From positions 1,798,001-1,862,000 of the forward strand of contig NZ_VFYP01000001.1 in the NCBI RefSeq assembly GCF_006443685.1: a stretch of DNA of 64,000 nucleotides, read 5' to 3'. The notes below the pieces were generated by a model, which ran no database searches, was not told where the DNA came from, and worked only from the letters and a program-made list of their open reading frames with translations. This document shows, in pieces, positions 1 to 64,000 of this stretch. Position 1 is the first letter of the stretch, and each line of letters starts with the position of its first letter. A program made the translations under genes and the position numbers. This DNA comes from Rhizobium glycinendophyticum (GTDB lineage Bacteria > Pseudomonadota > Alphaproteobacteria > Rhizobiales > Rhizobiaceae).

Positions 1-170
1 CGGTTCGGGCGCTTGACCGGCTGGAGATGTTGCCGCGCGGCGTTCCAGACAAAGCAGTCGGCGGCGTCCCAATCGTTTGCTACCGGGGCGGGCCCCGCAA
101 GGCGCTCCACGGCATTGGCAAGTCGTGTCACTTCGGCAAGCAGTGCCGCCATCGTCTGATCAGTCATCAT
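1..170 (-). CDS. DUF815 family ATP-binding protein, N-terminal fragment
   Basis: The gene runs off the left edge of the window, so only about 56 residues are visible. The complement reads MMTDQTMAALLAEVTRL, then a segment with DWDAADCFVWNAARQ and QPVKRPN. That is how I remember the N-terminus of the AAA+ ATPases of the DUF815 family, which usually lie divergent to yajC in rhizobia. The nucleotide-binding motifs lie outside the window. The start at 170 is preceded by a good GGAGG site; an alternative ATG follows at 167. It is divergent from yajC, with about 205 bases between them. The cellular role of the family is not settled. Confidence 0.7.
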   Translation of the reverse strand, partial: MMTDQTMAALLAEVTRLANAVERLAGPAPVANDWDAADCFVWNAARQHLQPVKRPN

Positions 171-375
171 GTCCTCCAAGCGCCCGCTGATGCGGTGTTC
201 GGCCTGTCTGATCACGCGGTATCACGCGCATTTGCGCACAGAAAGTGTAACGGCTGGGAAAATGGTACGCCCCCACGCTGTTTCTGTTGCATTCATAGGC
301 CCGGTCACTATATTCCGGCGACCTGAACGGGGGGTGCCCGACCGGCGCCAGCACTTGGCTTCATAGGAGTTCTAC

Positions 376-723
376 ATGTTTATCACGCCAGCCTTTGCCC
401 AGGACGCGACCGTTGCTACGGGCGCTATGGGTTCCGGTTTCGAGATGCTTCTGCTTTTCGCGCCGCTGATGGTGGTCTGGTACTTCTTCCTGATCCGTCC
501 TCAGCGCGCGCAGATGAAGAAGCGTGAGGAAACGCTGTCGACCATTCGCCGCGGCGACCAGGTCATTATGGGCGGCGGCATCGTTGCCAAGGTGACCAAG
601 GTGATCGACGACAAGGAACTCGAAGTCGAGATCGCCGATGGCGTGAAGGTCCGCGTTCTTCGCCAGTATGTTGCGGAAGTCCGCGTCAAGGGCGAACCGG
701 TGAAGACCGAGACAGCCGCCTGA
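376..723 (+). CDS. yajC: Preprotein translocase subunit YajC
   Basis: This is a small inner-membrane accessory subunit of the Sec holotranslocase that associates with SecDF. The 115-residue protein has a short periplasmic N-terminus, one membrane segment at about residues 22-40 ending in the family signature FFLIRPQ, and a cytoplasmic domain with GDQVIMGGGIVAKV typical of YajC. Its length matches the family. It lies 67 bases upstream of secDF on the same strand, the usual order, with a hairpin between the two genes. An AGGAG site precedes the ATG. Confidence 0.97.
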   Translation: MFITPAFAQDATVATGAMGSGFEMLLLFAPLMVVWYFFLIRPQRAQMKKREETLSTIRRGDQVIMGGGIVAKVTKVIDDKELEVEIADGVKVRVLRQYVAEVRVKGEPVKTETAA

Positions 724-736
724 TCTCTCCGATTTC

Positions 737-759
737 AGGGCCGGCATAGCGCCGGCCCT
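737..759 (+). terminator. Hairpin between yajC and secDF
   Basis: AGGGCCGGC and GCCGGCCCT form a 9-bp perfect stem with a 5-nt loop, directly after the yajC stop. The T tail is weak (TTACGTTTT), so it may act as a partial terminator or an mRNA 3' end that sets the yajC to secDF ratio, rather than a full stop. Confidence 0.5.
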
Positions 760-790
760 TTACGTTTTCCGCTACCTTTTCGAGAGTTCC

Positions 791-3346
791 ATGCTTCATA
801 CATCCCGCTGGAAGACTGCGTTCATTTGGTTGACCGTCCTGGTCAGCGTTCTGGTTGCTATACCGAATGTCTTTTCGGATGAGACGCTGAAGTCCTTCCC
901 GTCCTGGCTGCCGACCAACAAGGTCACGCTGGGCCTCGACCTGCAGGGCGGCTCGCACATCATGCTGAAGCTGGAACGGGCCGACATCGTCAAGGAGCGG
1001 CTTGAAACCATTGTCGGCGACGTGCGCACGCAGCTGCGTGACGCCAACATCCGCTATACGGGTCTGTCCGGTGTCGGCCAGCAGATCCAGGTCAAGATTA
1101 CCGATGCGGACAAGCTGGCGGCCGCAGAAGAAGCCCTTCGCTCGCTCACCACTCCGGTCAGCGTCGGTGGCCTGACGGGCGGTTCGGTCACCGAAGTGAC
1201 CATGGAACGCGGCGAAGACGGCGTGCTGCGCCTGGCGCTCACGGACCCCGGCATCGATTATCGCGTCTCGTCGGCGCTCACCCAGTCCATGGAAGTCGTT
1301 CGCCGCCGCGTCGACGAACTCGGGACGACCGAGCCCCTGATCCAGCGCCAGGGCGAAGACCGGATCATCGTCCAGGTGCCGGGCCTGACCGATCCCCAAC
1401 GTCTGAAGGCTCTGCTCAACCAGACCGCAAAGCTCTCCTTCCGCATGGTCGATACCTCGATGCCGGTGACCGAGGCGATCAACACGCGTCCGCCGGCCCA
1501 GTCGGAAGTGCTCTATTCGACCGACGATCCGGCCGTGCCCTACCTCGTCGAGAAGCGCGCGCTGATTTCTGGCGAAAACCTTGTCGATGCCCAGGCATCG
1601 TTTGACCAGCGCTCGAATGAGCCGGTCGTCAGCTTCCGCTTCGACAGCCGTGGCGCCCAGCGCTTCGCCCAGGCGACTCAGCAGAATGTCGGCCGTCCCT
1701 TCGCCATCATCCTCGACGATCAGGTGATTTCCGCACCCGTGATCCGCGAGCCGATCCTCGGCGGCTCCGGCCAGATTTCCGGCAACTTCTCCGTCGAGGG
1801 CGCAAACGATCTTGCCGTGCTCCTGCGCGCCGGCGCCCTTCCTGCGACCCTGACCGTTGTTGAAGAACGCACCGTCGGCCCCGGCCTCGGCCAGGATTCG
1901 ATCAATGCCGGCGTCACCGCCAGCATTCTCGGCGCACTCGCCGTCGTCGCCTATATGATGATCTTCTACGGCACCTTCGGCTTGATGGCGAACATCGCGC
2001 TCGCCGCCAACATCGTCATGATCATGGCGGCGCTGACGCTGATCGGCTCGACGCTGACCCTACCGGGCATTGCCGGTATCGTGCTGACAATGGGTATGGC
2101 CGTCGACTCCAACGTTCTGATCTACGAGCGTATCCGAGAGGAAGCGCGCAACGGACGGTCGCTCATCCAGTCCATCGACATCGGCTTCAAAAAGGCCTTC
2201 GCCACCATCGTCGACGCCAACCTGACGACGCTCATCGCTGCCGTCGTTCTGTTCTTCCTCGGTTCCGGTCCGGTGCGCGGTTTTGCCGTTACGCTCTCCA
2301 TCGGTATCGTCACGACCGTCTTCACCGCCTTCACCATGACCTTCTGGCTCATGGCGCGGTGGTATCGCTGGAAGCGTCCGAAGATCATTCCGAAGAGCAT
2401 CCGCACCGGCTTCTTCGACAACCGCAACATCCGCTTCATGGCAATGCGCAAGATCAACTTCGCAGCCGCCATGGTGATCTCTATAGCCTCGGTCATCGGC
2501 TTCTTCACCGTGGGCATGAATCTCGGCATCGACTTCAAGGGCGGCTCGATCATCGAGGTCAAGGTGCGTCAGGGTGAAGCCGATCTCTCGGACATCCGCG
2601 AGCGTCTGAGCCAGCTCAACCTCGGCGAAGTTCAGGCCCAGGGCTTCGGCGATGCATCGAGTGCACTGATCCGTCTACAGGCGCAGGACGGCGGCGAGAA
2701 CGCTGAGCAGTCAGCGCTGGCCAAGGTGCGCGGTGAACTGGAAGCGCAATACGACTTCCGCCGCGTCGAAGTCGTCGGTCCTTCGGTGTCCAATGACCTC
2801 ACCTACACTGCGACACTCGGCGTGGCCGTGGCGCTGCTCGGTATCCTGATCTACATCTGGTTCCGCTTCGAATGGCAGTTTGCGCTCGGGGCCATCATCG
2901 CCACGTTGCACGACGTGATCTTCACCCTCGGCCTGTTCGTGCTGACCGGCTTCGAATTCAATCTGACCAGTATCGCGGCGATTCTCACGATCATCGGTTA
3001 CTCGCTGAACGATACCGTCGTCGTGTATGACCGAATGCGTGAGAACCTCAGGCGCTATAAGAAGATGCCGCTCGACGTCCTGATCGACGAATCGATCAAC
3101 CAGACGCTTTCGCGGACCGTTCTGACGGCGGGTTCTACCTTCCTGGCGCTGCTGGCTCTGTATGTATTCGGCGGTGAGGTCATCCGCTCCTTCACCTTCG
3201 CCATGCTTGCGGGTGTGGTGATCGGCACTTTCTCCTCGATCTACATCGCCGGTCCGGTTCTGATCGCCTTCAAGCTGCGTCCCGAGAGCTTCCAGAAGGA
3301 CGACGAGAAGGAAGCCGACAAGGCGGCCGCCAAGGCGGGGGCCTGA
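791..3346 (+). CDS. secDF: Protein translocase subunit SecDF (fused)
   Basis: SecD and SecF are joined in one 851-residue chain. They use the proton motive force to pull secreted proteins through SecYEG from the periplasmic side. The SecD half begins with a membrane segment at about residues 9-27 and carries GLDLQGG at 48-54, then the large periplasmic region and a membrane block starting near residue 375. The SecF half starts near residue 550, carries GIDFKGG at about 578-584 and ends in a second membrane block with the TIIGYSLNDTVVVYDR motif. Each half has six predicted membrane segments. The fusion is common in Rhizobiales. The next gene follows 4 bases after the stop, so the two are probably co-transcribed. 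Confidence 0.97.
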   Translation: MLHTSRWKTAFIWLTVLVSVLVAIPNVFSDETLKSFPSWLPTNKVTLGLDLQGGSHIMLKLERADIVKERLETIVGDVRTQLRDANIRYTGLSGVGQQIQVKITDADKLAAAEEALRSLTTPVSVGGLTGGSVTEVTMERGEDGVLRLALTDPGIDYRVSSALTQSMEVVRRRVDELGTTEPLIQRQGEDRIIVQVPGLTDPQRLKALLNQTAKLSFRMVDTSMPVTEAINTRPPAQSEVLYSTDDPAVPYLVEKRALISGENLVDAQASFDQRSNEPVVSFRFDSRGAQRFAQATQQNVGRPFAIILDDQVISAPVIREPILGGSGQISGNFSVEGANDLAVLLRAGALPATLTVVEERTVGPGLGQDSINAGVTASILGALAVVAYMMIFYGTFGLMANIALAANIVMIMAALTLIGSTLTLPGIAGIVLTMGMAVDSNVLIYERIREEARNGRSLIQSIDIGFKKAFATIVDANLTTLIAAVVLFFLGSGPVRGFAVTLSIGIVTTVFTAFTMTFWLMARWYRWKRPKIIPKSIRTGFFDNRNIRFMAMRKINFAAAMVISIASVIGFFTVGMNLGIDFKGGSIIEVKVRQGEADLSDIRERLSQLNLGEVQAQGFGDASSALIRLQAQDGGENAEQSALAKVRGELEAQYDFRRVEVVGPSVSNDLTYTATLGVAVALLGILIYIWFRFEWQFALGAIIATLHDVIFTLGLFVLTGFEFNLTSIAAILTIIGYSLNDTVVVYDRMRENLRRYKKMPLDVLIDESINQTLSRTVLTAGSTFLALLALYVFGGEVIRSFTFAMLAGVVIGTFSSIYIAGPVLIAFKLRPESFQKDDEKEADKAAAKAGA

Positions 3347-3350
3347 ACTG

Positions 3351-3749
3351 ATGGTCTTCGGCTTCGGTGACAAGGGCATCGTCATCCGCGATGCCCATTT
3401 CCCCGGCCAGCCGGTGATTGATTCCTATGGCAATGGCGGCTTCCGGTTTGCCGACATGTCCCATCGTGGTTCGCTGCTCTTCCTGCCATCAGGCGTTTAT
3501 GGCTGGGAGCAGACGGAAGACCAGCCGCTGACGCTTGCCTCCTTCGAACGGGTGCTTGCCGAGACGGGCATCGAGTTCCTGATCATCGGCACGGGCCGCC
3601 AGCTTCGACTGATCGATCCGACTGTCAGGGCGGCCTTGAAAGAGAGAGGGATCGCCAGCGATCCCATGGGAACCGGTGCGGCACTGCGCACGTATAACAT
3701 CATGCTGGCCGAGCAGAGGCCGGTCGCCGCGGCATTAATTGCCGTCTGA
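3351..3749 (+). CDS. Mth938-like (DUF498) domain protein
   Basis: A 132-residue single-domain protein of the Mth938/DUF498 family, related to human NDUFAF3. It contains GYGNGGFRFADMSHRGSLL-like and EFLIIGTGRQLRL segments typical of the family. No enzymatic role is established in bacteria; the mitochondrial relative helps assemble respiratory complex I. It starts 4 bases after secDF and is followed 23 bases later by an NDUFAF6-like gene. Having both relatives of complex I assembly factors side by side is suggestive, but the functional link is inference. Confidence 0.85.
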   Translation: MVFGFGDKGIVIRDAHFPGQPVIDSYGNGGFRFADMSHRGSLLFLPSGVYGWEQTEDQPLTLASFERVLAETGIEFLIIGTGRQLRLIDPTVRAALKERGIASDPMGTGAALRTYNIMLAEQRPVAAALIAV

Positions 3750-3772
3750 GAAAAGCTCCTGAAAGGTGCCCC

Positions 3773-4627
3773 GTGAGCGAGCTGAAGCCGGACAATGAGG
3801 CGCTGTGCCTCGCAGCGTTGCGCGAATACGACCGTGACCGCTATCTGGCGAGCCTCTTGACACCTGCCGAACACCGCGCCGCCGTCGTTGCGCTCTATGC
3901 TTACAATGCTGAACTGGCTCGTGTTCGCGATTTGGTGCGCGAGCCGCTGCCCGGGGAGGTCCGTCTGCAATACTGGCGTGATCTGCTGGAAGGTTCGGCT
4001 CATGGCGAGACGGCAGCGAACCCTGTAGCGGCGGAACTGTTACGAGCCGTCAGCGAGCGCGACCTGCCGATCGCGCCGCTCATCGCCATGGCCGATGCCC
4101 GTATCTTCGACCTTTACGACGATCCAATCGAATCCACTGTCATGTTCGAAGGCTATGCCGGCGAGACCTCCGCCGCACTGATCCAGCTTGCCGCGTTGGC
4201 GCTGGACCCGAAGGCGGCAGAAGGCGCCTTCGAGATCGTCGGCCATGCGGGCGTCGCGCTCGCCGTCGCCGGTAGCCTCCTGCTGATGCCGATCCACCGG
4301 AGCCGTGGACAAGTCTATGTACCGCTCCAGATTTTGTCCGCGGCGGGGCTCGACCGGGACACCTTCCTGACAGACGATCAGCCTGCGCGACTGAAGACCG
4401 CAATCGAGGCTTTCGCCGGTTACGGTCTTGATCATCTCAAACAGGCGCGCACGGGCGGCGCGATCCCCAAGAGCCTGCTGCCTGCTTTCCTGCCTGTCTC
4501 GCTCGCTTCCGGCGTCCTTCAACGGGCCGCCAGCGGTGGCGCAGCTGCACTTGCCGGCACGATTCGCGCCCCCCAATGGCGCCGTCAGCTGGCGATGATG
4601 CGGCTTCTGGTCACCGGCCGCCTGTAA
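3773..4627 (+). CDS. Squalene/phytoene synthase-like protein (NDUFAF6-like)
   Basis: A 284-residue protein with the squalene/phytoene synthase fold, as judged from segments such as LRLQYWRDLLEG-like and TSAALIQLAALAL. The two Asp-rich motifs that bind prenyl diphosphates through Mg2+ in true synthases are not visible: the first helix reads ALYAYNAELARVRDLV with no DxxxD. This resembles the NDUFAF6 group rather than a carotenoid or hopanoid enzyme. The start is GTG, 23 bases after the Mth938-like gene, with AAAGG upstream. Catalysis is therefore doubtful and a complex I assembly role is a plausible inference. Confidence 0.8.
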   Translation: MSELKPDNEALCLAALREYDRDRYLASLLTPAEHRAAVVALYAYNAELARVRDLVREPLPGEVRLQYWRDLLEGSAHGETAANPVAAELLRAVSERDLPIAPLIAMADARIFDLYDDPIESTVMFEGYAGETSAALIQLAALALDPKAAEGAFEIVGHAGVALAVAGSLLLMPIHRSRGQVYVPLQILSAAGLDRDTFLTDDQPARLKTAIEAFAGYGLDHLKQARTGGAIPKSLLPAFLPVSLASGVLQRAASGGAAALAGTIRAPQWRRQLAMMRLLVTGRL

Positions 4628-4727
4628 GAGCGAGCCGAGCCGCCTTGCCACGTGGTCACGCTCGCGCAAGGCTCGGTCATTATGCGGAGAGGGATATGAA
4701 CTGCGACTGTGGAGCCGCGAGCCGATC

Positions 4728-5174
4728 ATGCTGACTTGGGGTATCGTCTTGGCGCTTGTCGGCGTCCTTGCTTATTTTTCATCCCGCATGGCCCGCCAGC
4801 AGGAGGCCGAAGGCCTGCAGGACATGGGGCTGGCGATCATGGAGTTCGGCCGGGCCTTCCCGCAGGAGGCCATCCGCAGCCTGCATGCAACGGTCGACGG
4901 CAAGGCTGTCTTTGTGCGCCTGCACGACAACAAGGCCGGCTTCATGCGCAACATGCGCAGCCACTATGCCTGCCACCTGATCGAGCCTGGCACCGTTCGT
5001 GTGCGTGATCTCGGCAATGGCAAAAGCTTTGCGGTCGAGTTCCTCGACGCGCCGTTTCACAACGGTGAGTTCCGTTTTGCCAATGCCGCAGAGGCCGCCG
5101 AGGTTGCGCTCTGGCTGCTCGGCAATTATGTCGGCCCCGCCGATCGCGAAGCCGAAGCGCTGCCGAGCACATAA
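4728..5174 (+). CDS. Hypothetical membrane-anchored protein
   Basis: A 148-residue protein that I do not recognise. The N-terminus (residues 1-20, LTWGIVLALVGVLAYFSSRMAR) is one hydrophobic anchor followed by positive charge, so the rest is probably cytoplasmic. The soluble part contains GKAVFVRLHDNKAGFMRNM and a C-terminal helix. It reads as coding in base use and is conserved-looking, but no domain or catalytic motif is evident. It is convergent with trmFO, whose stop lies 21 bases away. Confidence 0.65.
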   Translation: MLTWGIVLALVGVLAYFSSRMARQQEAEGLQDMGLAIMEFGRAFPQEAIRSLHATVDGKAVFVRLHDNKAGFMRNMRSHYACHLIEPGTVRVRDLGNGKSFAVEFLDAPFHNGEFRFANAAEAAEVALWLLGNYVGPADREAEALPST

Positions 5175-5195
5175 ACCCGGCAGCACCAAACGCGA

Positions 5196-6605
5196 TCAGT
5201 TCCTGCCAAGCCAGGCCTTGCAGTCTTCGAGCGCCCGTGCGGCCACAAGCTGCCGCTTCATGATCGTCTTGTCCTTGCCGCGAAAACGCTTGACGCCTTC
5301 GGGCTTGACGATCGAGCCCGGCTCCAGCTCCGGGAAAAGCCCGAAATTGATGTTCATCGGCTGGAACGAGCGCTTGCCCGGCTCATCGTCAGAGACGATG
5401 TGACCGCCGGTGATGTGATTGAGCAGCGAGCCGAGGGCGGTCGTTGCCGGTGGCAGGCTGATCTCTTCACCCTTGCGCTGCGCAGCGGCAAAACGGCCGG
5501 CCAGCAGCCCGATCGAAGCACTTTCCACGTAACCCTCGCAGCCGGTGATCTGACCGGCAAACCGGAGACCTGGTCGGGCCTTCAGCTGCAGCGTCGGATC
5601 GAGCAGGGTCGGCGAATGGATGTAGGTGTTGCGGTGCAGACCGCCGAGGCGGGCGAATTCGGCGTTTTCCAAGCCCGGGATCATGCGAAAAATCTCGGCC
5701 TGGGCGCCGTATTTCAGCTTCGTCTGGAAGCCGACCATGTTGTAGAGCGTGCCAAGCGCATTGTCCTGGCGCAGCTGCACGACGGCATAGGCCTTGACGG
5801 TGGGGTTATGGGCATTGGTGAGACCCATCGGCTTCATCGGCCCGTGGCGAAGCGTCTCGCGGCCGCGCTCCGCCATGACCTCGATCGGCAGGCAGCCGTC
5901 GAAATAGGGCGTGCCTTCCCATTCCTTGAAGCCGACGGCGTCGCCCTCGATCAGGGCGTCAACAAAGGCATTGTACTGGGCCTCATCGAGCGGGCAGTTG
6001 ATATAGTCCTTGCCCGTGCCGCCAGGGCCGACCTTGTCGTAGCGCGACTGGTACCAACAGATGTCCATATTGATGCTGTCGCGATGCACGATCGGCGCGA
6101 TGGCGTCGAAAAAGGCGAGCGCGTCTTCGCCGGTCTTTTCCCGGATGGACTCTGCGAGCGACGGGGAGGTGAGAGGGCCGGAGGCGATGATGGCGAGGTC
6201 CCATTCCTCAGGTGGCAGGCCGGTCACTTCTTCTCGCACGACCGTAATCAGAGGGTGAGCCTGAATTTCGGCGGTGACAGCGTCGGAGAAGCCGTCGCGA
6301 TCGACAGCCAGCGCTCCGCCGGCTGGAACCTGGTGACGGTCGGCGCAGGCCATGATCAGCGAGTTCGCCATGCGCATCTCGGCATGGATGACGCCGACGG
6401 CATTGGAGGTCGCATCATCAGAGCGGAAAGAGTTGGAGCAGACCAGTTCGGCCAAGCCATCGGTCTTGTGCGCATCGGTGCCGCGCACGCCGCGCATTTC
6501 ATGCAGGATGACCGGAACACCGGCCTCTGCGATCTGCCAGGCGGCTTCCGAACCGGCAAGGCCGCCGCCGATGATGTGAATGGGGGAGAAGGAGCTGTTT
6601 GTCAT
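5196..6605 (-). CDS. trmFO: Methylenetetrahydrofolate-tRNA-(uracil-5-)-methyltransferase TrmFO
   Basis: Folate- and FAD-dependent enzyme that makes 5-methyluridine at position 54 of tRNA (gid/trmFO family). The N-terminus has the FAD-binding [11 protein letters not shown], then CSNSFRSDD and, near the C-terminus, [16 protein letters not shown]. With the start at 6605 ([15 protein letters not shown]) it has 469 residues, normal for the family; an upstream in-frame ATG at 6635 adds ten unlikely residues. Alphaproteobacteria commonly use TrmFO in place of TrmA. Confidence 0.95.
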
Positions 6606-6696
6606 GGCCGGCTTCCTATCACGGGCCGGCGGCAAAGGTCCATCACCTCGGTGTTCAGAGACCAGGATGCCGATTGCCGCAGGCGAGTCCCGGAAT

Positions 6697-6724
6697 CAAA
6701 AACGGCACCATGCGGTGCCGTTTC
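6697..6724 (-). terminator. Rho-independent terminator of the DUF1127 gene
   Basis: AAACGGCACC and GGTGCCGTTT form a 10-bp stem with a short loop. On the minus strand it is followed by a run of five T. It lies 25 bases after the stop of the small DUF1127 gene. Confidence 0.8.
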
Positions 6725-6748
6725 GATCCGACTTCCGTGCAGATCCGA

Positions 6749-6892
6749 TCAACGGAACGAGCGCGAAGCGATGTTGCGGATTTCGTAGCGGGTGATGCCG
6801 ATGTCGTTCAGGGTCTGGCTGGAAAGGTTGCCCAGTTCAGCCATCGTACGGCGGTAGCTCATCCAGTTCTTGGCAATGCGGATCGGGTTCAT
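6749..6892 (-). CDS. DUF1127 small protein (first copy)
   Basis: A 47-residue basic protein beginning MNPIRIAKNWMSYRR, with the DUF1127 pattern (ELGNLSSQTLNDIGITRYEI). It is too short for many gene finders. A GAGGAAA site precedes the ATG. DUF1127 proteins of alphaproteobacteria are short Arg-rich polypeptides; some have been linked to RNA binding or turnover and to stress or phosphate and carbon metabolism. A -10 element and a 13-nt upstream box (6959-6993) match the promoter of the sRNA at 54.4 kb. A strong terminator follows, so the gene is a monocistron. Confidence 0.9.
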   Translation of the reverse strand: MNPIRIAKNWMSYRRTMAELGNLSSQTLNDIGITRYEIRNIASRSFR

Positions 6893-6958
6893 GGTCGTTT
6901 CCTCGGGTTCTATCTCTTGGCTGATCCTGCGGTGTTTCCCGCATCAGCGATTGGCCTT

Positions 6959-6993
6959 CTTATACGCCCGTAAAACAAGATTGTGCAGTGCAA
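6959..6993 (-). promoter_or_regulatory. Promoter of first DUF1127 gene with TTGCACTGCACAA box
   Basis: On the minus strand the 13-nt box TTGCACTGCACAA (6993-6981) is followed after 16 nt by TATAAG (6964-6959). That predicts a transcript start near 6952 and a 5' leader of about 60 nt. The box fits the T-N11-A form of LysR-type binding sites. The same box with the same 16-nt spacing to a TATATT occurs before the sRNA locus at 54486-54520. By analogy with VtlR/LsrB control of DUF1127 genes and AbcR sRNAs in Brucella and Agrobacterium, I infer a LysR-type activator. Confidence 0.55.
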
Positions 6994-7101
6994 ATAATAT
7001 GCGACTGCCATGCATTTGTGCAGGGGGTTGGCGCTATAAGTGGCAAGAGCGGAAGGCTGGTCAAAAACGCGCCATAGGTTAATGCCTGTTCGCAAATGCA
7101 G

Positions 7102-7125
7102 AAAAGCCCGCATATGCGGGCTTTT
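7102..7125 (-). terminator. Palindromic terminator downstream of tyrS
   Basis: A perfect 24-bp palindrome of AAAAGCCCGCAT and ATGCGGGCTTTT, 29 bases after the tyrS stop. It can work in both directions. No gene ends on the plus side nearby, so it most likely ends the tyrS transcript. Confidence 0.8.
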
Positions 7126-7154
7126 CAGGCGTTGATGATAAGGATTTTCGGCCT

Positions 7155-8411
7155 TCAGACGGGCTTGATGAGAATGTGCTTCTTTTTGCCCAGCGACAGC
7201 TTGATGACCCCATCGCCGGAGAGCTGTGCGTTGCCGACAGACATGCGTTCATCGGAGACGCCGGCATCGTTAATCTTCACCGCACCGCCCTGCACATGAC
7301 GACGGGCTTCGCCGTTGGAGGCGGCAAGGCCTGCCTTGACGATCAAGGCGAGCAGGCCGACGCCGGCCTCGAGTTCGCCGGCGGCGACTTCGACGGTCGG
7401 CAGGTTTTCCGACACGGCACCTTCCTCGAAGGTCTTGCGTGCTGTTTCGGCGGCATCTTCTGCCGCCTGACGACCATGCAGGATGGCGGTGATCTCGGTG
7501 GCGAGGATCTTCTTCGCCTCGTTGATCTCCGAGCCGCCGAGCGATGCCAGTTTGCGGATCTCGTCCAACGGCAGTGTCGTGTATAGCTTCAGGAAGCGCT
7601 CGACGTCAGCATCTTCGGTGTTGCGCCAGTACTGCCAGAAGTCATAGGCCGAGAGCATGTCGGCGTTCAGCCAGACGGCACCATTGACCGATTTGCCCAT
7701 TTTGGCACCGGACGAGGTCGTCAACAGCGGCGAAGTCAGCGCGTAGAGCTGCGGTGTGCCCATGCGGTGGCCGAGATCGATGCCGTTGATGATGTTGCCC
7801 CACTGGTCGGAGCCGCCCATCTGCAGCCGGCAACCGTAACGCTGGTTGAGCTCGACGAAGTCGTAGGCCTGGAGGATCATGTAGTTGAATTCGAGGAAGG
7901 ACAGCGACTGTTCGCGATCGAGCCGCGTCTTCACGCTGTCGAAGGACAGCATGCGGTTGACCGAGAAATGCCGGCCGACATCGCGCAGGAATTCGAGATA
8001 GTTCAGACCACGCAGCCATTCAGCATTGTTGATCATCAGCGCGCCGCCCTTGGGGCCGGCCTCGTAGTTCAGATAGTTCGAAAAGCAGCGCTTGATCGAG
8101 GCAATGTTCTCCTCGATGGTGTCGACGGTCATCAGCTTGCGGGCTTCTTCCTTGAAGGAGGGATCGCCGACCATGCCCGTGCCGCCGCCCATCAGCGAGA
8201 TCGGCTGGTGGCCGGTCGCCTGGAACCAGTGCAGCATCATGATTTGGATGAGACCGCCGGCATGCAGCGAAGGCGCCGTCGGATCAAAGCCGATATAGGC
8301 CGTCACGCTTTCCTTGGCGAGCAGGTCGTCGAGGCCGGTTTCATCGGAGATCTGATGAATGAAGCCGCGCTCGTGCATGGTGCGGAGGAAATCGGACTTG
8401 AACTTCGTCAT
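7155..8411 (-). CDS. tyrS: Tyrosine--tRNA ligase
   Basis: Class I aminoacyl-tRNA synthetase that charges tRNA-Tyr. The HIGH-type motif appears as the TyrRS variant SLHAGGLIQ and the KMSKS-type loop as SGAKMGKS. The anticodon-binding region is followed by a C-terminal S4-like domain ([23 protein letters not shown]). The start at 8411 (MTKFKSDFL) gives 418 residues, typical for rhizobial TyrRS; the frame stays open upstream to 8498, but the extra 29 residues look non-coding. It is divergent from anmK. Confidence 0.96.
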
Positions 8412-8549
8412 GACGCTGTTGCTTTCGGTTTCTCTGGTCTTTCGGTGGTATTCTCGGAAATCCGCGCGGGCTTTAGCATTGTTTTTTGAATTGTGCACCC
8501 GTCTCGGTCATGAATGTCTGGCGTAAACGGCAGTCGAATCGGGTGGCAA

Positions 8550-9686
8550 ATGGCGGAAATCAGGACGGCGATCGGGTTGATGAGCGGCACCTCGATGGAT
8601 GGCATCGATGTGGCATTGGTCCGCACCGATGGCGAGACGGTCGTTGAGCGGGGTGGCTTTCTTTCCGTGCCCTATGAGCCGGCGTTTCGCGACCGACTGA
8701 AGCAGGCGCTGGACGATGCCAAGTCCATCCGGCACCGCGACGAGCGGCCGGGTGATCTCTCAAGTTTGGAGAGGGACCTGACCTTACGTCATGCTGAGGC
8801 GGTCGCGCTTTTCCTGCGTCAGCAGCAGCTCAAGCCTGAGCAGATCGACCTGATTGGCTTTCATGGTCAGACGGTGCTCCACCGGCCGGATCAGGCGCTG
8901 ACCGTCCAACTCGGCGACGGGCCGCTGCTGGCGACCGAATCCGGCATCGATGTCGTCTATGATTTGCGCGCCAACGACATGGTCCATGGTGGGCAGGGCG
9001 CCCCGCTGGTCCCGGTCTATCACCAAGCACTCGCTCATCAGATTCCGGCAGCGGACTGGCCGGTCTGCTTCGTCAACATCGGCGGAATCTCGAACCTCAC
9101 CTTCCTGGAGCGCGACGGCACGATCATCGGCTTCGACAGCGGTCCGGGCAACACACTGATCGACCAATGGGTCGAGGCCCATGCCGGCATTCCCTATGAC
9201 GACGGCGGCCGCATCGCGTCGGAGGGCTCGGTTATCATGGCGCTCGCCGAGCGTTACCTCGACAATCCCTTCTTCACCGAAGAGACCCGCCGCTCGCTCG
9301 ACCGCAACGACTTCCGTCCGCCGGAAGGCCATGAGGCCGAACTGTCGGACGGCGCCCGCACGCTCGCTTTCGTGTCTGCCGCCGCGATCCTCAAGTCGGC
9401 CGGGCACCTGCCGTCAACGCCGAAGACCTATGTGATCTGCGGCGGGGGGCGCCTGAACCGGACGATCATGGCGGATCTGCTGCGCCTCGCCGGCGAAGAG
9501 GGAGCAAGGGTGGTGACCGCCGAGCAGGCGGGCTTTGATGGCGATGCCATGGAGGCAGAAGCCTGGGCCTATCTGGCTGTTCGATCGGCACGGGGCCTGC
9601 CGCTGACATTTCCGGGCACGACGGGTGTCCGGGAGCCGGTCAGCGGCGGAGTGCTGGCGCAGGCGGGGGCTGAACTGAACGATTGA
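8550..9686 (+). CDS. anmK: Anhydro-N-acetylmuramic acid kinase
   Basis: Cytoplasmic kinase of peptidoglycan recycling: it hydrolyses and phosphorylates 1,6-anhydro-MurNAc to MurNAc-6-phosphate. The ATP-binding signature [15 protein letters not shown] is at the N-terminus, followed by [24 protein letters not shown] and [10 protein letters not shown] typical of AnmK, and a C-terminal CGGGRLN. The preferred start at 8550 (MAEIRTAIG) gives 378 residues, close to the family's length of about 370; an ATG at 8514 would add 12 residues. It is divergent from tyrS. Confidence 0.95.
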
Positions 9687-9689
9687 GAT

Positions 9690-10559
9690 TCAGCTGACGG
9701 AGTTGGCGGCAGCCAAACCCTGCCGGGCAAAGGCGAGGCCATCGCGCAATCCGACTTCGTAAGCATGCCGGATGCCGGCTGCATCGCCGACGGCGAATTT
9801 GCTGACCGGGATGTCTTCGCTGGGGCCGACCACGACGCGATTTTCGGCGGAGAGCGGCTTGCGGCCATATCGGGTGGTCAAGAGCAGTGTCTTCCAGCCC
9901 TTGGTCTCGACTTCCGTGAGCTTCATCAGCGGAGGATTGTCGACGAGCCCGCCATCGAGATAGGCGCGCCCCCTCACACGGCCCACCGGCATGAAGGGCG
10001 GCACGGACGAGGTTGCCATCAGCGCATCGACCAGTTCGCCGGGATAGTCGAGATTGTGCGTCGAGATCCAGGTAGGGCGCAACTTCATCCGCAGCCCCGC
10101 CTTGGAATGGGTGCCATCCGTCAGAAGCTTCTCCATCTGATAGGCGCCGATCGAGCCGAGTGCGCCAAGCGCGCCGGGCATCCAGTCGGGCAGGCCGGAG
10201 AGCTGGATCAGCATCGGTGGCGCTGCTTTCAGCGCTTTCAGTTCCTCATCGCCGAATTCGCTGGCGAGCAACTGCCGAAAGAGCGATCCGACGACCAGCG
10301 GCGATTCCCGCCGCTTAAGCGCCCGCCAGTCGACCCCGCGTTGGCCCTTTTCGGCAAAGGCGAAGGCAGAGGCGCGGACCCGATCCCCGACGCCAGCCAG
10401 AAACATCGCGCCGTGATAGGCTCCGGCGGAGACGGAGACGTAGAAGCGCGGGCTGAGGGGCTGGTGCTCGCTATAGGCTTTCAGAAACCCGCTCTGCCAG
10501 TAGCACCGGTTTCCACCGCCTGCGAGACCGACGGCGTCGAATGAAGAAGTTGAGGTCAT
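9690..10559 (-). CDS. Patatin-like phospholipase
   Basis: A 289-residue serine acyl hydrolase of the patatin family. It has the oxyanion-hole GGGNR at about residues 14-18, the nucleophile elbow SVSAG near 43-47 (Ser in place of the usual first Gly of GxSxG) and the catalytic Asp in YLDGGLVDNPP. No signal peptide is visible, so it is probably cytoplasmic. It converges with anmK, with only 3 bases between the stops. The natural substrate is unknown; bacterial members act on phospholipids or other acyl esters. Confidence 0.88.
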   Translation of the reverse strand: MTSTSSFDAVGLAGGGNRCYWQSGFLKAYSEHQPLSPRFYVSVSAGAYHGAMFLAGVGDRVRASAFAFAEKGQRGVDWRALKRRESPLVVGSLFRQLLASEFGDEELKALKAAPPMLIQLSGLPDWMPGALGALGSIGAYQMEKLLTDGTHSKAGLRMKLRPTWISTHNLDYPGELVDALMATSSVPPFMPVGRVRGRAYLDGGLVDNPPLMKLTEVETKGWKTLLLTTRYGRKPLSAENRVVVGPSEDIPVSKFAVGDAAGIRHAYEVGLRDGLAFARQGLAAANSVS

Positions 10560-10591
10560 TGAAAATCACGCGTTGAAAAAGAGGCTATGCG

Positions 10592-10801
10592 TCAGTCGCG
10601 CCGGAGGAGAGCGAGGGCCTCTGCTTCCCGACCTTTGCCCCGTTCGGCCATCTCCAGGAATAGACGATGCGCATCGTGTTGCATGACCATTTCGGCCGCC
10701 ATGTCGGATAACAGGCGTTCGGGGCTGACACCCTTTTCAGCCGCGATCACGTCCACTTTTTCGTGGACCTCAGAACTCAACTCTACGGTCAGTGCATTCA
10801 T
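10592..10801 (-). CDS. Small antitoxin-like protein
   Basis: A 69-residue acidic/helical protein. Its N-terminus (LTVELSSEVHEKVDVIAAEKG) has a beta strand followed by helices, like ribbon-helix-helix or AbrB-free antitoxins, and its C-terminus is Arg/Glu-rich. Its ATG overlaps the TGA of the upstream PIN gene (ATGA), so the two would be translationally coupled. Pairing with a PIN RNase suggests an antitoxin of a VapBC-like or COG1569-type module, although antitoxins more often come first. The partner toxin is frameshifted. Confidence 0.6.
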   Translation of the reverse strand: MNALTVELSSEVHEKVDVIAAEKGVSPERLLSDMAAEMVMQHDAHRLFLEMAERGKGREAEALALLRRD

Positions 10802-11222
10802 CCTGAAAGCCTCCTCGCGGCTGTCTCTGGAGTTTCGATCTTGATGTGAGGAAACTTCAGCTCTGCCCGCTCGAAATCGCGAATGTTCGATGTGACGAGT
10901 ATATGCGCATTGGCCGAGATTGCCAATTCGAGCAGGTGATTGTCACCTTCATCGGCCAGATTGGGACGCCATTTGAAATGGGCGGTGCGCCAATGACAAC
11001 GTGAAAGGAAGATTTTCAGAAGTGCGACGCGCTCTTGCGCATTCAGCCGGGCGTGAAGGAAAGGCGCGGTTCTGGATAAGACGTCACGTATCCCATCAGC
11101 AACGGACCGGACATGAAGGGGACGAAGCGCCCGTCAAAACACGCCTCGATCACCTTCGAGGCAGGACCCTGGCCGATACAAGCGCTGACGAGAACGTTTG
11201 TATCGGCCACGATCCGGATCAT
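10798..11222 (-). pseudogene. PIN-domain putative toxin, frameshifted
   Basis: The first frame reads MIRIVADTNVLVSACIG with the first PIN aspartate, then up to FMSGPLLM, where it leaves the family pattern and stops soon after. One base of shift restores a clear PIN continuation (YRDVLSRTAPFLHARL, DEGDNHLLELAISANA, ILVTSNIRDF) ending at 10798. The family consensus LLMEYRDVL suggests one missing base near 11112. The length of 425 nt is not a multiple of three. It starts one base after the stop of the alpha/beta hydrolase gene and overlaps the antitoxin-like gene by 4 nt. It is either an inactivated RNase toxin or a sequencing error. Confidence 0.75.
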
Positions 11223-11223
11223 T

Positions 11224-11901
11224 TTACCGGATCCGCTTGGCGGCGGGTTCGGGGACCAGTTCGCCTTCGAGGCGACGGTCCAGATAGTCTTCGCATTCGC
11301 CCATCAGTGTTTCCACCTGGCCGTTGAAGAAGTGGTTGGCGCCCGGCACCGTCTTGTGGGTGATCAGAATGCCCTTCTGGGTCTTCAGCTTGTCGACCAG
11401 GCCCTGGACGTCCTTTTCCGGTGCCACCTTGTCGCCGTCGCCATGGATGATCAGGCCGGACGAGGGGCAGGGGGCGAGGAAGGAGAAGTCGTAGATGTTC
11501 GGCTGCGGCGCAATTGACATGAAGCCTTCGATCTCGGGACGGCGCATCAGAAGCTGCATGCCGATCCAGGCGCCGAAGGAGTAACCTGCAACCCAGCAGC
11601 TCTTCGAATCCGGATGCAGGCTCTGCACCCAGTCGAGCGCGGATGCGGCATCCGACAGTTCGCCTGCACCATGGTCGAATTCGCCCTGGCTGCGGCCGAT
11701 GCCGCGGAAGTTGAAACGAAGCGTGGTGAAGCCGCGCTTCTGGAACATGTAGAACAGCTGGTAGACGATCTGGTTGTTCATCGTGCCGCCGAACTGCGGA
11801 TGCGGATGAAGGATGATCGCGATGGGTGCGCTCTTTTCCTTGGAGGGCTGATAACGGCCTTCGAGGCGACCCGCCGGGCCGTTGAAAATCACTTCGGGCA
11901 T
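11224..11901 (-). CDS. Alpha/beta hydrolase family protein
   Basis: A soluble alpha/beta hydrolase of about 225 residues from the start at 11901 (MPEVIFNGPAGRLEG); an upstream start at 11943 is possible. It has LHPHPQFGGTMNN near the oxyanion hole, the nucleophile elbow GYSFGAW, an acidic residue in IHGDGDKV and the catalytic His in GANHFF. This pattern matches the YcjY/dienelactone-hydrolase-like proteins often annotated in rhizobia. The substrate is unknown. The upstream region contains a hairpin shared with the divergent suf operon. Confidence 0.85.
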   Translation of the reverse strand: MPEVIFNGPAGRLEGRYQPSKEKSAPIAIILHPHPQFGGTMNNQIVYQLFYMFQKRGFTTLRFNFRGIGRSQGEFDHGAGELSDAASALDWVQSLHPDSKSCWVAGYSFGAWIGMQLLMRRPEIEGFMSIAPQPNIYDFSFLAPCPSSGLIIHGDGDKVAPEKDVQGLVDKLKTQKGILITHKTVPGANHFFNGQVETLMGECEDYLDRRLEGELVPEPAAKRIR

Positions 11902-11948
11902 TAGGTTCCGGTCCCTGACATTTTTGCGGTTCGTCAACACCAAATTAG

Positions 11949-11978
11949 AAAGCTGACTTGACGAAGTCAGTCAGCTTT
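11949..11978. repeat. Inverted repeat in divergent promoter region
   Basis: AAAGCTGAC and GTCAGCTTT are inverted around an inner TGACTT/AAGTCA stem with a GACG loop, giving a bulged hairpin between the hydrolase gene and the suf operon. It lacks a gene upstream to terminate on either strand, so it is more likely an operator or leader structure. Function unknown. Confidence 0.4.
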
Positions 11979-12106
11979 TCTAGAACGAAGTTTAGAACCG
12001 TTCGAAACTGGATGACGCTGCATCCGGGGTGAAGGTGTCATAAGGCAAGCCCGGCGGAAATTTCAAGGAAAATGCGCCGCCGCATGTGAGGGAGCCGAAA
12101 GCCAGG

Positions 12107-13273
12107 ATGGCCGCTGAGCGCATCTATCTCGACTGGAACGCCACCGCGCCCCTGATGGCTGCGGCGCGCGATGCCATAATCGAGGCGCTGACCATGCCTG
12201 GCAACCCTTCCTCCGTCCATGCCGAGGGCCGTGCGGCCCGGGCCGTTGTTGAAAAGGCGCGTCGTGACGTGGCAGCCCTTGTCGGAGCCGAGCCGGCGCA
12301 TGTGACCTTTACCGCGAGCGCGACCGAAGCCGCCAACATGGTGCTATCGCCAGTCTATCGCATGGGCAAGTCACGTGTGTCGCTCGGGCGTCTTTATGTG
12401 TCGGCCATCGAGCACCCGGCCGTAAGGATCGGGGGTCGCTTCGCTTCGGATAAATTGACGGAACTTCCAGTCACCCGTTCGGGTGTGCTCGATCTCGATG
12501 CGCTTTCAGCGCAGCTTTCGGCGCATGATTCCGCAGACGGCCTGCCGCTGGTCGCGGTGATGCTGGTCAACAACGAGACCGGCATCATCCAGCCAATCCG
12601 GGAGATCGCCGCCATCGTAAAGAAGTGTGGTGGGTTGCTCGTCGTGGATGCCGTCCAGGCGGCGGGGCGAGTTGATTTGTCGATCGCCGAGCTGGGTGCC
12701 GATTTCCTCATTCTCTCGGCCCACAAGCTGGGTGGTCCGAAGGGGGTCGGTGCACTGGTGTCGCGCGGTGAGACTTTGATGCCGGAACCTCTGGTGCGCG
12801 GTGGTGGCCAGGAAAAGGGCCATCGCGCCGGCACGGAAAATCTTGCCGCGATTGCCGGCTTCGGCGCTGCGGCCCGCGAAATGGCAGCAGGCTTGGTCGA
12901 GCGAAACGCGCAGATCTCCGCGCTTCGGGACCGGGCGGAGCAGGCCATGCTGTCGGCGGCACCAGACACCTTGATCTACGGACGGAGTGAAGCGCGCGTC
13001 GGCAATACGAGCTTCTTCCATCTGCCGGGGCTCAAGGCGGAAACCGGGCAGATTGCCTTCGATCTCGAAGGTGTGGCTTTGTCGGCCGGTGCCGCCTGCT
13101 CGTCGGGCAAGGTGGGTGCAAGCCATGTGCTGACTGCCATGGGCGAGGATGCGGCGACGGGGGCGCTGCGTCTCTCGATCGGCCCGGCAACGACAGATGG
13201 CGACATCGATCGCTTCGTCGCGGCCTTCACAAAGATTGCCGCCCGCCGGAAACCGGCGGGGCAGGCCGCATAA
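12107..13273 (+). CDS. Cysteine desulfurase, NifS/IscS type
   Basis: PLP enzyme that removes sulfur from cysteine for Fe-S cluster assembly. It reads YLDWNATAPL at the N-terminus, has the PLP lysine in SAHKLGGPKGVG and an active-site cysteine in SAGAACSSGKVGASHVL near the C-terminus. It has 388 residues from the ATG at 12107. It heads the suf operon, the usual rhizobial order, and is distinct from the SufS-type desulfurase encoded later, so the operon carries two desulfurases. Confidence 0.92.
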   Translation: MAAERIYLDWNATAPLMAAARDAIIEALTMPGNPSSVHAEGRAARAVVEKARRDVAALVGAEPAHVTFTASATEAANMVLSPVYRMGKSRVSLGRLYVSAIEHPAVRIGGRFASDKLTELPVTRSGVLDLDALSAQLSAHDSADGLPLVAVMLVNNETGIIQPIREIAAIVKKCGGLLVVDAVQAAGRVDLSIAELGADFLILSAHKLGGPKGVGALVSRGETLMPEPLVRGGGQEKGHRAGTENLAAIAGFGAAAREMAAGLVERNAQISALRDRAEQAMLSAAPDTLIYGRSEARVGNTSFFHLPGLKAETGQIAFDLEGVALSAGAACSSGKVGASHVLTAMGEDAATGALRLSIGPATTDGDIDRFVAAFTKIAARRKPAGQAA

Positions 13274-13415
13274 AGCGGCGAAAAAACAAGCCCGATGATC
13301 TTTTTTCCCTTGCAAAGAGGGGTGAAAAGATGGTCCGGGGACCTTAGATATGGCGGGACACCGCCCAACGTTAACAAGCTGCCGGAATTTGGCCCGGCAA
13401 GATTGGAGAACGACC

Positions 13416-14885
13416 ATGGCTGCTGTGCAGGAAACGATCGATCAGGTCCGCCAGATCGACGTCGACCAGTACAAGTACGGTTTTGAAACCACGATCGAAG
13501 TCGACAAGGCCCCGAAGGGCCTTTCGGAAGACATCGTTCGCTTCATTTCGGCAAAGAAGCAAGAGCCGGAATGGATGCTCGAATGGCGCCTAGACGCTTA
13601 CAGGCGCTGGCTGACGATGGTCGAGCCCACCTGGGCCCGCGTCGACTATCCGAAGATCGACTTCAACGACATCTACTACTATGCGGCACCGAAGACGGCT
13701 GCTGGCCCGAAGTCGCTCGACGAAGTCGATCCGGAACTGCTGAAGGTCTATGAAAAGCTCGGCATTCCGCTGAAAGAGCAGGAGATGCTGGCCGGCGTCC
13801 AGTCGTCCAAGATCGCCGTCGATGCCGTCTTCGATTCCGTCTCGGTCGTCACGACCTTCAAGGCGGAACTGATGAAGGCCGGCGTGATCTTCATGTCGAT
13901 CTCGGAAGCGATCCGCGAATATCCCGATCTGGTGAAGAAATATCTCGGCTCGGTCGTTCCGGTCACCGACAACTATTATGCGACGCTGAACTGCGCGGTC
14001 TTCACGGACGGTTCTTTCGTCTACATTCCGAAGGGCGTCCGCTGCCCGATGGAGCTGTCGACCTATTTCCGCATCAACGAGAAGAACACCGGCCAGTTCG
14101 AGCGCACGCTGATCGTCGCCGAAGAAGGCGCCTACGTCTCCTATCTCGAAGGCTGCACGGCACCCCAGCGCGACGAAAACCAGCTGCATGCTGCTGTCGT
14201 CGAACTCGTGGCGCTCGATGATGCCGAGATCAAGTATTCGACCGTCCAGAACTGGTATCCCGGCGACAAGGACGGCAAGGGCGGCATCTACAACTTCGTC
14301 ACCAAGCGTGGTGATTGCCGTGGTGCGCGCTCCAAGATCTCCTGGACCCAGGTCGAAACCGGCTCGGCCATCACCTGGAAATACCCGTCCTGCATTCTGC
14401 GCGGAGACGACAGCCAGGGCGAGTTCTACTCGATCGCCGTCTCCAACGGCCATCAGCAGGTCGATAGCGGCACCAAGATGATCCATCTCGGCAAGAACAC
14501 CAAGAGCCGCATCATCTCCAAGGGCATCTCGGCCGGCGTGTCGCAGAACACCTATCGCGGCCAGGTCTCGATGCACCGCAAGGCGGAAAACGCCCGCAAC
14601 TTCACCAATTGCGATTCGCTCCTGATCGGTGACACCTGCGGCGCGCATACCGTGCCTTACATCGAGGTGAAGAACTCGACGGCCAAGGTGGAGCACGAGG
14701 CGACGACCTCGAAGATCTCCGAGGACCAGAAGTTCTACGCCATGCAGCGCGGCATTCCGGAGGAAGAAGCTATCGCGCTCATCGTCAACGGCTTCGTCCG
14801 CGACGTCATCCAGCAGCTGCCGATGGAGTTTGCTGTTGAGGCGCAGAAGCTGATCAACATCTCGCTGGAGGGTTCGGTCGGCTGA
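13416..14885 (+). CDS. sufB: Fe-S cluster assembly protein SufB
   Basis: Core scaffold of the SufBCD complex, on which Fe-S clusters are built. The 489-residue protein starts [14 protein letters not shown] after a GGAG site. Family hallmarks are visible: the [15 protein letters not shown] segment, [26 protein letters not shown] and the C-terminal [17 protein letters not shown]. It is followed 70 bases later by sufC. About 140 bases upstream are non-coding and include the short palindrome GGTCCGGGGACC, a possible regulatory site. Confidence 0.97.
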
Positions 14886-14955
14886 GGTCGATCGCCCGCT
14901 CACTCATTTCTCTGCGCTTGGCGCGTGACCCCCATTCGTCCGAAAGGATTTGTCC

Positions 14956-15711
14956 ATGCTTGAAATTCGCAATCTCCATGCCCGCATCGCCGAAGACGGC
15001 ACCGAAATCATCCGCGGCCTGAACCTCACCGTGAAGGCCGGCGAAGTCGCTGCCATCATGGGCCCGAACGGTTCGGGTAAGTCGACGCTGTCCTACATCC
15101 TCTCGGGCCGCGAAGACTATGAAGTGACCGAAGGCGACATCCTCTACAATGGCGAGAGCATTCTGGAACTCGACCCGGCCGAGCGCGCCGCCAAGGGCAT
15201 CTTCCTCGCCTTCCAGTATCCGGTCGAAATCCCGGGCGTCGCCACGATGCAGTTCCTCAAGGTCGCGATGAACTCGCAGCGCAAGGCGCGTGGCGAGGAC
15301 GAGCTGACGACGCCGGACTTCATGCGCCGCGTCAAGGAAGCCGCTGCCGAGCTGAAGATCAATCCCGATATGCTGAAGCGTCCGCTGAACGTCGGCTTCT
15401 CCGGCGGTGAAAAGAAGCGCGCCGAAATCCTGCAGATGGCGCTGCTCGAGCCGAAGCTCTGCATCCTCGACGAAACCGATTCCGGCCTCGATATCGACGC
15501 GCTGAAAATCGTCGCTGACGGCGTCAACGCGCTGAAGCGTCCGGACCGTGCCACCGTCGTCATCACCCACTACCAGCGCCTGCTCGACTACATCGTGCCG
15601 GACACCGTCCACGTTCTCTACAAGGGCCAGATCATCAAGTCCGGCGACAAGTCGCTGGCGCTCGATCTGGAAGCCAACGGCTATGCCGATATCACGGGGC
15701 AGGCTGCCTGA
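14956..15711 (+). CDS. sufC: Fe-S cluster assembly ATPase SufC
   Basis: ABC-type ATPase that drives conformational change in SufBCD. It has Walker A GPNGSGKST, the signature FSGGEKKRAEI, Walker B LCILDETDSGLD and the H-loop ITHYQRLL. It has 251 residues from the ATG at 14956, which follows AAAGGA; a TTG two codons earlier is less likely. It lies between sufB and sufD in the operon. Confidence 0.97.
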   Translation: MLEIRNLHARIAEDGTEIIRGLNLTVKAGEVAAIMGPNGSGKSTLSYILSGREDYEVTEGDILYNGESILELDPAERAAKGIFLAFQYPVEIPGVATMQFLKVAMNSQRKARGEDELTTPDFMRRVKEAAAELKINPDMLKRPLNVGFSGGEKKRAEILQMALLEPKLCILDETDSGLDIDALKIVADGVNALKRPDRATVVITHYQRLLDYIVPDTVHVLYKGQIIKSGDKSLALDLEANGYADITGQAA

Positions 15712-15741
15712 GTTCGGGCCGAGAATGAAGGAGTTGCAACG

Positions 15742-17019
15742 ATGACATTGCAAGCGGCCAACCGGCTCACCGCAGCCGAGACCCAGCTCATCGACGCCTA
15801 TACACACCAGATCGGTAGCTTGCCCGGCGATGGCGCCGTGCTGCAGAAGCGTGACGGCCTGTTCGACGCGCTGAAACGCCAGGGTCTGCCGACGCGTCGC
15901 GTCGAGACATTTCACTATACCGATCTCAAGGCGCTGTTGCGCGCATTGCCGGCCGAAGAGCCCCAGGCTGTCGCCAAGGCGGTCAATCCGCTGGTGTCGG
16001 GCGCAACCGTGCTCAATATCTTGCAGGGCGTGGCCCAGGCCCCCGCTGCGCTGCCGGAAGGCCTTGCCGTTTCGCTCTACCGCGATGCGCTGACGAACGG
16101 TGACGCTGCTGAAGGCCTGACCGCTTTCAACGGCGACGACACGATCGGCCGCCTGAACGGCGCTTTCGTACGCGACGGCTTCACGCTGGACGTGGCGGCA
16201 GACGCGGACATCGAAGCCCCGATCGAGCTGCAGTCGGTGCATGCCGCCGGCCAGTTGCATCTGCGCTTCCCGGCCAGCTTCGGCAAGGGTTCCAAGGCCA
16301 CCGTCATCGAGCGCCATATCGGCCAGAGCGGTTCGGCCGCACTCGCCTCGGTCGTCGCCGACCTGACGCTTGGCGAGGGCGCCGAGATCACTTGGGTGAT
16401 TATGCAGGGCGAAGGCGATGCCGACACGCACCTCGGCCAGATCCGCGCCGAGCTCGGCACAGATGCCAAGTTCCGCCTCTTCGTGGTCAACGCCGGTGGC
16501 AAGCTGGTGCGTCAGGAAGTGCATGTGAAGACGGCGGGCGAAGGCTCCGACTTCACGCTGCGCGGCGTCAACCTACTCGGCGGTGACACCCATACCGACG
16601 TCACCATGACGCTCGGACATGATGTGCCGAATACGACGTCGACGGAAATCATCCGCAACGTTGTCTTCGATCGTGCCAAGGGTGTCTTCCAGGGCATGAT
16701 CCGGGTTGCTCCGGATGCCCAGAAGACCGATGCCCGCATGGCCTGCAACACGCTGTTGATGTCTGACGATGCCGAATTCTCGGTCAAGCCGGAGCTGGAG
16801 ATCTTTGCCGACGACGTGCAATGCGCCCATGGTGCGACGGTCGCCGACATCCACAAGAGCCATCTCTACTACCTGATGTCGCGTGGCATCCCGGAAAAGA
16901 AGGCACGGGCGCTTCTGGTCAACGGCTTCGTGGCCGAGATCGTCGAGGAACTGGAAGACGAGGCCCTTGTCGAGGCGCTGGAAGAGATCATCACCGACTG
17001 GCTGGAGCATCATGGCTGA
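15742..17019 (+). CDS. sufD: Fe-S cluster assembly protein SufD
   Basis: Paralogue of SufB that completes the SufBC2D scaffold and helps with iron entry. The 425-residue sequence has the weakly conserved N-terminal helical part and the conserved C-terminal beta-helix end (QCAHGATVADIHKSHLYYLMSRGIPEKKARALLVNGF). It starts 30 bases after sufC behind GGAG and overlaps sufS by 8 nt. Confidence 0.96.
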   Translation: MTLQAANRLTAAETQLIDAYTHQIGSLPGDGAVLQKRDGLFDALKRQGLPTRRVETFHYTDLKALLRALPAEEPQAVAKAVNPLVSGATVLNILQGVAQAPAALPEGLAVSLYRDALTNGDAAEGLTAFNGDDTIGRLNGAFVRDGFTLDVAADADIEAPIELQSVHAAGQLHLRFPASFGKGSKATVIERHIGQSGSAALASVVADLTLGEGAEITWVIMQGEGDADTHLGQIRAELGTDAKFRLFVVNAGGKLVRQEVHVKTAGEGSDFTLRGVNLLGGDTHTDVTMTLGHDVPNTTSTEIIRNVVFDRAKGVFQGMIRVAPDAQKTDARMACNTLLMSDDAEFSVKPELEIFADDVQCAHGATVADIHKSHLYYLMSRGIPEKKARALLVNGFVAEIVEELEDEALVEALEEIITDWLEHHG

Positions 17020-18256
17020 CACGATCGCGGCACGGACAGGTTACGACGTGGACGCCATCAGGCGGGATTTCCCGATCCTGGCGCGCGAGGTCTATGGCAA
17101 GAAGCTGGTCTATCTCGACAATGCCGCCTCGGCCCAAAAGCCGCGCCAGGTGATCGACGCGATCTCCCAGGCCTATTCCAACGAATATGCCAATGTGCAT
17201 CGTGGCCTGCATTTCCTGTCCAATGCCGCGACGGATGCCTATGAAGGGGCGCGCGAAAAGGTGCGCCGCTTCCTGAATGCCCCCTCGATTGACGAGGTGA
17301 TCTTCACCAAGTCCTCGACCGAGGCGATCAACACGGTCGCCTATGGCTGGGGCATGAAGCATATCGGCGAGGGCGACGAGATCGTGCTCTCGATCATGGA
17401 GCATCACTCCAACATCGTGCCCTGGCATTTCCTCCGGGAACGCAAGGGCGCCAAGCTCGTCTGGGCACCGGTGACCGATGACGGCGCCTTCGATCTGGAG
17501 GCTTTTAAGGCTTGCCTGACCGAGCGCACAAGGCTGATCGCCATCACCCACATGTCGAACGCGCTCGGCACGGTCGTCCCCATTAAGGAAGTCTGCCGCA
17601 TTGCCAGTGAGCGCGGCATCGCCGTCATGGTCGACGGCAGCCAAGGTGCGGTCCACCTGCCGGTCGATGTGCAGGATCTCGGCTGCGACTGGTATGCCGT
17701 GACCGGCCACAAGCTTTATGGCCCCTCGGGCATCGGCGTGCTCTGGGGCAAGATGGATCGTCTTAGGGACATGGACCCCTTCATGGGCGGCGGCGAAATG
17801 ATCATCGAGGTCTCCGAGGATCGCGTCACCTATAACGAGCCGCCGCATCGCTTCGAGGCGGGCACGCCGCCGATCGTCCAGGCGATCGGCCTCGGTTACG
17901 CGCTCGACTACATGGAAAGCCTTGGCCGCGAGAACATCGCAGCCCATGAGGAGAGCCTGCGTGCCTATGCGCATGAGCGCCTGTCGGCGATCAATTCGCT
18001 GCGTGTTATTGGCAATGCGCCGGGCAAAGGGGCGATCTTCTCCTTTGAGCTTGCCGGCATCCATGCCCATGACGTTTCGACCATGATCGACCGTCGCGGC
18101 GTGGCCGTTCGCGCCGGAACCCACTGCGCCCAGCCGCTGCTCGCCCGTTTCGGCGTGACCTCCACTTGCCGGGCGTCGTTCGGCCTCTATAACACACGGG
18201 AAGAAGTCGATGCGCTGGCGGACGCGCTGGACTACGCCCGCAGCTTCTTCGCCTGA
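17012..18256 (+). CDS. sufS: Cysteine desulfurase SufS
   Basis: SufS/CsdA-type PLP cysteine desulfurase of 414 residues. The N-terminal YLDNAASAQKP, the PLP lysine in AVTGHKLYGPSGIGVLWG and the catalytic Cys in RAGTHCAQPLLARFG are clear. The start at 17012 overlaps the end of sufD by 8 nt, indicating translational coupling. It normally works with a sulfur acceptor such as SufE; none is encoded next to it. Confidence 0.96.
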   Translation: MADTIAARTGYDVDAIRRDFPILAREVYGKKLVYLDNAASAQKPRQVIDAISQAYSNEYANVHRGLHFLSNAATDAYEGAREKVRRFLNAPSIDEVIFTKSSTEAINTVAYGWGMKHIGEGDEIVLSIMEHHSNIVPWHFLRERKGAKLVWAPVTDDGAFDLEAFKACLTERTRLIAITHMSNALGTVVPIKEVCRIASERGIAVMVDGSQGAVHLPVDVQDLGCDWYAVTGHKLYGPSGIGVLWGKMDRLRDMDPFMGGGEMIIEVSEDRVTYNEPPHRFEAGTPPIVQAIGLGYALDYMESLGRENIAAHEESLRAYAHERLSAINSLRVIGNAPGKGAIFSFELAGIHAHDVSTMIDRRGVAVRAGTHCAQPLLARFGVTSTCRASFGLYNTREEVDALADALDYARSFFA

Positions 18257-18268
18257 GGAATGAATATC

Positions 18269-18643
18269 ATGAGCGATACCGAAACCAAGCCCGACGTCCG
18301 CGAAGGCATCATCAACACGGCGATTCCGCCGGAAGAGGTGGCACGCCTCTCCGACGATATCATCGCGGCGCTGAAGACCGTCTATGACCCGGAAATCCCG
18401 GCCGACATCTTCGAACTCGGGCTGATCTACAAGATCGACATTGAGGACGACCGCACGGTGAAGATCGTCATGACCCTGACCGCACCGGGTTGCCCGGTCG
18501 CCGGCGAAATGCCGGGTTGGGTCGAAAATGCCGTGGGTTCGGTCGAAGGCGTGTCGGGCGTCGAAGTCGAAATGAGCTTCGATCCGCCGTGGACGCCGGA
18601 CCGCATGTCCGAAGAGGCGCAGGTCGCCGTCGGCTGGTACTGA
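18269..18643 (+). CDS. sufT: SufT-like DUF59 Fe-S maturation protein
   Basis: A 124-residue MIP18/DUF59 protein, associated with maturation of Fe-S proteins. It has the conserved LKTVYDPEIPADIFELGLIY and MTLTAPGCPVAGEMPGWV, the latter holding the conserved cysteine. The ATG at 18269 is preceded by GAGGA at 9 nt; an ATG at 18260 sits too close to it. It is the last suf gene before the terminator at 18663 and the inserted rut operon. Confidence 0.93.
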   Translation: MSDTETKPDVREGIINTAIPPEEVARLSDDIIAALKTVYDPEIPADIFELGLIYKIDIEDDRTVKIVMTLTAPGCPVAGEMPGWVENAVGSVEGVSGVEVEMSFDPPWTPDRMSEEAQVAVGWY

Positions 18644-18662
18644 GAAAATTAGGCAATCAACG

Positions 18663-18690
18663 AAACGGCCCGCCTTGCGCAGGCCGTTTT
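18663..18690. terminator. Bidirectional terminator between sufT and rutF
   Basis: AAACGGCC and GGCCGTTT form an 8-bp stem, followed by T on the plus strand and by T (from AAA) on the minus strand. It separates the converging suf and rut transcripts. Confidence 0.75.
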
Positions 18691-18708
18691 GCGTTTAAGG
18701 ACAGATGT

Positions 18709-19236
18709 TTAGACTGTCCGATAGCCCCGGTCGAAATAGACGAGCGCCTGGCCGTCCTCGCGGGTGGTGACGTCGAGAACCTCGCAGAACAGCACGTCAT
18801 GCGTACTGCCGTCATGCACTTCCGTGATCCGGCATTCAAAGGAAACGAGCGCATCGACGAGGCGCGGCGTGCCTGATGCCGTCGGCTCCCAGGTGGCGGC
18901 AGCGAAGCGCTCGTCCACGGGTGTCTTGCCGCCGAAGAGCCGGCTGACGGGCTCGTGTTCGGCCGAGAGCGCGTTGACCGTGATGAAGCCGTTGGCGCTG
19001 ACGGCAGGATAGGCGGAAGACCCTTTGTTGAGGCAGACGAGCAGCGTCGGCGGATTGTCCGAAACGCTGGTAACCGCAGTTGCCGCAAAGCCGGCGCGAC
19101 CGCCGGGGCCGTCGGTGGTGACGATGGTGACGGCGGCGGCGAGGCGGGCCATGCCATTGCGATAGGCGGCACTTTTCTCAGGCGAGACGCTGTCCGGTGC
19201 GGGGGCAAAGGGGGCGATGGTCTTCGTGGCCAGCAT
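18709..19236 (-). CDS. rutF: NADH:FMN reductase RutF
   Basis: Flavin reductase of the DIM6/NTAB family that supplies reduced FMN to the pyrimidine oxygenase RutA. The conserved segments [41 protein letters not shown] and the C-terminal [12 protein letters not shown] are present. The ATG at 19236 follows AAAGGA; a GTG at 19251 that overlaps the rutD stop is an alternative. It is the last gene of rutABCDF. Confidence 0.92.
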
Positions 19237-19247
19237 GGCAGGTCCTT

Positions 19248-20033
19248 TCACGCGCGTTCGACGCCCGACAGGAAGTCGAGGACCGCGCTATTGAATGTTT
19301 GCGGATAGGTGACGTTGACGGCATGTCCGCCGGCGACGGTGAGCACAAGATTTGCGTTCGGCAGGCCGTCTGCGAGGCGCAGTGATCGCGAATACGGCAC
19401 GAGCAGGTCGTCACGCGTGGCGATGACAAGCGTCGGCGTCTGGATCTCGCCGAGGCGGTCGTCGAGATCGAAGGCCCGCAGTGCTGCAATCCGGCGCAGG
19501 ATATTGTCGCGACCCTGGAAATGGGCGAGCGCATGGGCCTCTTCCGCCGCCATCTTCGCGGGGTTCTCAGCCATGTAGATGGCCGGATAGAGGAAGAGCG
19601 GCTGTGCCTTAACGAAGGCCTCGACACCGGCGTTTTCGAGGAGCGCGATGCGTACGTCGAAGCAACGTCCGGAATGCGGATCCGCCTTGCTCCACGCATT
19701 GATCAGCACCTGGCTTTCGATCAACTCCGGCCGGCGCAGCGCCAGATCAAGCCCGATCAGGCCACCCAGAGCATGGCCCATGAAATGAAAACTCTTGAGC
19801 TTCAGCGTCTCGACGATGTCGAGAACGTCGTCCGCCATGGCTCCGATGCCGCCGACTTCGGGGACTGAGCCACCCGTCTTTCCGCAGCCGCGATGGTCAT
19901 AGGTGATGACGCGGAAACGCTCCGAGAAGGCAGGGATCTGCGGTGCCCAATAGCCGCCAGAGCCGCCGAGGCCCGACGAGAGCAGGATGGTCGGCGCATC
20001 GGAGGAGGTCAGGCCGTGGATGTCGTAATGCAT
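19248..20033 (-). CDS. rutD: Putative aminoacrylate/carbamate hydrolase RutD
   Basis: A 261-residue alpha/beta hydrolase of the Rut pathway for uracil and thymine catabolism. It matches RutD in [37 protein letters not shown] and [14 protein letters not shown]. The nucleophile elbow reads GHALGG, with Ala where classical hydrolases have Ser; E. coli RutD shows the same, so it is a family trait and not damage. It is separated from rutC by about 170 bases that hold two repeat hairpins. Confidence 0.93.
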
Positions 20034-20052
20034 GCGTGTTTGCTCTGGCTTT

Positions 20053-20193
20053 GCCCCTCACCCTGACCCTCTCCCCGCAGGCGGGGAGAGGGGATGGCCG
20101 CCCTTTGTGCAGGGGAAGCCCAGGTGCAGGCGATTGCGTGAAGGTCTCTTCTCCCCGCTTGCGGGGAGAAGGTCCCGGCAGGGGATGAGGGGC
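20053..20193. repeat. Tandem palindromic repeats between rutD and rutC
   Basis: Two copies of the A-type element. The first has CCCTCTCCCCGC inverted to GCGGGGAGAGGG (20067-20093). The second has CTTCTCCCCGC inverted to GCGGGGAGAAG (20148-20171). They are flanked by GCCCCTCA and GATGAGGGGC, themselves inverted, so the pair forms one long cruciform. The same element recurs at 39.1, 40.9, 49.2 and 50.6 kb. Confidence 0.85.
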
Positions 20194-20204
20194 TAGGCTT
20201 TCCC

Positions 20205-20594
20205 TCACGTCTTCCCGATATGCGCGACCGTCGCGATTTCGACCAGCGCATCCGGCTTCACCAACCCGCATTGCACGCAATACCGCGCCGGCTTGTCGCC
20301 GGGGAAGTATTCCGCATAGACCTTGTTGACGGCCTGATAGTTGGCCCAGTCAGTGACGAAGATGTGGTTCATGGTCACGTCGTCCATCGTGCCGCCGGCG
20401 GTCTCGATGACGGACTTGATGGTTTCCAGCACATGGCGCGTCTGGGCGGCCGCGTCGCCGACATGCACGACGTCATTGTTCTTGTCGAAGGGAAGGGTTC
20501 CCGAGACATAGAGGATGCCATCGGCAAGGGTGCCGGGCGAATAGGGGGCGATCGGCTTCTGGGTGCCTTCCGGAACGACGATGGTCTTGGGCAT
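20205..20594 (-). CDS. rutC: Aminoacrylate deaminase/peracid reductase family protein RutC
   Basis: A 129-residue member of the YjgF/YER057c/UK114 (RidA) family, assigned to RutC by context and sequence: it starts [10 protein letters not shown], contains [22 protein letters not shown] and [18 protein letters not shown]. It is thought to act on 3-aminoacrylate in uracil breakdown. The start at 20594 follows AGGAGAG. It lies 46 bases after rutB. Confidence 0.93.
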
Positions 20595-20640
20595 TCTCAC
20601 ACTCTCCTGGTTCGATGTGGCAATGTTGGAATGGTGATGA

Positions 20641-21383
20641 TCATTCGGCCGCGTCGGCAGGTGCTGCCTGACCGATCGCACCGCAGAAGTCGTTGACGGT
20701 CGCCACCCAGCCGAAGAACTTTTCGACATTGTAGACGGTCGCCTGCTGGATGAAGTCGGGGCCGAGGTGATGGGTTGCGTCCTCGAGCATCACGCCGAAA
20801 TATTCGAGATGGAAGGCATCGCGCAGCGAGCTTTCGACGCAGACATTGGTGGCAATGCCGACGAAGACGAGGTTGCGGATGCCGCGGGCGCGCAGCACCG
20901 AGTCCATGTTTGTATTGAAGAAGCCGGAGTAGCGGCTCTTCGGCACCAGGATGTCACCGGGCTTCGGCTGCAATTCGTCGACGATGGCATAGTCCCAGGT
21001 GCCCTTGGCAAGCAGCTTGCCCTGCAGTTCCGGCCGCTTGCGCATGGTTTTGAGCGCATTCGACTTGTGCCAGTTGGGCGAGCCGGGGCCGCCGGCCTCG
21101 ACATAGTCAGGATCCCAGCCGTTCTGGAAATAGAGGACCAGAACGCCTGCTTCGCGTGCTGCATCGAGCGTCTTTTTGATGTTTGCAATCGTGCCTTTGG
21201 CGCCCGAAATGTCGAAGCCGGCGAGATCGACGTAACCGCCTTCCGTCGAATAGGCATTCTGCATGTCGACGACGACGACGGCCGTCTCCGACGGCTTCAG
21301 CGTGATCGGCTCGGGCCGGGCCGGCAGCGTGACGCTCTTCGTCAGTTCCGGGCGTGGCTGGTAGCCTGCAACAACGGCCTCGC

Positions 21384-21387
<4 letters not shown>
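20641..21387 (-). CDS. rutB: Ureidoacrylate amidohydrolase RutB
   Basis: Isochorismatase-fold amidohydrolase that cleaves (Z)-3-ureidoacrylate peracid, releasing carbamate. It has 248 residues, with the catalytic Asp in [10 protein letters not shown], the Lys in [10 protein letters not shown] and the Cys in [15 protein letters not shown]. Its ATG overlaps the rutA TGA (ATGA), so the two are translationally coupled. Confidence 0.95.
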
Positions 21388-22475
<1,088 letters not shown>

Positions 22476-22599
22476 ATCTGTTCTCCGCTTCTGGAGGCGC
22501 GCCGGGCGCCGCATTTGGTTCGCAGAGAGATAAGCAACCGGCGTGCCAGATTGGAAAATCGTATGGAAACAAGGGCTTGGTTAGGTGGTTGCAGAATAT

Positions 22600-22615
22600 T
22601 TTACCGGATGGTCAA
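22600..22615. promoter_or_regulatory. Candidate RutR-type operator
   Basis: The 16-nt site TTTACCGGATGGTCAA matches the E. coli RutR palindrome TTGACCA-N2-TGGTCAA in 7 of 7 positions on one side and 5 of 7 on the other. It lies between rutA and sufA, 125 bases upstream of the rutA start. No rutR gene is in the window. The rest of 22476-22841 (about 365 bases) holds nothing else I can support. Confidence 0.5.
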
Positions 22616-22841
22616 AATTTTGCGCGAAATCACCGCCTTTTGCCTGCGTTTCGATCGGATGCCGCTGTGCACTGCGTCATTTTTGATCGTCATCAAGTAG
22701 GGCGCAATGTCAGGCGTCGTGGCAAGAGACTGATAAAAGCCAGGTTTTTTGACTCTGCGAGTTTTGCCCACGGATTGACCATAGCCAGTTTCGATACCCG
22801 CGATCGTGCTCTCGGAGAACCGTATGGCAGCGCGTAAGCTA

Positions 22842-22870
22842 TTGAACCCTTAAGGCGCGTCCCTTACATT
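22842..22870 (+). promoter_or_regulatory. Predicted sigma-70-type promoter of sufA
   Basis: TTGAAC (22842-22847) and TACATT (22865-22870) are separated by 17 nt, about 50 bases before the sufA start. It gives sufA its own promoter, needed because the rut operon cuts it off from the rest of suf. Confidence 0.5.
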
Positions 22871-22922
22871 GGTCGGGTAAAACGCCGGACCTTGAACCCG
22901 GTCGTTGATGGAGACTGTGCCG

Positions 22923-23309
22923 ATGGGCTTTCAGGTAATGACGCTGAGCGATGCGGCTGCCGCACGCGTCAAGGCGATCGTCGAGAATTCTGGCCCCGAT
23001 GCCAAGGGTATCAGGGTGGGCATCAAGAAGGGTGGCTGTGCCGGGATGGAATACACCATCGATCTGGTGCGCGAGCCGAACCCGAAGGACGACCGCATCG
23101 AGCGGGAAGGCGCGACGGTGTGGATCGACCCGGCCGCTGTGCTTTATCTCCTCGGGACGGAAATGGGCTTCGAGACCACGACCCTACGCTCCGGCTTTAC
23201 CTTCCACAATCCGAACCAGACCTCGGCCTGTGGCTGCGGCGAATCGGTGGAACTGAAAGCCGCAGATCTGGCCGAACTGGCCCGCCAGCGCGAGACGGCC
23301 TCCGCCTGA
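22923..23309 (+). CDS. sufA: A-type Fe-S cluster carrier SufA
   Basis: HesB/IscA family protein of 128 residues that passes Fe-S clusters from SufBCD to target proteins. It has the three conserved cysteines: one in KKGGCAGMEY and the pair in TSACGCGES. GGAG lies 9 nt before the ATG at 22923; a start at 22908 or 22938 is possible. In related genomes it often follows sufT directly; here the rut operon lies between. Confidence 0.94.
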   Translation: MGFQVMTLSDAAAARVKAIVENSGPDAKGIRVGIKKGGCAGMEYTIDLVREPNPKDDRIEREGATVWIDPAAVLYLLGTEMGFETTTLRSGFTFHNPNQTSACGCGESVELKAADLAELARQRETASA

Positions 23310-23517
23310 CATCTGTGCTTGTGGCTGCGTTCAAGCGTCAGCCGGTGCGTGTGGTAAGAAGTTCTAACGGCTTGAGATTCTGAACCTTTATTGGTGGTAT
23401 CAGCCATCAGGCTGCTCCAGCTTTGACTTTGCCCGAGTGCCTTGGTCATGGTCTCGTGGCCAGCGGATGAAGGGGATCGGCTGGCCTGTCGAAAGACCCC
23501 TGGGGACCACCACACGC

Positions 23518-24222
23518 ATGCGCAAGATACTCTCGGCATCGATGATTGCCGCACAGTTGACCTTTGCCTATCTCGCAATCCCGACCTACGGCCACGCTGC
23601 CGGTCATTCACACAAAATGCGCTCGGCACATTTCATTGTGACGGCGCTGGAGAAGAAGGGCCTGAAGGTGCTCGACAGCCGCCGCAAGGCGCAGGTCTAT
23701 TTCCTCCATGTATCGGACGAGGCCGGCAACGAGGCGATCCTCGCCGTCGACGGCTATAGCGCCGAAATCATCGGCCTGACTATCGTGAAGCTCGCGCCAG
23801 GCGTGACCGCCACGGCGGCCGGCACCAAGGGTAAACACTTTGTCGATCTCACCTATGTCTATGGCTATGTCATTGAGATGAGCGTCTACGAGAGCTACAC
23901 CGAGATCACCACGGAAGAGCTGTCGGTGACCGAGGAATACTCTGAAGTTTCCTATGAGGAGACCGAGGAAGTGACCTATGAAGAGGTCGAGGATACCGCT
24001 GAATCCGATCTTGACGAGGGTACGGCTGAAGACGCGGAAGGCGACGAAATGGCCGACGACAACAATGACGAGGTCGACCAGGCCGACGACGGCGCGGATG
24101 ACGGCGCCGACGATGCAGGCGACGACGGCGCGGACGACGGCGGAGCGGACGATGGTGGAGCCGACGATGGCGGCTCTGATGACGGTGGCGGCTCTGATGA
24201 CGGTGGCGACGACGAAGGCTGA
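23518..24222 (+). CDS. Secreted acidic protein with Asp/Gly repeat tail
   Basis: A 235-residue protein that I do not recognise as a whole. Residues 1-25 (MRKILSASMIAAQLTFAYL) form a signal peptide. Residues about 35-85 resemble a PepSY-like fold (KVLDSRRKAQVYFLHV, AILAVDGYSAEIIG). The segment near 125-165 is rich in Glu, Tyr and Thr, and residues about 166-235 consist mostly of Asp, Gly and Ala repeats of the type DDGADDGG. The strongly negative tail suggests cation binding in the periplasm or outside the cell; this is inference. A hairpin terminator follows. Confidence 0.75.
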   Translation: MRKILSASMIAAQLTFAYLAIPTYGHAAGHSHKMRSAHFIVTALEKKGLKVLDSRRKAQVYFLHVSDEAGNEAILAVDGYSAEIIGLTIVKLAPGVTATAAGTKGKHFVDLTYVYGYVIEMSVYESYTEITTEELSVTEEYSEVSYEETEEVTYEEVEDTAESDLDEGTAEDAEGDEMADDNNDEVDQADDGADDGADDAGDDGADDGGADDGGADDGGSDDGGGSDDGGDDEG

Positions 24223-24235
24223 CACGAATGCAGGG

Positions 24236-24256
24236 AGGCCGGCCGTGCCGGCCTTT
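24236..24256 (+). terminator. Terminator after acidic secreted protein gene
   Basis: AGGCCGGC and GCCGGCCT form an 8-bp stem with a CGT loop, followed by TTTC. It lies 14 bases after the stop codon. Confidence 0.7.
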
Positions 24257-24362
24257 CATTCGGTGAGTGACTTGGTGTTAGTCGCAGCGATAAATTGTTG
24301 GGCTTGAGGCTGTCGGGCTTGCCCACGGCGAACGGGACCGCCAATTGGCAAACGCCGAAGCG

Positions 24363-24689
24363 TCAGTCGCGCTTGATGCTCATCAGCACGTCCCACATGT
24401 CCGCGCCGGTTTCCCATACGCTGGCATTGGCCTTGAAGCCGATTTCGCTTTCAGCCAAGGCCACAGCCTCCTGGGCGAGATCGACATTCGACATCTCATC
24501 AAATGTTTTGTCACCGGTGGGGGAGACGGATGCCCGGACGCCACCGGTCGCTTCCGAGGAGAAGGTCGTTTCCAGCCGGTCATAGCCGGGTGTCATCGCA
24601 TTGGCGACATTATTCGCCGTCGCCGTCGCCCGCGTCTGCTGAGCTTGCATGCCCGACAGCGAAATTCCCATGACGGCGGAAAGGCTCAT
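24363..24689 (-). CDS. Flagellar basal-body rod-like protein
   Basis: A 108-residue protein with the flagellar rod N-terminal motif (SLSGMQAQQTRATATANNVANAMTPGY, with the conserved NNVAN-type sequence) and a C-terminal rod/hook helix (VDLAQEAVALAESEIGFKANA). FlgB and FlgC are usually 130-140 residues, so this is a shortened relative. It sits alone, away from any flagellar cluster, so a structural rod role is uncertain. The start at 24689 is the ATG before SLSAVMGISLSG. Confidence 0.7.
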   Translation of the reverse strand: MSLSAVMGISLSGMQAQQTRATATANNVANAMTPGYDRLETTFSSEATGGVRASVSPTGDKTFDEMSNVDLAQEAVALAESEIGFKANASVWETGADMWDVLMSIKRD

Positions 24690-24846
24690 TGCAATGTCTC
24701 GAACTAGTGAAGATCCATATCCACCATATGGACAGCATGTAAGCGAATGCTGAAGATCCATGGTTGTCGAGGATTTTGCAGGCGTGGGGGCGATGTCCCA
24801 CTTTGGGGCATGGCCAAGAACTGCGCCCGGTTTGCGATGGCCAAGC

Positions 24847-24872
24847 AAAAGCCCGACACGCCGTGCCGGGCT
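24847..24872 (-). terminator. Terminator of the DUF1236 gene
   Basis: AAGCCCGACACG and CGTGCCGGGCTT form a stem with one mismatch, followed by T on the minus strand. It lies 26 bases after the stop at 24898. Confidence 0.7.
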
Positions 24873-24897
24873 TCCTCGTTGTCCTCAAGTGTCATCT

Positions 24898-25224
24898 TTA
24901 CTCGATGATCTGGATGATCTGGCGCGTCTGCGGGTCGACGATCACGCGACGGTCATTGACGACCGTGTAGGAATAGTTCTCGTAACCGTCGACCGGATAG
25001 AGTTCGACCGGATCCTCGATGACGCGACCGATCAGCACGTCGCCTTCATAAGGCACGGACTGCACCTGGCGCTGCATGACATAGGTCTCGACCGGTGCCG
25101 GCACGACGATGGTCGACTGCGTGGCGACCGGGGCCTGCTGGATGATCACAGTTTCCTGCGCATGGGCCGACGCTGCGAGCGTCATCAGGGCCGCTGCACC
25201 AGCGAAGATGAGAGTATTGCGCAT
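24898..25224 (-). CDS. DUF1236 domain-containing secreted protein
   Basis: A 108-residue protein with a clear signal peptide (MRNTLIFAGAAALMTLAASAHAQ), a Val/Gln/Pro-rich middle and a C-terminal DUF1236-type end (YTVVNDRRVIVDPQTRQIIQIIE). AGGAG precedes the ATG at 25224. DUF1236 proteins are small periplasmic proteins of unknown function, common in Rhizobiales. Confidence 0.85.
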   Translation of the reverse strand: MRNTLIFAGAAALMTLAASAHAQETVIIQQAPVATQSTIVVPAPVETYVMQRQVQSVPYEGDVLIGRVIEDPVELYPVDGYENYSYTVVNDRRVIVDPQTRQIIQIIE

Positions 25225-25313
25225 ATCTGTTCTCCTGTGTTGGACACCGGGAAGAACGGGCAGGACCGCATTACGTTCCATCACAGAGGTTTTCACTCGC
25301 TCACAACAAATGA

Positions 25314-25338
25314 GAACGCCGCCTAAACGGCGGCGTTC
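25314..25338 (-). terminator. Terminator of the gcvTHP operon
   Basis: GAACGCCGCC and GGCGGCGTTC form a 10-bp perfect stem with a 5-nt loop, 20 bases after the gcvP stop on the minus strand. The T tail is weak. Confidence 0.7.
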
Positions 25339-25357
25339 CTGTGTCGATACCAAGGCG

Positions 25358-28216
25358 TTACTCGGCAGCTTCCGCGTAAGATTCCATTGGAGGGCAGGTG
25401 CACACCAGATTGCGGTCGCCGTAGACATTGTCGACGCGGTTTACCGAGGACCAGTATTTGTCGACCCGGAAGGCGCCGGGCGGATAGCAGGCCTGTTCGC
25501 GGCTATAGGGACGGGTCCATTCACCGACCAGGTCTTCCACCGTATGCGGTGCGTTCTTCAGTGGATTGTTGACCTTGTCCATCCGGCCTTCCTCGATGTC
25601 GCGGGCTTCCTCGCGGATCGCCAGCATCGCATCGCAGAAACGGTCGATCTCGGCCTTTGTCTCCGACTCGGTCGGCTCGATCATCAGCGTGCCCGCAACC
25701 GGCCAGCTCATGGTCGGCGCGTGGAAGCCGCAGTCGATCAGGCGCTTGGCGACGTCATCGACGGTCACACCGGCCGAAGTCTGGAGCGGACGGGTGTCGA
25801 TGATGCATTCATGCGCCACGCGACCCGAGGCCGACGTATAGAGCACGTCATAGGCGCCCTTCAGCCGTGCTGCGATGTAATTGGCGTTGAGGATCGCGAC
25901 CTTGGTGGCCTGGATCAGACCTTCGCCACCCATCATCAGGCAGTAGGACCAGCTGATCGGCAGGATCGACGGCGAACCATAGGGACCAGCCGAGACCGCA
26001 CCCGGACGACCGTCGGTCACGACATGGCCCGGCAGGTAAGGGGCGAGATGCGCTTTCACGCCGATCGGACCCATGCCCGGACCACCGCCGCCATGCGGGA
26101 TGCAAAAGGTCTTGTGCAGGTTGAGGTGGGAGACGTCGGAGCCGATGTCGCCGGGACGGGCGACGCCGACCATGGCGTTCATGTTGGCCCCGTCGAGATA
26201 GACCTGGCCACCATGCTGGTGGGTGATCTCGCAGATCTCGCGCACCGTCTCCTCGAAGACACCATGCGTCGAGGGATAGGTGATCATGCAGCAGGAGAGG
26301 TTTGCCGCATGTTCTTCGGCCTTGGCGCGGAAGTCGTCGAGATCGACGTCGCCGTTGTCCTTCGACTTCACCGGCACGACCGTCATGCCGACCATCTGGG
26401 CAGACGCCGGGTTGGTGCCATGCGCCGAGGTCGGGATCAGGCAAACCGTGCGATGCGCGTCACCCCGGGCAAGGTGATAGGCGCGGATCGTCAGAAGTCC
26501 GGCATATTCCCCCTGGGCACCCGAATTCGGCTGCATCGAGATCGCGTCATAGCCGGTGACTGCGCAGAGCTTTTCCGAGAGGTCGTCGATCATCTCCTTG
26601 TAGCCCAGCGCCTGGTCGGCGGGAACGAAGGGATGGATGTCGGAGAATTCCGGCCAGGTGATGGGCAGCATTTCCGCCGTCGCGTTCAGCTTCATCGTGC
26701 ACGAGCCGAGCGGGATCATGGCGCGGTCGAGCGCCAGGTCGCGGTCCGAGAGCCTGCGGATATAGCGGGTCATCTCGCTTTCCGCACGGTTCATGTGGAA
26801 GATCGGATGCGTCAGGTAATCGCTGGTCCGCAGGAGATCCTTGGGCAGGCGGTAATCGGCCTCGAACTCCGAGACCTTGAACTTGCCACCAAAGGCACGC
26901 CAGACGGCCTCAAGTGTCGCCGGTAGGGTGCGCTCGTCGAGCGCAATGCCAACCTTGGTCTCGCCGACCTTGCGCAGGTTCACACCTTCCGCAACAGCCG
27001 CGCGCATGACGAGGCCCTGCATATGGCCCACTTCGACGGTGATCGTGTCGAAGAAGGTTTCCGGCTCAATCGTGTAGCCGAGTTTTTCCAGTCCCTTTGC
27101 CAGCAGCACCGTCTTGCGATGGACCTGCTGAGCGATCGCCTTCAAACCTTGCGGTCCGTGGAAGACGGCATACATCGAGGCCATGACGGCGAGCAGCACC
27201 TGCGCGGTGCAGATGTTCGACGTCGCCTTTTCGCGGCGGATATGCTGTTCGCGGGTCTGCAGCGACAGGCGATAGGCGCGGTTGCCGCGGGCATCGACGG
27301 AGACGCCGACAAGGCGGCCGGGCATGGAGCGCTTTATTGCATCCTTGACCGCCATATAGGCCGCATGCGGGCCGCCATACCCCATGGGCACGCCGAAGCG
27401 TTGGGTCGAGCCGATGGCGATATCGGCGCCCATTTCCCCGGGCGACTTCAAAAGCAGCAGGGCGAGAATATCGGCAGCGACGGCGGCGAGCGCGCCGGTC
27501 TGGTGCAAGCGGGCGATCAGGCCCGAGAAGTCGCGCACATGGCCATGCGTGCCCGGATACTGGAAGATTGCGCCGAAGACTTCCGTCGGGTCGAGATCGG
27601 TGAATGGGTCGCCGACGGTGACGGTCCAGCCGAGCGGCTCGGCACGGGTCTGGATGACGGCGATGGTTTGCGGATGGCAGTCCTTGTCGACGAAGAAGCC
27701 GGTCGCCTTGGTCTTGGCGCTGCGCTGGCAGAGCGCCATGGCTTCTGCGGCGGCAGTGGCCTCATCGAGAAGCGAGGCGTTGGCAACGTCGAGACCGGTG
27801 AGATCCGTCACCATGGTCTGGTAGTTCAGAAGCGCCTCGAGACGGCCTTGAGAGATTTCCGGCTGGTAGGGCGTATAGGCCGTATACCAGGCCGGGTTTT
27901 CCAGGATGTTGCGCTGGATGACCGGCGGCGTGATGGTGCCGTAATAGCCCTGGCCAATCAGCGAGGTCAGGACCTTGTTCTTGTTCGCCGTCTCGCGCAG
28001 CTTGTCGAGCGCCTCGCGCTCGGTCATCGCCGCACCCCAGGTGAGCGGCACCTGCTGGCGGATCGAGCCCGGGACGGTGGCGTCGATCAACTCGTCAAGC
28101 GAGTGGTAGCCGATCACCTTCAGCATATCCGTCATTTCGGCCGGCGAGGGGCCGATATGGCGTCGGTTGGCGAAGTCGTAAGGATCGTAGTCGGTGAACT
28201 GGAATTCTGTCGTCAT
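25358..28216 (-). CDS. gcvP: Glycine dehydrogenase (decarboxylating), P protein
   Basis: PLP-dependent subunit of the glycine cleavage system that decarboxylates glycine and passes the aminomethyl group to GcvH. It is the single-chain 952-residue form. The N-terminal half starts with [14 protein letters not shown]; the C-terminal half carries the PLP lysine in [22 protein letters not shown]. Its ATG follows the gcvH stop directly. It is the last gene of the gcvTHP operon, which is controlled by the glycine riboswitch. Confidence 0.97.
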
Positions 28217-28578
28217 CAGGCGATCAGCTCCTTGTAGGCGGCCTCGTCGAGCAGGGCGTCGGCGTCAGCGGGATTGGCGAGCTTCAGCTTGAAGAACCAG
28301 GCGGCACCTTCCGGATCGGAATTGACCAGCGACGGGTCGTCCACGATCGCCTGGTTGATCTCGACCACTTCGCCATCGAGCGGGCAGTAGACGTCAGACG
28401 CTGCCTTGACGCTTTCAACCGTCGCGGCACCTGCGTCCTTCTTGAAGCTGGTGCCTTCATCCGGCAGTTCGACGAAGACGAGATCGCCGAGCTGGCCGGC
28501 GGCATGGGTGGTAATGCCGACGGTGGCGATATCGCCTTCGATCTTCAGCCATTCGTGTTCGGGGGTGAATTTCAGCAT
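28216..28578 (-). CDS. gcvH: Glycine cleavage system H protein
   Basis: Lipoyl carrier protein of the glycine cleavage complex, 120 residues. The lipoylated lysine is in [30 protein letters not shown] precedes the ATG. It lies 19 bases after gcvT and abuts gcvP. Confidence 0.97.
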
Positions 28579-28597
28579 GGTTCTCTCCGGAGATTTT

Positions 28598-29737
28598 TTA
28601 GCGTTTGTAAGTGGGAGTAATGAAGGGAAGGGCGGTGACGGTCAGGACCAAGAACTTGCCGCGCACTTCCGCAAAAACCTGGGTGCCAGGTTCGGCCATG
28701 GCGGTCGGCACGTAACCCATGGCAACAGGGCTCTCGACGCTCGGCCCGAAGCCGCCGGAGGAAACGTGACCGATCTCGGTCTTGCCCTCGGCATCGGAAA
28801 ACAGCTTGGCCGGCGGGCGCACCGGGGCCTTGCCCTCCGGCTTCAGGCCGACGCGGCGGCGGGAAACACCATTCTCCAGTTCACCAAGGATGCGCTGAGC
28901 ACCCGGAAAGCCGCCTTCGCGGGCGCCGCCTAAGCGGCGGACCTTCTGGATGCCCCATTCGATCGAGGCTTCGACCGGCGACGTCGTCGTGTCGATGTCG
29001 TTGCCATAGAGGCAGAGGCCGGCTTCAAGACGCAGCGAATCACGGGCGCCGAGACCAATGGGCTGACACTCCGGCTGATCGAGCAGCGCCTTGGCGAGTT
29101 CCGTCGCACGAGAGGCGGGCACCGAGATTTCGAAACCGTCTTCGCCGGAATAGCCGGTGCGCGAGACGAGGGCAGGGATGTCGCCCAGGGCAAGCTCGCG
29201 AACATCCATGAACTTCATGGCGGTGACATCGGGGTTGAGGGTCGCCAGAACGGCTTCCGCCTTCGGCCCCTGCAGGGCGAGCAGCGCGCGGTCGTCATGC
29301 ACGAGAACCTGAACGCCGGCCGGGAGCTTTGCCAGCATATGGGCGATGTCGGCATCCTTGCAGCCGGCATTGACCACGACAAGCAGGCGTTCGCCGAGGC
29401 GGGAGATCATCAGGTCATCGAGAATGCCGCCGTGGTCGTCGGTAAGGAAGCCATAGCGCTGGCGACCATCCTTGAGACCAAGGATATCGACGGGAACGAG
29501 TGTTTCCAACGCTTTCGCCGCGTCCTCGTAAGTGCCGGAGGCGGCGACGAGTTCGACCTGCCCCATGTGGGAGACGTCGAAGAGACCGGCGGCGGCGCGG
29601 GTGTGAAGGTGTTCCTTCAACACGCCGGCCGGATACTGAACCGGCATGTCGTAACCGGCAAAGGGCACCATTTTGGCACCGAGCGACACGTGGAAATCGT
29701 AAAGGGGGGTGCGTTTCAGTTGGGTCTGTTCGTCCAA
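28598..29737 (-). CDS. gcvT: Glycine cleavage system aminomethyltransferase
   Basis: T protein that moves the methylene group to tetrahydrofolate and releases ammonia. It contains [28 protein letters not shown] N-terminal sequence (read in two parts), [11 protein letters not shown] and [11 protein letters not shown]. The best start is the TTG at 29737 (reading [16 protein letters not shown]), because GGAGG lies 7 nt upstream and the resulting 379 residues fit the family. A TTG at 29776 would add 13 unlikely residues. There is no good ATG nearby. A tandem glycine riboswitch lies in the leader. Confidence 0.94.
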
Positions 29738-29805
29738 GACGTCGCCTCCGGGTTTCGCGCTCGCGCGCTTGCTCAAGTCTGGGCACGGTTGTGCCGGTTC
29801 ATGAG

Positions 29806-29966
29806 CCCCCTCTGTCCTTGTGCCTGAGATTGTTATCCCTTCGGCTTGGTCCGCTTTGGAAACGGGCCTCTCTCCAGAGTGCAGTCGACGCCTTGTGGTC
29901 CTTTTGCCTGAGAGTTTCCGGGGCGGTTGCTCCTTCGGCTCCGGATTGAACCGGTTTCTCCCAACA
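29806..29966 (-). promoter_or_regulatory. Tandem glycine riboswitch
   Basis: The minus strand contains two glycine aptamers in series. The first (29966-29895) has GGGAGA, GGAGCCGAAGGAGCAA and AACTCTCAGGCAAAAGGACC. The second (29884-29806) has TCTGGAGAG, GCCGAAGGGATAACAATC and TCTCAGGCACAAGGAC. This is the classic ON switch before gcvT. It ends about 68 nt before the TTG start; a GGCACAACCGTGCC hairpin in that gap may be part of the expression platform. Confidence 0.95.
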
Positions 29967-30157
29967 AGGTCATGTCGGCATTATCCGCCGACATGGGGGC
30001 TTGGCAAGAGGCCGCGTCGCTTGCGAGCAAATATTTGTCGCATGGCCAAGCTGTTTGCGTTGGCGCAAATCCGAAGGAGAAGATCGTTTCCCGCGTCATC
30101 TCGCCGCTTGGCTTGGACCATGCATCGCGATAAAGCACGGATCGAACGAGGAAGACG

Positions 30158-30529
30158 ATGAAGCAGACGCTCACGACACGGATGACGATCCTGCGCATAT
30201 TCTGCGCCATCGTCTTCGTGTCGGTCGGCTTTGCCCATCGCAGCCCGGCAGCGATTGCGACGGATGTGCTCTCGGTCGCCTACAGCCTGCCCGACGGCAC
30301 ATTTGCCGATCTCTGCATTGCCGATCAGGGCCAGAAACACGCAAACGTCTCCGGCGACTGTGAGGCCTGCCGACTTGCCGGAGCTGTTCTTCTGCCGCCC
30401 CCGGCCGGTCATGCCTGGCTCCTCAGCAACTTTGCAAGCCTCGGCAACATCACGCCGCCGGAACCGCCTATGCGTTCCGCTTACGCGCTCGATCGTCCGC
30501 GCCAGCGCGGGCCACCACTCTCCGCCTGA
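30158..30529 (+). CDS. DUF2946 family protein
   Basis: A 123-residue protein with an N-terminal signal or anchor (ILRIFCAIVFVSVGFAH), the DUF2946 markers SLPDGTFADLCIADQG and GDCEACRLAGAVLLPPP, and a C-terminus ending RGPPLSA. The CxxC is a possible metal ligand. DUF2946 genes are usually found next to copper or heme uptake genes; here it precedes a copper-chaperone-type fusion by about 70 bases, so a role in copper handling is inferred. GAGGAAG precedes the ATG. Confidence 0.82.
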   Translation: MKQTLTTRMTILRIFCAIVFVSVGFAHRSPAAIATDVLSVAYSLPDGTFADLCIADQGQKHANVSGDCEACRLAGAVLLPPPAGHAWLLSNFASLGNITPPEPPMRSAYALDRPRQRGPPLSA

Positions 30530-30597
30530 TTGTTCGAAGCAGTTTAAACGAATCGACAACGCCGCAGGTCGTGAACGCCGCGGTACGGAGAATGACC

Positions 30598-31632
30598 ATG
30601 AACACCCGATTGATTGTTGCCACCAGCCTCGTCGCCCTTGGCTCGACCAGCTCCGCCCTTGCTCATGCCACCTTTGCCAACGGACCGGTGGCGATCGGCT
30701 CTTATGTTGCCGCCACCCTGCAGGTCCCGCATGGCTGCGACGGCAAGGCGACCAACGAAGTCCGCATCAAGCTGCCCGAAGGCTTCATAGCCGCTAAGCC
30801 CATGGTCAAGTCTGGCTGGGATATCGAGGTCATCCAGGGGGACTACCAGAAGAGCTATGACAATCACGGCAAGGACGTGAAGTCTGGCCCGGTTGAAATC
30901 CGCTTCAAGAATGGCAACCTGCCGGATGAGTTTTACGATACCTTCACCGTCTACGGAAAGGTAGCCGCCGGTGATCCGGCGACGGGCCTTGCATTCCCGA
31001 CCGAGCAGCTCTGCGGTACCGACGGCAAGGTCTCGTGGGAAGAGATTCCGGCTGCTGGACAGAACCCCCATGACCTGAAAGAGCCTGCACCTGTGCTGCA
31101 ACTGGTGCAAGCAGCAGCCGATGCCCATGCCGGGCATGGGGGGCATGGGGATCAGGCGGCCGCCGGGCATGCTGGCCATGCCGGACACGACGCCCATGCC
31201 GGGCATGGTGATCATATGGCAGCCATGGATCCGGGCGGCTTCGAAGCCGTGACCGTGGGCGATCTCGAACTGACTGCGGGCTTTATCAAGGCTATGCTGC
31301 CGGGGCAGCCGGTCGGTGGAGGCTTCGTCACCATCACAAACAAGGGCAGCGCAGACGACAGGCTCGTTTCCGCGACGTCGGACCGCGCTGGCGAAGTGCA
31401 ATTGCATGAGATGATCATGCAGGGCGACGTCATGAAGATGCGCCAGCTGCCGGACGGCGTTCCCGTTCCGGCCGGTCAGACCGTTGAGCTCACGCCCGGC
31501 GGCCTGCACATGATGTTCTTCAAGGTCGCGCGCCCCTTCCAGGAAGGTCAGACGGTAAAGGTCACCCTGACCTTCGAGAAGGCCGGTAATGTCGACGTGG
31601 TGTTGCCGGTCGGTCCGGCCAAGGCCAAGTGA
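30598..31632 (+). CDS. DUF1775 (YcnI) - PCuAC copper-chaperone fusion
   Basis: A 344-residue periplasmic protein. A signal peptide (residues 1-21) is followed by a YcnI/DUF1775 domain starting HATFANGPVAIGSYVA, whose N-terminal His after cleavage is a copper ligand in the family. Residues about 173-206 form a His-rich linker of HAGHGGHGD-type repeats. From about 215 there is a PCuAC domain with the H/M ligands in LHEMIMQGDVMKM and GGLHMMFF. In many species the two domains are separate proteins for Cu delivery to cytochrome oxidase. The start at 30598 has GGAG at 7 nt. Confidence 0.9.
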   Translation: MNTRLIVATSLVALGSTSSALAHATFANGPVAIGSYVAATLQVPHGCDGKATNEVRIKLPEGFIAAKPMVKSGWDIEVIQGDYQKSYDNHGKDVKSGPVEIRFKNGNLPDEFYDTFTVYGKVAAGDPATGLAFPTEQLCGTDGKVSWEEIPAAGQNPHDLKEPAPVLQLVQAAADAHAGHGGHGDQAAAGHAGHAGHDAHAGHGDHMAAMDPGGFEAVTVGDLELTAGFIKAMLPGQPVGGGFVTITNKGSADDRLVSATSDRAGEVQLHEMIMQGDVMKMRQLPDGVPVPAGQTVELTPGGLHMMFFKVARPFQEGQTVKVTLTFEKAGNVDVVLPVGPAKAK

Positions 31633-31660
31633 TTCAAAGAATACAGTCTGAAACAACAAA

Positions 31661-31688
31661 AACCGCGGCCGGCAAAGGTCGCGGTTCT
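31661..31688. terminator. Terminator between the copper fusion gene and the 91-aa gene
   Basis: AACCGCG and CGCGGTT-type arms enclose GCCGGCAAAGGT, flanked by A and T on both sides. It serves the plus-strand copper gene and probably also the minus-strand gene that ends at 31712. Confidence 0.6.
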
Positions 31689-31711
31689 TCGCATTCATGA
31701 GGCTGTGGGGG

Positions 31712-31987
31712 TCAGGCGACCGAGTTTTTGTAAGCCTCGATCGTATCCTTCAGCGTCGCTTGCTCTAAACGCTGTTGGCTTGACGTCAGAAAATAGAGCG
31801 CGAGAGCTGGGGGCTGCACGACGCTCACCAGTGCGCGCAGGCGCAGGTCGTCGCCTCGCGCAGCCTTTTCGGCCAGCACCCGGGTGTGGTCCTCGACATA
31901 GGAGGCGCGCGACACCCGCTGCGGCGGCTTGATCGGCTCCATCGCATAAGCGGCGGTATTGGCAGAGACTGTGACAACCTGTGTCAT
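31712..31987 (-). CDS. Hypothetical protein
   Basis: A 91-residue protein that I do not recognise. It reads MTQVVTVSANTAAYAMEPI, then a mostly helical middle (VEDHTRVLAEKAARGDDLRLRALV) and a C-terminal helix. There is no signal peptide, membrane segment or metal motif. It is flanked by its own intergenic spaces. About 205 bases follow to the next gene and contain a possible FNR-type site. Confidence 0.55.
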   Translation of the reverse strand: MTQVVTVSANTAAYAMEPIKPPQRVSRASYVEDHTRVLAEKAARGDDLRLRALVSVVQPPALALYFLTSSQQRLEQATLKDTIEAYKNSVA

Positions 31988-32121
31988 GGGCGTGTTCCGC
32001 AGTTACATAATGACATTAGAATAAACCACGGATATCTATGCACCTTTAAGTCGAATAAGAAAATTTGAATAAATCTTTCGCGGAAAAAATCCTCGTTAGT
32101 GGAGGTGTCGACCGGGTGCTT

Positions 32122-32135
32122 TTGCGGCAGATCAA
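32122..32135 (+). promoter_or_regulatory. Weak FNR/FixK-type site
   Basis: TTGCGGCAGATCAA matches the anaerobox TTGAT-N4-ATCAA in 8 of 10 fixed positions. It lies 58 bases upstream of the flavodoxin-like gene start. A single imperfect match, so only a suggestion. Confidence 0.3.
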
Positions 32136-32192
32136 GGCGTCGCCGAGAGGGTCTGGTAATATCTGGCCGATCCCCACTTGAAGGAGCGAGCC

Positions 32193-32729
32193 ATGATCAT
32201 TCTTGTCGGATATGCGACCGTAGAAGGCCAGTCGCGCAGCATCGCCGAAAAGATTGCGGCGGACATAGAGGCGGCCGGAGACAGGGCCATGCTGTACGAT
32301 ATCGGCCTTGGCGGCGAATATGCCATCGGCCATCCCGAAGCTGCGATCCTCTGCGCGCCGATCCATGCGGCACGATATCCCGCCTCCTTCGTCGCTTTCG
32401 TTCGTCAGGAGGCATCGTGGCTGAACAGCGTGCCGTCTGCCTTCGTCTCTGTCACGCTGCTGATCCGCAGTGAACTGGAGGAGGAGCGTGAAGAGGCACG
32501 GCACTTCCCTGACGGCCTGCTGTCCGAGACCGGCTGGGTACCCGGTCTGGTGCACCACGCAGCCGGCGCGTTGCGCTACAGCGATTATGATTTCTTCAAG
32601 CGCTGGATGATGAAACGACTGGCCGGTCAGGAGAACGCGCCAACCGACGTCAGCCGTAACCACGAATTCACCGACTGGGAGGCACTCGCCGCTTTCGTTG
32701 AGGACTTTCGTATAGCAGCAAAGGCCTGA
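32193..32729 (+). CDS. HemG-like flavodoxin-domain protein
   Basis: A 178-residue flavodoxin-fold protein resembling the menaquinone-dependent protoporphyrinogen IX dehydrogenase HemG. It starts MIILVGYATVEGQSRSIAEKI (FMN phosphate-binding loop TVEGQSRS) and ends with KRWMMKRLAG, then VSRNHEFTDWEALAAF, which match HemG. GGAG precedes the ATG at 32193; an upstream start at 32178 is less likely. Rhizobia usually use HemJ for this step, so the function may differ. Confidence 0.78.
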   Translation: MIILVGYATVEGQSRSIAEKIAADIEAAGDRAMLYDIGLGGEYAIGHPEAAILCAPIHAARYPASFVAFVRQEASWLNSVPSAFVSVTLLIRSELEEEREEARHFPDGLLSETGWVPGLVHHAAGALRYSDYDFFKRWMMKRLAGQENAPTDVSRNHEFTDWEALAAFVEDFRIAAKA

Positions 32730-32868
32730 GGCCCTCCTTTGCCCGGCTGCGCCCGGGCTGGAGCCTGTTCTCAGGCACCAGTTTCATTTCTGCTTTCCCT
32801 TCCGGCCCGAAATCAACTAAAGGCTCCGGACAAAGGGCTCTGCCCGCTTGCAGAATGAAAGAACCCAG

Positions 32869-33858
32869 ATGGCTGGCATCGAACATATCACCGTGGAGGC
32901 AGACGAGGCCGGCATGCGCCTCGACCGCTGGTTCAAGATCCATTATCCCGGTCTCGGCTTCGGCGCCCTGCAGAAACTGTTGCGCTCCGGCCAGGTCCGT
33001 GTCGATGGTGGCCGCGTCAAGACTGATGCCCGCGTCCAGCCCGGTCAGGTTGTGCGGATTCCCCCGATGGAAGTCGATGCCAAAAAGACAGGACCGATGT
33101 CGAGCCACGACCTGAAGCATGGCGACGACCATGAACTTCTGTCGCGCATGCTGCTGCACGAGGACGAGAAGGTCTTCGTTCTCAACAAGCCGGCAGGGCT
33201 CGCCGTGCAGGGCGGCTCGGGTCTCAATCGCCATATCGATCAGATGCTCGAAGCCTGGACCAGCAAGAAGGGCGAGAAACCGCGTCTCGTGCATCGCCTC
33301 GACCGCGACACCTCCGGCGTGCTCGTCGTCGCCCGCACGCGCGGCGCCGCCCAGAAGCTGACGGCCGCCTTCCGAGAGCGCGATACCAAGAAGATCTACT
33401 GGTCCCTGGTAAAGGGCGTTCCGCGCAAGCACGAGGACAAGATATCGACCTGGCTCACCAAGGACCAGACCGACGAAGGCGACCGCATGCGTGTCTGCAA
33501 GCATGGCGAAGAGGGCGCTGATCACGCCGTGACCTACTACCGTGTGATCGATACGGCGGCCCAGAACCTCGCCTGGCTGGAGATGGAGCCCTATACGGGC
33601 CGTACCCACCAGCTGCGCGTGCACGCGCTCCATATCGGTCATCCGATCATCGGCGACCCCAAATACTTCATCGACGACCACAACTGGGATTTTCCCGGCG
33701 GCATCCAGAAGCGCCTGCACCTGCATGCGCGCTATATAGACCTGCCGCATCCCAGTGGCGGCCGGCTGAAGGTGACCGCTCCTCTGTCGCCGCACATGGT
33801 GCAGAGCTGGAACCTACTGGGCTTCGACCAGCGCGATGGTGACAGGGACACCGAATGA
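32869..33858 (+). CDS. RluA-family pseudouridine synthase
   Basis: A 329-residue enzyme that isomerises uridine in rRNA (RluC/RluD group). It has an N-terminal S4 RNA-binding domain (residues about 15-75, RLDRWFKIHYPGLGFGALQKLLRSG) and a catalytic domain with HRLDRDTSGVLVVART, whose Asp is the nucleophile, and GRTHQLRVHAL. It overlaps the next gene by 4 nt (ATGA), so they are coupled. RluC-type specificity for 23S rRNA is likely but not proven. Confidence 0.92.
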   Translation: MAGIEHITVEADEAGMRLDRWFKIHYPGLGFGALQKLLRSGQVRVDGGRVKTDARVQPGQVVRIPPMEVDAKKTGPMSSHDLKHGDDHELLSRMLLHEDEKVFVLNKPAGLAVQGGSGLNRHIDQMLEAWTSKKGEKPRLVHRLDRDTSGVLVVARTRGAAQKLTAAFRERDTKKIYWSLVKGVPRKHEDKISTWLTKDQTDEGDRMRVCKHGEEGADHAVTYYRVIDTAAQNLAWLEMEPYTGRTHQLRVHALHIGHPIIGDPKYFIDDHNWDFPGGIQKRLHLHARYIDLPHPSGGRLKVTAPLSPHMVQSWNLLGFDQRDGDRDTE

Positions 33859-34508
33859 AGCTTGTACTGTTCGATTGCGACGGCACGCTGGTCGACAGCG
33901 CGGGGCTGATCCACGAGGTCATGCGCCATACTTTCCGCGACTTCAAGAAGCCCGAACCGGCCTTTGCCACGACCAAGTCGATTATCGGCCTGACCCTCGA
34001 CATCGCGATTGCCCGCATGGACGGCAAGCCTCATGCCGATGACGAGGCGGTTGCCATGGCCGCACACTACAAGGCGATCTTCGCAGAGGTGCGTCGCACC
34101 TCCGGTTTCGGCGAAACCATGTTTGACGGCATCCGAGGGGTCCTCGACGCCCTGATCGCCCGCGAAGATGTCTGGCTGGGCGCCGTCACCGGCAAATCAC
34201 GCCGGGGTCTGGAGATGATCCTTGAAGGCCATGGACTAAAACCCCATTTCCTCTTCTGCCGCACGGCGGACGACTGCCCTTCCAAACCGCATCCGGCGAT
34301 GGTCAGCGAATGCTGCGACGAAGCTGGCATCGTGCCGCAGGAAACCATCGTCATTGGCGACGCCGTCTATGACATGCAGATGGCGAAAGCGGCAGGTGCC
34401 ACCGCCATCGGTGTCGCCTGGGGTTATGCGGCCATCGACGATCTCTGGAAGGCAGGGGCCGATGCCGTGGTTGAGCGGCCAGCCGACCTTCTCGCCTACA
34501 TTCACTAG
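33855..34508 (+). CDS. HAD-superfamily hydrolase
   Basis: A 217-residue HAD phosphatase of the phosphoglycolate phosphatase type. Motif I is LVLFDCDGTLVDSAG, motif II AVTGKSRRG, the Lys is in CPSKPHPAM and motif III is VIGDAVYDMQMAKAAG. It overlaps the pseudouridine synthase gene by 4 nt and is followed 9 bases later by the ATP12 gene. The substrate is unknown. Confidence 0.9.
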   Translation: MKLVLFDCDGTLVDSAGLIHEVMRHTFRDFKKPEPAFATTKSIIGLTLDIAIARMDGKPHADDEAVAMAAHYKAIFAEVRRTSGFGETMFDGIRGVLDALIAREDVWLGAVTGKSRRGLEMILEGHGLKPHFLFCRTADDCPSKPHPAMVSECCDEAGIVPQETIVIGDAVYDMQMAKAAGATAIGVAWGYAAIDDLWKAGADAVVERPADLLAYIH

Positions 34509-34517
34509 GAGCACCTC

Positions 34518-35324
34518 ATGCGCGACGAGCTCGACAAGGACATCTTCGGCACTTTCATCCCCGAGCACAGCCACGAGGACCCGGTGCGCCGCGCCCAGAT
34601 CCAGATGAAGCGCCCGCTGCCGAAGCGCTTCTATCAGGAGGCCGCGATTGCGGAAGCGCAGGAGGGTTTCTCAATCCTGCTCGACGGAAAGGCCGTGAAG
34701 ACGCCGGCCAAGAACACCTTGACCCTGCCGACGCGCGAGGCCGCAGAATTGGTGGTGGCCGAATGGGCAGCGCAGGGCGAACACATCAATCCGGCAACCA
34801 TGCCGATCACCAAGCTTGCCAACACGGCAATCGACGCTGTGGCCAACAGCCTCGACGAGGTGTTTGACGAGATCGTGCGTTTTGCGGGCACCGACCTTCT
34901 ATGCTACCGGGCCGATGCGCCAAAGGAACTGATCGAGCGTCAGGCGAGAAACTGGGATCCGGTGCTGACTTGGGTGGCGACGGCGCATCAGGCGCGCTTC
35001 ATCCTCGTCGAAGGCGTGATGCATCAGGAACAGCCAGTGGCCGCAATTGCAGCATATGCAAAGGCACTCGAAGCCTATCGTGACGCATTTCGGATCTCCT
35101 GTCTTAACGTCGTCACCACGCTGACCGGTTCGGCCGTACTCGCGCTCGCCTTCGCCGAGGGCGCCTTCGATCTCGACACGGTGTGGTCGCTCGCCCATGT
35201 CGACGAAGACTGGACCAGCGAACACTGGGGCAGCGACGAAGAGGCCGAAGCGCGCCGCGAGGCCCGTTACGCCGAATTCGCCGCAGCCGCCGCTCTGTTC
35301 GCCGCCCTCGACTCGGCAAGTTAA
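34518..35324 (+). CDS. ATP12-family F1-ATPase assembly chaperone
   Basis: A 268-residue protein of the ATP12 family, which helps the F1 alpha subunit assemble. It has KRFYQEAAIAEAQEGFSILLDGKAVKTPAKN-type N-terminal sequence (given in parts), ELVVAEWAAQGEHINPATMP and RFAGTDLLCYRAD, all strongly typical of the family in alphaproteobacteria and mitochondria. AGGAG precedes the ATG. It is the third gene of the rluA-HAD-atp12 operon. Confidence 0.93.
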   Translation: MRDELDKDIFGTFIPEHSHEDPVRRAQIQMKRPLPKRFYQEAAIAEAQEGFSILLDGKAVKTPAKNTLTLPTREAAELVVAEWAAQGEHINPATMPITKLANTAIDAVANSLDEVFDEIVRFAGTDLLCYRADAPKELIERQARNWDPVLTWVATAHQARFILVEGVMHQEQPVAAIAAYAKALEAYRDAFRISCLNVVTTLTGSAVLALAFAEGAFDLDTVWSLAHVDEDWTSEHWGSDEEAEARREARYAEFAAAAALFAALDSAS

Positions 35325-35383
35325 CTCGGCACTAACCATGAATGACTGATGCTCTGGCGGACAGAATCACCGCCGGAGTCGTC

Positions 35384-36211
35384 ATGTCAGCTCGTAGTCT
35401 GCGCACCGCAATCGCGTTTGGGCTCGTCCTGTGCCTGGCGTCCTGTGCGAGCATCCAGGCCCGCATGTTTCCAAGACCTCTGGTCTATTACGTTCGCAAC
35501 GTCACGGTCATCGCCGATGCGCGTCTGCCGCTCGACTTGATCGCCGGTGTGGATGCGCGAGTTTCTGCCGCCATCGCCGCGACGAGACCACCCCAAGGGG
35601 CGGAACGGGTCGTGCTGATGGTCAAGATCGACCGTCTCGACCACGGCGATGGCGCGAGGCGCCGGATGGAGCGCGCCCATTTCACTGTGACAGCCACCTC
35701 CGTCGATACGGGTGAGCCCGTTGCCGAGGGCAAATATGTCGTCAACGCCCCGACCGACGATCCCCGCTTTGCCCGTGGCGCACTGGCCGAGGAAATCGCC
35801 GCCCGCATCCGGTTCGACTTCTCACTCGCCCATCCCCTGGTCCGCAGTGTGCCCGCACCGAAGACGCTGTCCACACGGCTGAAAACGGATCCGGAGATTG
35901 TTTCCGCGCCGACCCCTCTCGCCACGCCCCTGATGAGTGGAGGATCCGCTCCCGTCAAACCGGCACTCGCCGCCGCCCCAGCCGTGCCGACCCCACCCGC
36001 AGCCCCAAAGCCGACACCCGTTGAGATGGCCGCGCCACCGGTGCTGCCGGTCACCACAGTGGAAAAGCCCGCTTATCCGGATCAGCCCACCCTTCCTGTG
36101 TCGGCGCCGAAACCCGGTACGACCGTCGAGCAGGGGGCCAGCGGCACCGTTCGCCTTGGTGGCGGCTGCGATCCGACCGTTGCTACGGATTGTCTTACGC
36201 CAAAGCTGTAA
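35384..36211 (+). CDS. Putative lipoprotein with Pro/Ala-rich tail
   Basis: A 275-residue protein with a lipoprotein signal peptide (AIAFGLVLCLASC, lipobox LASC, Cys at about residue 22). The folded part (about 30-165) has no recognised domain. Residues about 170-260 are low-complexity Pro/Ala/Val-rich, such as a periplasm-spanning linker. The ATG at 35384 is preceded by GGAG; a start at 35342 would put residues before the signal peptide. It may link the inner or outer membrane to the cell wall; this is inference. Confidence 0.7.
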   Translation: MSARSLRTAIAFGLVLCLASCASIQARMFPRPLVYYVRNVTVIADARLPLDLIAGVDARVSAAIAATRPPQGAERVVLMVKIDRLDHGDGARRRMERAHFTVTATSVDTGEPVAEGKYVVNAPTDDPRFARGALAEEIAARIRFDFSLAHPLVRSVPAPKTLSTRLKTDPEIVSAPTPLATPLMSGGSAPVKPALAAAPAVPTPPAAPKPTPVEMAAPPVLPVTTVEKPAYPDQPTLPVSAPKPGTTVEQGASGTVRLGGGCDPTVATDCLTPKL

Positions 36212-36227
36212 GTGGCGGGGCCATGCG

Positions 36228-36253
36228 GTCGGTCGGCGCTGTTCGACCGACCG
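36228..36253 (+). terminator. Hairpin after lipoprotein gene
   Basis: GGTCGGTCG and CGACCGACC form a 9-bp perfect stem with an 8-nt loop, 16 bases after the lipoprotein stop and just before the cob promoter. It has no T run, so it may only mark the 3' end of the mRNA. Confidence 0.5.
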
Positions 36254-36269
36254 GTGCCGTCAGCGTGAT

Positions 36270-36298
36270 TGACTTGCTCCAGCCTCGGGCCTAATCCT
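36270..36298 (+). promoter_or_regulatory. Predicted promoter of the cobU-cobW-cobN operon
   Basis: TTGACT (36270-36275) and TAATCC (36293-36298) are separated by 17 nt. The predicted start near 36305 lies at the 5' edge of the cobalamin riboswitch, which fits. Confidence 0.55.
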
Positions 36299-36311
36299 TC
36301 TCGTGGATGGT

Positions 36312-36646
36312 TTTCGGACGGCAGACAGGCCGCCCGGAGAGCAAAAGGGAATGCGAAGGCCTGGACCCATGCCGGGCAAGCCGAACGCAGCCGACCCCGC
36401 GACTGTATTGCAGCGAGGGTCTTCCATCCTGCCTGTGGAGATCGATGGCGACGGATCGCGTGGTGCGGTCGGCCTGATGTCGAAGCGGGTGGGAAAAGCC
36501 ACTGGAGTGGCGACACGAACAGCCGGGGTTGGACGCCTCTTTTTCTACGAATCGTCCTCCTCTTCGTGTTGCGAAACAACTCCGGGAAGGCGAGGAAGGC
36601 CCGCTGGCACACTGTGCCACGACCTGCGAGCCAGGAGACCTGCCGT
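36312..36646 (+). promoter_or_regulatory. Cobalamin (AdoCbl) riboswitch
   Basis: The leader contains the cobalamin riboswitch landmarks in order: AAAGGGAATGCG (36345), the B12 box region ACCCCGCGACTGTA (about 36394-36407), GCCACTGG (36499), CGGGAAGGCG (36583) and GCGAGCCAGGAGACCTGCC (about 36626-36644). The second domain carries a long insert. It precedes cobU by about 200 nt and would repress the operon when B12 is plentiful. Confidence 0.92.
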
Positions 36647-36705
36647 CCGTGACGGGCATCGTGCCCACCTGGGGAGCAATCCCCGTTGCCAACACGGAGG
36701 TTGTC

Positions 36706-36852
36706 TTGGCGACGTTTGACGAATGCGGACCCCTGCGGTCTCGCAGAAGGCTTGTGCCGTTGGTGCAAAGGTCTTCTGCATACCTGGATCATGCGGCGTC
36801 CTCGTGTGACAGACCACCTGTGCGCCTGGGCACGGGCGATGGTGCGCAATGA
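36706..36852 (+). CDS. Possible 48-residue leader ORF before cobU
   Basis: A TTG start has an excellent GGAGG at 5 nt (36696-36700). The frame reads [20 protein letters not shown] and ends in a TGA that overlaps the cobU ATG (ATGA). It lies after the riboswitch. It could be a coupling ORF through which the riboswitch controls cobU translation. The codon content is not clearly that of a conserved protein, so it may be chance. A second, unrelated ORF of 28 codons (36722-36808) lies in another frame. Confidence 0.35.
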
Positions 36853-37379
36853 CCGCATCTCGTCCCCGATCCATTCTCGTTCTCGGCGGCGCACGCTCGG
36901 GCAAGTCCCGCTTCGCCGAAGGATTGGCGCGCGACACCAGTCTCGACAGGTTTTACCTGGCGACTGGCCATGCCTGGGACGACGAGATGCGCGCCCGAAT
37001 CGCCACCCACAGGACTGACCGCGCCGATGACGGCTGGACGACCCATGAGGAGCCGCTCGATCTCGTGGGCGCCTTGAAGATGCTCGACCAGCCCGATCGC
37101 GTCATCCTTGTCGATTGCCTGACGCTCTGGCTCACCAATCTGATGATGGAGGAGGGCCGTCACGTCGATGCAGACGGTGCAGCCTTGGCGGCCGCGCTAG
37201 CAGACTTCCAGGCCACCGTCATCTTCGTCTCCAATGAAGTCGGCCTCGGCATCGTGCCCGAAAACAAGATCGCCCGCGCCTTTCGCGACCATGCCGGCCG
37301 TCTCCACCAAGCCATCGCCGCTCAAGCGGCTGAAGTCTATTTCGTTGCGGCCGGATTGCCGCTGAAAATGAAGGGTTGA
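36849..37379 (+). CDS. cobU: Adenosylcobinamide kinase/guanylyltransferase
   Basis: Bifunctional CobP/CobU enzyme of 176 residues that phosphorylates adenosylcobinamide and transfers GMP to it for nucleotide-loop assembly. It has the P-loop GGARSGKS at about 13-20, HRTDR with the guanylylated His region, [11 protein letters not shown] and [13 protein letters not shown]. First clear gene of the cob operon, behind the B12 riboswitch. Confidence 0.96.
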
Positions 37380-37382
37380 ACC

Positions 37383-38459
37383 ATGTTGCAGCAAAAAATC
37401 CCCGCCACCGTCATCACCGGCTTTCTCGGGGCGGGCAAGACCACCATCATCCGCAACATGCTGACCAATGCCGGCGGCAAGAAGATCGCGCTGATCATCA
37501 ACGAATTCGGTGATCTCGGCGTTGATGGCGACGTGCTTAAGGGATGCGGCGCGGAGAACTGCACCGAGGACGACATCATCGAGCTGACCAATGGCTGCAT
37601 CTGCTGCACGGTCGCCGACGATTTCGTGCCGACCATGCAGAAGTTGCTCGACCGCGACGTGAAGCCTGACCATATCGTCATCGAAACCTCGGGACTGGCA
37701 TTGCCGCAGCCGCTGGTCGCGGCCTTCAATTGGCCTGATATCCGCACCCGCGTCACTGTTGATGGCGTCGTCACCGTGGTCGATAGTGCTGCCGTCGCTG
37801 CTGGCCGTTTTGCCGACGACCATGACGCGGTCGCTGCCCAGCGCGCCGAAGACGACAATCTCGACCATGAGAGCCCGATCGAAGAGCTGTTCGAAGATCA
37901 GCTGACCTGCGCCGACCTGATCGTCTTGAACAAGACCGACCTGCTCGATGCAAAAGGCATCGCCGCCGTGCGCGCCGAAGTGACCGGCCGCACCAGTCGC
38001 AAGCCCTCGATGATCGAGGCGAAAAACGGCGAAGTGCCGTCGCTCGTCCTGCTCGGCATTGGTGCCAGCACCGAGGACGACATCGAGAACCGCAAGTCGC
38101 ACCACGAGCTGGAGCATGAGGCGCTGCATGCCTCCGGCGAAGACCACGACCACCATCACGACCACGACGAGTTCGAGAGCTTCGTTTTGAAGCTCGGCGC
38201 GATCAAGGACCCGGCGGAGTTCATCGACCGACTGAAGCCGGTCATCGAAAAGCACGACATCCTGCGCCTCAAGGGCTTCATCGACGTGCCCGGCAAGCCG
38301 ATGCGCCTTGTCATCCAGGCCGTCGGCACCCGCATCGACACCTATTTCGACCGTCCCTGGACGAGCGCCGAGAAGCGCGAGACCCGGCTTGTGGTGATCG
38401 GCCTGCATGAATGGGATTTCGGCACTGTCGTCGAAGACGTTCAGGCGGCGGCTGGCTGA
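37383..38459 (+). CDS. cobW: Cobalamin biosynthesis GTPase CobW
   Basis: COG0523 metallochaperone GTPase thought to deliver cobalt to the CobNST chelatase. It has Walker A GFLGAGKTTIIRN, the metal-binding CxCC motif in NGCICCTVADDF, the guanine motif LNKTDL and a His/Asp-rich loop DHDHHHDHDEF near residue 260. It has 358 residues, starts 4 bases after cobU and is followed 4 bases later by cobN. Confidence 0.96.
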   Translation: MLQQKIPATVITGFLGAGKTTIIRNMLTNAGGKKIALIINEFGDLGVDGDVLKGCGAENCTEDDIIELTNGCICCTVADDFVPTMQKLLDRDVKPDHIVIETSGLALPQPLVAAFNWPDIRTRVTVDGVVTVVDSAAVAAGRFADDHDAVAAQRAEDDNLDHESPIEELFEDQLTCADLIVLNKTDLLDAKGIAAVRAEVTGRTSRKPSMIEAKNGEVPSLVLLGIGASTEDDIENRKSHHELEHEALHASGEDHDHHHDHDEFESFVLKLGAIKDPAEFIDRLKPVIEKHDILRLKGFIDVPGKPMRLVIQAVGTRIDTYFDRPWTSAEKRETRLVVIGLHEWDFGTVVEDVQAAAG

Positions 38460-38462
38460 TCC

Positions 38463-41400
38463 ATGCACCTGCTTCTCGCCCAGAAGGGATCGATCAGCGA
38501 CGGCGACGAGGCGATCGATCTTGGCCAGACGCCCGGGGACGTGCTGTTCCTCTCGGCGGCCGACACCGAGCTTGCGGCGATTGCCGCTGCCGTGCAGGCG
38601 AGGGGCGACCATGCGCTTCGCTGGCGGCTCGCCAGCCTGATGAGCCTGAAACATCCGATGTCGGTCGATACCTATATCGAGCGCACGGCGCGCCATGCGC
38701 GGCTGATCGTGGTGAGGGCGCTGGGCGGGGCAAGCTACTTCCATTATGCGCTGGAGGCGCTGCATGCCTGCGCCCGCCGCAATGGTGCTGTCATCGTCGT
38801 GCTGCCTGGCGATGACAAGCCGGATGAGGGGCTTTTGCCTTTTCTGGCCTGCGCGGATGACGACCGCCAGTCCCTCTGGACCTATCTGACCGAAGGTGGG
38901 GCCGGGAATGCCGAGGCCTTTGTCGCCTATGCCGAGGCTATGCTGCGCGGGGAGGACCGCCCGGAACCGGCGCGGCCCCTGCTGAAGGCCGGCATCTGGT
39001 GGCCGGGCAGGGGCGTGATCGGGGTCGAGGAATGGGAAAGGCTTGCGTTCCCGGCACCCCCCTCTGGCCTGTTGGCCATGTCCCCCACAAGGGAGACCGG
39101 CTTCGCGGCTGGTGGCGTGCCCCCTTCTCCCCGTTCACGGGGAGAAGGTGCCCGGAGGGCGGATGAGGGGCAACCGGAGCCACATCATCTCTCCCCCCTT
39201 GTGGGGGAGATGGCCGGCAGGCCAGAGGGGGTAAGCCCCTCCCCAACCCCTCCCCACAAGGGGGAGGGGCTTGCGGCTGTCGTCCCCCTCTGCTTCTACC
39301 GCGCCCTCGTCCAGAGCGGCGAGACAGCGCCCGTCGAGGCCATGGTTGAAGCCTTGCAGGCCGAGGGTCTCATTCCTCTGCCGGTCTTCGTGTCCAGCCT
39401 CAAGGACCAGGTCTCGGTCGATACGCTCCGCGCAATCTTCACGCGATTCCCGCCGGCGGTGGTCATCAACACGACGGGCTTCGCCGTCTCCACCCCGGGC
39501 GCGGAGAAGTCGTCGACCCTGCTCGACGAGACCGGCGCCGTCGTTCTGCAGGCGATCTTCTCGTCCTCGCCCCGCGCCACGTGGGAGAGTTCGAGCCAGG
39601 GCCTCAGCGCCCGGGACCTGGCGATGAGCGTTGCCCTGCCGGAGGTCGATGGCCGGGTCCTGACTCGCGCCGTCTCCTTCAAGTCGAAGGCGCGTTTCGA
39701 CGAGCGGGTCGAGGCCAATCTTGTGAGCCATGAGCCGGATGCCGGCCGCATGCGCTTCCTGGCCAAGCTCGCCACAAACTGGGCGAAACTCCGGGCAACG
39801 GGACCCGCTGACCGCCATGTGGCGCTTGTTATGGCCAACTACCCGAACCGCGATGGCCGCCTAGGCAATGGCGTCGGACTGGACACCCCGGCTGGCACGA
39901 TCGAGGTGATGCGCGCCATGCGCGACGCAGGCTACAACGTCGCCGATCTGCCTGCCGATGGCGACGCGCTGATGCAGGCCTTGATGGCCGGGCCGACGAA
40001 TGCGGCAAATGACGGGCGCGTCATTCGCGAACGCCTTTCCGTCAGCGATTACATAAAGTTCTTTCAGGATCTTCCCAAAGAGGTTCAGGAGCGCGTCACG
40101 GCCCGCTGGGGCGCACCAGAGTCCGATCCCTTCCATCTCGACGGTGCCTTCGCGCTGCCGCTGATGCGCTTCGGCAAGCTCATGATCGGCATCCAGCCGG
40201 CGCGTGGCTACAATATCGACCCTAAGGAAACCTATCATTCCCCGGACCTCGTGCCGCCGCATGGCTATCTCGCCTTCTACGCCTTTTTGAGGCGGGAATT
40301 CGGCGCGCAGGCCATCATCCACATGGGCAAACACGGCAATCTCGAATGGCTGCCGGGCAAGGCGCTGGCGCTGTCGGAGACCTGTTTCCCGGAGGCGGTG
40401 TTCGGACCGCTTCCGCATCTCTATCCCTTCATCGTCAACGATCCCGGCGAGGGCACCCAGGCCAAGCGCCGCACCTCCGCTGTCATCATCGACCACCTGA
40501 CGCCGCCTTTGACCCGGGCCGAAAGCTATGGACCGCTGAAGGACCTGGAGGCGCTGGTCGACGAGTATTACGAGGCCTCGGGCGGCGATCCGCGCCGTCT
40601 GGTTTTGCTGAAGAGGCAGATCCTGGAACTGATCGCCGATATCGGGCTCGATCAGGATGCCGGCATCGCCAAGGGCGAAACTGACGAGACGGCGTTGGAA
40701 AAGCTCGACGCCTATCTCTGTGATCTCAAGGAAATGCAGATCCGAGACGGGCTGCATATCTTCGGGAAGGCACCCGAGGGGCGTCTGCTCACCGATCTCG
40801 TCGTCGCGCTGGCGCGTGTGCCGCGCGGTCAGGGCGAACGTGGGGATGCCAGCCTGCAGCGGGCGATTGCGGGGGATGTTTTGGGCTATGGCCCCTCATC
40901 CGGCCTGCCGGCCACCTTCTCCCCGTTAAACGGGGAGAAGGACGACACCGCCGGCGGCGTGCCCCCTTCTCCCCGCGGGCGGGGAGAAGGTGCCCGAAGG
41001 GCGCATGAGGGGCGGATCTTCGATCCCCGCGATTGCGTAATGTCCGATCCCTGGACCGGGCCCAAACCCGCAATCCTTGGCGATCTCACCGAAGCCACCT
41101 GGCGCACGGCTGGCGACACTGTCGAGCGTATCGAGCTGCTCGCTGCGAAACTCGTCTCCGGCGATATCCAATGCCCCGAGGATTGGACGCGCACCAAAGC
41201 CGTCCTCGCCGAAATCGAAACCCGCCTGAAACCCGCCGTCGTCAGATCCGGCCCCGCCGAAATCGAAGGCCTCCTGAAAGGCCTCGCCGGCCAGTTCGTG
41301 CCCCCCGGCCCCTCCGGTGCGCCGACGCGCGGAAGGCCGGACGTGCTGCCGACGGGCCGAAACTTTTACTCCGTCGACAGCCGCGCCGTGCCGACACCGG

Positions 41401-42548
41401 CGGCTTACGAACTCGGCAAGAAATCCGCAGAACTCTTGATCCAGCGCTACGTCCAGGACCATGGCGAATGGCCTGTTTCCTTCGGCATCACCGCCTGGGG
41501 CACGTCGAACATGCGCACCGGCGGCGATGACATCGCGCAGGCCCTCGCGCTGATCGGCGTCAAGCCGCTCTGGGACATGGCCTCACGCCGTGTCACTGGC
41601 TTCGAGGTGATCCCGATGGCGGTCCTCGGCCGCCCGCGCGTCGATGTGACGCTGCGCATCTCCGGCTTCTTCCGCGATGCCTTTCCGGAGCAGATCGCAC
41701 TCTTCGACAAGGCGGTGCGAGCGGTGGCCGCGCTTGACGAGGACCAAGGCGACAATCCGATCGCGGGCCGGGTGCGGGCCGAAACCGAGATGCTGAAAGG
41801 CGAGGGATTGGACGACAAGCAGGCCGCTCGCCGCGCCGGTTACCGCGTCTTCGGCTCCAAACCCGGCGCCTACGGGGCCGGCCTGCAGGCCCTGATCGAC
41901 GAAAAGGGGTGGACGGACCGCGCCGATCTGGCTGAAAGCTATCTCGTCTGGGGCGGCTACGCCTATGGCGCGGGCGAGGAGGGCAAGGCGGAGCGCGGCC
42001 TGTTCGAGGAACGCCTGCGCACCGTTCAGGCGGTGGTGCAGAACCAGGACAATCGCGAACACGACTTGCTTGACAGCGACGACTATTACCAGTTCGAGGG
42101 CGGCATGACGGCGGCGATCGAACATGTCGCTGGCATCAGGCCCAAGGTCTATCACAACGACCATTCGCGGCCGGAAAAGCCCGTGATCCGCAGCCTCGAG
42201 GAAGAGATCGGTCGCGTCGTGCGCGCCCGCGTGGTCAATCCCAAATGGATCGAGGGCGTGATGCGCCACGGCTACAAGGGGGCCTTCGAGATCACCGCGA
42301 CGGTCGATTACATGTTTGCCTTCGCGGCCACGACGGGTGCCGTCCGCGACCATCATTTCGAAGCCGTCTACCAGGCCTTTATTCTGGATGAGCGCGTGCG
42401 CGACTTCATGGCCGAGAGAAATGCCCCGGCCCAGAAAGAGCTCGCCGAGCGCCTGATTGAGGCAATCGAGCGGGGCTTGTGGACGCCGAAGAGCAATTCC
42501 GCCAAGTTCACCCTTGTTGAGATGGTTGAAGGAGAGCGACATGCCTGA
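38463..42548 (+). CDS. cobN: Cobaltochelatase subunit CobN with two repeat-encoded insertions
   Basis: Large subunit of the aerobic ATP-dependent CobNST chelatase, which inserts cobalt into hydrogenobyrinic acid a,c-diamide. Conserved stretches include HMGKHGNLEWLPGKALALSE, PRIDVTLRISGFFRD-like sequence and NPKWIEGVMRHGYKG. The protein has 1361 residues against about 1240-1280 for the family. The excess is explained by two in-frame palindromic repeat insertions, at about residues 198-270 and 810-850, read as PPSPRSRGEGARRADEG and PPSPRGRGEGARRAHEG. Without them the length would be about 1250. cobS and cobT are not in the window. The gene overlaps the GFA gene by 8 nt. Confidence 0.95.
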   Translation: MHLLLAQKGSISDGDEAIDLGQTPGDVLFLSAADTELAAIAAAVQARGDHALRWRLASLMSLKHPMSVDTYIERTARHARLIVVRALGGASYFHYALEALHACARRNGAVIVVLPGDDKPDEGLLPFLACADDDRQSLWTYLTEGGAGNAEAFVAYAEAMLRGEDRPEPARPLLKAGIWWPGRGVIGVEEWERLAFPAPPSGLLAMSPTRETGFAAGGVPPSPRSRGEGARRADEGQPEPHHLSPLVGEMAGRPEGVSPSPTPPHKGEGLAAVVPLCFYRALVQSGETAPVEAMVEALQAEGLIPLPVFVSSLKDQVSVDTLRAIFTRFPPAVVINTTGFAVSTPGAEKSSTLLDETGAVVLQAIFSSSPRATWESSSQGLSARDLAMSVALPEVDGRVLTRAVSFKSKARFDERVEANLVSHEPDAGRMRFLAKLATNWAKLRATGPADRHVALVMANYPNRDGRLGNGVGLDTPAGTIEVMRAMRDAGYNVADLPADGDALMQALMAGPTNAANDGRVIRERLSVSDYIKFFQDLPKEVQERVTARWGAPESDPFHLDGAFALPLMRFGKLMIGIQPARGYNIDPKETYHSPDLVPPHGYLAFYAFLRREFGAQAIIHMGKHGNLEWLPGKALALSETCFPEAVFGPLPHLYPFIVNDPGEGTQAKRRTSAVIIDHLTPPLTRAESYGPLKDLEALVDEYYEASGGDPRRLVLLKRQILELIADIGLDQDAGIAKGETDETALEKLDAYLCDLKEMQIRDGLHIFGKAPEGRLLTDLVVALARVPRGQGERGDASLQRAIAGDVLGYGPSSGLPATFSPLNGEKDDTAGGVPPSPRGRGEGARRAHEGRIFDPRDCVMSDPWTGPKPAILGDLTEATWRTAGDTVERIELLAAKLVSGDIQCPEDWTRTKAVLAEIETRLKPAVVRSGPAEIEGLLKGLAGQFVPPGPSGAPTRGRPDVLPTGRNFYSVDSRAVPTPAAYELGKKSAELLIQRYVQDHGEWPVSFGITAWGTSNMRTGGDDIAQALALIGVKPLWDMASRRVTGFEVIPMAVLGRPRVDVTLRISGFFRDAFPEQIALFDKAVRAVAALDEDQGDNPIAGRVRAETEMLKGEGLDDKQAARRAGYRVFGSKPGAYGAGLQALIDEKGWTDRADLAESYLVWGGYAYGAGEEGKAERGLFEERLRTVQAVVQNQDNREHDLLDSDDYYQFEGGMTAAIEHVAGIRPKVYHNDHSRPEKPVIRSLEEEIGRVVRARVVNPKWIEGVMRHGYKGAFEITATVDYMFAFAATTGAVRDHHFEAVYQAFILDERVRDFMAERNAPAQKELAERLIEAIERGLWTPKSNSAKFTLVEMVEGERHA
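39056..39273. repeat. Composite palindromic repeat inside cobN (first)
   Basis: This holds a B-type half element (CCCCTCTGGCC with CCCCCACAAGGG), an A-type core CCTTCTCCCCG inverted to CGGGGAGAAGG (39123-39148) with its GCCCGGAGGGCGGATGAGGGG tail, a second B-type (CTCCCCCCTTGTGGGGGAG, 39191-39209) with GGCCGGCAGGCCAGAGGGGG, and a third palindrome of CCCCTCCCC and GGGGAGGGG near 39236-39271. All of it is translated without a stop. Confidence 0.88.
40891..41013. repeat. Composite palindromic repeat inside cobN (second)
   Basis: Two A-type cores are present: CCTTCTCCCCGTT/AACGGGGAGAAGG (40915-40941) and CCTTCTCCCCGC/GCGGGGAGAAGG (40965-40990). Outer arms GCCCCTCATCC and GCATGAGGGGC are inverted. 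The sequence is read through in the cobN frame. Confidence 0.88.
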
Positions 42549-42963
42549 CGTTCACAATGGAAGAGCAATTGTTCTGAGCGGGCATTGCCTATGTGGTGGC
42601 GTCCGATTTCGCGCGGCTGGCCTCGTCCGCTCCTCCGGCCATTGTCATTGCGAAAGTTGCCGCCGTGCCACTTCGTCACCGGTCACCACCTTTTTGACCG
42701 TGCCGCGCGAAGGTACCGAACTTGGCGGCGAGAGCCTGAGTTTCTATGCCTCATCACCGGGGGTGCGACGCGGCTTTTGCAACAAGTGCGGGTCGCCGAT
42801 GTCCTTCGAGACCGATCGGCGCCCCGACGATATCGATCTCTATGTCGCGAGCCTCGATGCCGGGCTTTCCGTCCCAATCCGCGAACACTGGCATTGGGAT
42901 GAACGCGTCGACTGGTTGGCCATCGTCGATGATCTGCCTAAGAGCGAGGGCGGTGTCTCTTGA
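42541..42963 (+). CDS. GFA family (CENP-V/glutathione-dependent) zinc protein
   Basis: A 140-residue protein of the GFA family. It has the zinc-binding cysteines in GHCLCGGVRF, GHCHCESCRR and RGFCNKCGSPM, and the C-terminal HWHWDERVDWLAI. Some members activate formaldehyde-glutathione adducts, but most are uncharacterised. Its start overlaps the end of cobN by 8 nt, so it is expressed with the cob operon; a link to cobalamin is unknown. Confidence 0.9.
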   Translation: MPDVHNGRAIVLSGHCLCGGVRFRAAGLVRSSGHCHCESCRRATSSPVTTFLTVPREGTELGGESLSFYASSPGVRRGFCNKCGSPMSFETDRRPDDIDLYVASLDAGLSVPIREHWHWDERVDWLAIVDDLPKSEGGVS

Positions 42964-43048
42964 TCGCCTGTCGAGATCACGCCCGTGAAAATGGCGCCCC
43001 GCAGCGCATCTGGTTTGCAAAAGAATTTAATACATCCGGGAGTACGAC

Positions 43049-43681
43049 ATGACCGAGGAAACGACCAACAGTGCCGAGGCTGATCTCGCCCGCCACGCCG
43101 AGAAAATGGCCAAGAAAAAGGCCGCGCGCGACAAGATCATGGCGACCAAAACCGGTGAAAAGGGCCTGATCATCGTTCATACCGGCAAGGGCAAGGGCAA
43201 GTCGTCCGCCGCCTTCGGCATGATTTTCCGCCACATTGCGCACGGCAAGAAATGCGCCGTGGTCCAGTTCATCAAGGGGGCGATGTCGACCGGCGAGCGC
43301 GATCTGATCCTGAGACACTTCAGCGATCTCTGCGAATTCCACACCATGGGCGAAGGCTTTACCTGGGAGACGCAGGACAAGGCCCGCGACATTGCGATGG
43401 CCAAGGCCGCCTGGGAAAAGGCCAAGGAACTGATCCGCGATCCGGCCAACTCCATGGTCCTGCTCGACGAGGTCAACATCGCCATTCGCTACGACTATAT
43501 CGATCTTGCCGAGGTGCTGGAATTCCTCGCGACCGAAAAGCCCCCGATGACCCATGTCGTGCTGACCGGCCGCAATGCCAAGGACGAGCTGATCGAGCTT
43601 GCCGATCTCGTGACGGAAATGGAACTGGTCAAGCACCCGTTCCGCTCCGGCATCAAGGCGCAGATCGGGGTGGAGTATTGA
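43049..43681 (+). CDS. cobO: Cob(I)yrinic acid a,c-diamide adenosyltransferase
   Basis: Corrinoid adenosyltransferase of the CobA/CobO/BtuR type, 210 residues. It has the P-loop HTGKGKGKSSAAFG, CAVVQFIKG, and LLDEVNIAIRYDYI (Walker B). The N-terminus is Lys-rich. GGAG lies upstream. It follows the GFA gene by 85 bases and is the last plus-strand gene before the TSUP transporter. Confidence 0.96.
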   Translation: MTEETTNSAEADLARHAEKMAKKKAARDKIMATKTGEKGLIIVHTGKGKGKSSAAFGMIFRHIAHGKKCAVVQFIKGAMSTGERDLILRHFSDLCEFHTMGEGFTWETQDKARDIAMAKAAWEKAKELIRDPANSMVLLDEVNIAIRYDYIDLAEVLEFLATEKPPMTHVVLTGRNAKDELIELADLVTEMELVKHPFRSGIKAQIGVEY

Positions 43682-43685
43682 TCGA

Positions 43686-44543
43686 TCAGACCCCCATCCA
43701 AACCCGGATCGGGTTGGTCGGGTCGGCGAGCAGCCGGATCGCGAGCGCCACGCAAGTGATGACGAGCAGCGGCTTGATCAGACGCGCACCGTTTTTCATT
43801 GCAAGCCGCGACCCCGTCTGGGCGCCGAGGAACTGGCCGATGCCCATCAGAAAGCCGATCTTCCAGAGCACGACGCCGCCGGCGACGAAGACGAGGAAGG
43901 CGCCGACATTCGAGCCGAAGTTCAGGAGCTTCGTATGGGCCGTCGCCTTCAGCATGCCGAAGCCAGCAAGCGAGACGAAGGCGAGCATGAAGAATGAACC
44001 GGTGCCCGGGCCGAAGACGCCGTCGTAAAAGCCGATCATCGGCACGAAGGTCAGTCCGAACACGAAGGGTGTCATGCGCTGGTGGCGGTCGATATCTGAC
44101 AGGTTCGGCTTCAGCGCGAAATAGAGCGCGATTGCGACCAGCAGAAAGGGCATGAAGGCCCGCAGAACGGCGGCCGGAACGAAGCTTGCGACAACGGCGC
44201 CCAGCGCACCGCCGATCACCGCCATGGCTGCCATCGGCAACTGCTTCTTCAGGTCCACGTGGCCCTTGCGAGCATAGGCGATGGTGGCCGATCCGGCGCC
44301 GAACATCGACTGCAGCTTGTTGGTACCAAGCGTCTCCAACGGCGGAATGCCCGCAATCAGCATGGCGGGAATGGTGATCAGCCCGCCGCCACCTGCAATG
44401 GAATCGATGAAGCCGGCGATGAAGGCGGCAATGAACAGCAGGAGAAGAGCTTGGAAAGCGAGATCGACCACGGAGAGACTCGAAGTGCGGTTTGAACGCG
44501 GGCAGGGAAGGTGAGGACCTTGTGGACCAATCGCTTCGGTCAC
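43686..44543 (-). CDS. TSUP (TauE/SafE) family membrane transporter
   Basis: A membrane protein with about eight hydrophobic segments and the TSUP hallmark DSIAGGGGLITIPAML near the N-terminus, TLGTNKLQS and the second repeat GFYDGVFGPGTGSFF. Members export or import sulfite, sulfonates or related anions. The GTG at 44543 has a GAGG site and gives 285 residues; a GTG at 44471 (MVDLAFQALLLL) would give the more usual N-terminus. It is convergent with cobO and divergent from the cbiX-like gene. A role in cobalt transport is possible but unsupported. Confidence 0.88.
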   Translation of the reverse strand: MTEAIGPQGPHLPCPRSNRTSSLSVVDLAFQALLLLFIAAFIAGFIDSIAGGGGLITIPAMLIAGIPPLETLGTNKLQSMFGAGSATIAYARKGHVDLKKQLPMAAMAVIGGALGAVVASFVPAAVLRAFMPFLLVAIALYFALKPNLSDIDRHQRMTPFVFGLTFVPMIGFYDGVFGPGTGSFFMLAFVSLAGFGMLKATAHTKLLNFGSNVGAFLVFVAGGVVLWKIGFLMGIGQFLGAQTGSRLAMKNGARLIKPLLVITCVALAIRLLADPTNPIRVWMGV

Positions 44544-44659
44544 GCAACCTCACAAAGGTGTCGGAGAGGTCGCACACGGGACATTCTGTGGACTGGCGTT
44601 TCCATCACACAAAGCGCCGCAATCCGGTTTGACCGTTCGATAAGCCTCCGATAAAGCTC

Positions 44660-44813
44660 ATGACAATGTGCGACGGCGCCTGTTCGACAGGCTGGAAATA
44701 GTCCGGTGCGGCCGACCCAATCAGGGGGCCAATTCCGGAGCTGTCCCAAAGGCCATGGACCGTGCCGCAAGGCGCGATAAGTCCGGCGCTTCGTACAGGA
44801 AGAAAAACGAAGC
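44660..44813 (+). promoter_or_regulatory. Structured leader with partial cobalamin-box similarity
   Basis: The 287 bases before the CbiX-like gene hold no ORF. Within them GTCCGGTGCGGCC, then GGGGCC and AATTCCGGAGCTGTCCC, resemble the GGUG...AAUCCGGnGCUGCCCC part of cobalamin riboswitches, but the CGCAACTGTA and GCCACTG parts are missing. A hairpin GCTTCGT/ACGAAGC (44788-44813) ends 2 bases before the GGAGG site. A short or divergent riboswitch is possible. Confidence 0.35.
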
Positions 44814-44830
44814 ATGGAGGCCTTTATCTC

Positions 44831-46150
44831 ATGGCGGAAAAACTCGGAATCATGGTCTGCGGCCACGGCAGCCGCAATCAGAACGCGGCAAAGGAATTCG
44901 CCGTGATCGCGGAGGCGCTGCGCGCCCGCAATCCCGATATGCCGGTCGAATATGGCTATCTCGAATTCTGCAATCCGGTAATTTCTGCTGGCCTCGACAG
45001 CCTGCGCGAACAGGGCGTCACGCGCGTCCTGGCGGTTCCAGGCATGCTCTTTGCCGCCGGTCACGCCAAGAACGACATCCCCTCGGTGCTCAATACCTAT
45101 CAGGCGCAGCACAAGGATTTCGTCATCAATTACGGTCGCGAGCTTGGCATCGATCTGAAGATGATCCGGGCTGCCGGCGACCGCATCCAGACGGCCGTCG
45201 ACGAGGCGAATGAAACGCTCGGCTTCGTCGACAAGCACGAGACGCTGCTGATGGTCGTCGGTCGCGGTTCGTCCGATCCGGACGCCAATTCCAATGCCAC
45301 CAAGGTGATGCGCATGCTCTGGGAAGGCATGGGCTTCGGCTGGGGCGAGACCTGCTATTCGGGCGTCACCTTCCCGTTGGTCGAGCCCGGCCTGACCCAT
45401 GCCGCCAAGCTTGGCTACAAGCGCATCGTCGTCTTCCCCTACTTCCTGTTCACTGGCGTCCTGGTGAAGCGCATCTATAGTTATACCGACGAGGTCGCGG
45501 CGCGGCATCCGGAGATCCAGTTCGTCAAGGCAAGCTATTTGAACGACCACCCGCTGGTGCTCGACGCCTTCCAGGACCGCGTCAAGGAGATCCTTGAGGG
45601 CGCGGCGGTGATGAACTGCCAGATGTGCAAGTATCGCGAACAGGTGCTCGGATTCGAAGCCGATGTTGGCCAGCCGCAGGAAAGCCATCACCACCATGTC
45701 GAGGGTATTGGTGGCGGCCTGGAAAACTGTCCGTGCAAGGGCGATTGTGATGCCTCCTGCCGCGATCCCGATTTTTGCCGCGAGCATGGTCTTCCCTGGA
45801 CGCCGGTGCACAGCCATGCCGATCCGGCACCGCTTACGCCCGTACCGGTCGGTGAGACCTTCGACTATGCGCCGTCTTTCACCCTTGGCGGCAAATATGC
45901 TGCTCTGAAGGACCAGGCCCCGGATGCCGAACTGCAGGCGGTGATGGACGCCCCGTCCTCGGGCAAGGCGGCCCATCACGAGCATGGACCGAATTGTGGC
46001 TGCGGCCACCATGCCCATGACCATGATCATGGGCACGACCACAGCCATGCCCATGGCCATAGTCACGACCATGGGCACCATCATCACCACGCGCCATACC
46101 CCCATGCGGACCATCCGCTGGGGCCGAAGTCGATGCAGAAGAAAAAGTAA
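44831..46150 (+). CDS. CbiX-like chelatase with Cys and His-rich tail
   Basis: A 439-residue protein. Residues 1-255 form two CbiX repeats (IMVCGHGSRNQNAAKEF and LLMVVGRGSSDPDAN) with the metal-binding His in GHGSR and the YFLFTGVLVKRI segment. Near residue 260 is MNCQMCKYR, the CxxC of CbiX-L proteins that bind a [4Fe-4S] cluster. A Cys-rich segment (NCPCKGDCDASCRDPDFC) follows, and residues about 383-430 are mostly His, Asp and Gly. CbiX inserts Co into sirohydrochlorin in the anaerobic pathway, which is odd beside CobN. Metal storage or supply is an alternative role. GGAGG lies 10 nt upstream. Confidence 0.88.
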   Translation: MAEKLGIMVCGHGSRNQNAAKEFAVIAEALRARNPDMPVEYGYLEFCNPVISAGLDSLREQGVTRVLAVPGMLFAAGHAKNDIPSVLNTYQAQHKDFVINYGRELGIDLKMIRAAGDRIQTAVDEANETLGFVDKHETLLMVVGRGSSDPDANSNATKVMRMLWEGMGFGWGETCYSGVTFPLVEPGLTHAAKLGYKRIVVFPYFLFTGVLVKRIYSYTDEVAARHPEIQFVKASYLNDHPLVLDAFQDRVKEILEGAAVMNCQMCKYREQVLGFEADVGQPQESHHHHVEGIGGGLENCPCKGDCDASCRDPDFCREHGLPWTPVHSHADPAPLTPVPVGETFDYAPSFTLGGKYAALKDQAPDAELQAVMDAPSSGKAAHHEHGPNCGCGHHAHDHDHGHDHSHAHGHSHDHGHHHHHAPYPHADHPLGPKSMQKKK

Positions 46151-47268
46151 TGCCGCTCTTCGATCGCATCCTGATCGTTGACTGGTCGGGGGCCGGGCAA
46201 CCGGTCACCGGCAAGAACTCGCTCTGGGCGTGTCTCGCCCGGCGCGAGGGCGATGGTCATGCGATGGAGTGGATCGAGAATTTTCCGACCCGTCATGCCT
46301 TCATGCAGCGGCTCGATGCCGTGGTCGGCGCAACCGTCGCTGAAGGCGAACGCCTGCTTTGCGGCTTCGACTTTGCCTTCGGCTATCCGGCGGGTACTGC
46401 CGAGCGGCTGACGGGCAGCGAGGATTGGCGGGCTCTCTGGCGCAAGATCGCCGACGAAATCGAGGATGCGCCCGACAACCGCAACAACCGCTTCGACCTC
46501 GCCTCGCGCTGGAACGCCAGGCATTTTCCCGGCGAGCCGCGCTTCTGGGGACGGCCGCATCAGCATGTCTATGCCGATCTCTCGGACAAGAAGCCGCCCG
46601 CGTCCACAAACGCCCCGCTCGCCTTCCGCCGCTCGGAGCAGTTCGCCAAGGGGGCGAAATCGGTTTGGCAGCTGACCTATAACGGGTCTGTCGGTAGCCA
46701 GACCCTGCTTGGCATCGCCAGACTGTCGCGCTTTCTCGACGACAGCGGCCACGGAGAACACATTGTCGTTTGGCCATTCGAGACCGGTTTTGCCACCACT
46801 TTCGAAAAGCCCGTCGTCTTCGCCGAGATCTATCCCTCGCTCTTCACGCTGGCCGCACAGGACGAGGTGAAGGACCAGGCTCAGGTTCGCACCGTCGCCG
46901 AGGCTTTCGCTCGCTTCGATGCGGATGGCCGTCTTGCGGCGTTGCTGGATCGACCGCCGATGCTGTCAGACGAGGAGGTTGCGACCGCGCTTGCCGAGGA
47001 GGGCTGGGTGCTCGGTATCGGGCATCGGGAACTGGATGTTGCGGGCGATGACACCCCCCTCTGGCCTGCCGGCCTTCTCCCCCACAAGGGGGGAGAGCGG
47101 ATTTCGGTCGCCGCCGAGATCCCCCTTGCCGTTCCTGGCAAACGGAAAACTCCCGGGGCTCAATCCAGTGCTGTTGCGGCTGTCCCTGACGCGGCCGCAC
47201 GGCACACCCCACTCTCCCCCCTTGTGGGGGAGATGTCGCGCAGCGACAGAGGGGGGTATTCCCCATGA
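46150..47268 (+). CDS. DUF429-like protein of the cob cluster with repeat-encoded C-terminus
   Basis: A 372-residue protein beginning FDRILIVDWSGAGQPVTGKNSLW, with LLCGFDFAFGYPAG, KSVWQLTYNGSVGSQTL and WPFETGF, which resemble DUF429 RNase-H-like proteins found in rhizobial cob clusters. The exact role is unknown. Residues from about 301 to the end are encoded by two palindromic repeat elements (47051-47262), so the native protein probably ended near residue 300. The ATG starts immediately after the CbiX gene stop; the stop overlaps the cobH start (ATGA). Confidence 0.75.
   Translation: MPLFDRILIVDWSGAGQPVTGKNSLWACLARREGDGHAMEWIENFPTRHAFMQRLDAVVGATVAEGERLLCGFDFAFGYPAGTAERLTGSEDWRALWRKIADEIEDAPDNRNNRFDLASRWNARHFPGEPRFWGRPHQHVYADLSDKKPPASTNAPLAFRRSEQFAKGAKSVWQLTYNGSVGSQTLLGIARLSRFLDDSGHGEHIVVWPFETGFATTFEKPVVFAEIYPSLFTLAAQDEVKDQAQVRTVAEAFARFDADGRLAALLDRPPMLSDEEVATALAEEGWVLGIGHRELDVAGDDTPLWPAGLLPHKGGERISVAAEIPLAVPGKRKTPGAQSSAVAAVPDAAARHTPLSPLVGEMSRSDRGGYSP
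47051..47262. repeat. B-type palindromic repeats at the end of the DUF429 gene
   Basis: Two B-type copies in inverted orientation enclose about 110 bases of other sequence. The left copy has CCCCCCTCTGGCCTGCCGG with CTCCCCCACAAGGGGGGAG (47083-47096 arm). The right copy has CTCCCCCCTTGTGGGGGAG (47213-47231) with GTCGCGCAGCGAC and AGAGGGGGG. The right end reaches to 3-10 bases before the cobH start. Confidence 0.85.
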
Positions 47269-47909
47269 ACGCACCTCTCGACTACATCCGCGACCCCGCC
47301 GAAATCTATCGGCAGTCCTTCGCCACCATCCGCGAGGAAGCGTCCCTCGACCGTTTCCCGCCGGTCCTCCAGCCGCTGGTCATCCGCCTCATCCATGCCT
47401 GCGGCATGGTCGATCTCGCCGATGATGTCAGCTGGTCCGATGGCGCTTTCGAAGCCGGCGCCGCAGCGCTGGAGAAGGGCGCGCCGGTTCTGGTCGATGT
47501 CGAGATGGTCCGCCACGGCGTGATTCGCCGCCTGCTGCCGGCCGAGAACCAGATCCTTTGCCTCCTGAACGATGAGCGCGTGCGGCCGAAGGCGGACGAA
47601 ATCGGCAATACCCGCTCCGCCGCCCAGGTCGATCTCTGGGACGAACATCTTGCTGGCGCCGTGGTCGCGATCGGCAATGCGCCGACGGCGCTCTTCCGCC
47701 TGCTAGAACGGATCGACGCCGGCGCGCCGAAGCCGGCGATCATCCTCGGTTTTCCCGTTGGCTTCGTGGGGGCCGCCGAAAGCAAGGACGAACTGATCGC
47801 GAATTCCAGAGGCATTCCCTATATCGCGGTGGGTGGTCGCCGGGGCGGCTCGGCCATGGCCTCGGCTGCCGTCAATGCTTTGGCGGGAGGGCTCGGCACC
47901 AATGTCTGA
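47265..47909 (+). CDS. cobH: Precorrin-8X methylmutase
   Basis: Moves the methyl group from C11 to C12 to make hydrogenobyrinic acid. The 214-residue protein starts MNAPLDYIRDPAEIYRQSF and has the catalytic His in VIRLIHACGMVD, then GNAPTALFRLLE and GFPVGFVGAAESK. It overlaps DUF429 by 4 nt and cobL by 8 nt. Confidence 0.97.
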   Translation: MNAPLDYIRDPAEIYRQSFATIREEASLDRFPPVLQPLVIRLIHACGMVDLADDVSWSDGAFEAGAAALEKGAPVLVDVEMVRHGVIRRLLPAENQILCLLNDERVRPKADEIGNTRSAAQVDLWDEHLAGAVVAIGNAPTALFRLLERIDAGAPKPAIILGFPVGFVGAAESKDELIANSRGIPYIAVGGRRGGSAMASAAVNALAGGLGTNV

Positions 47910-49143
47910 TGCAACCCACACGCCCTGGCTCACCATCATCGGCATCGGCGACAATGGGCTCGAAAGCCTGACGCCGGAGGCCCAGGCCATCGTCTGGCAG
48001 GCGGAAACGCTCGTCATCGGCGAGCGGCTGGATGCGGTCATCGACGGGTCGAGCCTGCCGGATCTGAAACGCATTCTGACCTGGGGGGCGGGCTTCCGCG
48101 AGACGCTCTCCGAAATCCTGAAGCTGCGCGGTACGCCGGTTACGGTGCTCGCCACCGGCGACCCCATGCATTTCGGCATCGGCGCGACGCTTCGGCGCTA
48201 TGTGGCGGCCGAAGAAATGTTCGTGCTGCCGAGCCCATCGGCCTTTTCGCTCGCCGCTTCTAGGCTGGGCTGGCCGCTGCAATCGGTGACGCAGATCTCG
48301 CTGCATGGCCGCCCGCTCGCCTTCCTAAATCGGCATGTCATGCCGCGCGCCCGTATCCTGGCCCTGACCTCGGATGCGTCGACCGTGCAGGCAGCCGCCG
48401 TGCTGCTCGCCGAGCGCGGCTTTGGTGCCTCCGTTGTGCATGTGCTCGAACACATGGGCGGGACGAGGGAGCGCTTGCTGCGCATGACGGCGCTCGAAAT
48501 GGCGGAGACCTGCCCGGTCATTTCGGATTTCAACACGCTGGCAATCGATTGCGCCTGGGACGGGCCTTTGCTGGCACCGGTGCCGGGCCTGCCCGACGAG
48601 GCCTTCCGTCACGACGGGCAGCTCACGAAACGTGAGATCCGCGCGGCAACGCTGGCCCAGCTCGCGCCCTTTCCGAATGCCCGTCTCTGGGATGTCGGCG
48701 CCGGCTGCGGCTCGATTGCGATTGAATGGATGCGATCAGGCATGGGCACCAGGGCGACCGCGATCGAGGCCAAGCCCGAACGGCTGGCGATGATCCGCGA
48801 GAATGCCGAAATCCTCGGCGTGCCCGATCTCGAGATCGTCGACGGCGAAGCGCCAATCGTTCTTGCGGGTTTGAAGACCCCGGACGTGATCTTCATCGGC
48901 GGCGGCATCAGCGGCGAGGGACTGTTCGAGGCCTGCTGGGCAGCGCTTGCCCCCGGCGGGCGTCTGGTCGCGAACGCCGTTACGATCGAAGGCGAGGCCA
49001 AGCTTGTCGAGCTTCGCAGCCTCCATGGCGGAGATCTCTCCCGCATTCAGGTGGCGCGCGCGGCCCCGGTTGGTCGCTATTGCGGCTGGAAGTCGCTGAT
49101 GCCGGTAACGATGTGGACGGTCGTGAAGGGGGAGGGCGGATGA
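47902..49143 (+). CDS. cobL: Precorrin-6Y C5,15-methyltransferase (decarboxylating)
   Basis: Fusion of CbiE and CbiT. The N-terminal half is an SAM tetrapyrrole methylase (LTIIGIGDNGLESL; ATGDPMHFGIGATL). The C-terminal half has a class I methyltransferase fold (LWDVGAGCGSIAIEWMR) that decarboxylates and methylates C15. It has 413 residues from 47902, which overlaps cobH by 8 nt. cobK, which often lies near, is absent. Confidence 0.97.
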   Translation: MSDATHTPWLTIIGIGDNGLESLTPEAQAIVWQAETLVIGERLDAVIDGSSLPDLKRILTWGAGFRETLSEILKLRGTPVTVLATGDPMHFGIGATLRRYVAAEEMFVLPSPSAFSLAASRLGWPLQSVTQISLHGRPLAFLNRHVMPRARILALTSDASTVQAAAVLLAERGFGASVVHVLEHMGGTRERLLRMTALEMAETCPVISDFNTLAIDCAWDGPLLAPVPGLPDEAFRHDGQLTKREIRAATLAQLAPFPNARLWDVGAGCGSIAIEWMRSGMGTRATAIEAKPERLAMIRENAEILGVPDLEIVDGEAPIVLAGLKTPDVIFIGGGISGEGLFEACWAALAPGGRLVANAVTIEGEAKLVELRSLHGGDLSRIQVARAAPVGRYCGWKSLMPVTMWTVVKGEGG

Positions 49144-49152
49144 CATTGCGAC

Positions 49153-49275
49153 TTGGCCCCTCATCCCCCTGCCGGGACCTTCTCCCCGTGAACGGGGAGA
49201 AGGAGGCAAAACGCTGGCCGCACCGGCCTTCTCCCCGCCTGCGGGGAGAAGGTACCCGAAGGGCGGATCAGGGGC
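49153..49275. repeat. Tandem A-type palindromic repeats between cobL and cobI
   Basis: Two A-type cores: CCTTCTCCCCGT/ACGGGGAGAAGG (49178-49203) and CCTTCTCCCCGC/GCGGGGAGAAGG (49227-49252), with outer arms GCCCCTCATCC and GGGCGGATCAGGGGC. They start 10 bases after the cobL stop and end 26 bases before cobI, filling the intergenic space. Confidence 0.88.
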
Positions 49276-49300
49276 AATTGGCAATCCAGGAGCAGCGTAC

Positions 49301-50038
49301 ATGACCGGTAAACTCTATGGCCTTGGTCTCGGCCCCGGCGATCCGGAACTGTTGACGCTGAAGGCGCATCGCATTCTGACCAGCTGCCCGGTCGTGGCCT
49401 ATCCGGCGCCCGATACCGGCCCAAGCTTTGCTCGCCAGATCGCCGCTCCCTATCTGACGGCCGCCCAGCTGGAAGTGCCGATCATCGTGCCAATGCGCGT
49501 CGAGCGTTTTCCGGCCCAGGACATCTATACCCAGGCCGCGGAGACGCTGTCACATCATCTCGATGCGGGCTCCGATGTCGCCGTGCTCTGTGAGGGTGAC
49601 CCCTTCTTCTACGGCTCCTTCATGTATCTCTTCGAGCGCCTTGCCGACCGGTATCCGACCGAGGTCGTGCCGGGTGTCTCCTCGATGATGGCCGCCGCCG
49701 CTGGCCTCGGTCGCCCGCTCGCGGCCCGCAACGACGTGCTGACGGTGCTGCCGGGACCTCTTTCGGATCAAGAGCTTTCAGCCCGCATCGAGGCCTCCGG
49801 CGCCGTTGCCATTATCAAGCTTGGCCGGCATTTTGCGCGGATCCGCGCGCTGATCCAAAGCCTCGGGCTGACGGCCCAGGCCGGATACGCGGAGCGGGTC
49901 AGCCTTGCCGAACAGAAGCTGACGCCGCTCGGCGAGGTGTCCGAGGACACCGCGCCCTATTTCTCGATGATCCTGATCTACAAGGGTGAGGAGCGCTGGC
50001 ATCCGGCACTCGCCAAGACGCTGGGAAGCGGGGCCTGA
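49301..50038 (+). CDS. cobI: Precorrin-2 C20-methyltransferase
   Basis: SAM-dependent methylase of 245 residues that commits precorrin-2 to corrin synthesis. It has YGLGLGPGDPELLTLKA at the N-terminus, CEGDPFFYGSFMYLFERL and VVPGVSSMMAAAAGLGRPLA, typical of CobI/CbiL. Its stop overlaps the cobJ start by one base (TGATG). Confidence 0.97.
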   Translation: MTGKLYGLGLGPGDPELLTLKAHRILTSCPVVAYPAPDTGPSFARQIAAPYLTAAQLEVPIIVPMRVERFPAQDIYTQAAETLSHHLDAGSDVAVLCEGDPFFYGSFMYLFERLADRYPTEVVPGVSSMMAAAAGLGRPLAARNDVLTVLPGPLSDQELSARIEASGAVAIIKLGRHFARIRALIQSLGLTAQAGYAERVSLAEQKLTPLGEVSEDTAPYFSMILIYKGEERWHPALAKTLGSGA

Positions 50039-51993
50039 TGGCGGGTATCGTGGCATCCCCGGTGAAACCGGTCGTCGTCATCCTCAGTGAGGCAGCCGCT
50101 TCGCTTGGCCGCCGCATTGCGGCGGAACTTGATGGCGAGCTGCACGGTGCCTCCTCCCGCGTGACGGACGCTGATATCCGGTTTTCCTCTGCCAAGGACC
50201 ATGTCCAGACGCTGTTTTCCGCCGGTCGGCCGATCGTCGCCGTGATGGCCTCCGGCGCTCTGATCCGGCTGCTCGCGCCGCTGCTGTCAGACAAACACGC
50301 CGAGCCCCCGGTGCTCGCCGTCGCCGAGGACGGTTCTTCCGTTGTGCCATTGCTCGGCGGTCATCATGGTGCCAATGATCTCGCACGGCAGATTGCCTCG
50401 GCGCTTGGCGCCCATGCCGCGATTACCACAGCGGGTGATCTCAAGTTTGGCGTGGCACTCGATCAGCCGCCTTATGGTTATGCGCTTGCCAATCCGCAGA
50501 ATGCCAAGGCCGTCATGGCAGAGCTCGTCGCGGGGGCGGGTGTGCGGCTGGACCTTCCTTCTCCCCGGCTGCGGGGAGAAGGTGCCCGAAGGGCGGATGA
50601 GGGGCTGATTGAGCCCGGTGCGCAAGACCTGCCCCTCACCCCGGCCCTCTCCCCGCAGGCGGGGAGAGGGGGTATCGCCGCCTGGCTCATCCAATCCCGA
50701 CTTCCATTCCAACAAGAGGCCCGCGTGACGCTCACCGTGACCGACCAACAGAAGACCGCCGGCGAGCTGGAACTCGTCTATCATCCGAAGACGCTGGTGC
50801 TCGGCATGGGCTGCGAGCGGCATGCAAAGCCGGAAGAGGCCATCGCGCTCGCCGAGGAAGCACTCGCCAAGGGAGGTTTTGCGAGGGAAAGCCTGGCGGC
50901 CGTCTGCTCGATCGACCTGAAGGCAGATGAGACGGCGATCCATGCGGCGGCCGCCCATTTCGGCGTGCCGGCCCGCTTCTTTGACGCAGCGACGCTCGAA
51001 GCCGAAGCACCGCGTCTGAAGAACCCCTCCGAAGTCGTCTTCGCCGAAGTCGGCTGCCACGGCGTGGCGGAAGGGGCGGCCCTTGCTGCTGTCGGCGCTG
51101 CTGGCGAACTCGTCGTCGAAAAGATCAAGTCGAAGGGCGCCACGGCCGCGATCGCGAGCGCTGCAGACATCGTGGACCCGAAGACGATTGGCCGTGCCCG
51201 GGGCACGCTTTTCGTTGTCGGCATCGGCCCGGGCTCGGACGGCTGGCGGTCGCCCGAGGTCTCGCGCATGGTCGCGGCCTCCACCGATCTCGTCGGTTAC
51301 TCCCTCTATCTCGATCTGCTCGGGCCTCTGGCGGACGGCAAGACCCGTCACGATTTCGACCTCGGCAAGGAAGAGGCGCGCGTCGTGCATGCCATGGAAC
51401 TGGCGGGCGAGGGCAGGACGGTGGCGCTGGTTTGTTCTGGTGACGCCGGCATCTATGCCATGGCGACGCTGGTTTTCGAACTCTTCGATAAGGGCGGCAT
51501 CACCGATGCCGCAAGCCGGATCGAAGTGCAGGTCTCGCCCGGCATCTCCGCACTCCAGGCTGCCGCCGCCCGCATCGGCGCGCCGCTCGGCCATGATTTC
51601 TGCACCATCTCGCTGTCGGACCTTCTGACTCCCTGGGAGCATATCCAGCGCCGGGTGAAGGCGGCAGGCGAGGGCGATTTCGTCATCGCCTTCTACAACC
51701 CGGTATCGATGAAGCGCCGCACGCAGCTGGCTTACGCCCGGGACGATTTGCTGAAATATCGCCCGGCGACGACGCCGGTCATCCTCGCCACCAATCTTGG
51801 CCGCGAGGGCGAAAACGTTCGCACCGTGCCGCTGGGCGAGTTGAACGTCGACGATGTCGACATGCTGACCGTCGTAGTGGTCGGCTCGTCCGAGAGCCGG
51901 ACGGTGACGACTGGCGACGGCAAGACCTGGGTTTACACGCCTCGTGGTTATTCGGGGAAGGCAGACAGTGGCATGAAGGGAAGTGAAGCATGA
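50038..51993 (+). CDS. cobJ: CbiG/CobE - CobJ fusion (precorrin-3B C17-methyltransferase)
   Basis: A 651-residue fusion. Residues 1-165 are CbiG N-terminal-like (VVILSEAAASLGRRIAAEL, IVAVMASGALIRLLAPLL). Residues about 240-370 are the CbiG C-terminal/CobE domain (LVLGMGCERHAKPEEAIALA, GCHGVAEGAAL). From about 395 it is CobJ (FVVGIGPGSDGWRSPEV, CSGDAGIYAMATLVFEL, AFYNPVSMKRR), the ring-contracting C17 methylase. Residues about 172-213 are encoded by two palindromic repeats (PSPRLRGEGARRADEG and ALSPQAGRGG) and lie in the linker between the CbiG halves. It overlaps cobM by 4 nt. Confidence 0.94.
   Translation: MAGIVASPVKPVVVILSEAAASLGRRIAAELDGELHGASSRVTDADIRFSSAKDHVQTLFSAGRPIVAVMASGALIRLLAPLLSDKHAEPPVLAVAEDGSSVVPLLGGHHGANDLARQIASALGAHAAITTAGDLKFGVALDQPPYGYALANPQNAKAVMAELVAGAGVRLDLPSPRLRGEGARRADEGLIEPGAQDLPLTPALSPQAGRGGIAAWLIQSRLPFQQEARVTLTVTDQQKTAGELELVYHPKTLVLGMGCERHAKPEEAIALAEEALAKGGFARESLAAVCSIDLKADETAIHAAAAHFGVPARFFDAATLEAEAPRLKNPSEVVFAEVGCHGVAEGAALAAVGAAGELVVEKIKSKGATAAIASAADIVDPKTIGRARGTLFVVGIGPGSDGWRSPEVSRMVAASTDLVGYSLYLDLLGPLADGKTRHDFDLGKEEARVVHAMELAGEGRTVALVCSGDAGIYAMATLVFELFDKGGITDAASRIEVQVSPGISALQAAAARIGAPLGHDFCTISLSDLLTPWEHIQRRVKAAGEGDFVIAFYNPVSMKRRTQLAYARDDLLKYRPATTPVILATNLGREGENVRTVPLGELNVDDVDMLTVVVVGSSESRTVTTGDGKTWVYTPRGYSGKADSGMKGSEA
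50552..50676. repeat. Tandem A-type palindromic repeats inside cobJ
   Basis: Cores CCTTCTCCCCG/CGGGGAGAAGG (50557-50582) and CCCTCTCCCCGC/GCGGGGAGAGGG (50645-50670), with GGGCGGATGAGGGGC and GCCCCTCACC between them as inverted arms. It is read through in the cobJ frame. Confidence 0.88.
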
Positions 51994-52769
51994 CCGTCTA
52001 TTTCATTGGCGCCGGCCCCGGAGCCCCCGATCTGATCACCGTACGCGGCCTGCGGCTCATCGAGCGCTGCCCGGTGTGCCTCTATGCGGGCTCGCTGGTG
52101 CCGGAGGAGATCGTCAAGGCGGCCCCTGAAGATGCCCTCGTCAGGGACACGGCTCCCATGCATCTCGACGAGATCATCGCCGAAATCGAGGCAGCCCATG
52201 CGCGCGGCGAGGATGTCGCCCGTGTGCATTCCGGCGACCCGTCGATCTATGGTGCAATCGCCGAACAGATGCGACGGCTCGATGCGGCAGGCATTCCCTA
52301 TGACGTCGTCCCCGGCGTACCGGCCTTCGCTGCGACCGCAGCACGCCTGAAGACCGAGCTCACTTTGCCGGAAATCGCCCAGACGGTCATCGTCACCCGC
52401 ACCGAGATGAAGGCATCTTCGATGCCGGAATTTGAGACGCTGGAGATCCTCGGCAAGTCGCGGGCGACGCTTGCGATCCACCTGTCGATCCGCAATCTCA
52501 CCCATATCCGCGATACCCTGTCGCCCTATTATGGCGAGGATTGCCCTGTCGTGATCGCCTATCGTTCCACCTGGCCGGATGAACTCTTCATCCGCACGAC
52601 GCTGAAGGATATGGCGGAGGAAGTGCGCAAGGCGAAGATCACCCGGACGGCGCTGATCATGGTCGGCAAGGTGTTCGGCCATGTCGAGTTTCGCGACAGC
52701 GACCTCTACAATTCCGATTTCAGCCACGTCCTGCGCAATGTCGGGAAAAAGAAGAAGGCGAGCGCCTGA
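51990..52769 (+). CDS. cobM: Precorrin-4 C11-methyltransferase
   Basis: SAM-dependent methylase of 259 residues. It starts MTVYFIGAGPGAPDLITVRG and has CLYAGSLVPEEI, VHSGDPSIYGAIAEQM and YRSTWPDE, all typical of CobM/CbiF. It overlaps cobJ by 4 nt (ATGA) and is the last cob gene in the block. The C-terminus is Lys-rich. Confidence 0.97.
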   Translation: MTVYFIGAGPGAPDLITVRGLRLIERCPVCLYAGSLVPEEIVKAAPEDALVRDTAPMHLDEIIAEIEAAHARGEDVARVHSGDPSIYGAIAEQMRRLDAAGIPYDVVPGVPAFAATAARLKTELTLPEIAQTVIVTRTEMKASSMPEFETLEILGKSRATLAIHLSIRNLTHIRDTLSPYYGEDCPVVIAYRSTWPDELFIRTTLKDMAEEVRKAKITRTALIMVGKVFGHVEFRDSDLYNSDFSHVLRNVGKKKKASA

Positions 52770-52859
52770 TCGCCCGTCTTCCCGCTGTTGCGCTTCGGGG
52801 CTATCGTCGCGCCCGCCCGGCGGACGCCGATAAACAACAACAAGAAAAGGACTTCTCCC

Positions 52860-53822
52860 ATGCATAAGGTCATCTTCGATACGGATCCGGGCGTCGACGA
52901 CGCCATGGCGCTCCTCTTCCTGCACCATCATCCGGAGATCGACCTGCTCGGCATCACCACGGTCTTCGGCAATGCCGAGATCGACGTGACCACGCGCAAT
53001 GCGCTGTTTCTGAAGCGCGAATGGAAGATTGACGCCCCTGTCGCTCGCGGCGCTGGCGAGACCTTCATTCCCCATCGCGTCCACGAGCCTCCGAAATTCA
53101 TCCATGGCGATGACGGGCTGGGTAATATCGGCGTGCCCGAGGTCACGGATGTGCATCCCGATCCACGGCCTGCCCATCGCTTCATCGTCGAGACGGTCCG
53201 CGCCAATCCGGGCGAGGTGACCATCGTCGCCGTGGGGCGCATGACGAATCTCGCCAATGCGCTGAAGGAAGACCCGGAGATTGTCGGTCTCGTGAAGGAG
53301 ATCGTCATCATGGGTGGCGCCTTCGATTGCAACGGCAATGTCACGCCGGCGGCGGAAGCCAATATCCATGGCGACCCGGAAGCCGCCGATATCGTCATGA
53401 CGGCAAAGTGGCCGGTGGTCGTGGTCGGGCTCGACGTCACCATGAAGACGGTGATGACGCGTTCGCAGCTCGCCGATATCCGCGATGCGGCAGGCTCTAG
53501 CCGCGCCCGGCTGCTCTTCGACCTCTCGCAGTTCTACATCGACTTCTACGAGGGCTTGGTCGACGACGGCATGGTCGTGCATGACAGCTGCGCCTGCGTC
53601 TATGTCGTGGCACCGGAACTTTTCAAGACCCGGTCTGGCCCGATCCGCGTCGTCTGCGGCGGCATTGCCGATGGTCAGACGATCCAGAAGCCGGATGGCC
53701 GTGGATTCGGTCCCTCCGAATGGGATGGTGATCTGCCGAGCCAGAAGATTTGCACCGACATCGAAGCTGACGCCGTGCTCGAGTTGATCCACGATGTGAT
53801 CGCCTCGGTCAAGGAGGACTGA
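52860..53822 (+). CDS. Inosine/uridine-preferring nucleoside hydrolase
   Basis: A 320-residue hydrolase that splits the N-glycosidic bond of ribonucleosides. It has the Ca2+-binding N-terminal FDTDPGVDDAMALLF, TVFGNAEIDVTTRNALFL and VIMGGAFDCNGNVTPAAEANIHGDPEAA-like sequence (given in parts). AAAAGG precedes the ATG at 52860. It follows cobM by 90 bases and ends at a strong terminator. Purine versus pyrimidine preference cannot be read here. Confidence 0.93.
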   Translation: MHKVIFDTDPGVDDAMALLFLHHHPEIDLLGITTVFGNAEIDVTTRNALFLKREWKIDAPVARGAGETFIPHRVHEPPKFIHGDDGLGNIGVPEVTDVHPDPRPAHRFIVETVRANPGEVTIVAVGRMTNLANALKEDPEIVGLVKEIVIMGGAFDCNGNVTPAAEANIHGDPEAADIVMTAKWPVVVVGLDVTMKTVMTRSQLADIRDAAGSSRARLLFDLSQFYIDFYEGLVDDGMVVHDSCACVYVVAPELFKTRSGPIRVVCGGIADGQTIQKPDGRGFGPSEWDGDLPSQKICTDIEADAVLELIHDVIASVKED

Positions 53823-53865
53823 TCAGGCGGAGCCGGCTGTGAGGCCAGCGATACGATAGACAGCA

Positions 53866-53899
53866 AAAACCCCGGATCTGCTGCCAGATCCGGGGTTTC
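53866..53899. terminator. Strong bidirectional terminator
   Basis: AAACCCCGGATCTG and CAGATCCGGGGTTT form a 14-bp perfect stem with a CTGC loop. It lies between the convergent nucleoside hydrolase and DUF1127 genes. Confidence 0.88.
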
Positions 53900-53933
53900 T
53901 GTATTTTATTGATCCAGCCGAAGCCGGGGCCGA

Positions 53934-54080
53934 TCAGCCGTTGACGGCGTGACGGGCAACGCGACGGATGTCTTCACGGCCGATGCCGAGGTCGCGCAGT
54001 TCACGGTCCGACATGCGGCCGAGTTCAGTAATGGTCTGACGATACTTGCGCCAGTTGGTGAGCGAGCGAGCGATGTTCAT
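53934..54080 (-). CDS. DUF1127 small protein (second copy)
   Basis: A 48-residue basic protein, MNIARSLTNWRKYRQTITELG, with RMSDRELRDLGIGREDI, the DUF1127 core. It is more Arg-rich than the copy at 6.8 kb. AGAGG precedes the ATG at 54080. It ends at the terminator at 53866. An sRNA locus with CCUCCUCCC loops lies 250 bases upstream on the same strand. In Rhodobacter a DUF1127 gene (ccaF1) is co-transcribed with the CcsR sRNAs of the same loop type, so the neighbourhood is probably functional. Confidence 0.92.
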   Translation of the reverse strand: MNIARSLTNWRKYRQTITELGRMSDRELRDLGIGREDIRRVARHAVNG

Positions 54081-54141
54081 GGGATCTACCTCTTTGGTGG
54101 TTGGACCCATCCGTGGGCCCCTTCGAATTTGTTGAGCTGAA

Positions 54142-54169
54142 TATATGCTGCGTTGCGAAATCATTGAAG
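54142..54169 (-). promoter_or_regulatory. Candidate promoter of second DUF1127 gene
   Basis: On the minus strand CTTCAA (54169-54164) and CATATA (54147-54142) are 16 nt apart, about 60 bases before the ATG. The pattern is close to RpoH-type promoters (CTTGAA/CCATAT-like). A palindrome ATGCGCCTAGCGCAT lies further upstream at 54191-54205. Both are tentative. Confidence 0.35.
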
Positions 54170-54326
54170 ACATAATGCAACAGAGCACCCATGCGCCTAG
54201 CGCATATCAAACGATTTAACGCATTGTTAATTGATGGTTTTTTGAGCGTTTGCATGAACGACGGCTTCGCCTCTGACCGGGGGGCATTTCAGTCTCGGGG
54301 GGATGGAAGCGCAGCGGCGCGCGAAG

Positions 54327-54479
54327 ACAAAAAATAACGCTCACCGGGGGAGGAGGTCCGGTGAGCGTTATTGTTGAGATCGGCGACTGGGAGGAGGAGT
54401 GTCGCCGATCAATCGATCCCGCATTGGGAGGAGGAGGTGCGGGTCGAAGCTCTGAGCGCCGTAAACCGCCGCTCTGTTG
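54327..54479 (-). ncRNA. Candidate sRNA with three CCUCCUCCC stem-loops (cuckoo/CcsR type)
   Basis: Read on the minus strand, three stem-loops follow each other. H1 (54443-54418, stem CCCGCA/TGCGGG) has loop CCTCCTCCTCCCAA. H2 (54410-54378, 10-bp stem GATCGGCGAC) has loop ACTCCTCCTCCCA. H3 (54372-54333, 15-bp perfect stem) has loop ACCTCCTCCC and is followed by T6, making it the terminator. A weaker hairpin lies at the 5' end (54474-54454). The predicted start near 54479 gives about 150 nt. CCUCCUCCC loops mark the cuckoo/CcsR sRNA family of alphaproteobacteria; the motif mimics the anti-Shine-Dalgarno sequence. No ORF fits. Confidence 0.8.
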
Positions 54480-54485
54480 AGAGTG

Positions 54486-54520
54486 AATATAAGCGCCACT
54501 TACAGTCTTGTGCAGTGCAA
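54486..54520 (-). promoter_or_regulatory. Promoter of the CCUCCUCCC sRNA with TTGCACTGCACAA box
   Basis: The box TTGCACTGCACAA (54520-54508, minus strand) is followed after 16 nt by TATATT (54491-54486). Box and spacing are identical to those before the first DUF1127 gene at 6.96 kb. The remaining 54521-54655 shows nothing more that I can support, apart from being the upstream region of the DUF2157 gene. Confidence 0.55.
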
Positions 54521-54655
54521 TATTGGCATGGAAGGCATGCGGTTTGCGCATGGGCGCCGAGAGCATCGAACGAGACGCGGTCCGGATGGCCCAAGGCTTG
54601 AGTTTGCCTGAGACCAATAGCAAATTGGCAGCGAACGGCATGGGGGTGACGGCTA

Positions 54656-55765
54656 ATGTATCGCGGTAGACTGAAAAACGATCTGGAGGACTGGACGAAG
54701 CGCGGGTTGCTCGACGCATCGACAGCAAAACGGCTGCTCGATGATGTGGATCTAAGAGGAGACCGCTTCAGTATCGGCACCGTCCTCTCAATGTTCGCGG
54801 CCGTTTTGATCGCGGCATCCATCCTGATGCTGGTCGCGGCCAACTGGGAGGCCATCCCCCGCTTGGTCAAGGTGGCGGGCATTATCGGCCTGATCTGGAT
54901 ATTCCACACAATCGCGATCGTCGCTCGCATGCGCAGCGCCGACAGGATCGTCGCAGCGTCGCTGGTGCTCGGTGCAGCCGCCTTCGGCGGCGCAATCGCA
55001 CTGATCGGCCAACTCTATCATCTCTCGGGCGACACCTTCTCGGCGATGTTGCTTTGGTTCGTTGTGACCGCCGTCTCGGCCGGACTCTTCCGCTCCGGTG
55101 CGCTCGCGGTGGTGGCCGGCGCCTTGTCCCTTGTCGCCTTCGGCGGCGGGTTCGACAGTTTCGGCTGGGATGTCGGCGGGCATGGTCTCTGGGCTTGGTG
55201 GCCAGCCTTCGGCGCTTTGGCAATCTTTGCGCTGGCCCACTGGACGGGCGGCTATCGCGCCAAGCATTTTGGTTATCTTCTGCTGCTTTCGTGGATTTGG
55301 TGGATTGCCATCATCGACAGGCAAATCACCTGGTCCCTTTCCATTGCGCTTGCGGCAGGTCTGGTCTTTTTCCTGCTTGCTGTCCCGCGCTCACCGCTGG
55401 CAGCGATCCATCAAAGACTTGGGACCTCCGCCACCTTCTACGCGCTGCTGCTGGCGTTCACGGCATTCTCTTTCGTGCAGGCGCAACTCCTTGATGCAAT
55501 GTCTATCGCCGTTTTGGGCGTCATCATCGTCGCCCTCGCGATCGCCGCCATCGCGCTAGAAGGCCGTGACAACGGTGCGGTGCGGTTTCTGAGCTATGCG
55601 GCCTTCGCCGCCGAGGTGCTGTATCTGTCCTACGAGACAATCGACAGCATTCTCGGCACATCTGCTTTCTTCCTGCTTTCGGGTCTCGTCATGGCGCTGC
55701 TTGCCTTCGTCGTCGTCCGCCTCGAAAAGCGCTTTTCCAACCGCTCAGCAGAGGTGACCCCATGA
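54656..55765 (+). CDS. DUF2157 domain-containing membrane protein
   Basis: A 369-residue protein with a cytoplasmic N-terminal DUF2157 region (LKNDLEDWTKRGLLDASTAKRLLDDV) and about ten or more membrane segments from residue 43 on. Function unknown. It overlaps the next gene by 4 nt (ATGA). DUF2157 and GDYXXLXY proteins commonly occur as an adjacent pair, suggesting a joint membrane role. Confidence 0.9.
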   Translation: MYRGRLKNDLEDWTKRGLLDASTAKRLLDDVDLRGDRFSIGTVLSMFAAVLIAASILMLVAANWEAIPRLVKVAGIIGLIWIFHTIAIVARMRSADRIVAASLVLGAAAFGGAIALIGQLYHLSGDTFSAMLLWFVVTAVSAGLFRSGALAVVAGALSLVAFGGGFDSFGWDVGGHGLWAWWPAFGALAIFALAHWTGGYRAKHFGYLLLLSWIWWIAIIDRQITWSLSIALAAGLVFFLLAVPRSPLAAIHQRLGTSATFYALLLAFTAFSFVQAQLLDAMSIAVLGVIIVALAIAAIALEGRDNGAVRFLSYAAFAAEVLYLSYETIDSILGTSAFFLLSGLVMALLAFVVVRLEKRFSNRSAEVTP

Positions 55766-56337
55766 TCGCCACCAAGCCATTTGCCGCTGTTGCGCTCCTC
55801 GTTGCGGTCGCGCAAACCGCCATTCTGGGCTTCATGATCGAGGGGAGGGCGTCTATCCTGCGGTCTGGCACGGAAGTGCTGCTGAAGACGGCCCCCGTCG
55901 ACCCGCGCGATCTTCTGCGCGGTGATTATGTCGTGCTGTCCTATGACATCGCGACGGTCCCGGTATCCCTGTTCAAAGGGCCGAAACCCACGGACGGAAG
56001 CTCAGGCAGTGTGGAGGTTCGCATAAAGCCGGGCGTCGACGGATTCTGGACGGTCGCCGAAGCCTCGACCGAGCCGTTGCAGACTGAAGAAGGTTCTGTG
56101 ATCCTGCACTCCCAACCAATCCAGTTTTCCGATTGGCAATGGGCTGAGGGGAGCAGTCTTTTTCTGTCTTATGGCATCGAGCGCTATTACGTGCCGGAAG
56201 GAGAGGGGCGGCCGATCGAGGATGGGCGCAATGAAGGCCGCGTATCTGTTGCAGTGCGTGTTTCCGACGAGGGCGTCGCACAGATTCGCGCCCTGATGCT
56301 CGATGGCGATCCGCTTTACGAGGAACCGCTCTACTGA
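55762..56337 (+). CDS. GDYXXLXY domain-containing protein
   Basis: A 191-residue protein with one N-terminal membrane segment or signal anchor (VALLVAVAQTAILGFMI) and the name-giving motif RGDYVVLSYDI near residue 55, followed by a beta-rich periplasmic domain ending in an RVSDEGVAQIRALMLDG segment. Function unknown. It is translationally coupled to the DUF2157 gene. Confidence 0.9.
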   Translation: MIATKPFAAVALLVAVAQTAILGFMIEGRASILRSGTEVLLKTAPVDPRDLLRGDYVVLSYDIATVPVSLFKGPKPTDGSSGSVEVRIKPGVDGFWTVAEASTEPLQTEEGSVILHSQPIQFSDWQWAEGSSLFLSYGIERYYVPEGEGRPIEDGRNEGRVSVAVRVSDEGVAQIRALMLDGDPLYEEPLY

Positions 56338-56486
56338 CTGCATTATAGATCGCGCTGCAATGCCTGTGGAACCGGCTTTGGCCGCCCCGCGACCCTGTCA
56401 TTTTTCCTTTGCGTGGGCAAAAACGGGTGTTATAGAGACGCGCGCTCCGGAGGGGCCATGCGCGAACGCAGCATGCGCTTTTGGAC

Positions 56487-56571
<85 letters not shown>

Positions 56572-56751
56572 GCTTAGCCGCGCGGGATGGATATGAGACG
56601 CAAATATTGTGGCTCTGACCATCCGGCGCCGTTTTGCTTGGCAGAATGTTTGATTGCGACGCAGCCACGTCCGGATAAATGAATTCCGGCGTCGTGCTCA
56701 GTGAAACCACCGGCTGCCCGAGCACGGCCGCCACGACATGAAGGTAAGAAC

Positions 56752-58227
56752 ATGCAGGTTATCGAAACGCTCGCTGAAGGGCTGAAGCGCGAAATCAAGG
56801 TCGTGATCCCGGCCAAGGACATGGAACAGCAGATGAACGAGCGTCTGGCTGATGTGAAGGACAAGGTCCGGATCAACGGCTTCCGCCCGGGCAAGGTGCC
56901 GGTCTCGCACGTCAAGAAGATGTACGGCAAGTCGATCATGGCTGAACTCGTCAACGAGATCATCCGCGACCGCCCGAGCGCGATCCTGTCGGAGCGCGGC
57001 GAAAAGTCGGCGACCCAGCCGGAAATCGCCATGACCGAGGACGAAGCCGAAGCCGAGAAGATCCTGAACGCCCAGGCCGACCTCGAATTCACGCTCTCCT
57101 ACGAGATCATCCCCGCGATCGAACTGAAGTCGGTTGACGGCATCAAGGTCACCCGCGAAGTGGTCGAGATCTCGGAAGACGAGATCAACGAGCAGATCCT
57201 CAAGATCGCCGAAAGCGCCCGCACCTTCGAGACCAAGAAGGGCAAGGCCGCCGATGGCGACCGCGTCACCATGGATTACCTCGGCAAGGTCGATGGCGTT
57301 CCCTTCGACGGTGGCAAGGACGAAGACGCAGAGCTGGTCATCGGCTCGAACCGCTTCATCCCGGGCTTCGAGGAGCAGCTGGTCGGCTTGAAGGCTGGCG
57401 ACGAAAAGGTCATCACCGTGACCTTCCCGGCTGAATATCCGGCTGCCAACCTCGCCGGCAAGGAAGCCACCTTCGACATCACCGTGAAGGAAGTGGCAGC
57501 TCCGGCTGCGACCGAAATCAACGACGACCTCGCGACCAAGCTCGGCGTCGAATCGGTCGAGAAGCTGAAGGAAATCGTTCGCGGCCAGATCGAAAGCCAA
57601 TACGGCAACGTAACCCGCCAGAAGATCAAGCGTCAGATCCTCGACCAGCTCGACGCGATCTACAAGTTCGAAGCCCCGTCGAAGCTGATCGACGCCGAGT
57701 TCGACAACATCTGGCGCCAGATCAACACCGATCTCGCCCAGTCCGGCAAGACCTTCGCTGACGAAGACACGACGGAAGAAGCAGCTCGCGAAGAATACCG
57801 CACGCTCGCCGAGCGCCGCGTTCGCCTCGGCCTCGTTCTCTCCGAAATCGGCGAAAAGGCCGGCATCGAAGTGACCGACGAGGAAATGCAGCGTTCGCTC
57901 TTCGCACAGCTGCAGCAGTTCCCGGGCCAGGAAAAGGAAATCCTGGAATTCTTCCGCAAGACGCCTGGTGCCGCCGCTTCGCTGCGCGCTCCGATCTTCG
58001 AAGAAAAGGTCATCGACAAGCTGCTGGCTGACGTCACCGTCACCGACAAGACCGTGACCAAGGAAGAGCTGCTCGCTGAAGACGCCGAGGAAGGCGACAA
58101 GCCGAAGAAGGCCGCTTCGAAGAAGAAGGCCGCTGCCAAGGTTGACGACGCTGCCGAAGGCGAAGAAGCCGCTCCGAAGAAGAAGGCAGCTGCGAAGAAG
58201 AAGGCCGCCGAAGGCGACGCCGAGTAA
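56752..58227 (+). CDS. tig: Trigger factor
   Basis: Ribosome-associated chaperone and peptidyl-prolyl isomerase. It starts [20 protein letters not shown] and has the ribosome-binding signature [16 protein letters not shown] near residue 45, an FKBP domain (about 160-245, [20 protein letters not shown] in parts) and a helical C-terminal domain. The last 45 residues are a Lys/Ala-rich tail (KKKAAAK repeats) common in rhizobial Tig. AAGGT precedes the ATG at 56752, giving 491 residues. A terminator follows. Confidence 0.97.
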
Positions 58228-58252
58228 TCTTCGTGCTTTGATGCAATTCAGG

Positions 58253-58280
58253 AAAAGCCGTCCCTTGCGGGCGGCTTTTT
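58253..58280 (+). terminator. Terminator of tig
   Basis: AAAAGCCGTCCC and GGGCGGCTTTTT form a stem with one G-T pair and a TTGC loop, ending in T5. It lies 26 bases after the tig stop. Confidence 0.88.
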
Positions 58281-58338
58281 CGCATTCTGGCGGCGGGGAA
58301 TGCAAACGTCGTTACCTTTTGGGAAAGGATGATAGGGG

Positions 58339-59088
58339 ATGCAGATCCAGCTCATTCGAAGTGCGACCCTCATTGTCCAGATGGCCGATACACGCCTGCT
58401 GATCGACCCTTGGTTGGCTGGGAAGGGGAAGGGCCGTAGCTATTCCGGTCGCGTGCAATCGCCCTTGGTGGGCCTGTCACTGCCTGTCGCAGACATCCTC
58501 GAGGGTGTCGACGCGGTATTGGTCTCCCACCTGCATTCCGACCATTTCGACGAGGTGGCACAGAGGGTGATCCCGAGGGGCATGCCGATTCTCTGCCATG
58601 GTCGCGATGCGGATGCGATCAGGGCCATGGGCTTTGAGCAAGTGCTGGAGGTGGGCGAGGGAATTGACTTCGGGCAAGTTCATGTCCGCACGACGGACGG
58701 TCAGCACGGTCCACCCGAGGTCCTTGGTGACATGGGCGAGGTGAGCGGCTTCCTGCTCTCAGCCCTCGATGAACCGCTGCTCTACTGGGCCGGCGACACG
58801 ATCCTCTGTCCACCGGTCGAGGCGGTACTCGAACGCGAGCGTCCGGCCGTGGTCGTGGTGCATGGCTGCGGTGCGCAGTGGGACGGCAAGGGGCCACTGG
58901 TCATGGACGGTGATATGGTGCTTGAAACAGCCCGAATGGCGACCGGTGCAACGGTTGTCGTGACCCATCTGGACGCCGTCGACCATGCGACAGTATCGCG
59001 TGCCGACATCAGGCGCCTGACTGCGGCCGGCGCGCGAAGCGCCGACCGTCTGCTCATTCCCGAAGACGGCGAGATCCTCAAGTTCTGA
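58339..59088 (+). CDS. Metallo-beta-lactamase-fold (UlaG-like) hydrolase
   Basis: A 249-residue MBL-fold protein with the zinc motif SHLHSDHFD near residue 65, the second-site residues in DGQHG, YWAGDTIL and the late THLDAVDHATV. It begins MQIQLIRSATLIVQM, with LLIDPWLAGKGKG, like UlaG/YfiT-type proteins that act on phosphodiesters or lactones. The substrate is unknown. An AAAGG site lies upstream. Confidence 0.88.
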   Translation: MQIQLIRSATLIVQMADTRLLIDPWLAGKGKGRSYSGRVQSPLVGLSLPVADILEGVDAVLVSHLHSDHFDEVAQRVIPRGMPILCHGRDADAIRAMGFEQVLEVGEGIDFGQVHVRTTDGQHGPPEVLGDMGEVSGFLLSALDEPLLYWAGDTILCPPVEAVLERERPAVVVVHGCGAQWDGKGPLVMDGDMVLETARMATGATVVVTHLDAVDHATVSRADIRRLTAAGARSADRLLIPEDGEILKF

Positions 59089-59108
59089 CCCGGACGCTGT
59101 GGTAATTC

Positions 59109-60128
59109 TCAGCGCCAGCCGAGGGCTGGTGCGACATGGGTTAGGATCGCTTCGATCACATGCGCATTGTAGGCGACGCCAAGCTGGTTCGGCACAGTGA
59201 GGAGCAGCGTGTCAGCTTCGGCGATTGCCTCGTCGCGCTTCAGTTCTTCAATCAGCCTGTCGGGTTCGGCGGCATAGGAACGGCCGAAGATCGCGCGCGT
59301 GTTCTCGTCGATGAAGCCGATCGAATCTTGGTCCTTGCTTTGGCCAAAATAGGCGCGGTCCATGTCATTGACGATGGCAAAGATCGAGCGGCTGACGGAA
59401 ACGCGCGGCGTACGGCTGTGACCCGCGTCCTTCCAGGCTTCGCGATAGGCGCGGATCTGCTTGGCCTGCTGCACATGGAAGGCCTCGCCCGTCTCGTCAT
59501 CCTTGAGCGTCGAGCTCTGTAGGTTCATGCCCTGCTGCGCTGCCCAGACAGCCGTCGCGTTCGAGCCTGATCCCCACCAGATTCGCTCGCGCAGACCTTC
59601 CGAATGCGGCTCCAGACGCAACAGGCCCGGCGGGTTGGGGAACATCGGACGTGGATTGGGCTTGGCAAATCCCTCGCCCTTCAGCACGTCGAGGAACACT
59701 TCGGCATGGCGGCGTCCCATGTCGGCATCGCTCTGGCCTTCTTCCGGCTGATAACCGAAATAGCGCCAGCCTTCGATCACCTGCTCCGGAGAGCCGCGGG
59801 AGATGCCCAGCTGTAGCCGACCGCGGGAGATGAGGTCGGCGGCTCCCGCATCTTCGGCCATGTACAGCGGGTTTTCGTAGCGCATATCAATGACGCCTGT
59901 CCCGATCTCGATCTTCGTGGTGCGTGCGCCGATGGCGGCGAGCAACGGAAAGGGCGATGCGAGCTGGCGAGCGAAGTGGTGGACGCGGAAATAGGCACCG
60001 TCAGCGCCAAGTTCTTCGGCAGCGACGGCAAGATCGATCGACTGCAGCAGTGTATCCTGCGCCGAGCGTGTGCCCGATTGTGGTGAGGGCGACCAATGGC
60101 CGAAGGAGAGGAAGCCGATTTTTTTCAT
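59109..60128 (-). CDS. LLM-class flavin-dependent oxidoreductase
   Basis: A 339-residue luciferase-like monooxygenase (F420/FMN-type fold). It starts MKKIGFLSFGHWSPSPQSG and contains GADGAYFRVHHFARQLASPFPLLAAIGART-type sequence (in parts), RLQLGISRGSPEQVIEGW and WWGSGSNATAVWAAQQGMN. The flavin is probably FMN. It converges with the MBL gene and lies downstream of the MFS gene on the same strand, 120 bases apart. The substrate is unknown. Confidence 0.88.
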   Translation of the reverse strand: MKKIGFLSFGHWSPSPQSGTRSAQDTLLQSIDLAVAAEELGADGAYFRVHHFARQLASPFPLLAAIGARTTKIEIGTGVIDMRYENPLYMAEDAGAADLISRGRLQLGISRGSPEQVIEGWRYFGYQPEEGQSDADMGRRHAEVFLDVLKGEGFAKPNPRPMFPNPPGLLRLEPHSEGLRERIWWGSGSNATAVWAAQQGMNLQSSTLKDDETGEAFHVQQAKQIRAYREAWKDAGHSRTPRVSVSRSIFAIVNDMDRAYFGQSKDQDSIGFIDENTRAIFGRSYAAEPDRLIEELKRDEAIAEADTLLLTVPNQLGVAYNAHVIEAILTHVAPALGWR

Positions 60129-60247
60129 GATGATCAAGCCTGCGTAAACGAGAGTTGCACCCTAGATGGCATCGACCTGCGCCGTGCCATAGGGCCGGCT
60201 GGGTGACAGACTGTTTCATCGGCAGAGACGACATTTCGGACGAACGA

Positions 60248-61453
60248 TCAGGCGATCCTGGCGACGCGCCGTTCCACCGACAGCAGGCCAACCACACCAA
60301 GAACCGCCAGGATCAGCCCAAGCCAGGCGGTGCCCGAATAGCCGAGAAAATACGACCCGATCGCAAAGGCCGCCGCGTTGAGCCCGTTTCCGAGAAACGA
60401 GTTGATCGGTAGGAAAGCGGTGCCGAGGCCTGGCCGTCCGGGAAACAGATCCTGGAAATAATTGAGCGGTATCGCGAGCAGAGCTGCGGCGAATGCCGCC
60501 GCCGGCAGCGCCAGCGCATAGATATGCCAGGGCGCTGCTGCGAAGCTGAGTGCGACCATGTAGCCGCCATAGCCGAGCGCTGCTGTGACGATGATGCGGA
60601 TAATGCTGAGGCGCTTGAGAAGATGCGCCCACATCAACATGAATGGGATCTCGGTCAGCGCCGTCATACCCGCGATCAGGCCGACATCGGCGGTCTTGCC
60701 GCCGAGCTTCAGGGTCAGGATCAGCGGCCAGATCGTACTACTCAGGCGCAGCGTCGAGGTGATCGCCGCGATCGAGAACATGCGAATGAGCATATCGGGC
60801 GCGGCGAGTTCTTTGAGAGCAGCGAAAAAGCCGGGCGCTTTGGTGTCCCGCACTGGCCGGCTGCCGTTGGGCTTCAACGCGAAAAGGGCACAGATGAGAA
60901 TGAAGAGGCAGAACAGCGACGCAAGCCCCCAGGCGCCGATCATGCTGCCCGATGCGCCTAGCGCCAGACCGAGCCCCGCAGGTGTCAGCACCCAGGCCGC
61001 AGAGACGATGGCGCGCAAGGTGGCGTTGATGGCAGCGGCATCGCCCTGGTCAAGGTCGCCGGTTTCCAGCCGCGCGCTGGCAAACAGCAGCGAACTCGTG
61101 GCGTAAAAGAACGGCACAACGAGGGAGGTGGCGCCGAGAAAGACCGGGATGGACGGGAAGAAATAGATCGCGCCGTAACCGACGACTCCCAGTGCCGACA
61201 TCGCGATCAGCATGTGTCGCCGATTGCCCAGCATGTCCGAGAGAATGCCGAGCGAGACGCTGATGGTGACGGCGGAGACCGACGACACGAGTACCAGCAG
61301 CGAATAGGACTGGTCGCTCATCCCCAGACTGCCGATTGCCGTCACCGACAGATAAGGGACCGTTGCCCCGAAGGCCGAACCTTGGGCGAAGATCATCAGA
61401 GAGAGGATGAGCAGTTGTGGGCGACCGGCAATCTGGCCGAAGGATGAAAACAT
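60248..61453 (-). CDS. MFS transporter
   Basis: A 401-residue major facilitator protein with twelve predicted membrane segments. The loop 2-3 motif is SLGILSDMLGNRRHMLI, the classical GxxxDRxGRR-like signature. Similarity of the overall pattern to sugar-efflux SetA-type carriers is possible, but the substrate cannot be told. It is followed by the LLM oxidoreductase on the same strand. Confidence 0.88.
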   Translation of the reverse strand: MFSSFGQIAGRPQLLILSLMIFAQGSAFGATVPYLSVTAIGSLGMSDQSYSLLVLVSSVSAVTISVSLGILSDMLGNRRHMLIAMSALGVVGYGAIYFFPSIPVFLGATSLVVPFFYATSSLLFASARLETGDLDQGDAAAINATLRAIVSAAWVLTPAGLGLALGASGSMIGAWGLASLFCLFILICALFALKPNGSRPVRDTKAPGFFAALKELAAPDMLIRMFSIAAITSTLRLSSTIWPLILTLKLGGKTADVGLIAGMTALTEIPFMLMWAHLLKRLSIIRIIVTAALGYGGYMVALSFAAAPWHIYALALPAAAFAAALLAIPLNYFQDLFPGRPGLGTAFLPINSFLGNGLNAAAFAIGSYFLGYSGTAWLGLILAVLGVVGLLSVERRVARIA

Positions 61454-61601
61454 GAAAAGGTCTCTGCTGCGGTAGCAGCCAACGTGGCCGAGGACGGCGG
61501 ATTGAAGGGCGCAACCTTGGCACGAGTCGCGCCGCGCGTCAGCCGTTGCAGGAGGTCTGCAAGGGAGACTTCTGCGCTAAGACAGATCTGCAGCCACAGG
61601 T

Positions 61602-63026
61602 TTATTCGGCCGCCTTGCGATCGATCTTCTCCACCTTCAATTCACCCATCCGGTTCCAGGCGTCGAGCCCGGCGATCTTGTAGGCTTCCGCAAGGGTCGG
61701 GTAGTTGAAGGTGTTCTCGACGAAATATTCCACCGTGCCCTTGAGGTTGAGCACAGCCTGGCCGATATGCACGAGTTCGGTCGCCCCTTCACCGACGATG
61801 TGGACGCCCAGCAGGCGGCGCGTCTTGTGCGAAAAGATCATCTTCAGCATGCCGCTGTCGAGGCCCATGATATGGCCGCGTGAGGTCTCGCGGAAATGCG
61901 CGATCCCAGTTTCATAGGAAATGCCACGCTGGATGACTTCCTCTTCGGTGAGGCCGCAGGTGGAGATTTCAGGTACGGCATAGATGCCATAGGGAAAGAA
62001 TTGCGGCGGTTCGTGCGCTGGTGCACCGACCGCATGGCGGGCGGCGATGCGGCCCTGTTCCATCGAGGTTGAGGCAAGCGAAGGAAAACCAACGACGTCA
62101 CCAGCCGCGTAGATATGCGGCACCGCCGTCTGGAAGGTTTCGGGATTGACCTTGAGGCGTCCGCGATTGTCCGCTTCGAGCCCGATGGCCGGCAGATTCA
62201 GCGTGTCGATGGCGCCGACCCGGCCGGCGGCATAGAGGACCATTTCGGCCATCAGTACGCGACCGTTCTTCAATGTGACTCGACACTTGCCGTCGACCTT
62301 TTCTACGGTTTGCACCGTCTGTCCGAAGATCAGCTTCATGTTGCGGTCACGCAGCTGGTAGGTGAAGTCTTCGACAATTTCCTTGTCGATAAAGTCGAGC
62401 ATGGTGTCACGCGGCTCGACCACGGTCACGGCGGTGTCCAGCGCCGAGAAAATTGTCGCATATTCGATGCCGATGACGCCGGCGCCGATGACGATCATCG
62501 ATCTCGGAAGATCCTTGATCTCAAGGATTTCATCGCTGTCGAGCACATGGGCGCCGTCGAAGGGGATATGGCTTGGCCGGAAGGGGCGAGTTCCCACGGC
62601 AAGCAGAACCGACTGCGCTTGCACATGCAGGATTTCGCCGTCATCTTTCGTCACTTCAATGGTATGCGGATCGAGGAATCGCGCGGTACCGCGCAACTGA
62701 GTCACGCGATTGCGCGAAAATTGATGTTCGAGGACCTCGACTTCATGATCGAGCGTGATCAGCAGCCGGCGCCGAAGATCCTCCGCCTTGATTTCCTGCT
62801 TCACACGATAGCTGCGGCCGTAGAAACCACGCTCACGCCAGCCTGTCAGGTTTAGCGCCGTCTCGCGCAGGGTCTTCGAGGGGATCGTGCCGGTATGCAC
62901 GGACACGCCGCCGACGCGCGTTCCCTTCTCGATCACGAGAACCTTTTTTTCCAGCTTTGCCGCCTGGATCGCGGCCCGGCGGCCGGCTGGTCCGCTGCCA
63001 ATCACGACGAGGTCATACTGGTTCAT
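61602..63026 (-). CDS. sthA: Soluble pyridine nucleotide transhydrogenase
   Basis: FAD-containing, NADP/NAD transhydrogenase (Si-specific). It has the FAD motif VVIGSGPAGRRAA, the second dinucleotide fold IVIGAGVIGIEYA and the C-terminal dimer domain (GLDAWNRMGEL). The redox-active disulfide of related lipoamide dehydrogenases is replaced: GGVSVHTGTIPSKTL has no cysteine pair, as expected for SthA. The start at 63026 (MNQYDLVVIG) gives 474 residues; an upstream ATG at 63077 adds 17 unlikely residues. Confidence 0.94.
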   Translation of the reverse strand: MNQYDLVVIGSGPAGRRAAIQAAKLEKKVLVIEKGTRVGGVSVHTGTIPSKTLRETALNLTGWRERGFYGRSYRVKQEIKAEDLRRRLLITLDHEVEVLEHQFSRNRVTQLRGTARFLDPHTIEVTKDDGEILHVQAQSVLLAVGTRPFRPSHIPFDGAHVLDSDEILEIKDLPRSMIVIGAGVIGIEYATIFSALDTAVTVVEPRDTMLDFIDKEIVEDFTYQLRDRNMKLIFGQTVQTVEKVDGKCRVTLKNGRVLMAEMVLYAAGRVGAIDTLNLPAIGLEADNRGRLKVNPETFQTAVPHIYAAGDVVGFPSLASTSMEQGRIAARHAVGAPAHEPPQFFPYGIYAVPEISTCGLTEEEVIQRGISYETGIAHFRETSRGHIMGLDSGMLKMIFSHKTRRLLGVHIVGEGATELVHIGQAVLNLKGTVEYFVENTFNYPTLAEAYKIAGLDAWNRMGELKVEKIDRKAAE

Positions 63027-63181
63027 GGGGGTGCCTTCGATTCGCCAGAAGTAATGCTGCGGTGCAATGTCGCTCACAAAGCATATCAGGGCAATCTAAC
63101 CGTTTCATTATCGCCGCAGCGACAATGCCCGGATTTGCATTTTTCTTCGGAACCCGAGGCGGTCCTGAGAGGCGTGCCGGA

Positions 63182-64000
63182 TCAGATCAGCCGAAGCCCA
63201 CGGAAACTGGCATGGCCGTCCTTGCCGATGATGATGTGATCGTGAACGGTGATGCCGAGTGGCTTAGCGGTATCGACGATCGTACGGGTCATTTCGATGT
63301 CTGCCCTTGATGGTGTCGGATCCCCGCTCGGGTGGTTGTGCACGAGGATGATCGCGGTTGCCGAGAGTTCCAGCGCACGTTTCACCACTTCACGTGGATA
63401 GACGGGGGTGTGGTCGATCGTCCCACGTCCCTGGATCTCGTCGGCGATCAGCACATTGCGCTTGTCGAGGAAGAGGATTCGAAACTGCTCGGTCGTCTCA
63501 TAGGCCATGGCGGCGTGGCAGTAGTCGATCACTGACGACCAGGACGAGAGCACCTGCTTTTCGCGCAATTCGCTTTTCAGCATGCGCTGCGCGACACTGG
63601 CAATCAGCTTCAGGTCGAGCGCCACGCTTTCGCCGATGCCTTTGACCTCCTGCAAGAGGGAAGGAGGCGCGCCGAGAACGCCGCCGAGCGTGCCGAAGCG
63701 GGCGATGAGCGCCTTGGCGATCGGTTTTGTGTCGCGCCGCGGGATCAGCCGGAAGAGCAGCAGTTCGAGGATTTCGTAATCGGCAAGGGCCGTCTCGCCA
63801 CCGTCACGGAAACGGTTCCGCAGCCGCTCGCGATGGCCGAGGTAATGCGCTTCCGGTTGCAGCGCTGCTCGCGTGGAGGCAGCCTTTGCCAGGTTGCTTT
63901 CGCGAGCCGGCTGTTCCGCAAAGAAGCTGCGTTCATCGACGGCGTCGCCCGAAAGCACGCCATCCGGCCCGAAAAGATCGCCTGGTTGTTGGATCGCCGC
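63182..64000 (-). CDS. radC: RadC/JAB-domain protein, N-terminus beyond the window
   Basis: RadC family protein. Helix-hairpin-helix region ([18 protein letters not shown]) followed by an MPN/JAB domain with the metal motif [21 protein letters not shown] and a C-terminal [17 protein letters not shown]. The reading frame stays open to the window edge ([14 protein letters not shown] upstream of the GTG at 63958), so the true start is probably outside. The role in DNA repair is disputed; some members act with mobile elements. Confidence 0.9.

Follow-up and report, generated by a model that had tools for sequence, protein, structure and literature searches.

Between positions 54327 and 54479 of a 64-kb stretch of Rhizobium glycinendophyticum DNA (hereafter the window, i.e., the whole sequence analysed), the minus strand can be folded into a row of hairpins, and a gene for a short DUF1127 protein lies just beyond them. 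The questions are whether these hairpins belong to a new kind of small RNA or to one already described, what such an RNA might do, and whether its place beside the DUF1127 gene has any meaning.

The three-hairpin RNA and its family

The minus strand of 54327-54479 folds at -69.9 kcal/mol, compared with a shuffle mean of -40.3 (z = -8.55; 0 of 200 shuffles equal). Working 5' to 3', hairpin 1 has a 6-bp stem plus 4 bp below a bulge, hairpin 2 has a perfect 10-bp stem, and the perfect 15-bp stem of hairpin 3 runs into T6. All three loops contain CCTCCTCCC (54434-54426, 54397-54389, and 54356-54348, minus strand), which occurs four times in the 64-kb window, three of them within the sRNA (expected mean 0.87; 1 of 100 shuffles reaches four). 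The fold and motif positions thus agree with a first-pass annotation that had proposed three minus-strand hairpins, the motif in every loop, and a T6 end. A simple terminator scan, whose loops were limited to 8 nt, found no terminator.

54329..54479 (minus): alpha-r14 (NfeR1-type) sRNA, ~151 nt, from Rfam match, fold, and -10 element; start placed from the -10, end from the T-run
54454..54474 (minus): 5' leader hairpin without the motif, from the predicted fold; outside the Rfam match
54413..54447 (minus): hairpin 1, loop motif CCUCCUCCC at 54426-54434, from fold and motif
54378..54410 (minus): hairpin 2, 10-bp stem, loop motif at 54389-54397, from fold and motif
54333..54372 (minus): hairpin 3, terminator-like, 15-bp stem, loop motif at 54348-54356, from fold and motif
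54329..54334 (minus): T6 tail after hairpin 3, from the sequence

When the whole window was scanned with Rfam at curated cut-offs, the ar14 model (RF02344) matched 54332-54452 (minus strand) over its full length (model positions 1-123 of 123) at 106.8 bits, above the gathering cut-off of 58.8, and the three hairpins with identical loops on stems that vary yet pair are all present. The window's three-hairpin RNA is a copy of the known rhizobial alpha-r14 (NfeR1-type) sRNA family. The earlier call of an anti-Shine-Dalgarno-loop sRNA with its own terminator hairpin was right. The likeness to cuckoo/CcsR RNAs that had also been noted is real as far as the Rhodobacter RNAs go (RS0680a, CIN1 loci), but full-length ar14/NfeR1 membership had been missed.

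The anatomy is not new, because identical anti-Shine-Dalgarno loops, variable stems, three- and four-hairpin forms, and the likeness to Rhodobacter have all been published. PMC10746234 describes alpha-r14 sRNAs as three hairpins that differ in their stems and carry the same CCUCCUCCC anti-Shine-Dalgarno motif in each. PMC3927594 (2011) reports three- and four-hairpin families with this loop (RFMSmelA075 and RFMSmelA099, respectively), proposes their merger into one family, and likens these rhizobial RNAs to Rhodobacter RS0680a, which is shorter and has two stem-loops; the same report rules out the four-hairpin copies as a novelty. The finding is real and ordinary in kind, within a family already known, and placing the RNA in a studied family averts a false claim of novelty. 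From RFMSmelA075 and RFMSmelA099, with the same motif in three or four hairpins, it does not differ in principle, the window copy being a three-motif form and the source genome also having four-motif copies. These two were later called cuckoo RNAs.

Four alpha-r14 copies, including that in the window, are present in the source genome. The other three lie by an RNase-D-like gene, between dinB-like and dnaQ-like genes, and near polA-like and hyi-like genes (names are our reading of the ORFs). Two copies (L003 and L004, which are the same as L093 and L112) carry an additional hairpin on the 5' side, the fourth, whose loop matches the others; judged by eye, its stem sequence is nearly constant across four-motif loci, unlike the other stems. 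More widely, 45 of 60 genomes of a genus and order sample had a match, including all 36 genus genomes searched, as did 146 of 151 in a family sample, 137 of the 151 being above the cut-off.

The loci examined in the genus and order set numbered 103, including the window, and are a subset of all matches; in 96, at least two exact motifs form a cluster, and the seven without one were dropped. Sorted by their neighbouring genes, the 96 comprise 31 at tig, 32 at RNase D, 15 at DUF1127/dinB/dnaQ, three at polA, and 15 others; four-motif copies number 27. Each RNase D locus has three motifs, whereas 24 tig loci have three exact motifs and seven have two. Each tig locus represents a different genome of the genus, 31 of 36 in all; the loci fetched from the remaining five genomes (G004, G007, G016, G018, and G029), four of which are <90% complete, included no tig locus.

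Across the 31 tig loci, window included, the motif is exact in 86 of 93 loops (31/31 in loop 1, 30/31 in loop 2, and 25/31 in loop 3, the other seven differing by one or two bases), a figure somewhat favoured by selection because loci were kept for having at least two exact motifs. Covariation was scored on the 24 of these 31 loci with three exact motifs (23 distinct rows), an alignment whose invariant loop columns are partly there by choice because the rows were picked for that property. Changes on both sides were found in 15 of 35 stem pairs (9.0 when shuffled), 93.4% of cells were paired (86.5% shuffled, at most 49% slid), and the covariation score was 0.277, compared with 0.142 shuffled and at most 0.103 with partners slid. 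Both sides had changed in 6/10 pairs of hairpin 1, 7/10 of hairpin 2, and 2/15 of hairpin 3; hairpin 1 is the weakest stem, with 79.1% of its cells paired, as against 99.1% in each of the other two. The stem structure is under covariation. Loops are kept across the 31 tig loci, and stems covary across the 24 that were aligned.

The tig neighbourhood and the DUF1127 gene

53934..54080 (minus): short DUF1127 protein, 48 aa, start ATG at 54080 (PF06568, 58.3 bits, E 6.3e-16; ORF)
54656..55765 (plus): DUF2157 membrane protein, divergent neighbour (PF09925)
56701..58227 (plus): trigger factor (tig) ORF, the landmark common to the NfeR1 locus (PF05697/PF05698/PF00254)

The founding member of the family, NfeR1/SmrC14 of Sinorhizobium meliloti, is reported to be flanked by SMc02051 and tig. 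Of these two flanking genes, tig is the one seen at the window locus, with the sRNA divergent from it at a distance of 2.3 kb; DUF2157 and GDYXXLXY genes and a tRNA, a difference from NfeR1, lie in between. The presumed orthology of the window copy with NfeR1 rests on this neighbourhood, with two genes and a tRNA between sRNA and tig. Three hairpins, identical CCUCCUCCC loops, variable stems, a candidate LysR-type site upstream, and several copies per genome are further points that it has in common with NfeR1/SmrC14/Smr14C2 (alpha-r14, RF02344). NfeR1 is 123 nt, however, whereas in the window copy the 5' leader is longer and holds an additional small hairpin, and the box is a TT variant.

The DUF2157 and GDYXXLXY genes (54656-56337, plus strand) are fast-diverging, DUF2157 having 38-85% identity to the window across the genus tig loci; DUF1127 is retained there at 78-98% identity. 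Elsewhere, the window contains a glycine riboswitch at 29886-29973 (minus strand; 63.1 bits, cut-off 32), a cobalamin riboswitch at 36291-36661 (plus strand; 50 bits, cut-off 31.5), and ORFs at 49301-52769 that we read as cobalamin-pathway methyltransferase-like. The CobJ-like ORF (again our reading) at 50038-51993 has a small-repeat-like insert at ~50560-50690 (plus strand), PSPRLRGEG...LTPALSPQAGRGG in translation.

The PF06568 match (58.3 bits) bears out the earlier statement that a DUF1127 gene adjoins the RNA, with the RNA upstream. A DUF1127 gene lies 3' of the sRNA and on the same strand at all 31 genus tig loci. The family set consisted of 60 stretches from the higher-scoring listed matches, one to three per genome; 59 had a motif cluster, 25 of these contained tig, and all 25 had a DUF1127 gene on the sRNA strand. 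The sRNA comes first at 18 of the 25 and the DUF1127 gene at seven, so the protein-first order of Rhodobacter and the order of the window both occur at one locus; at several family-set tig loci, the sRNA or the DUF1127 gene is present two or three times, as an array. Four-motif clusters that lie at neither tig nor RNase D have a same-strand DUF1127 gene no more than 800 nt to their 5' side in 12/28 cases (genus and order) and 4/9 (family).

CIN1 is the published designation for loci of CcsR-like sRNAs with DUF1127, and in the window, too, a DUF1127 gene adjoins an anti-Shine-Dalgarno hairpin sRNA. The likeness to CcsR1-4/CcaF1 of Rhodobacter sphaeroides extends to the strand and the shortness of the DUF1127 gene. 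In Rhodobacter, however, the DUF1127 gene is described as coming first, with the RNAs cut from its 3' UTR and an RpoHI/RpoHII promoter, whereas the window sRNA comes first, is self-terminated, and has its own -10. Coupling on the model of CcaF1 and CcsR in Rhodobacter would have the DUF1127 protein bind the sRNA and help it mature. The same-strand gene at every tig locus of both sets, the seven family loci in CIN1 order, and published accounts of CcaF1 as an RNA-binding protein co-transcribed with CcsR all speak for it. Yet we judge it unlikely, given an sRNA that precedes the gene and ends in its own terminator hairpin, a DUF1127 gene with its own box and -10-like element, and the 32 RNase D-locus copies of the genus set, none of which has a DUF1127 gene within 800 nt. 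In addition, the kinase PhoR is the reported route of action for short DUF1127 proteins of Agrobacterium, and YjiS of Salmonella is reported to have shown no RNA binding; in the literature drawn on, the roles of short DUF1127 proteins are disputed between RNA binder and protein binder.

At L130, a locus from a different family of the order, CCTCCTCCC is present six times in exact form, four copies in a cluster and two besides, directly downstream of a DUF1127 gene, a Rhodobacter-like arrangement.

LsrB/VtlR-like boxes before the sRNA and the DUF1127 gene

54528..54540 (minus): sRNA LsrB/VtlR-like box GCATGCCTTCCAT, TT variant of GCAT-N3-TG-N3-T, 49 nt before the -10
54508..54520 (minus): second element TTGCACTGCACAA, which overlaps the -35 position and is seen again upstream of the sRNA at most of the 31 tig loci
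54486..54491 (minus): -10 element TATATT of the sRNA promoter (sigma-70 scan: TGCACA-N17-TATATT, 9/12)
54182..54194 (minus): LsrB/VtlR-like box of the DUF1127 gene, GCATGGGTGCTCT, strict match (sequence match)
54140..54145 (minus): TATATT 49 nt 3' of that box, likely the DUF1127 gene's -10; absent from the sigma-70 scan sites

VtlR of Agrobacterium, the LsrB orthologue, is reported to activate abcR1 and atu1667 directly, with a proposed box GCAT-N3-TG-N3-T, and Brucella VtlR to activate three DUF1127 genes and AbcR2. In the window, the spacing from box to TATATT is 49 nt for both the sRNA and the DUF1127 gene. Measured against 2-mer shuffles, which are rough controls applied to related and not independent sequences, the strict box was found in 22/31 tig-locus DUF1127 promoters (shuffles 0.57, maximum 4), the variant GCA[TC]-N3-T[GT]-N3-T before 22/31 tig-locus sRNAs (shuffles 1.66, maximum 5), and the palindrome ATGC-N4-9-GCAT between sRNA and DUF1127 at 31/31 loci (shuffle mean 1.8, maximum 5). 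The strict form was found before 0/31 tig-locus sRNAs; it precedes 6/12 DUF1127 genes of the DUF1127/dinB group and, among the other sRNA groups, 9/32 at RNase D, 12/15 at DUF1127/dinB, 3/3 at polA, and 13/15 of the others. With the variant allowed, the box precedes the sRNAs of each locus group, and the DUF1127 genes, far above shuffles. Where TANNNT follows the box by 44-55 nt, the distance is most often 48 or 49 nt in every set (e.g., 49 nt in 13 tig-locus sRNAs and 21 tig-locus DUF1127 genes, and 48 nt in 12 RNase D copies). A promoter and leader pattern of the tig locus is common to 13 named records, with Rhizobium rosettiformans, Rhizobium rhizophilum, Agrobacterium albertimagni, Peteryoungia aggregata, and one Allorhizobium bin as the species.

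The source genome has four DUF1127 genes; in the flanks that were fetched, the strict box lies at promoter distance for the gene of this locus alone. The window's second DUF1127 gene (6776-6880, minus strand; 49.9 bits) has no strict LsrB/VtlR-like box in its fetched flank. All three AbcR-type sRNAs of the genome are preceded by the strict box, and that on contig C1 directly follows a LysR-type gene (PF00126, PF03466), which is the position of vtlR in Agrobacterium. The contig C1 AbcR promoter and the window sRNA promoter have GCATGCCT and CACTGCACAA in common; CACTGCACAA, noted with the second element, lies in the abcR-type promoter of L244. AbcR1/2 (alpha-r15) resemble the window sRNA in their anti-Shine-Dalgarno motifs and upstream box but constitute a separate Rfam family.

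The NfeR1-type promoter, CTTAGAC-N17-CTATAT with the LsrB site TGCA-N6-GCAT, differs from that of the window, which has TGCACA-N17-TATATT and the variant box GCATGCCTTCCAT. A search of the genome contigs for CTTAGAC-N17-CTATAT with the motif 10-40 nt downstream yielded none, so that signature may be a consensus only. The published VtlR 15-mer CAATGCAGCCATGCA outdid its shuffles for sRNAs of the RNase D, DUF1127/dinB, polA, and remaining groups; it did not clearly do so in the tig sRNA group (shuffles as good in 31%) or before DUF1127 genes (34% and 27%).

Departure of the window box from the strict form, which applies to that of L001 as well, raises the question of whether the window copy is a silent extra, with another of the several alpha-r14 genes being the one expressed. 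PMC7143759 reports six copies in S. meliloti, of which one (smrC14) is reliably seen on Northern blots. That expressed copy is, as described, the tig-flanked one, however, and its neighbourhood is retained here, where loops, stems, and promoter elements also recur in relatives; silence of the window copy therefore seems to us decidedly improbable.

Because only seven bases of the box are fixed, chance copies are frequent genome-wide, and the case for it rests on position and on recurrence among sequences that are related, not independent. What these features suggest is a candidate co-regulated sRNA-DUF1127 module under an LsrB/VtlR-type regulator, whose control in this species we infer from sequence. 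Because a separate box and -10-like element precede the DUF1127 gene at the same spacing, the sRNA and this gene are probably co-induced and not one operon. A limited literature search found no treatment of DUF1127 and NfeR1 together; the CIN1 paper may describe the pairing. Further literature drawn on was PMC10253847, PMC2780559, PMC2573895, PMC12218461, PMC12501420, PMC8625941, PMC12595884, PMC11975290, and PMC7486931.

Proposed action of the sRNA

Overall, our preferred reading, with a probability of about 85%, is that the window encodes a chromosomal alpha-r14 sRNA in the NfeR1 gene neighbourhood, with its own promoter, that acts in trans, its loops pairing with ribosome-binding sites and thereby silencing mRNAs. 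The sRNA would be driven by its own sigma-70-type promoter, the LysR-type regulator LsrB/VtlR probably turns it on, and hairpin 3 would end the transcript. Each loop could then pair with purine-rich ribosome-binding sites, leading to silencing; the identical loops would be redundant seeds, leaving the stems free to vary while pairing holds. Expression, targets, and silencing are all argued from analogy with NfeR1, by which transport and nitrogen-control mRNAs would be the targets. PMC10746234 reports that NfeR1 silences ntrB and two transporter mRNAs via redundant anti-Shine-Dalgarno motifs, that LsrB is its activator and NtrC its repressor, and that nitrogen stress, salt shock, and symbiosis are its inducers; an Hfq-independent transcript is also part of its published description. 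Heat and oxidative stress as inducers were a guess of the first-pass annotation.

Perfect 9-mer target sites before an ATG numbered five in the genome's own sequence and five for a permuted control, i.e., there was no excess. The five precede a nadA-like ORF, an SMR-like transporter, a Gfo/Idh-like oxidoreductase, and ORFs of 17 and 80 aa (names being our reading of the translations), and their spacers of 5-7 nt fit a ribosome-binding site. Pairing of a loop with the DUF1127 ribosome-binding site was considered and rejected as not special (-6.9 kcal/mol; shuffles averaged -4.5 and reached -10.8); the tig start used in that comparison is probably 9 nt off. Three identical loops could also serve as equal docking sites that titrate a protein or another RNA instead of silencing mRNAs, as had been raised earlier. 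The target-site searches, the only search made for a partner, lend this no support, the loops of NfeR1 are reported to silence mRNAs by pairing (PMC10746234), and we consider such a sponge highly improbable. For silencing through loop pairing, our own target tests added no support to what is reported for the family.

Through the box that it shares with a neighbouring anti-Shine-Dalgarno sRNA, the DUF1127 gene offers a way to test directly if protein and sRNA cooperate, a matter of modest importance. It is possible, though we hold this only tentatively, that LsrB/VtlR has a two-output module at the Rhizobiaceae tig locus, in which an anti-Shine-Dalgarno sRNA and a short DUF1127 protein are co-induced from equally spaced promoters. 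If that were true, the protein may, like CcaF1, affect the sRNA or the sRNA's targets, the alpha-r14, AbcR, and short DUF1127 genes would form one regulon, and the ccaF1-ccsR operon of Rhodobacter would be a rearranged relative.
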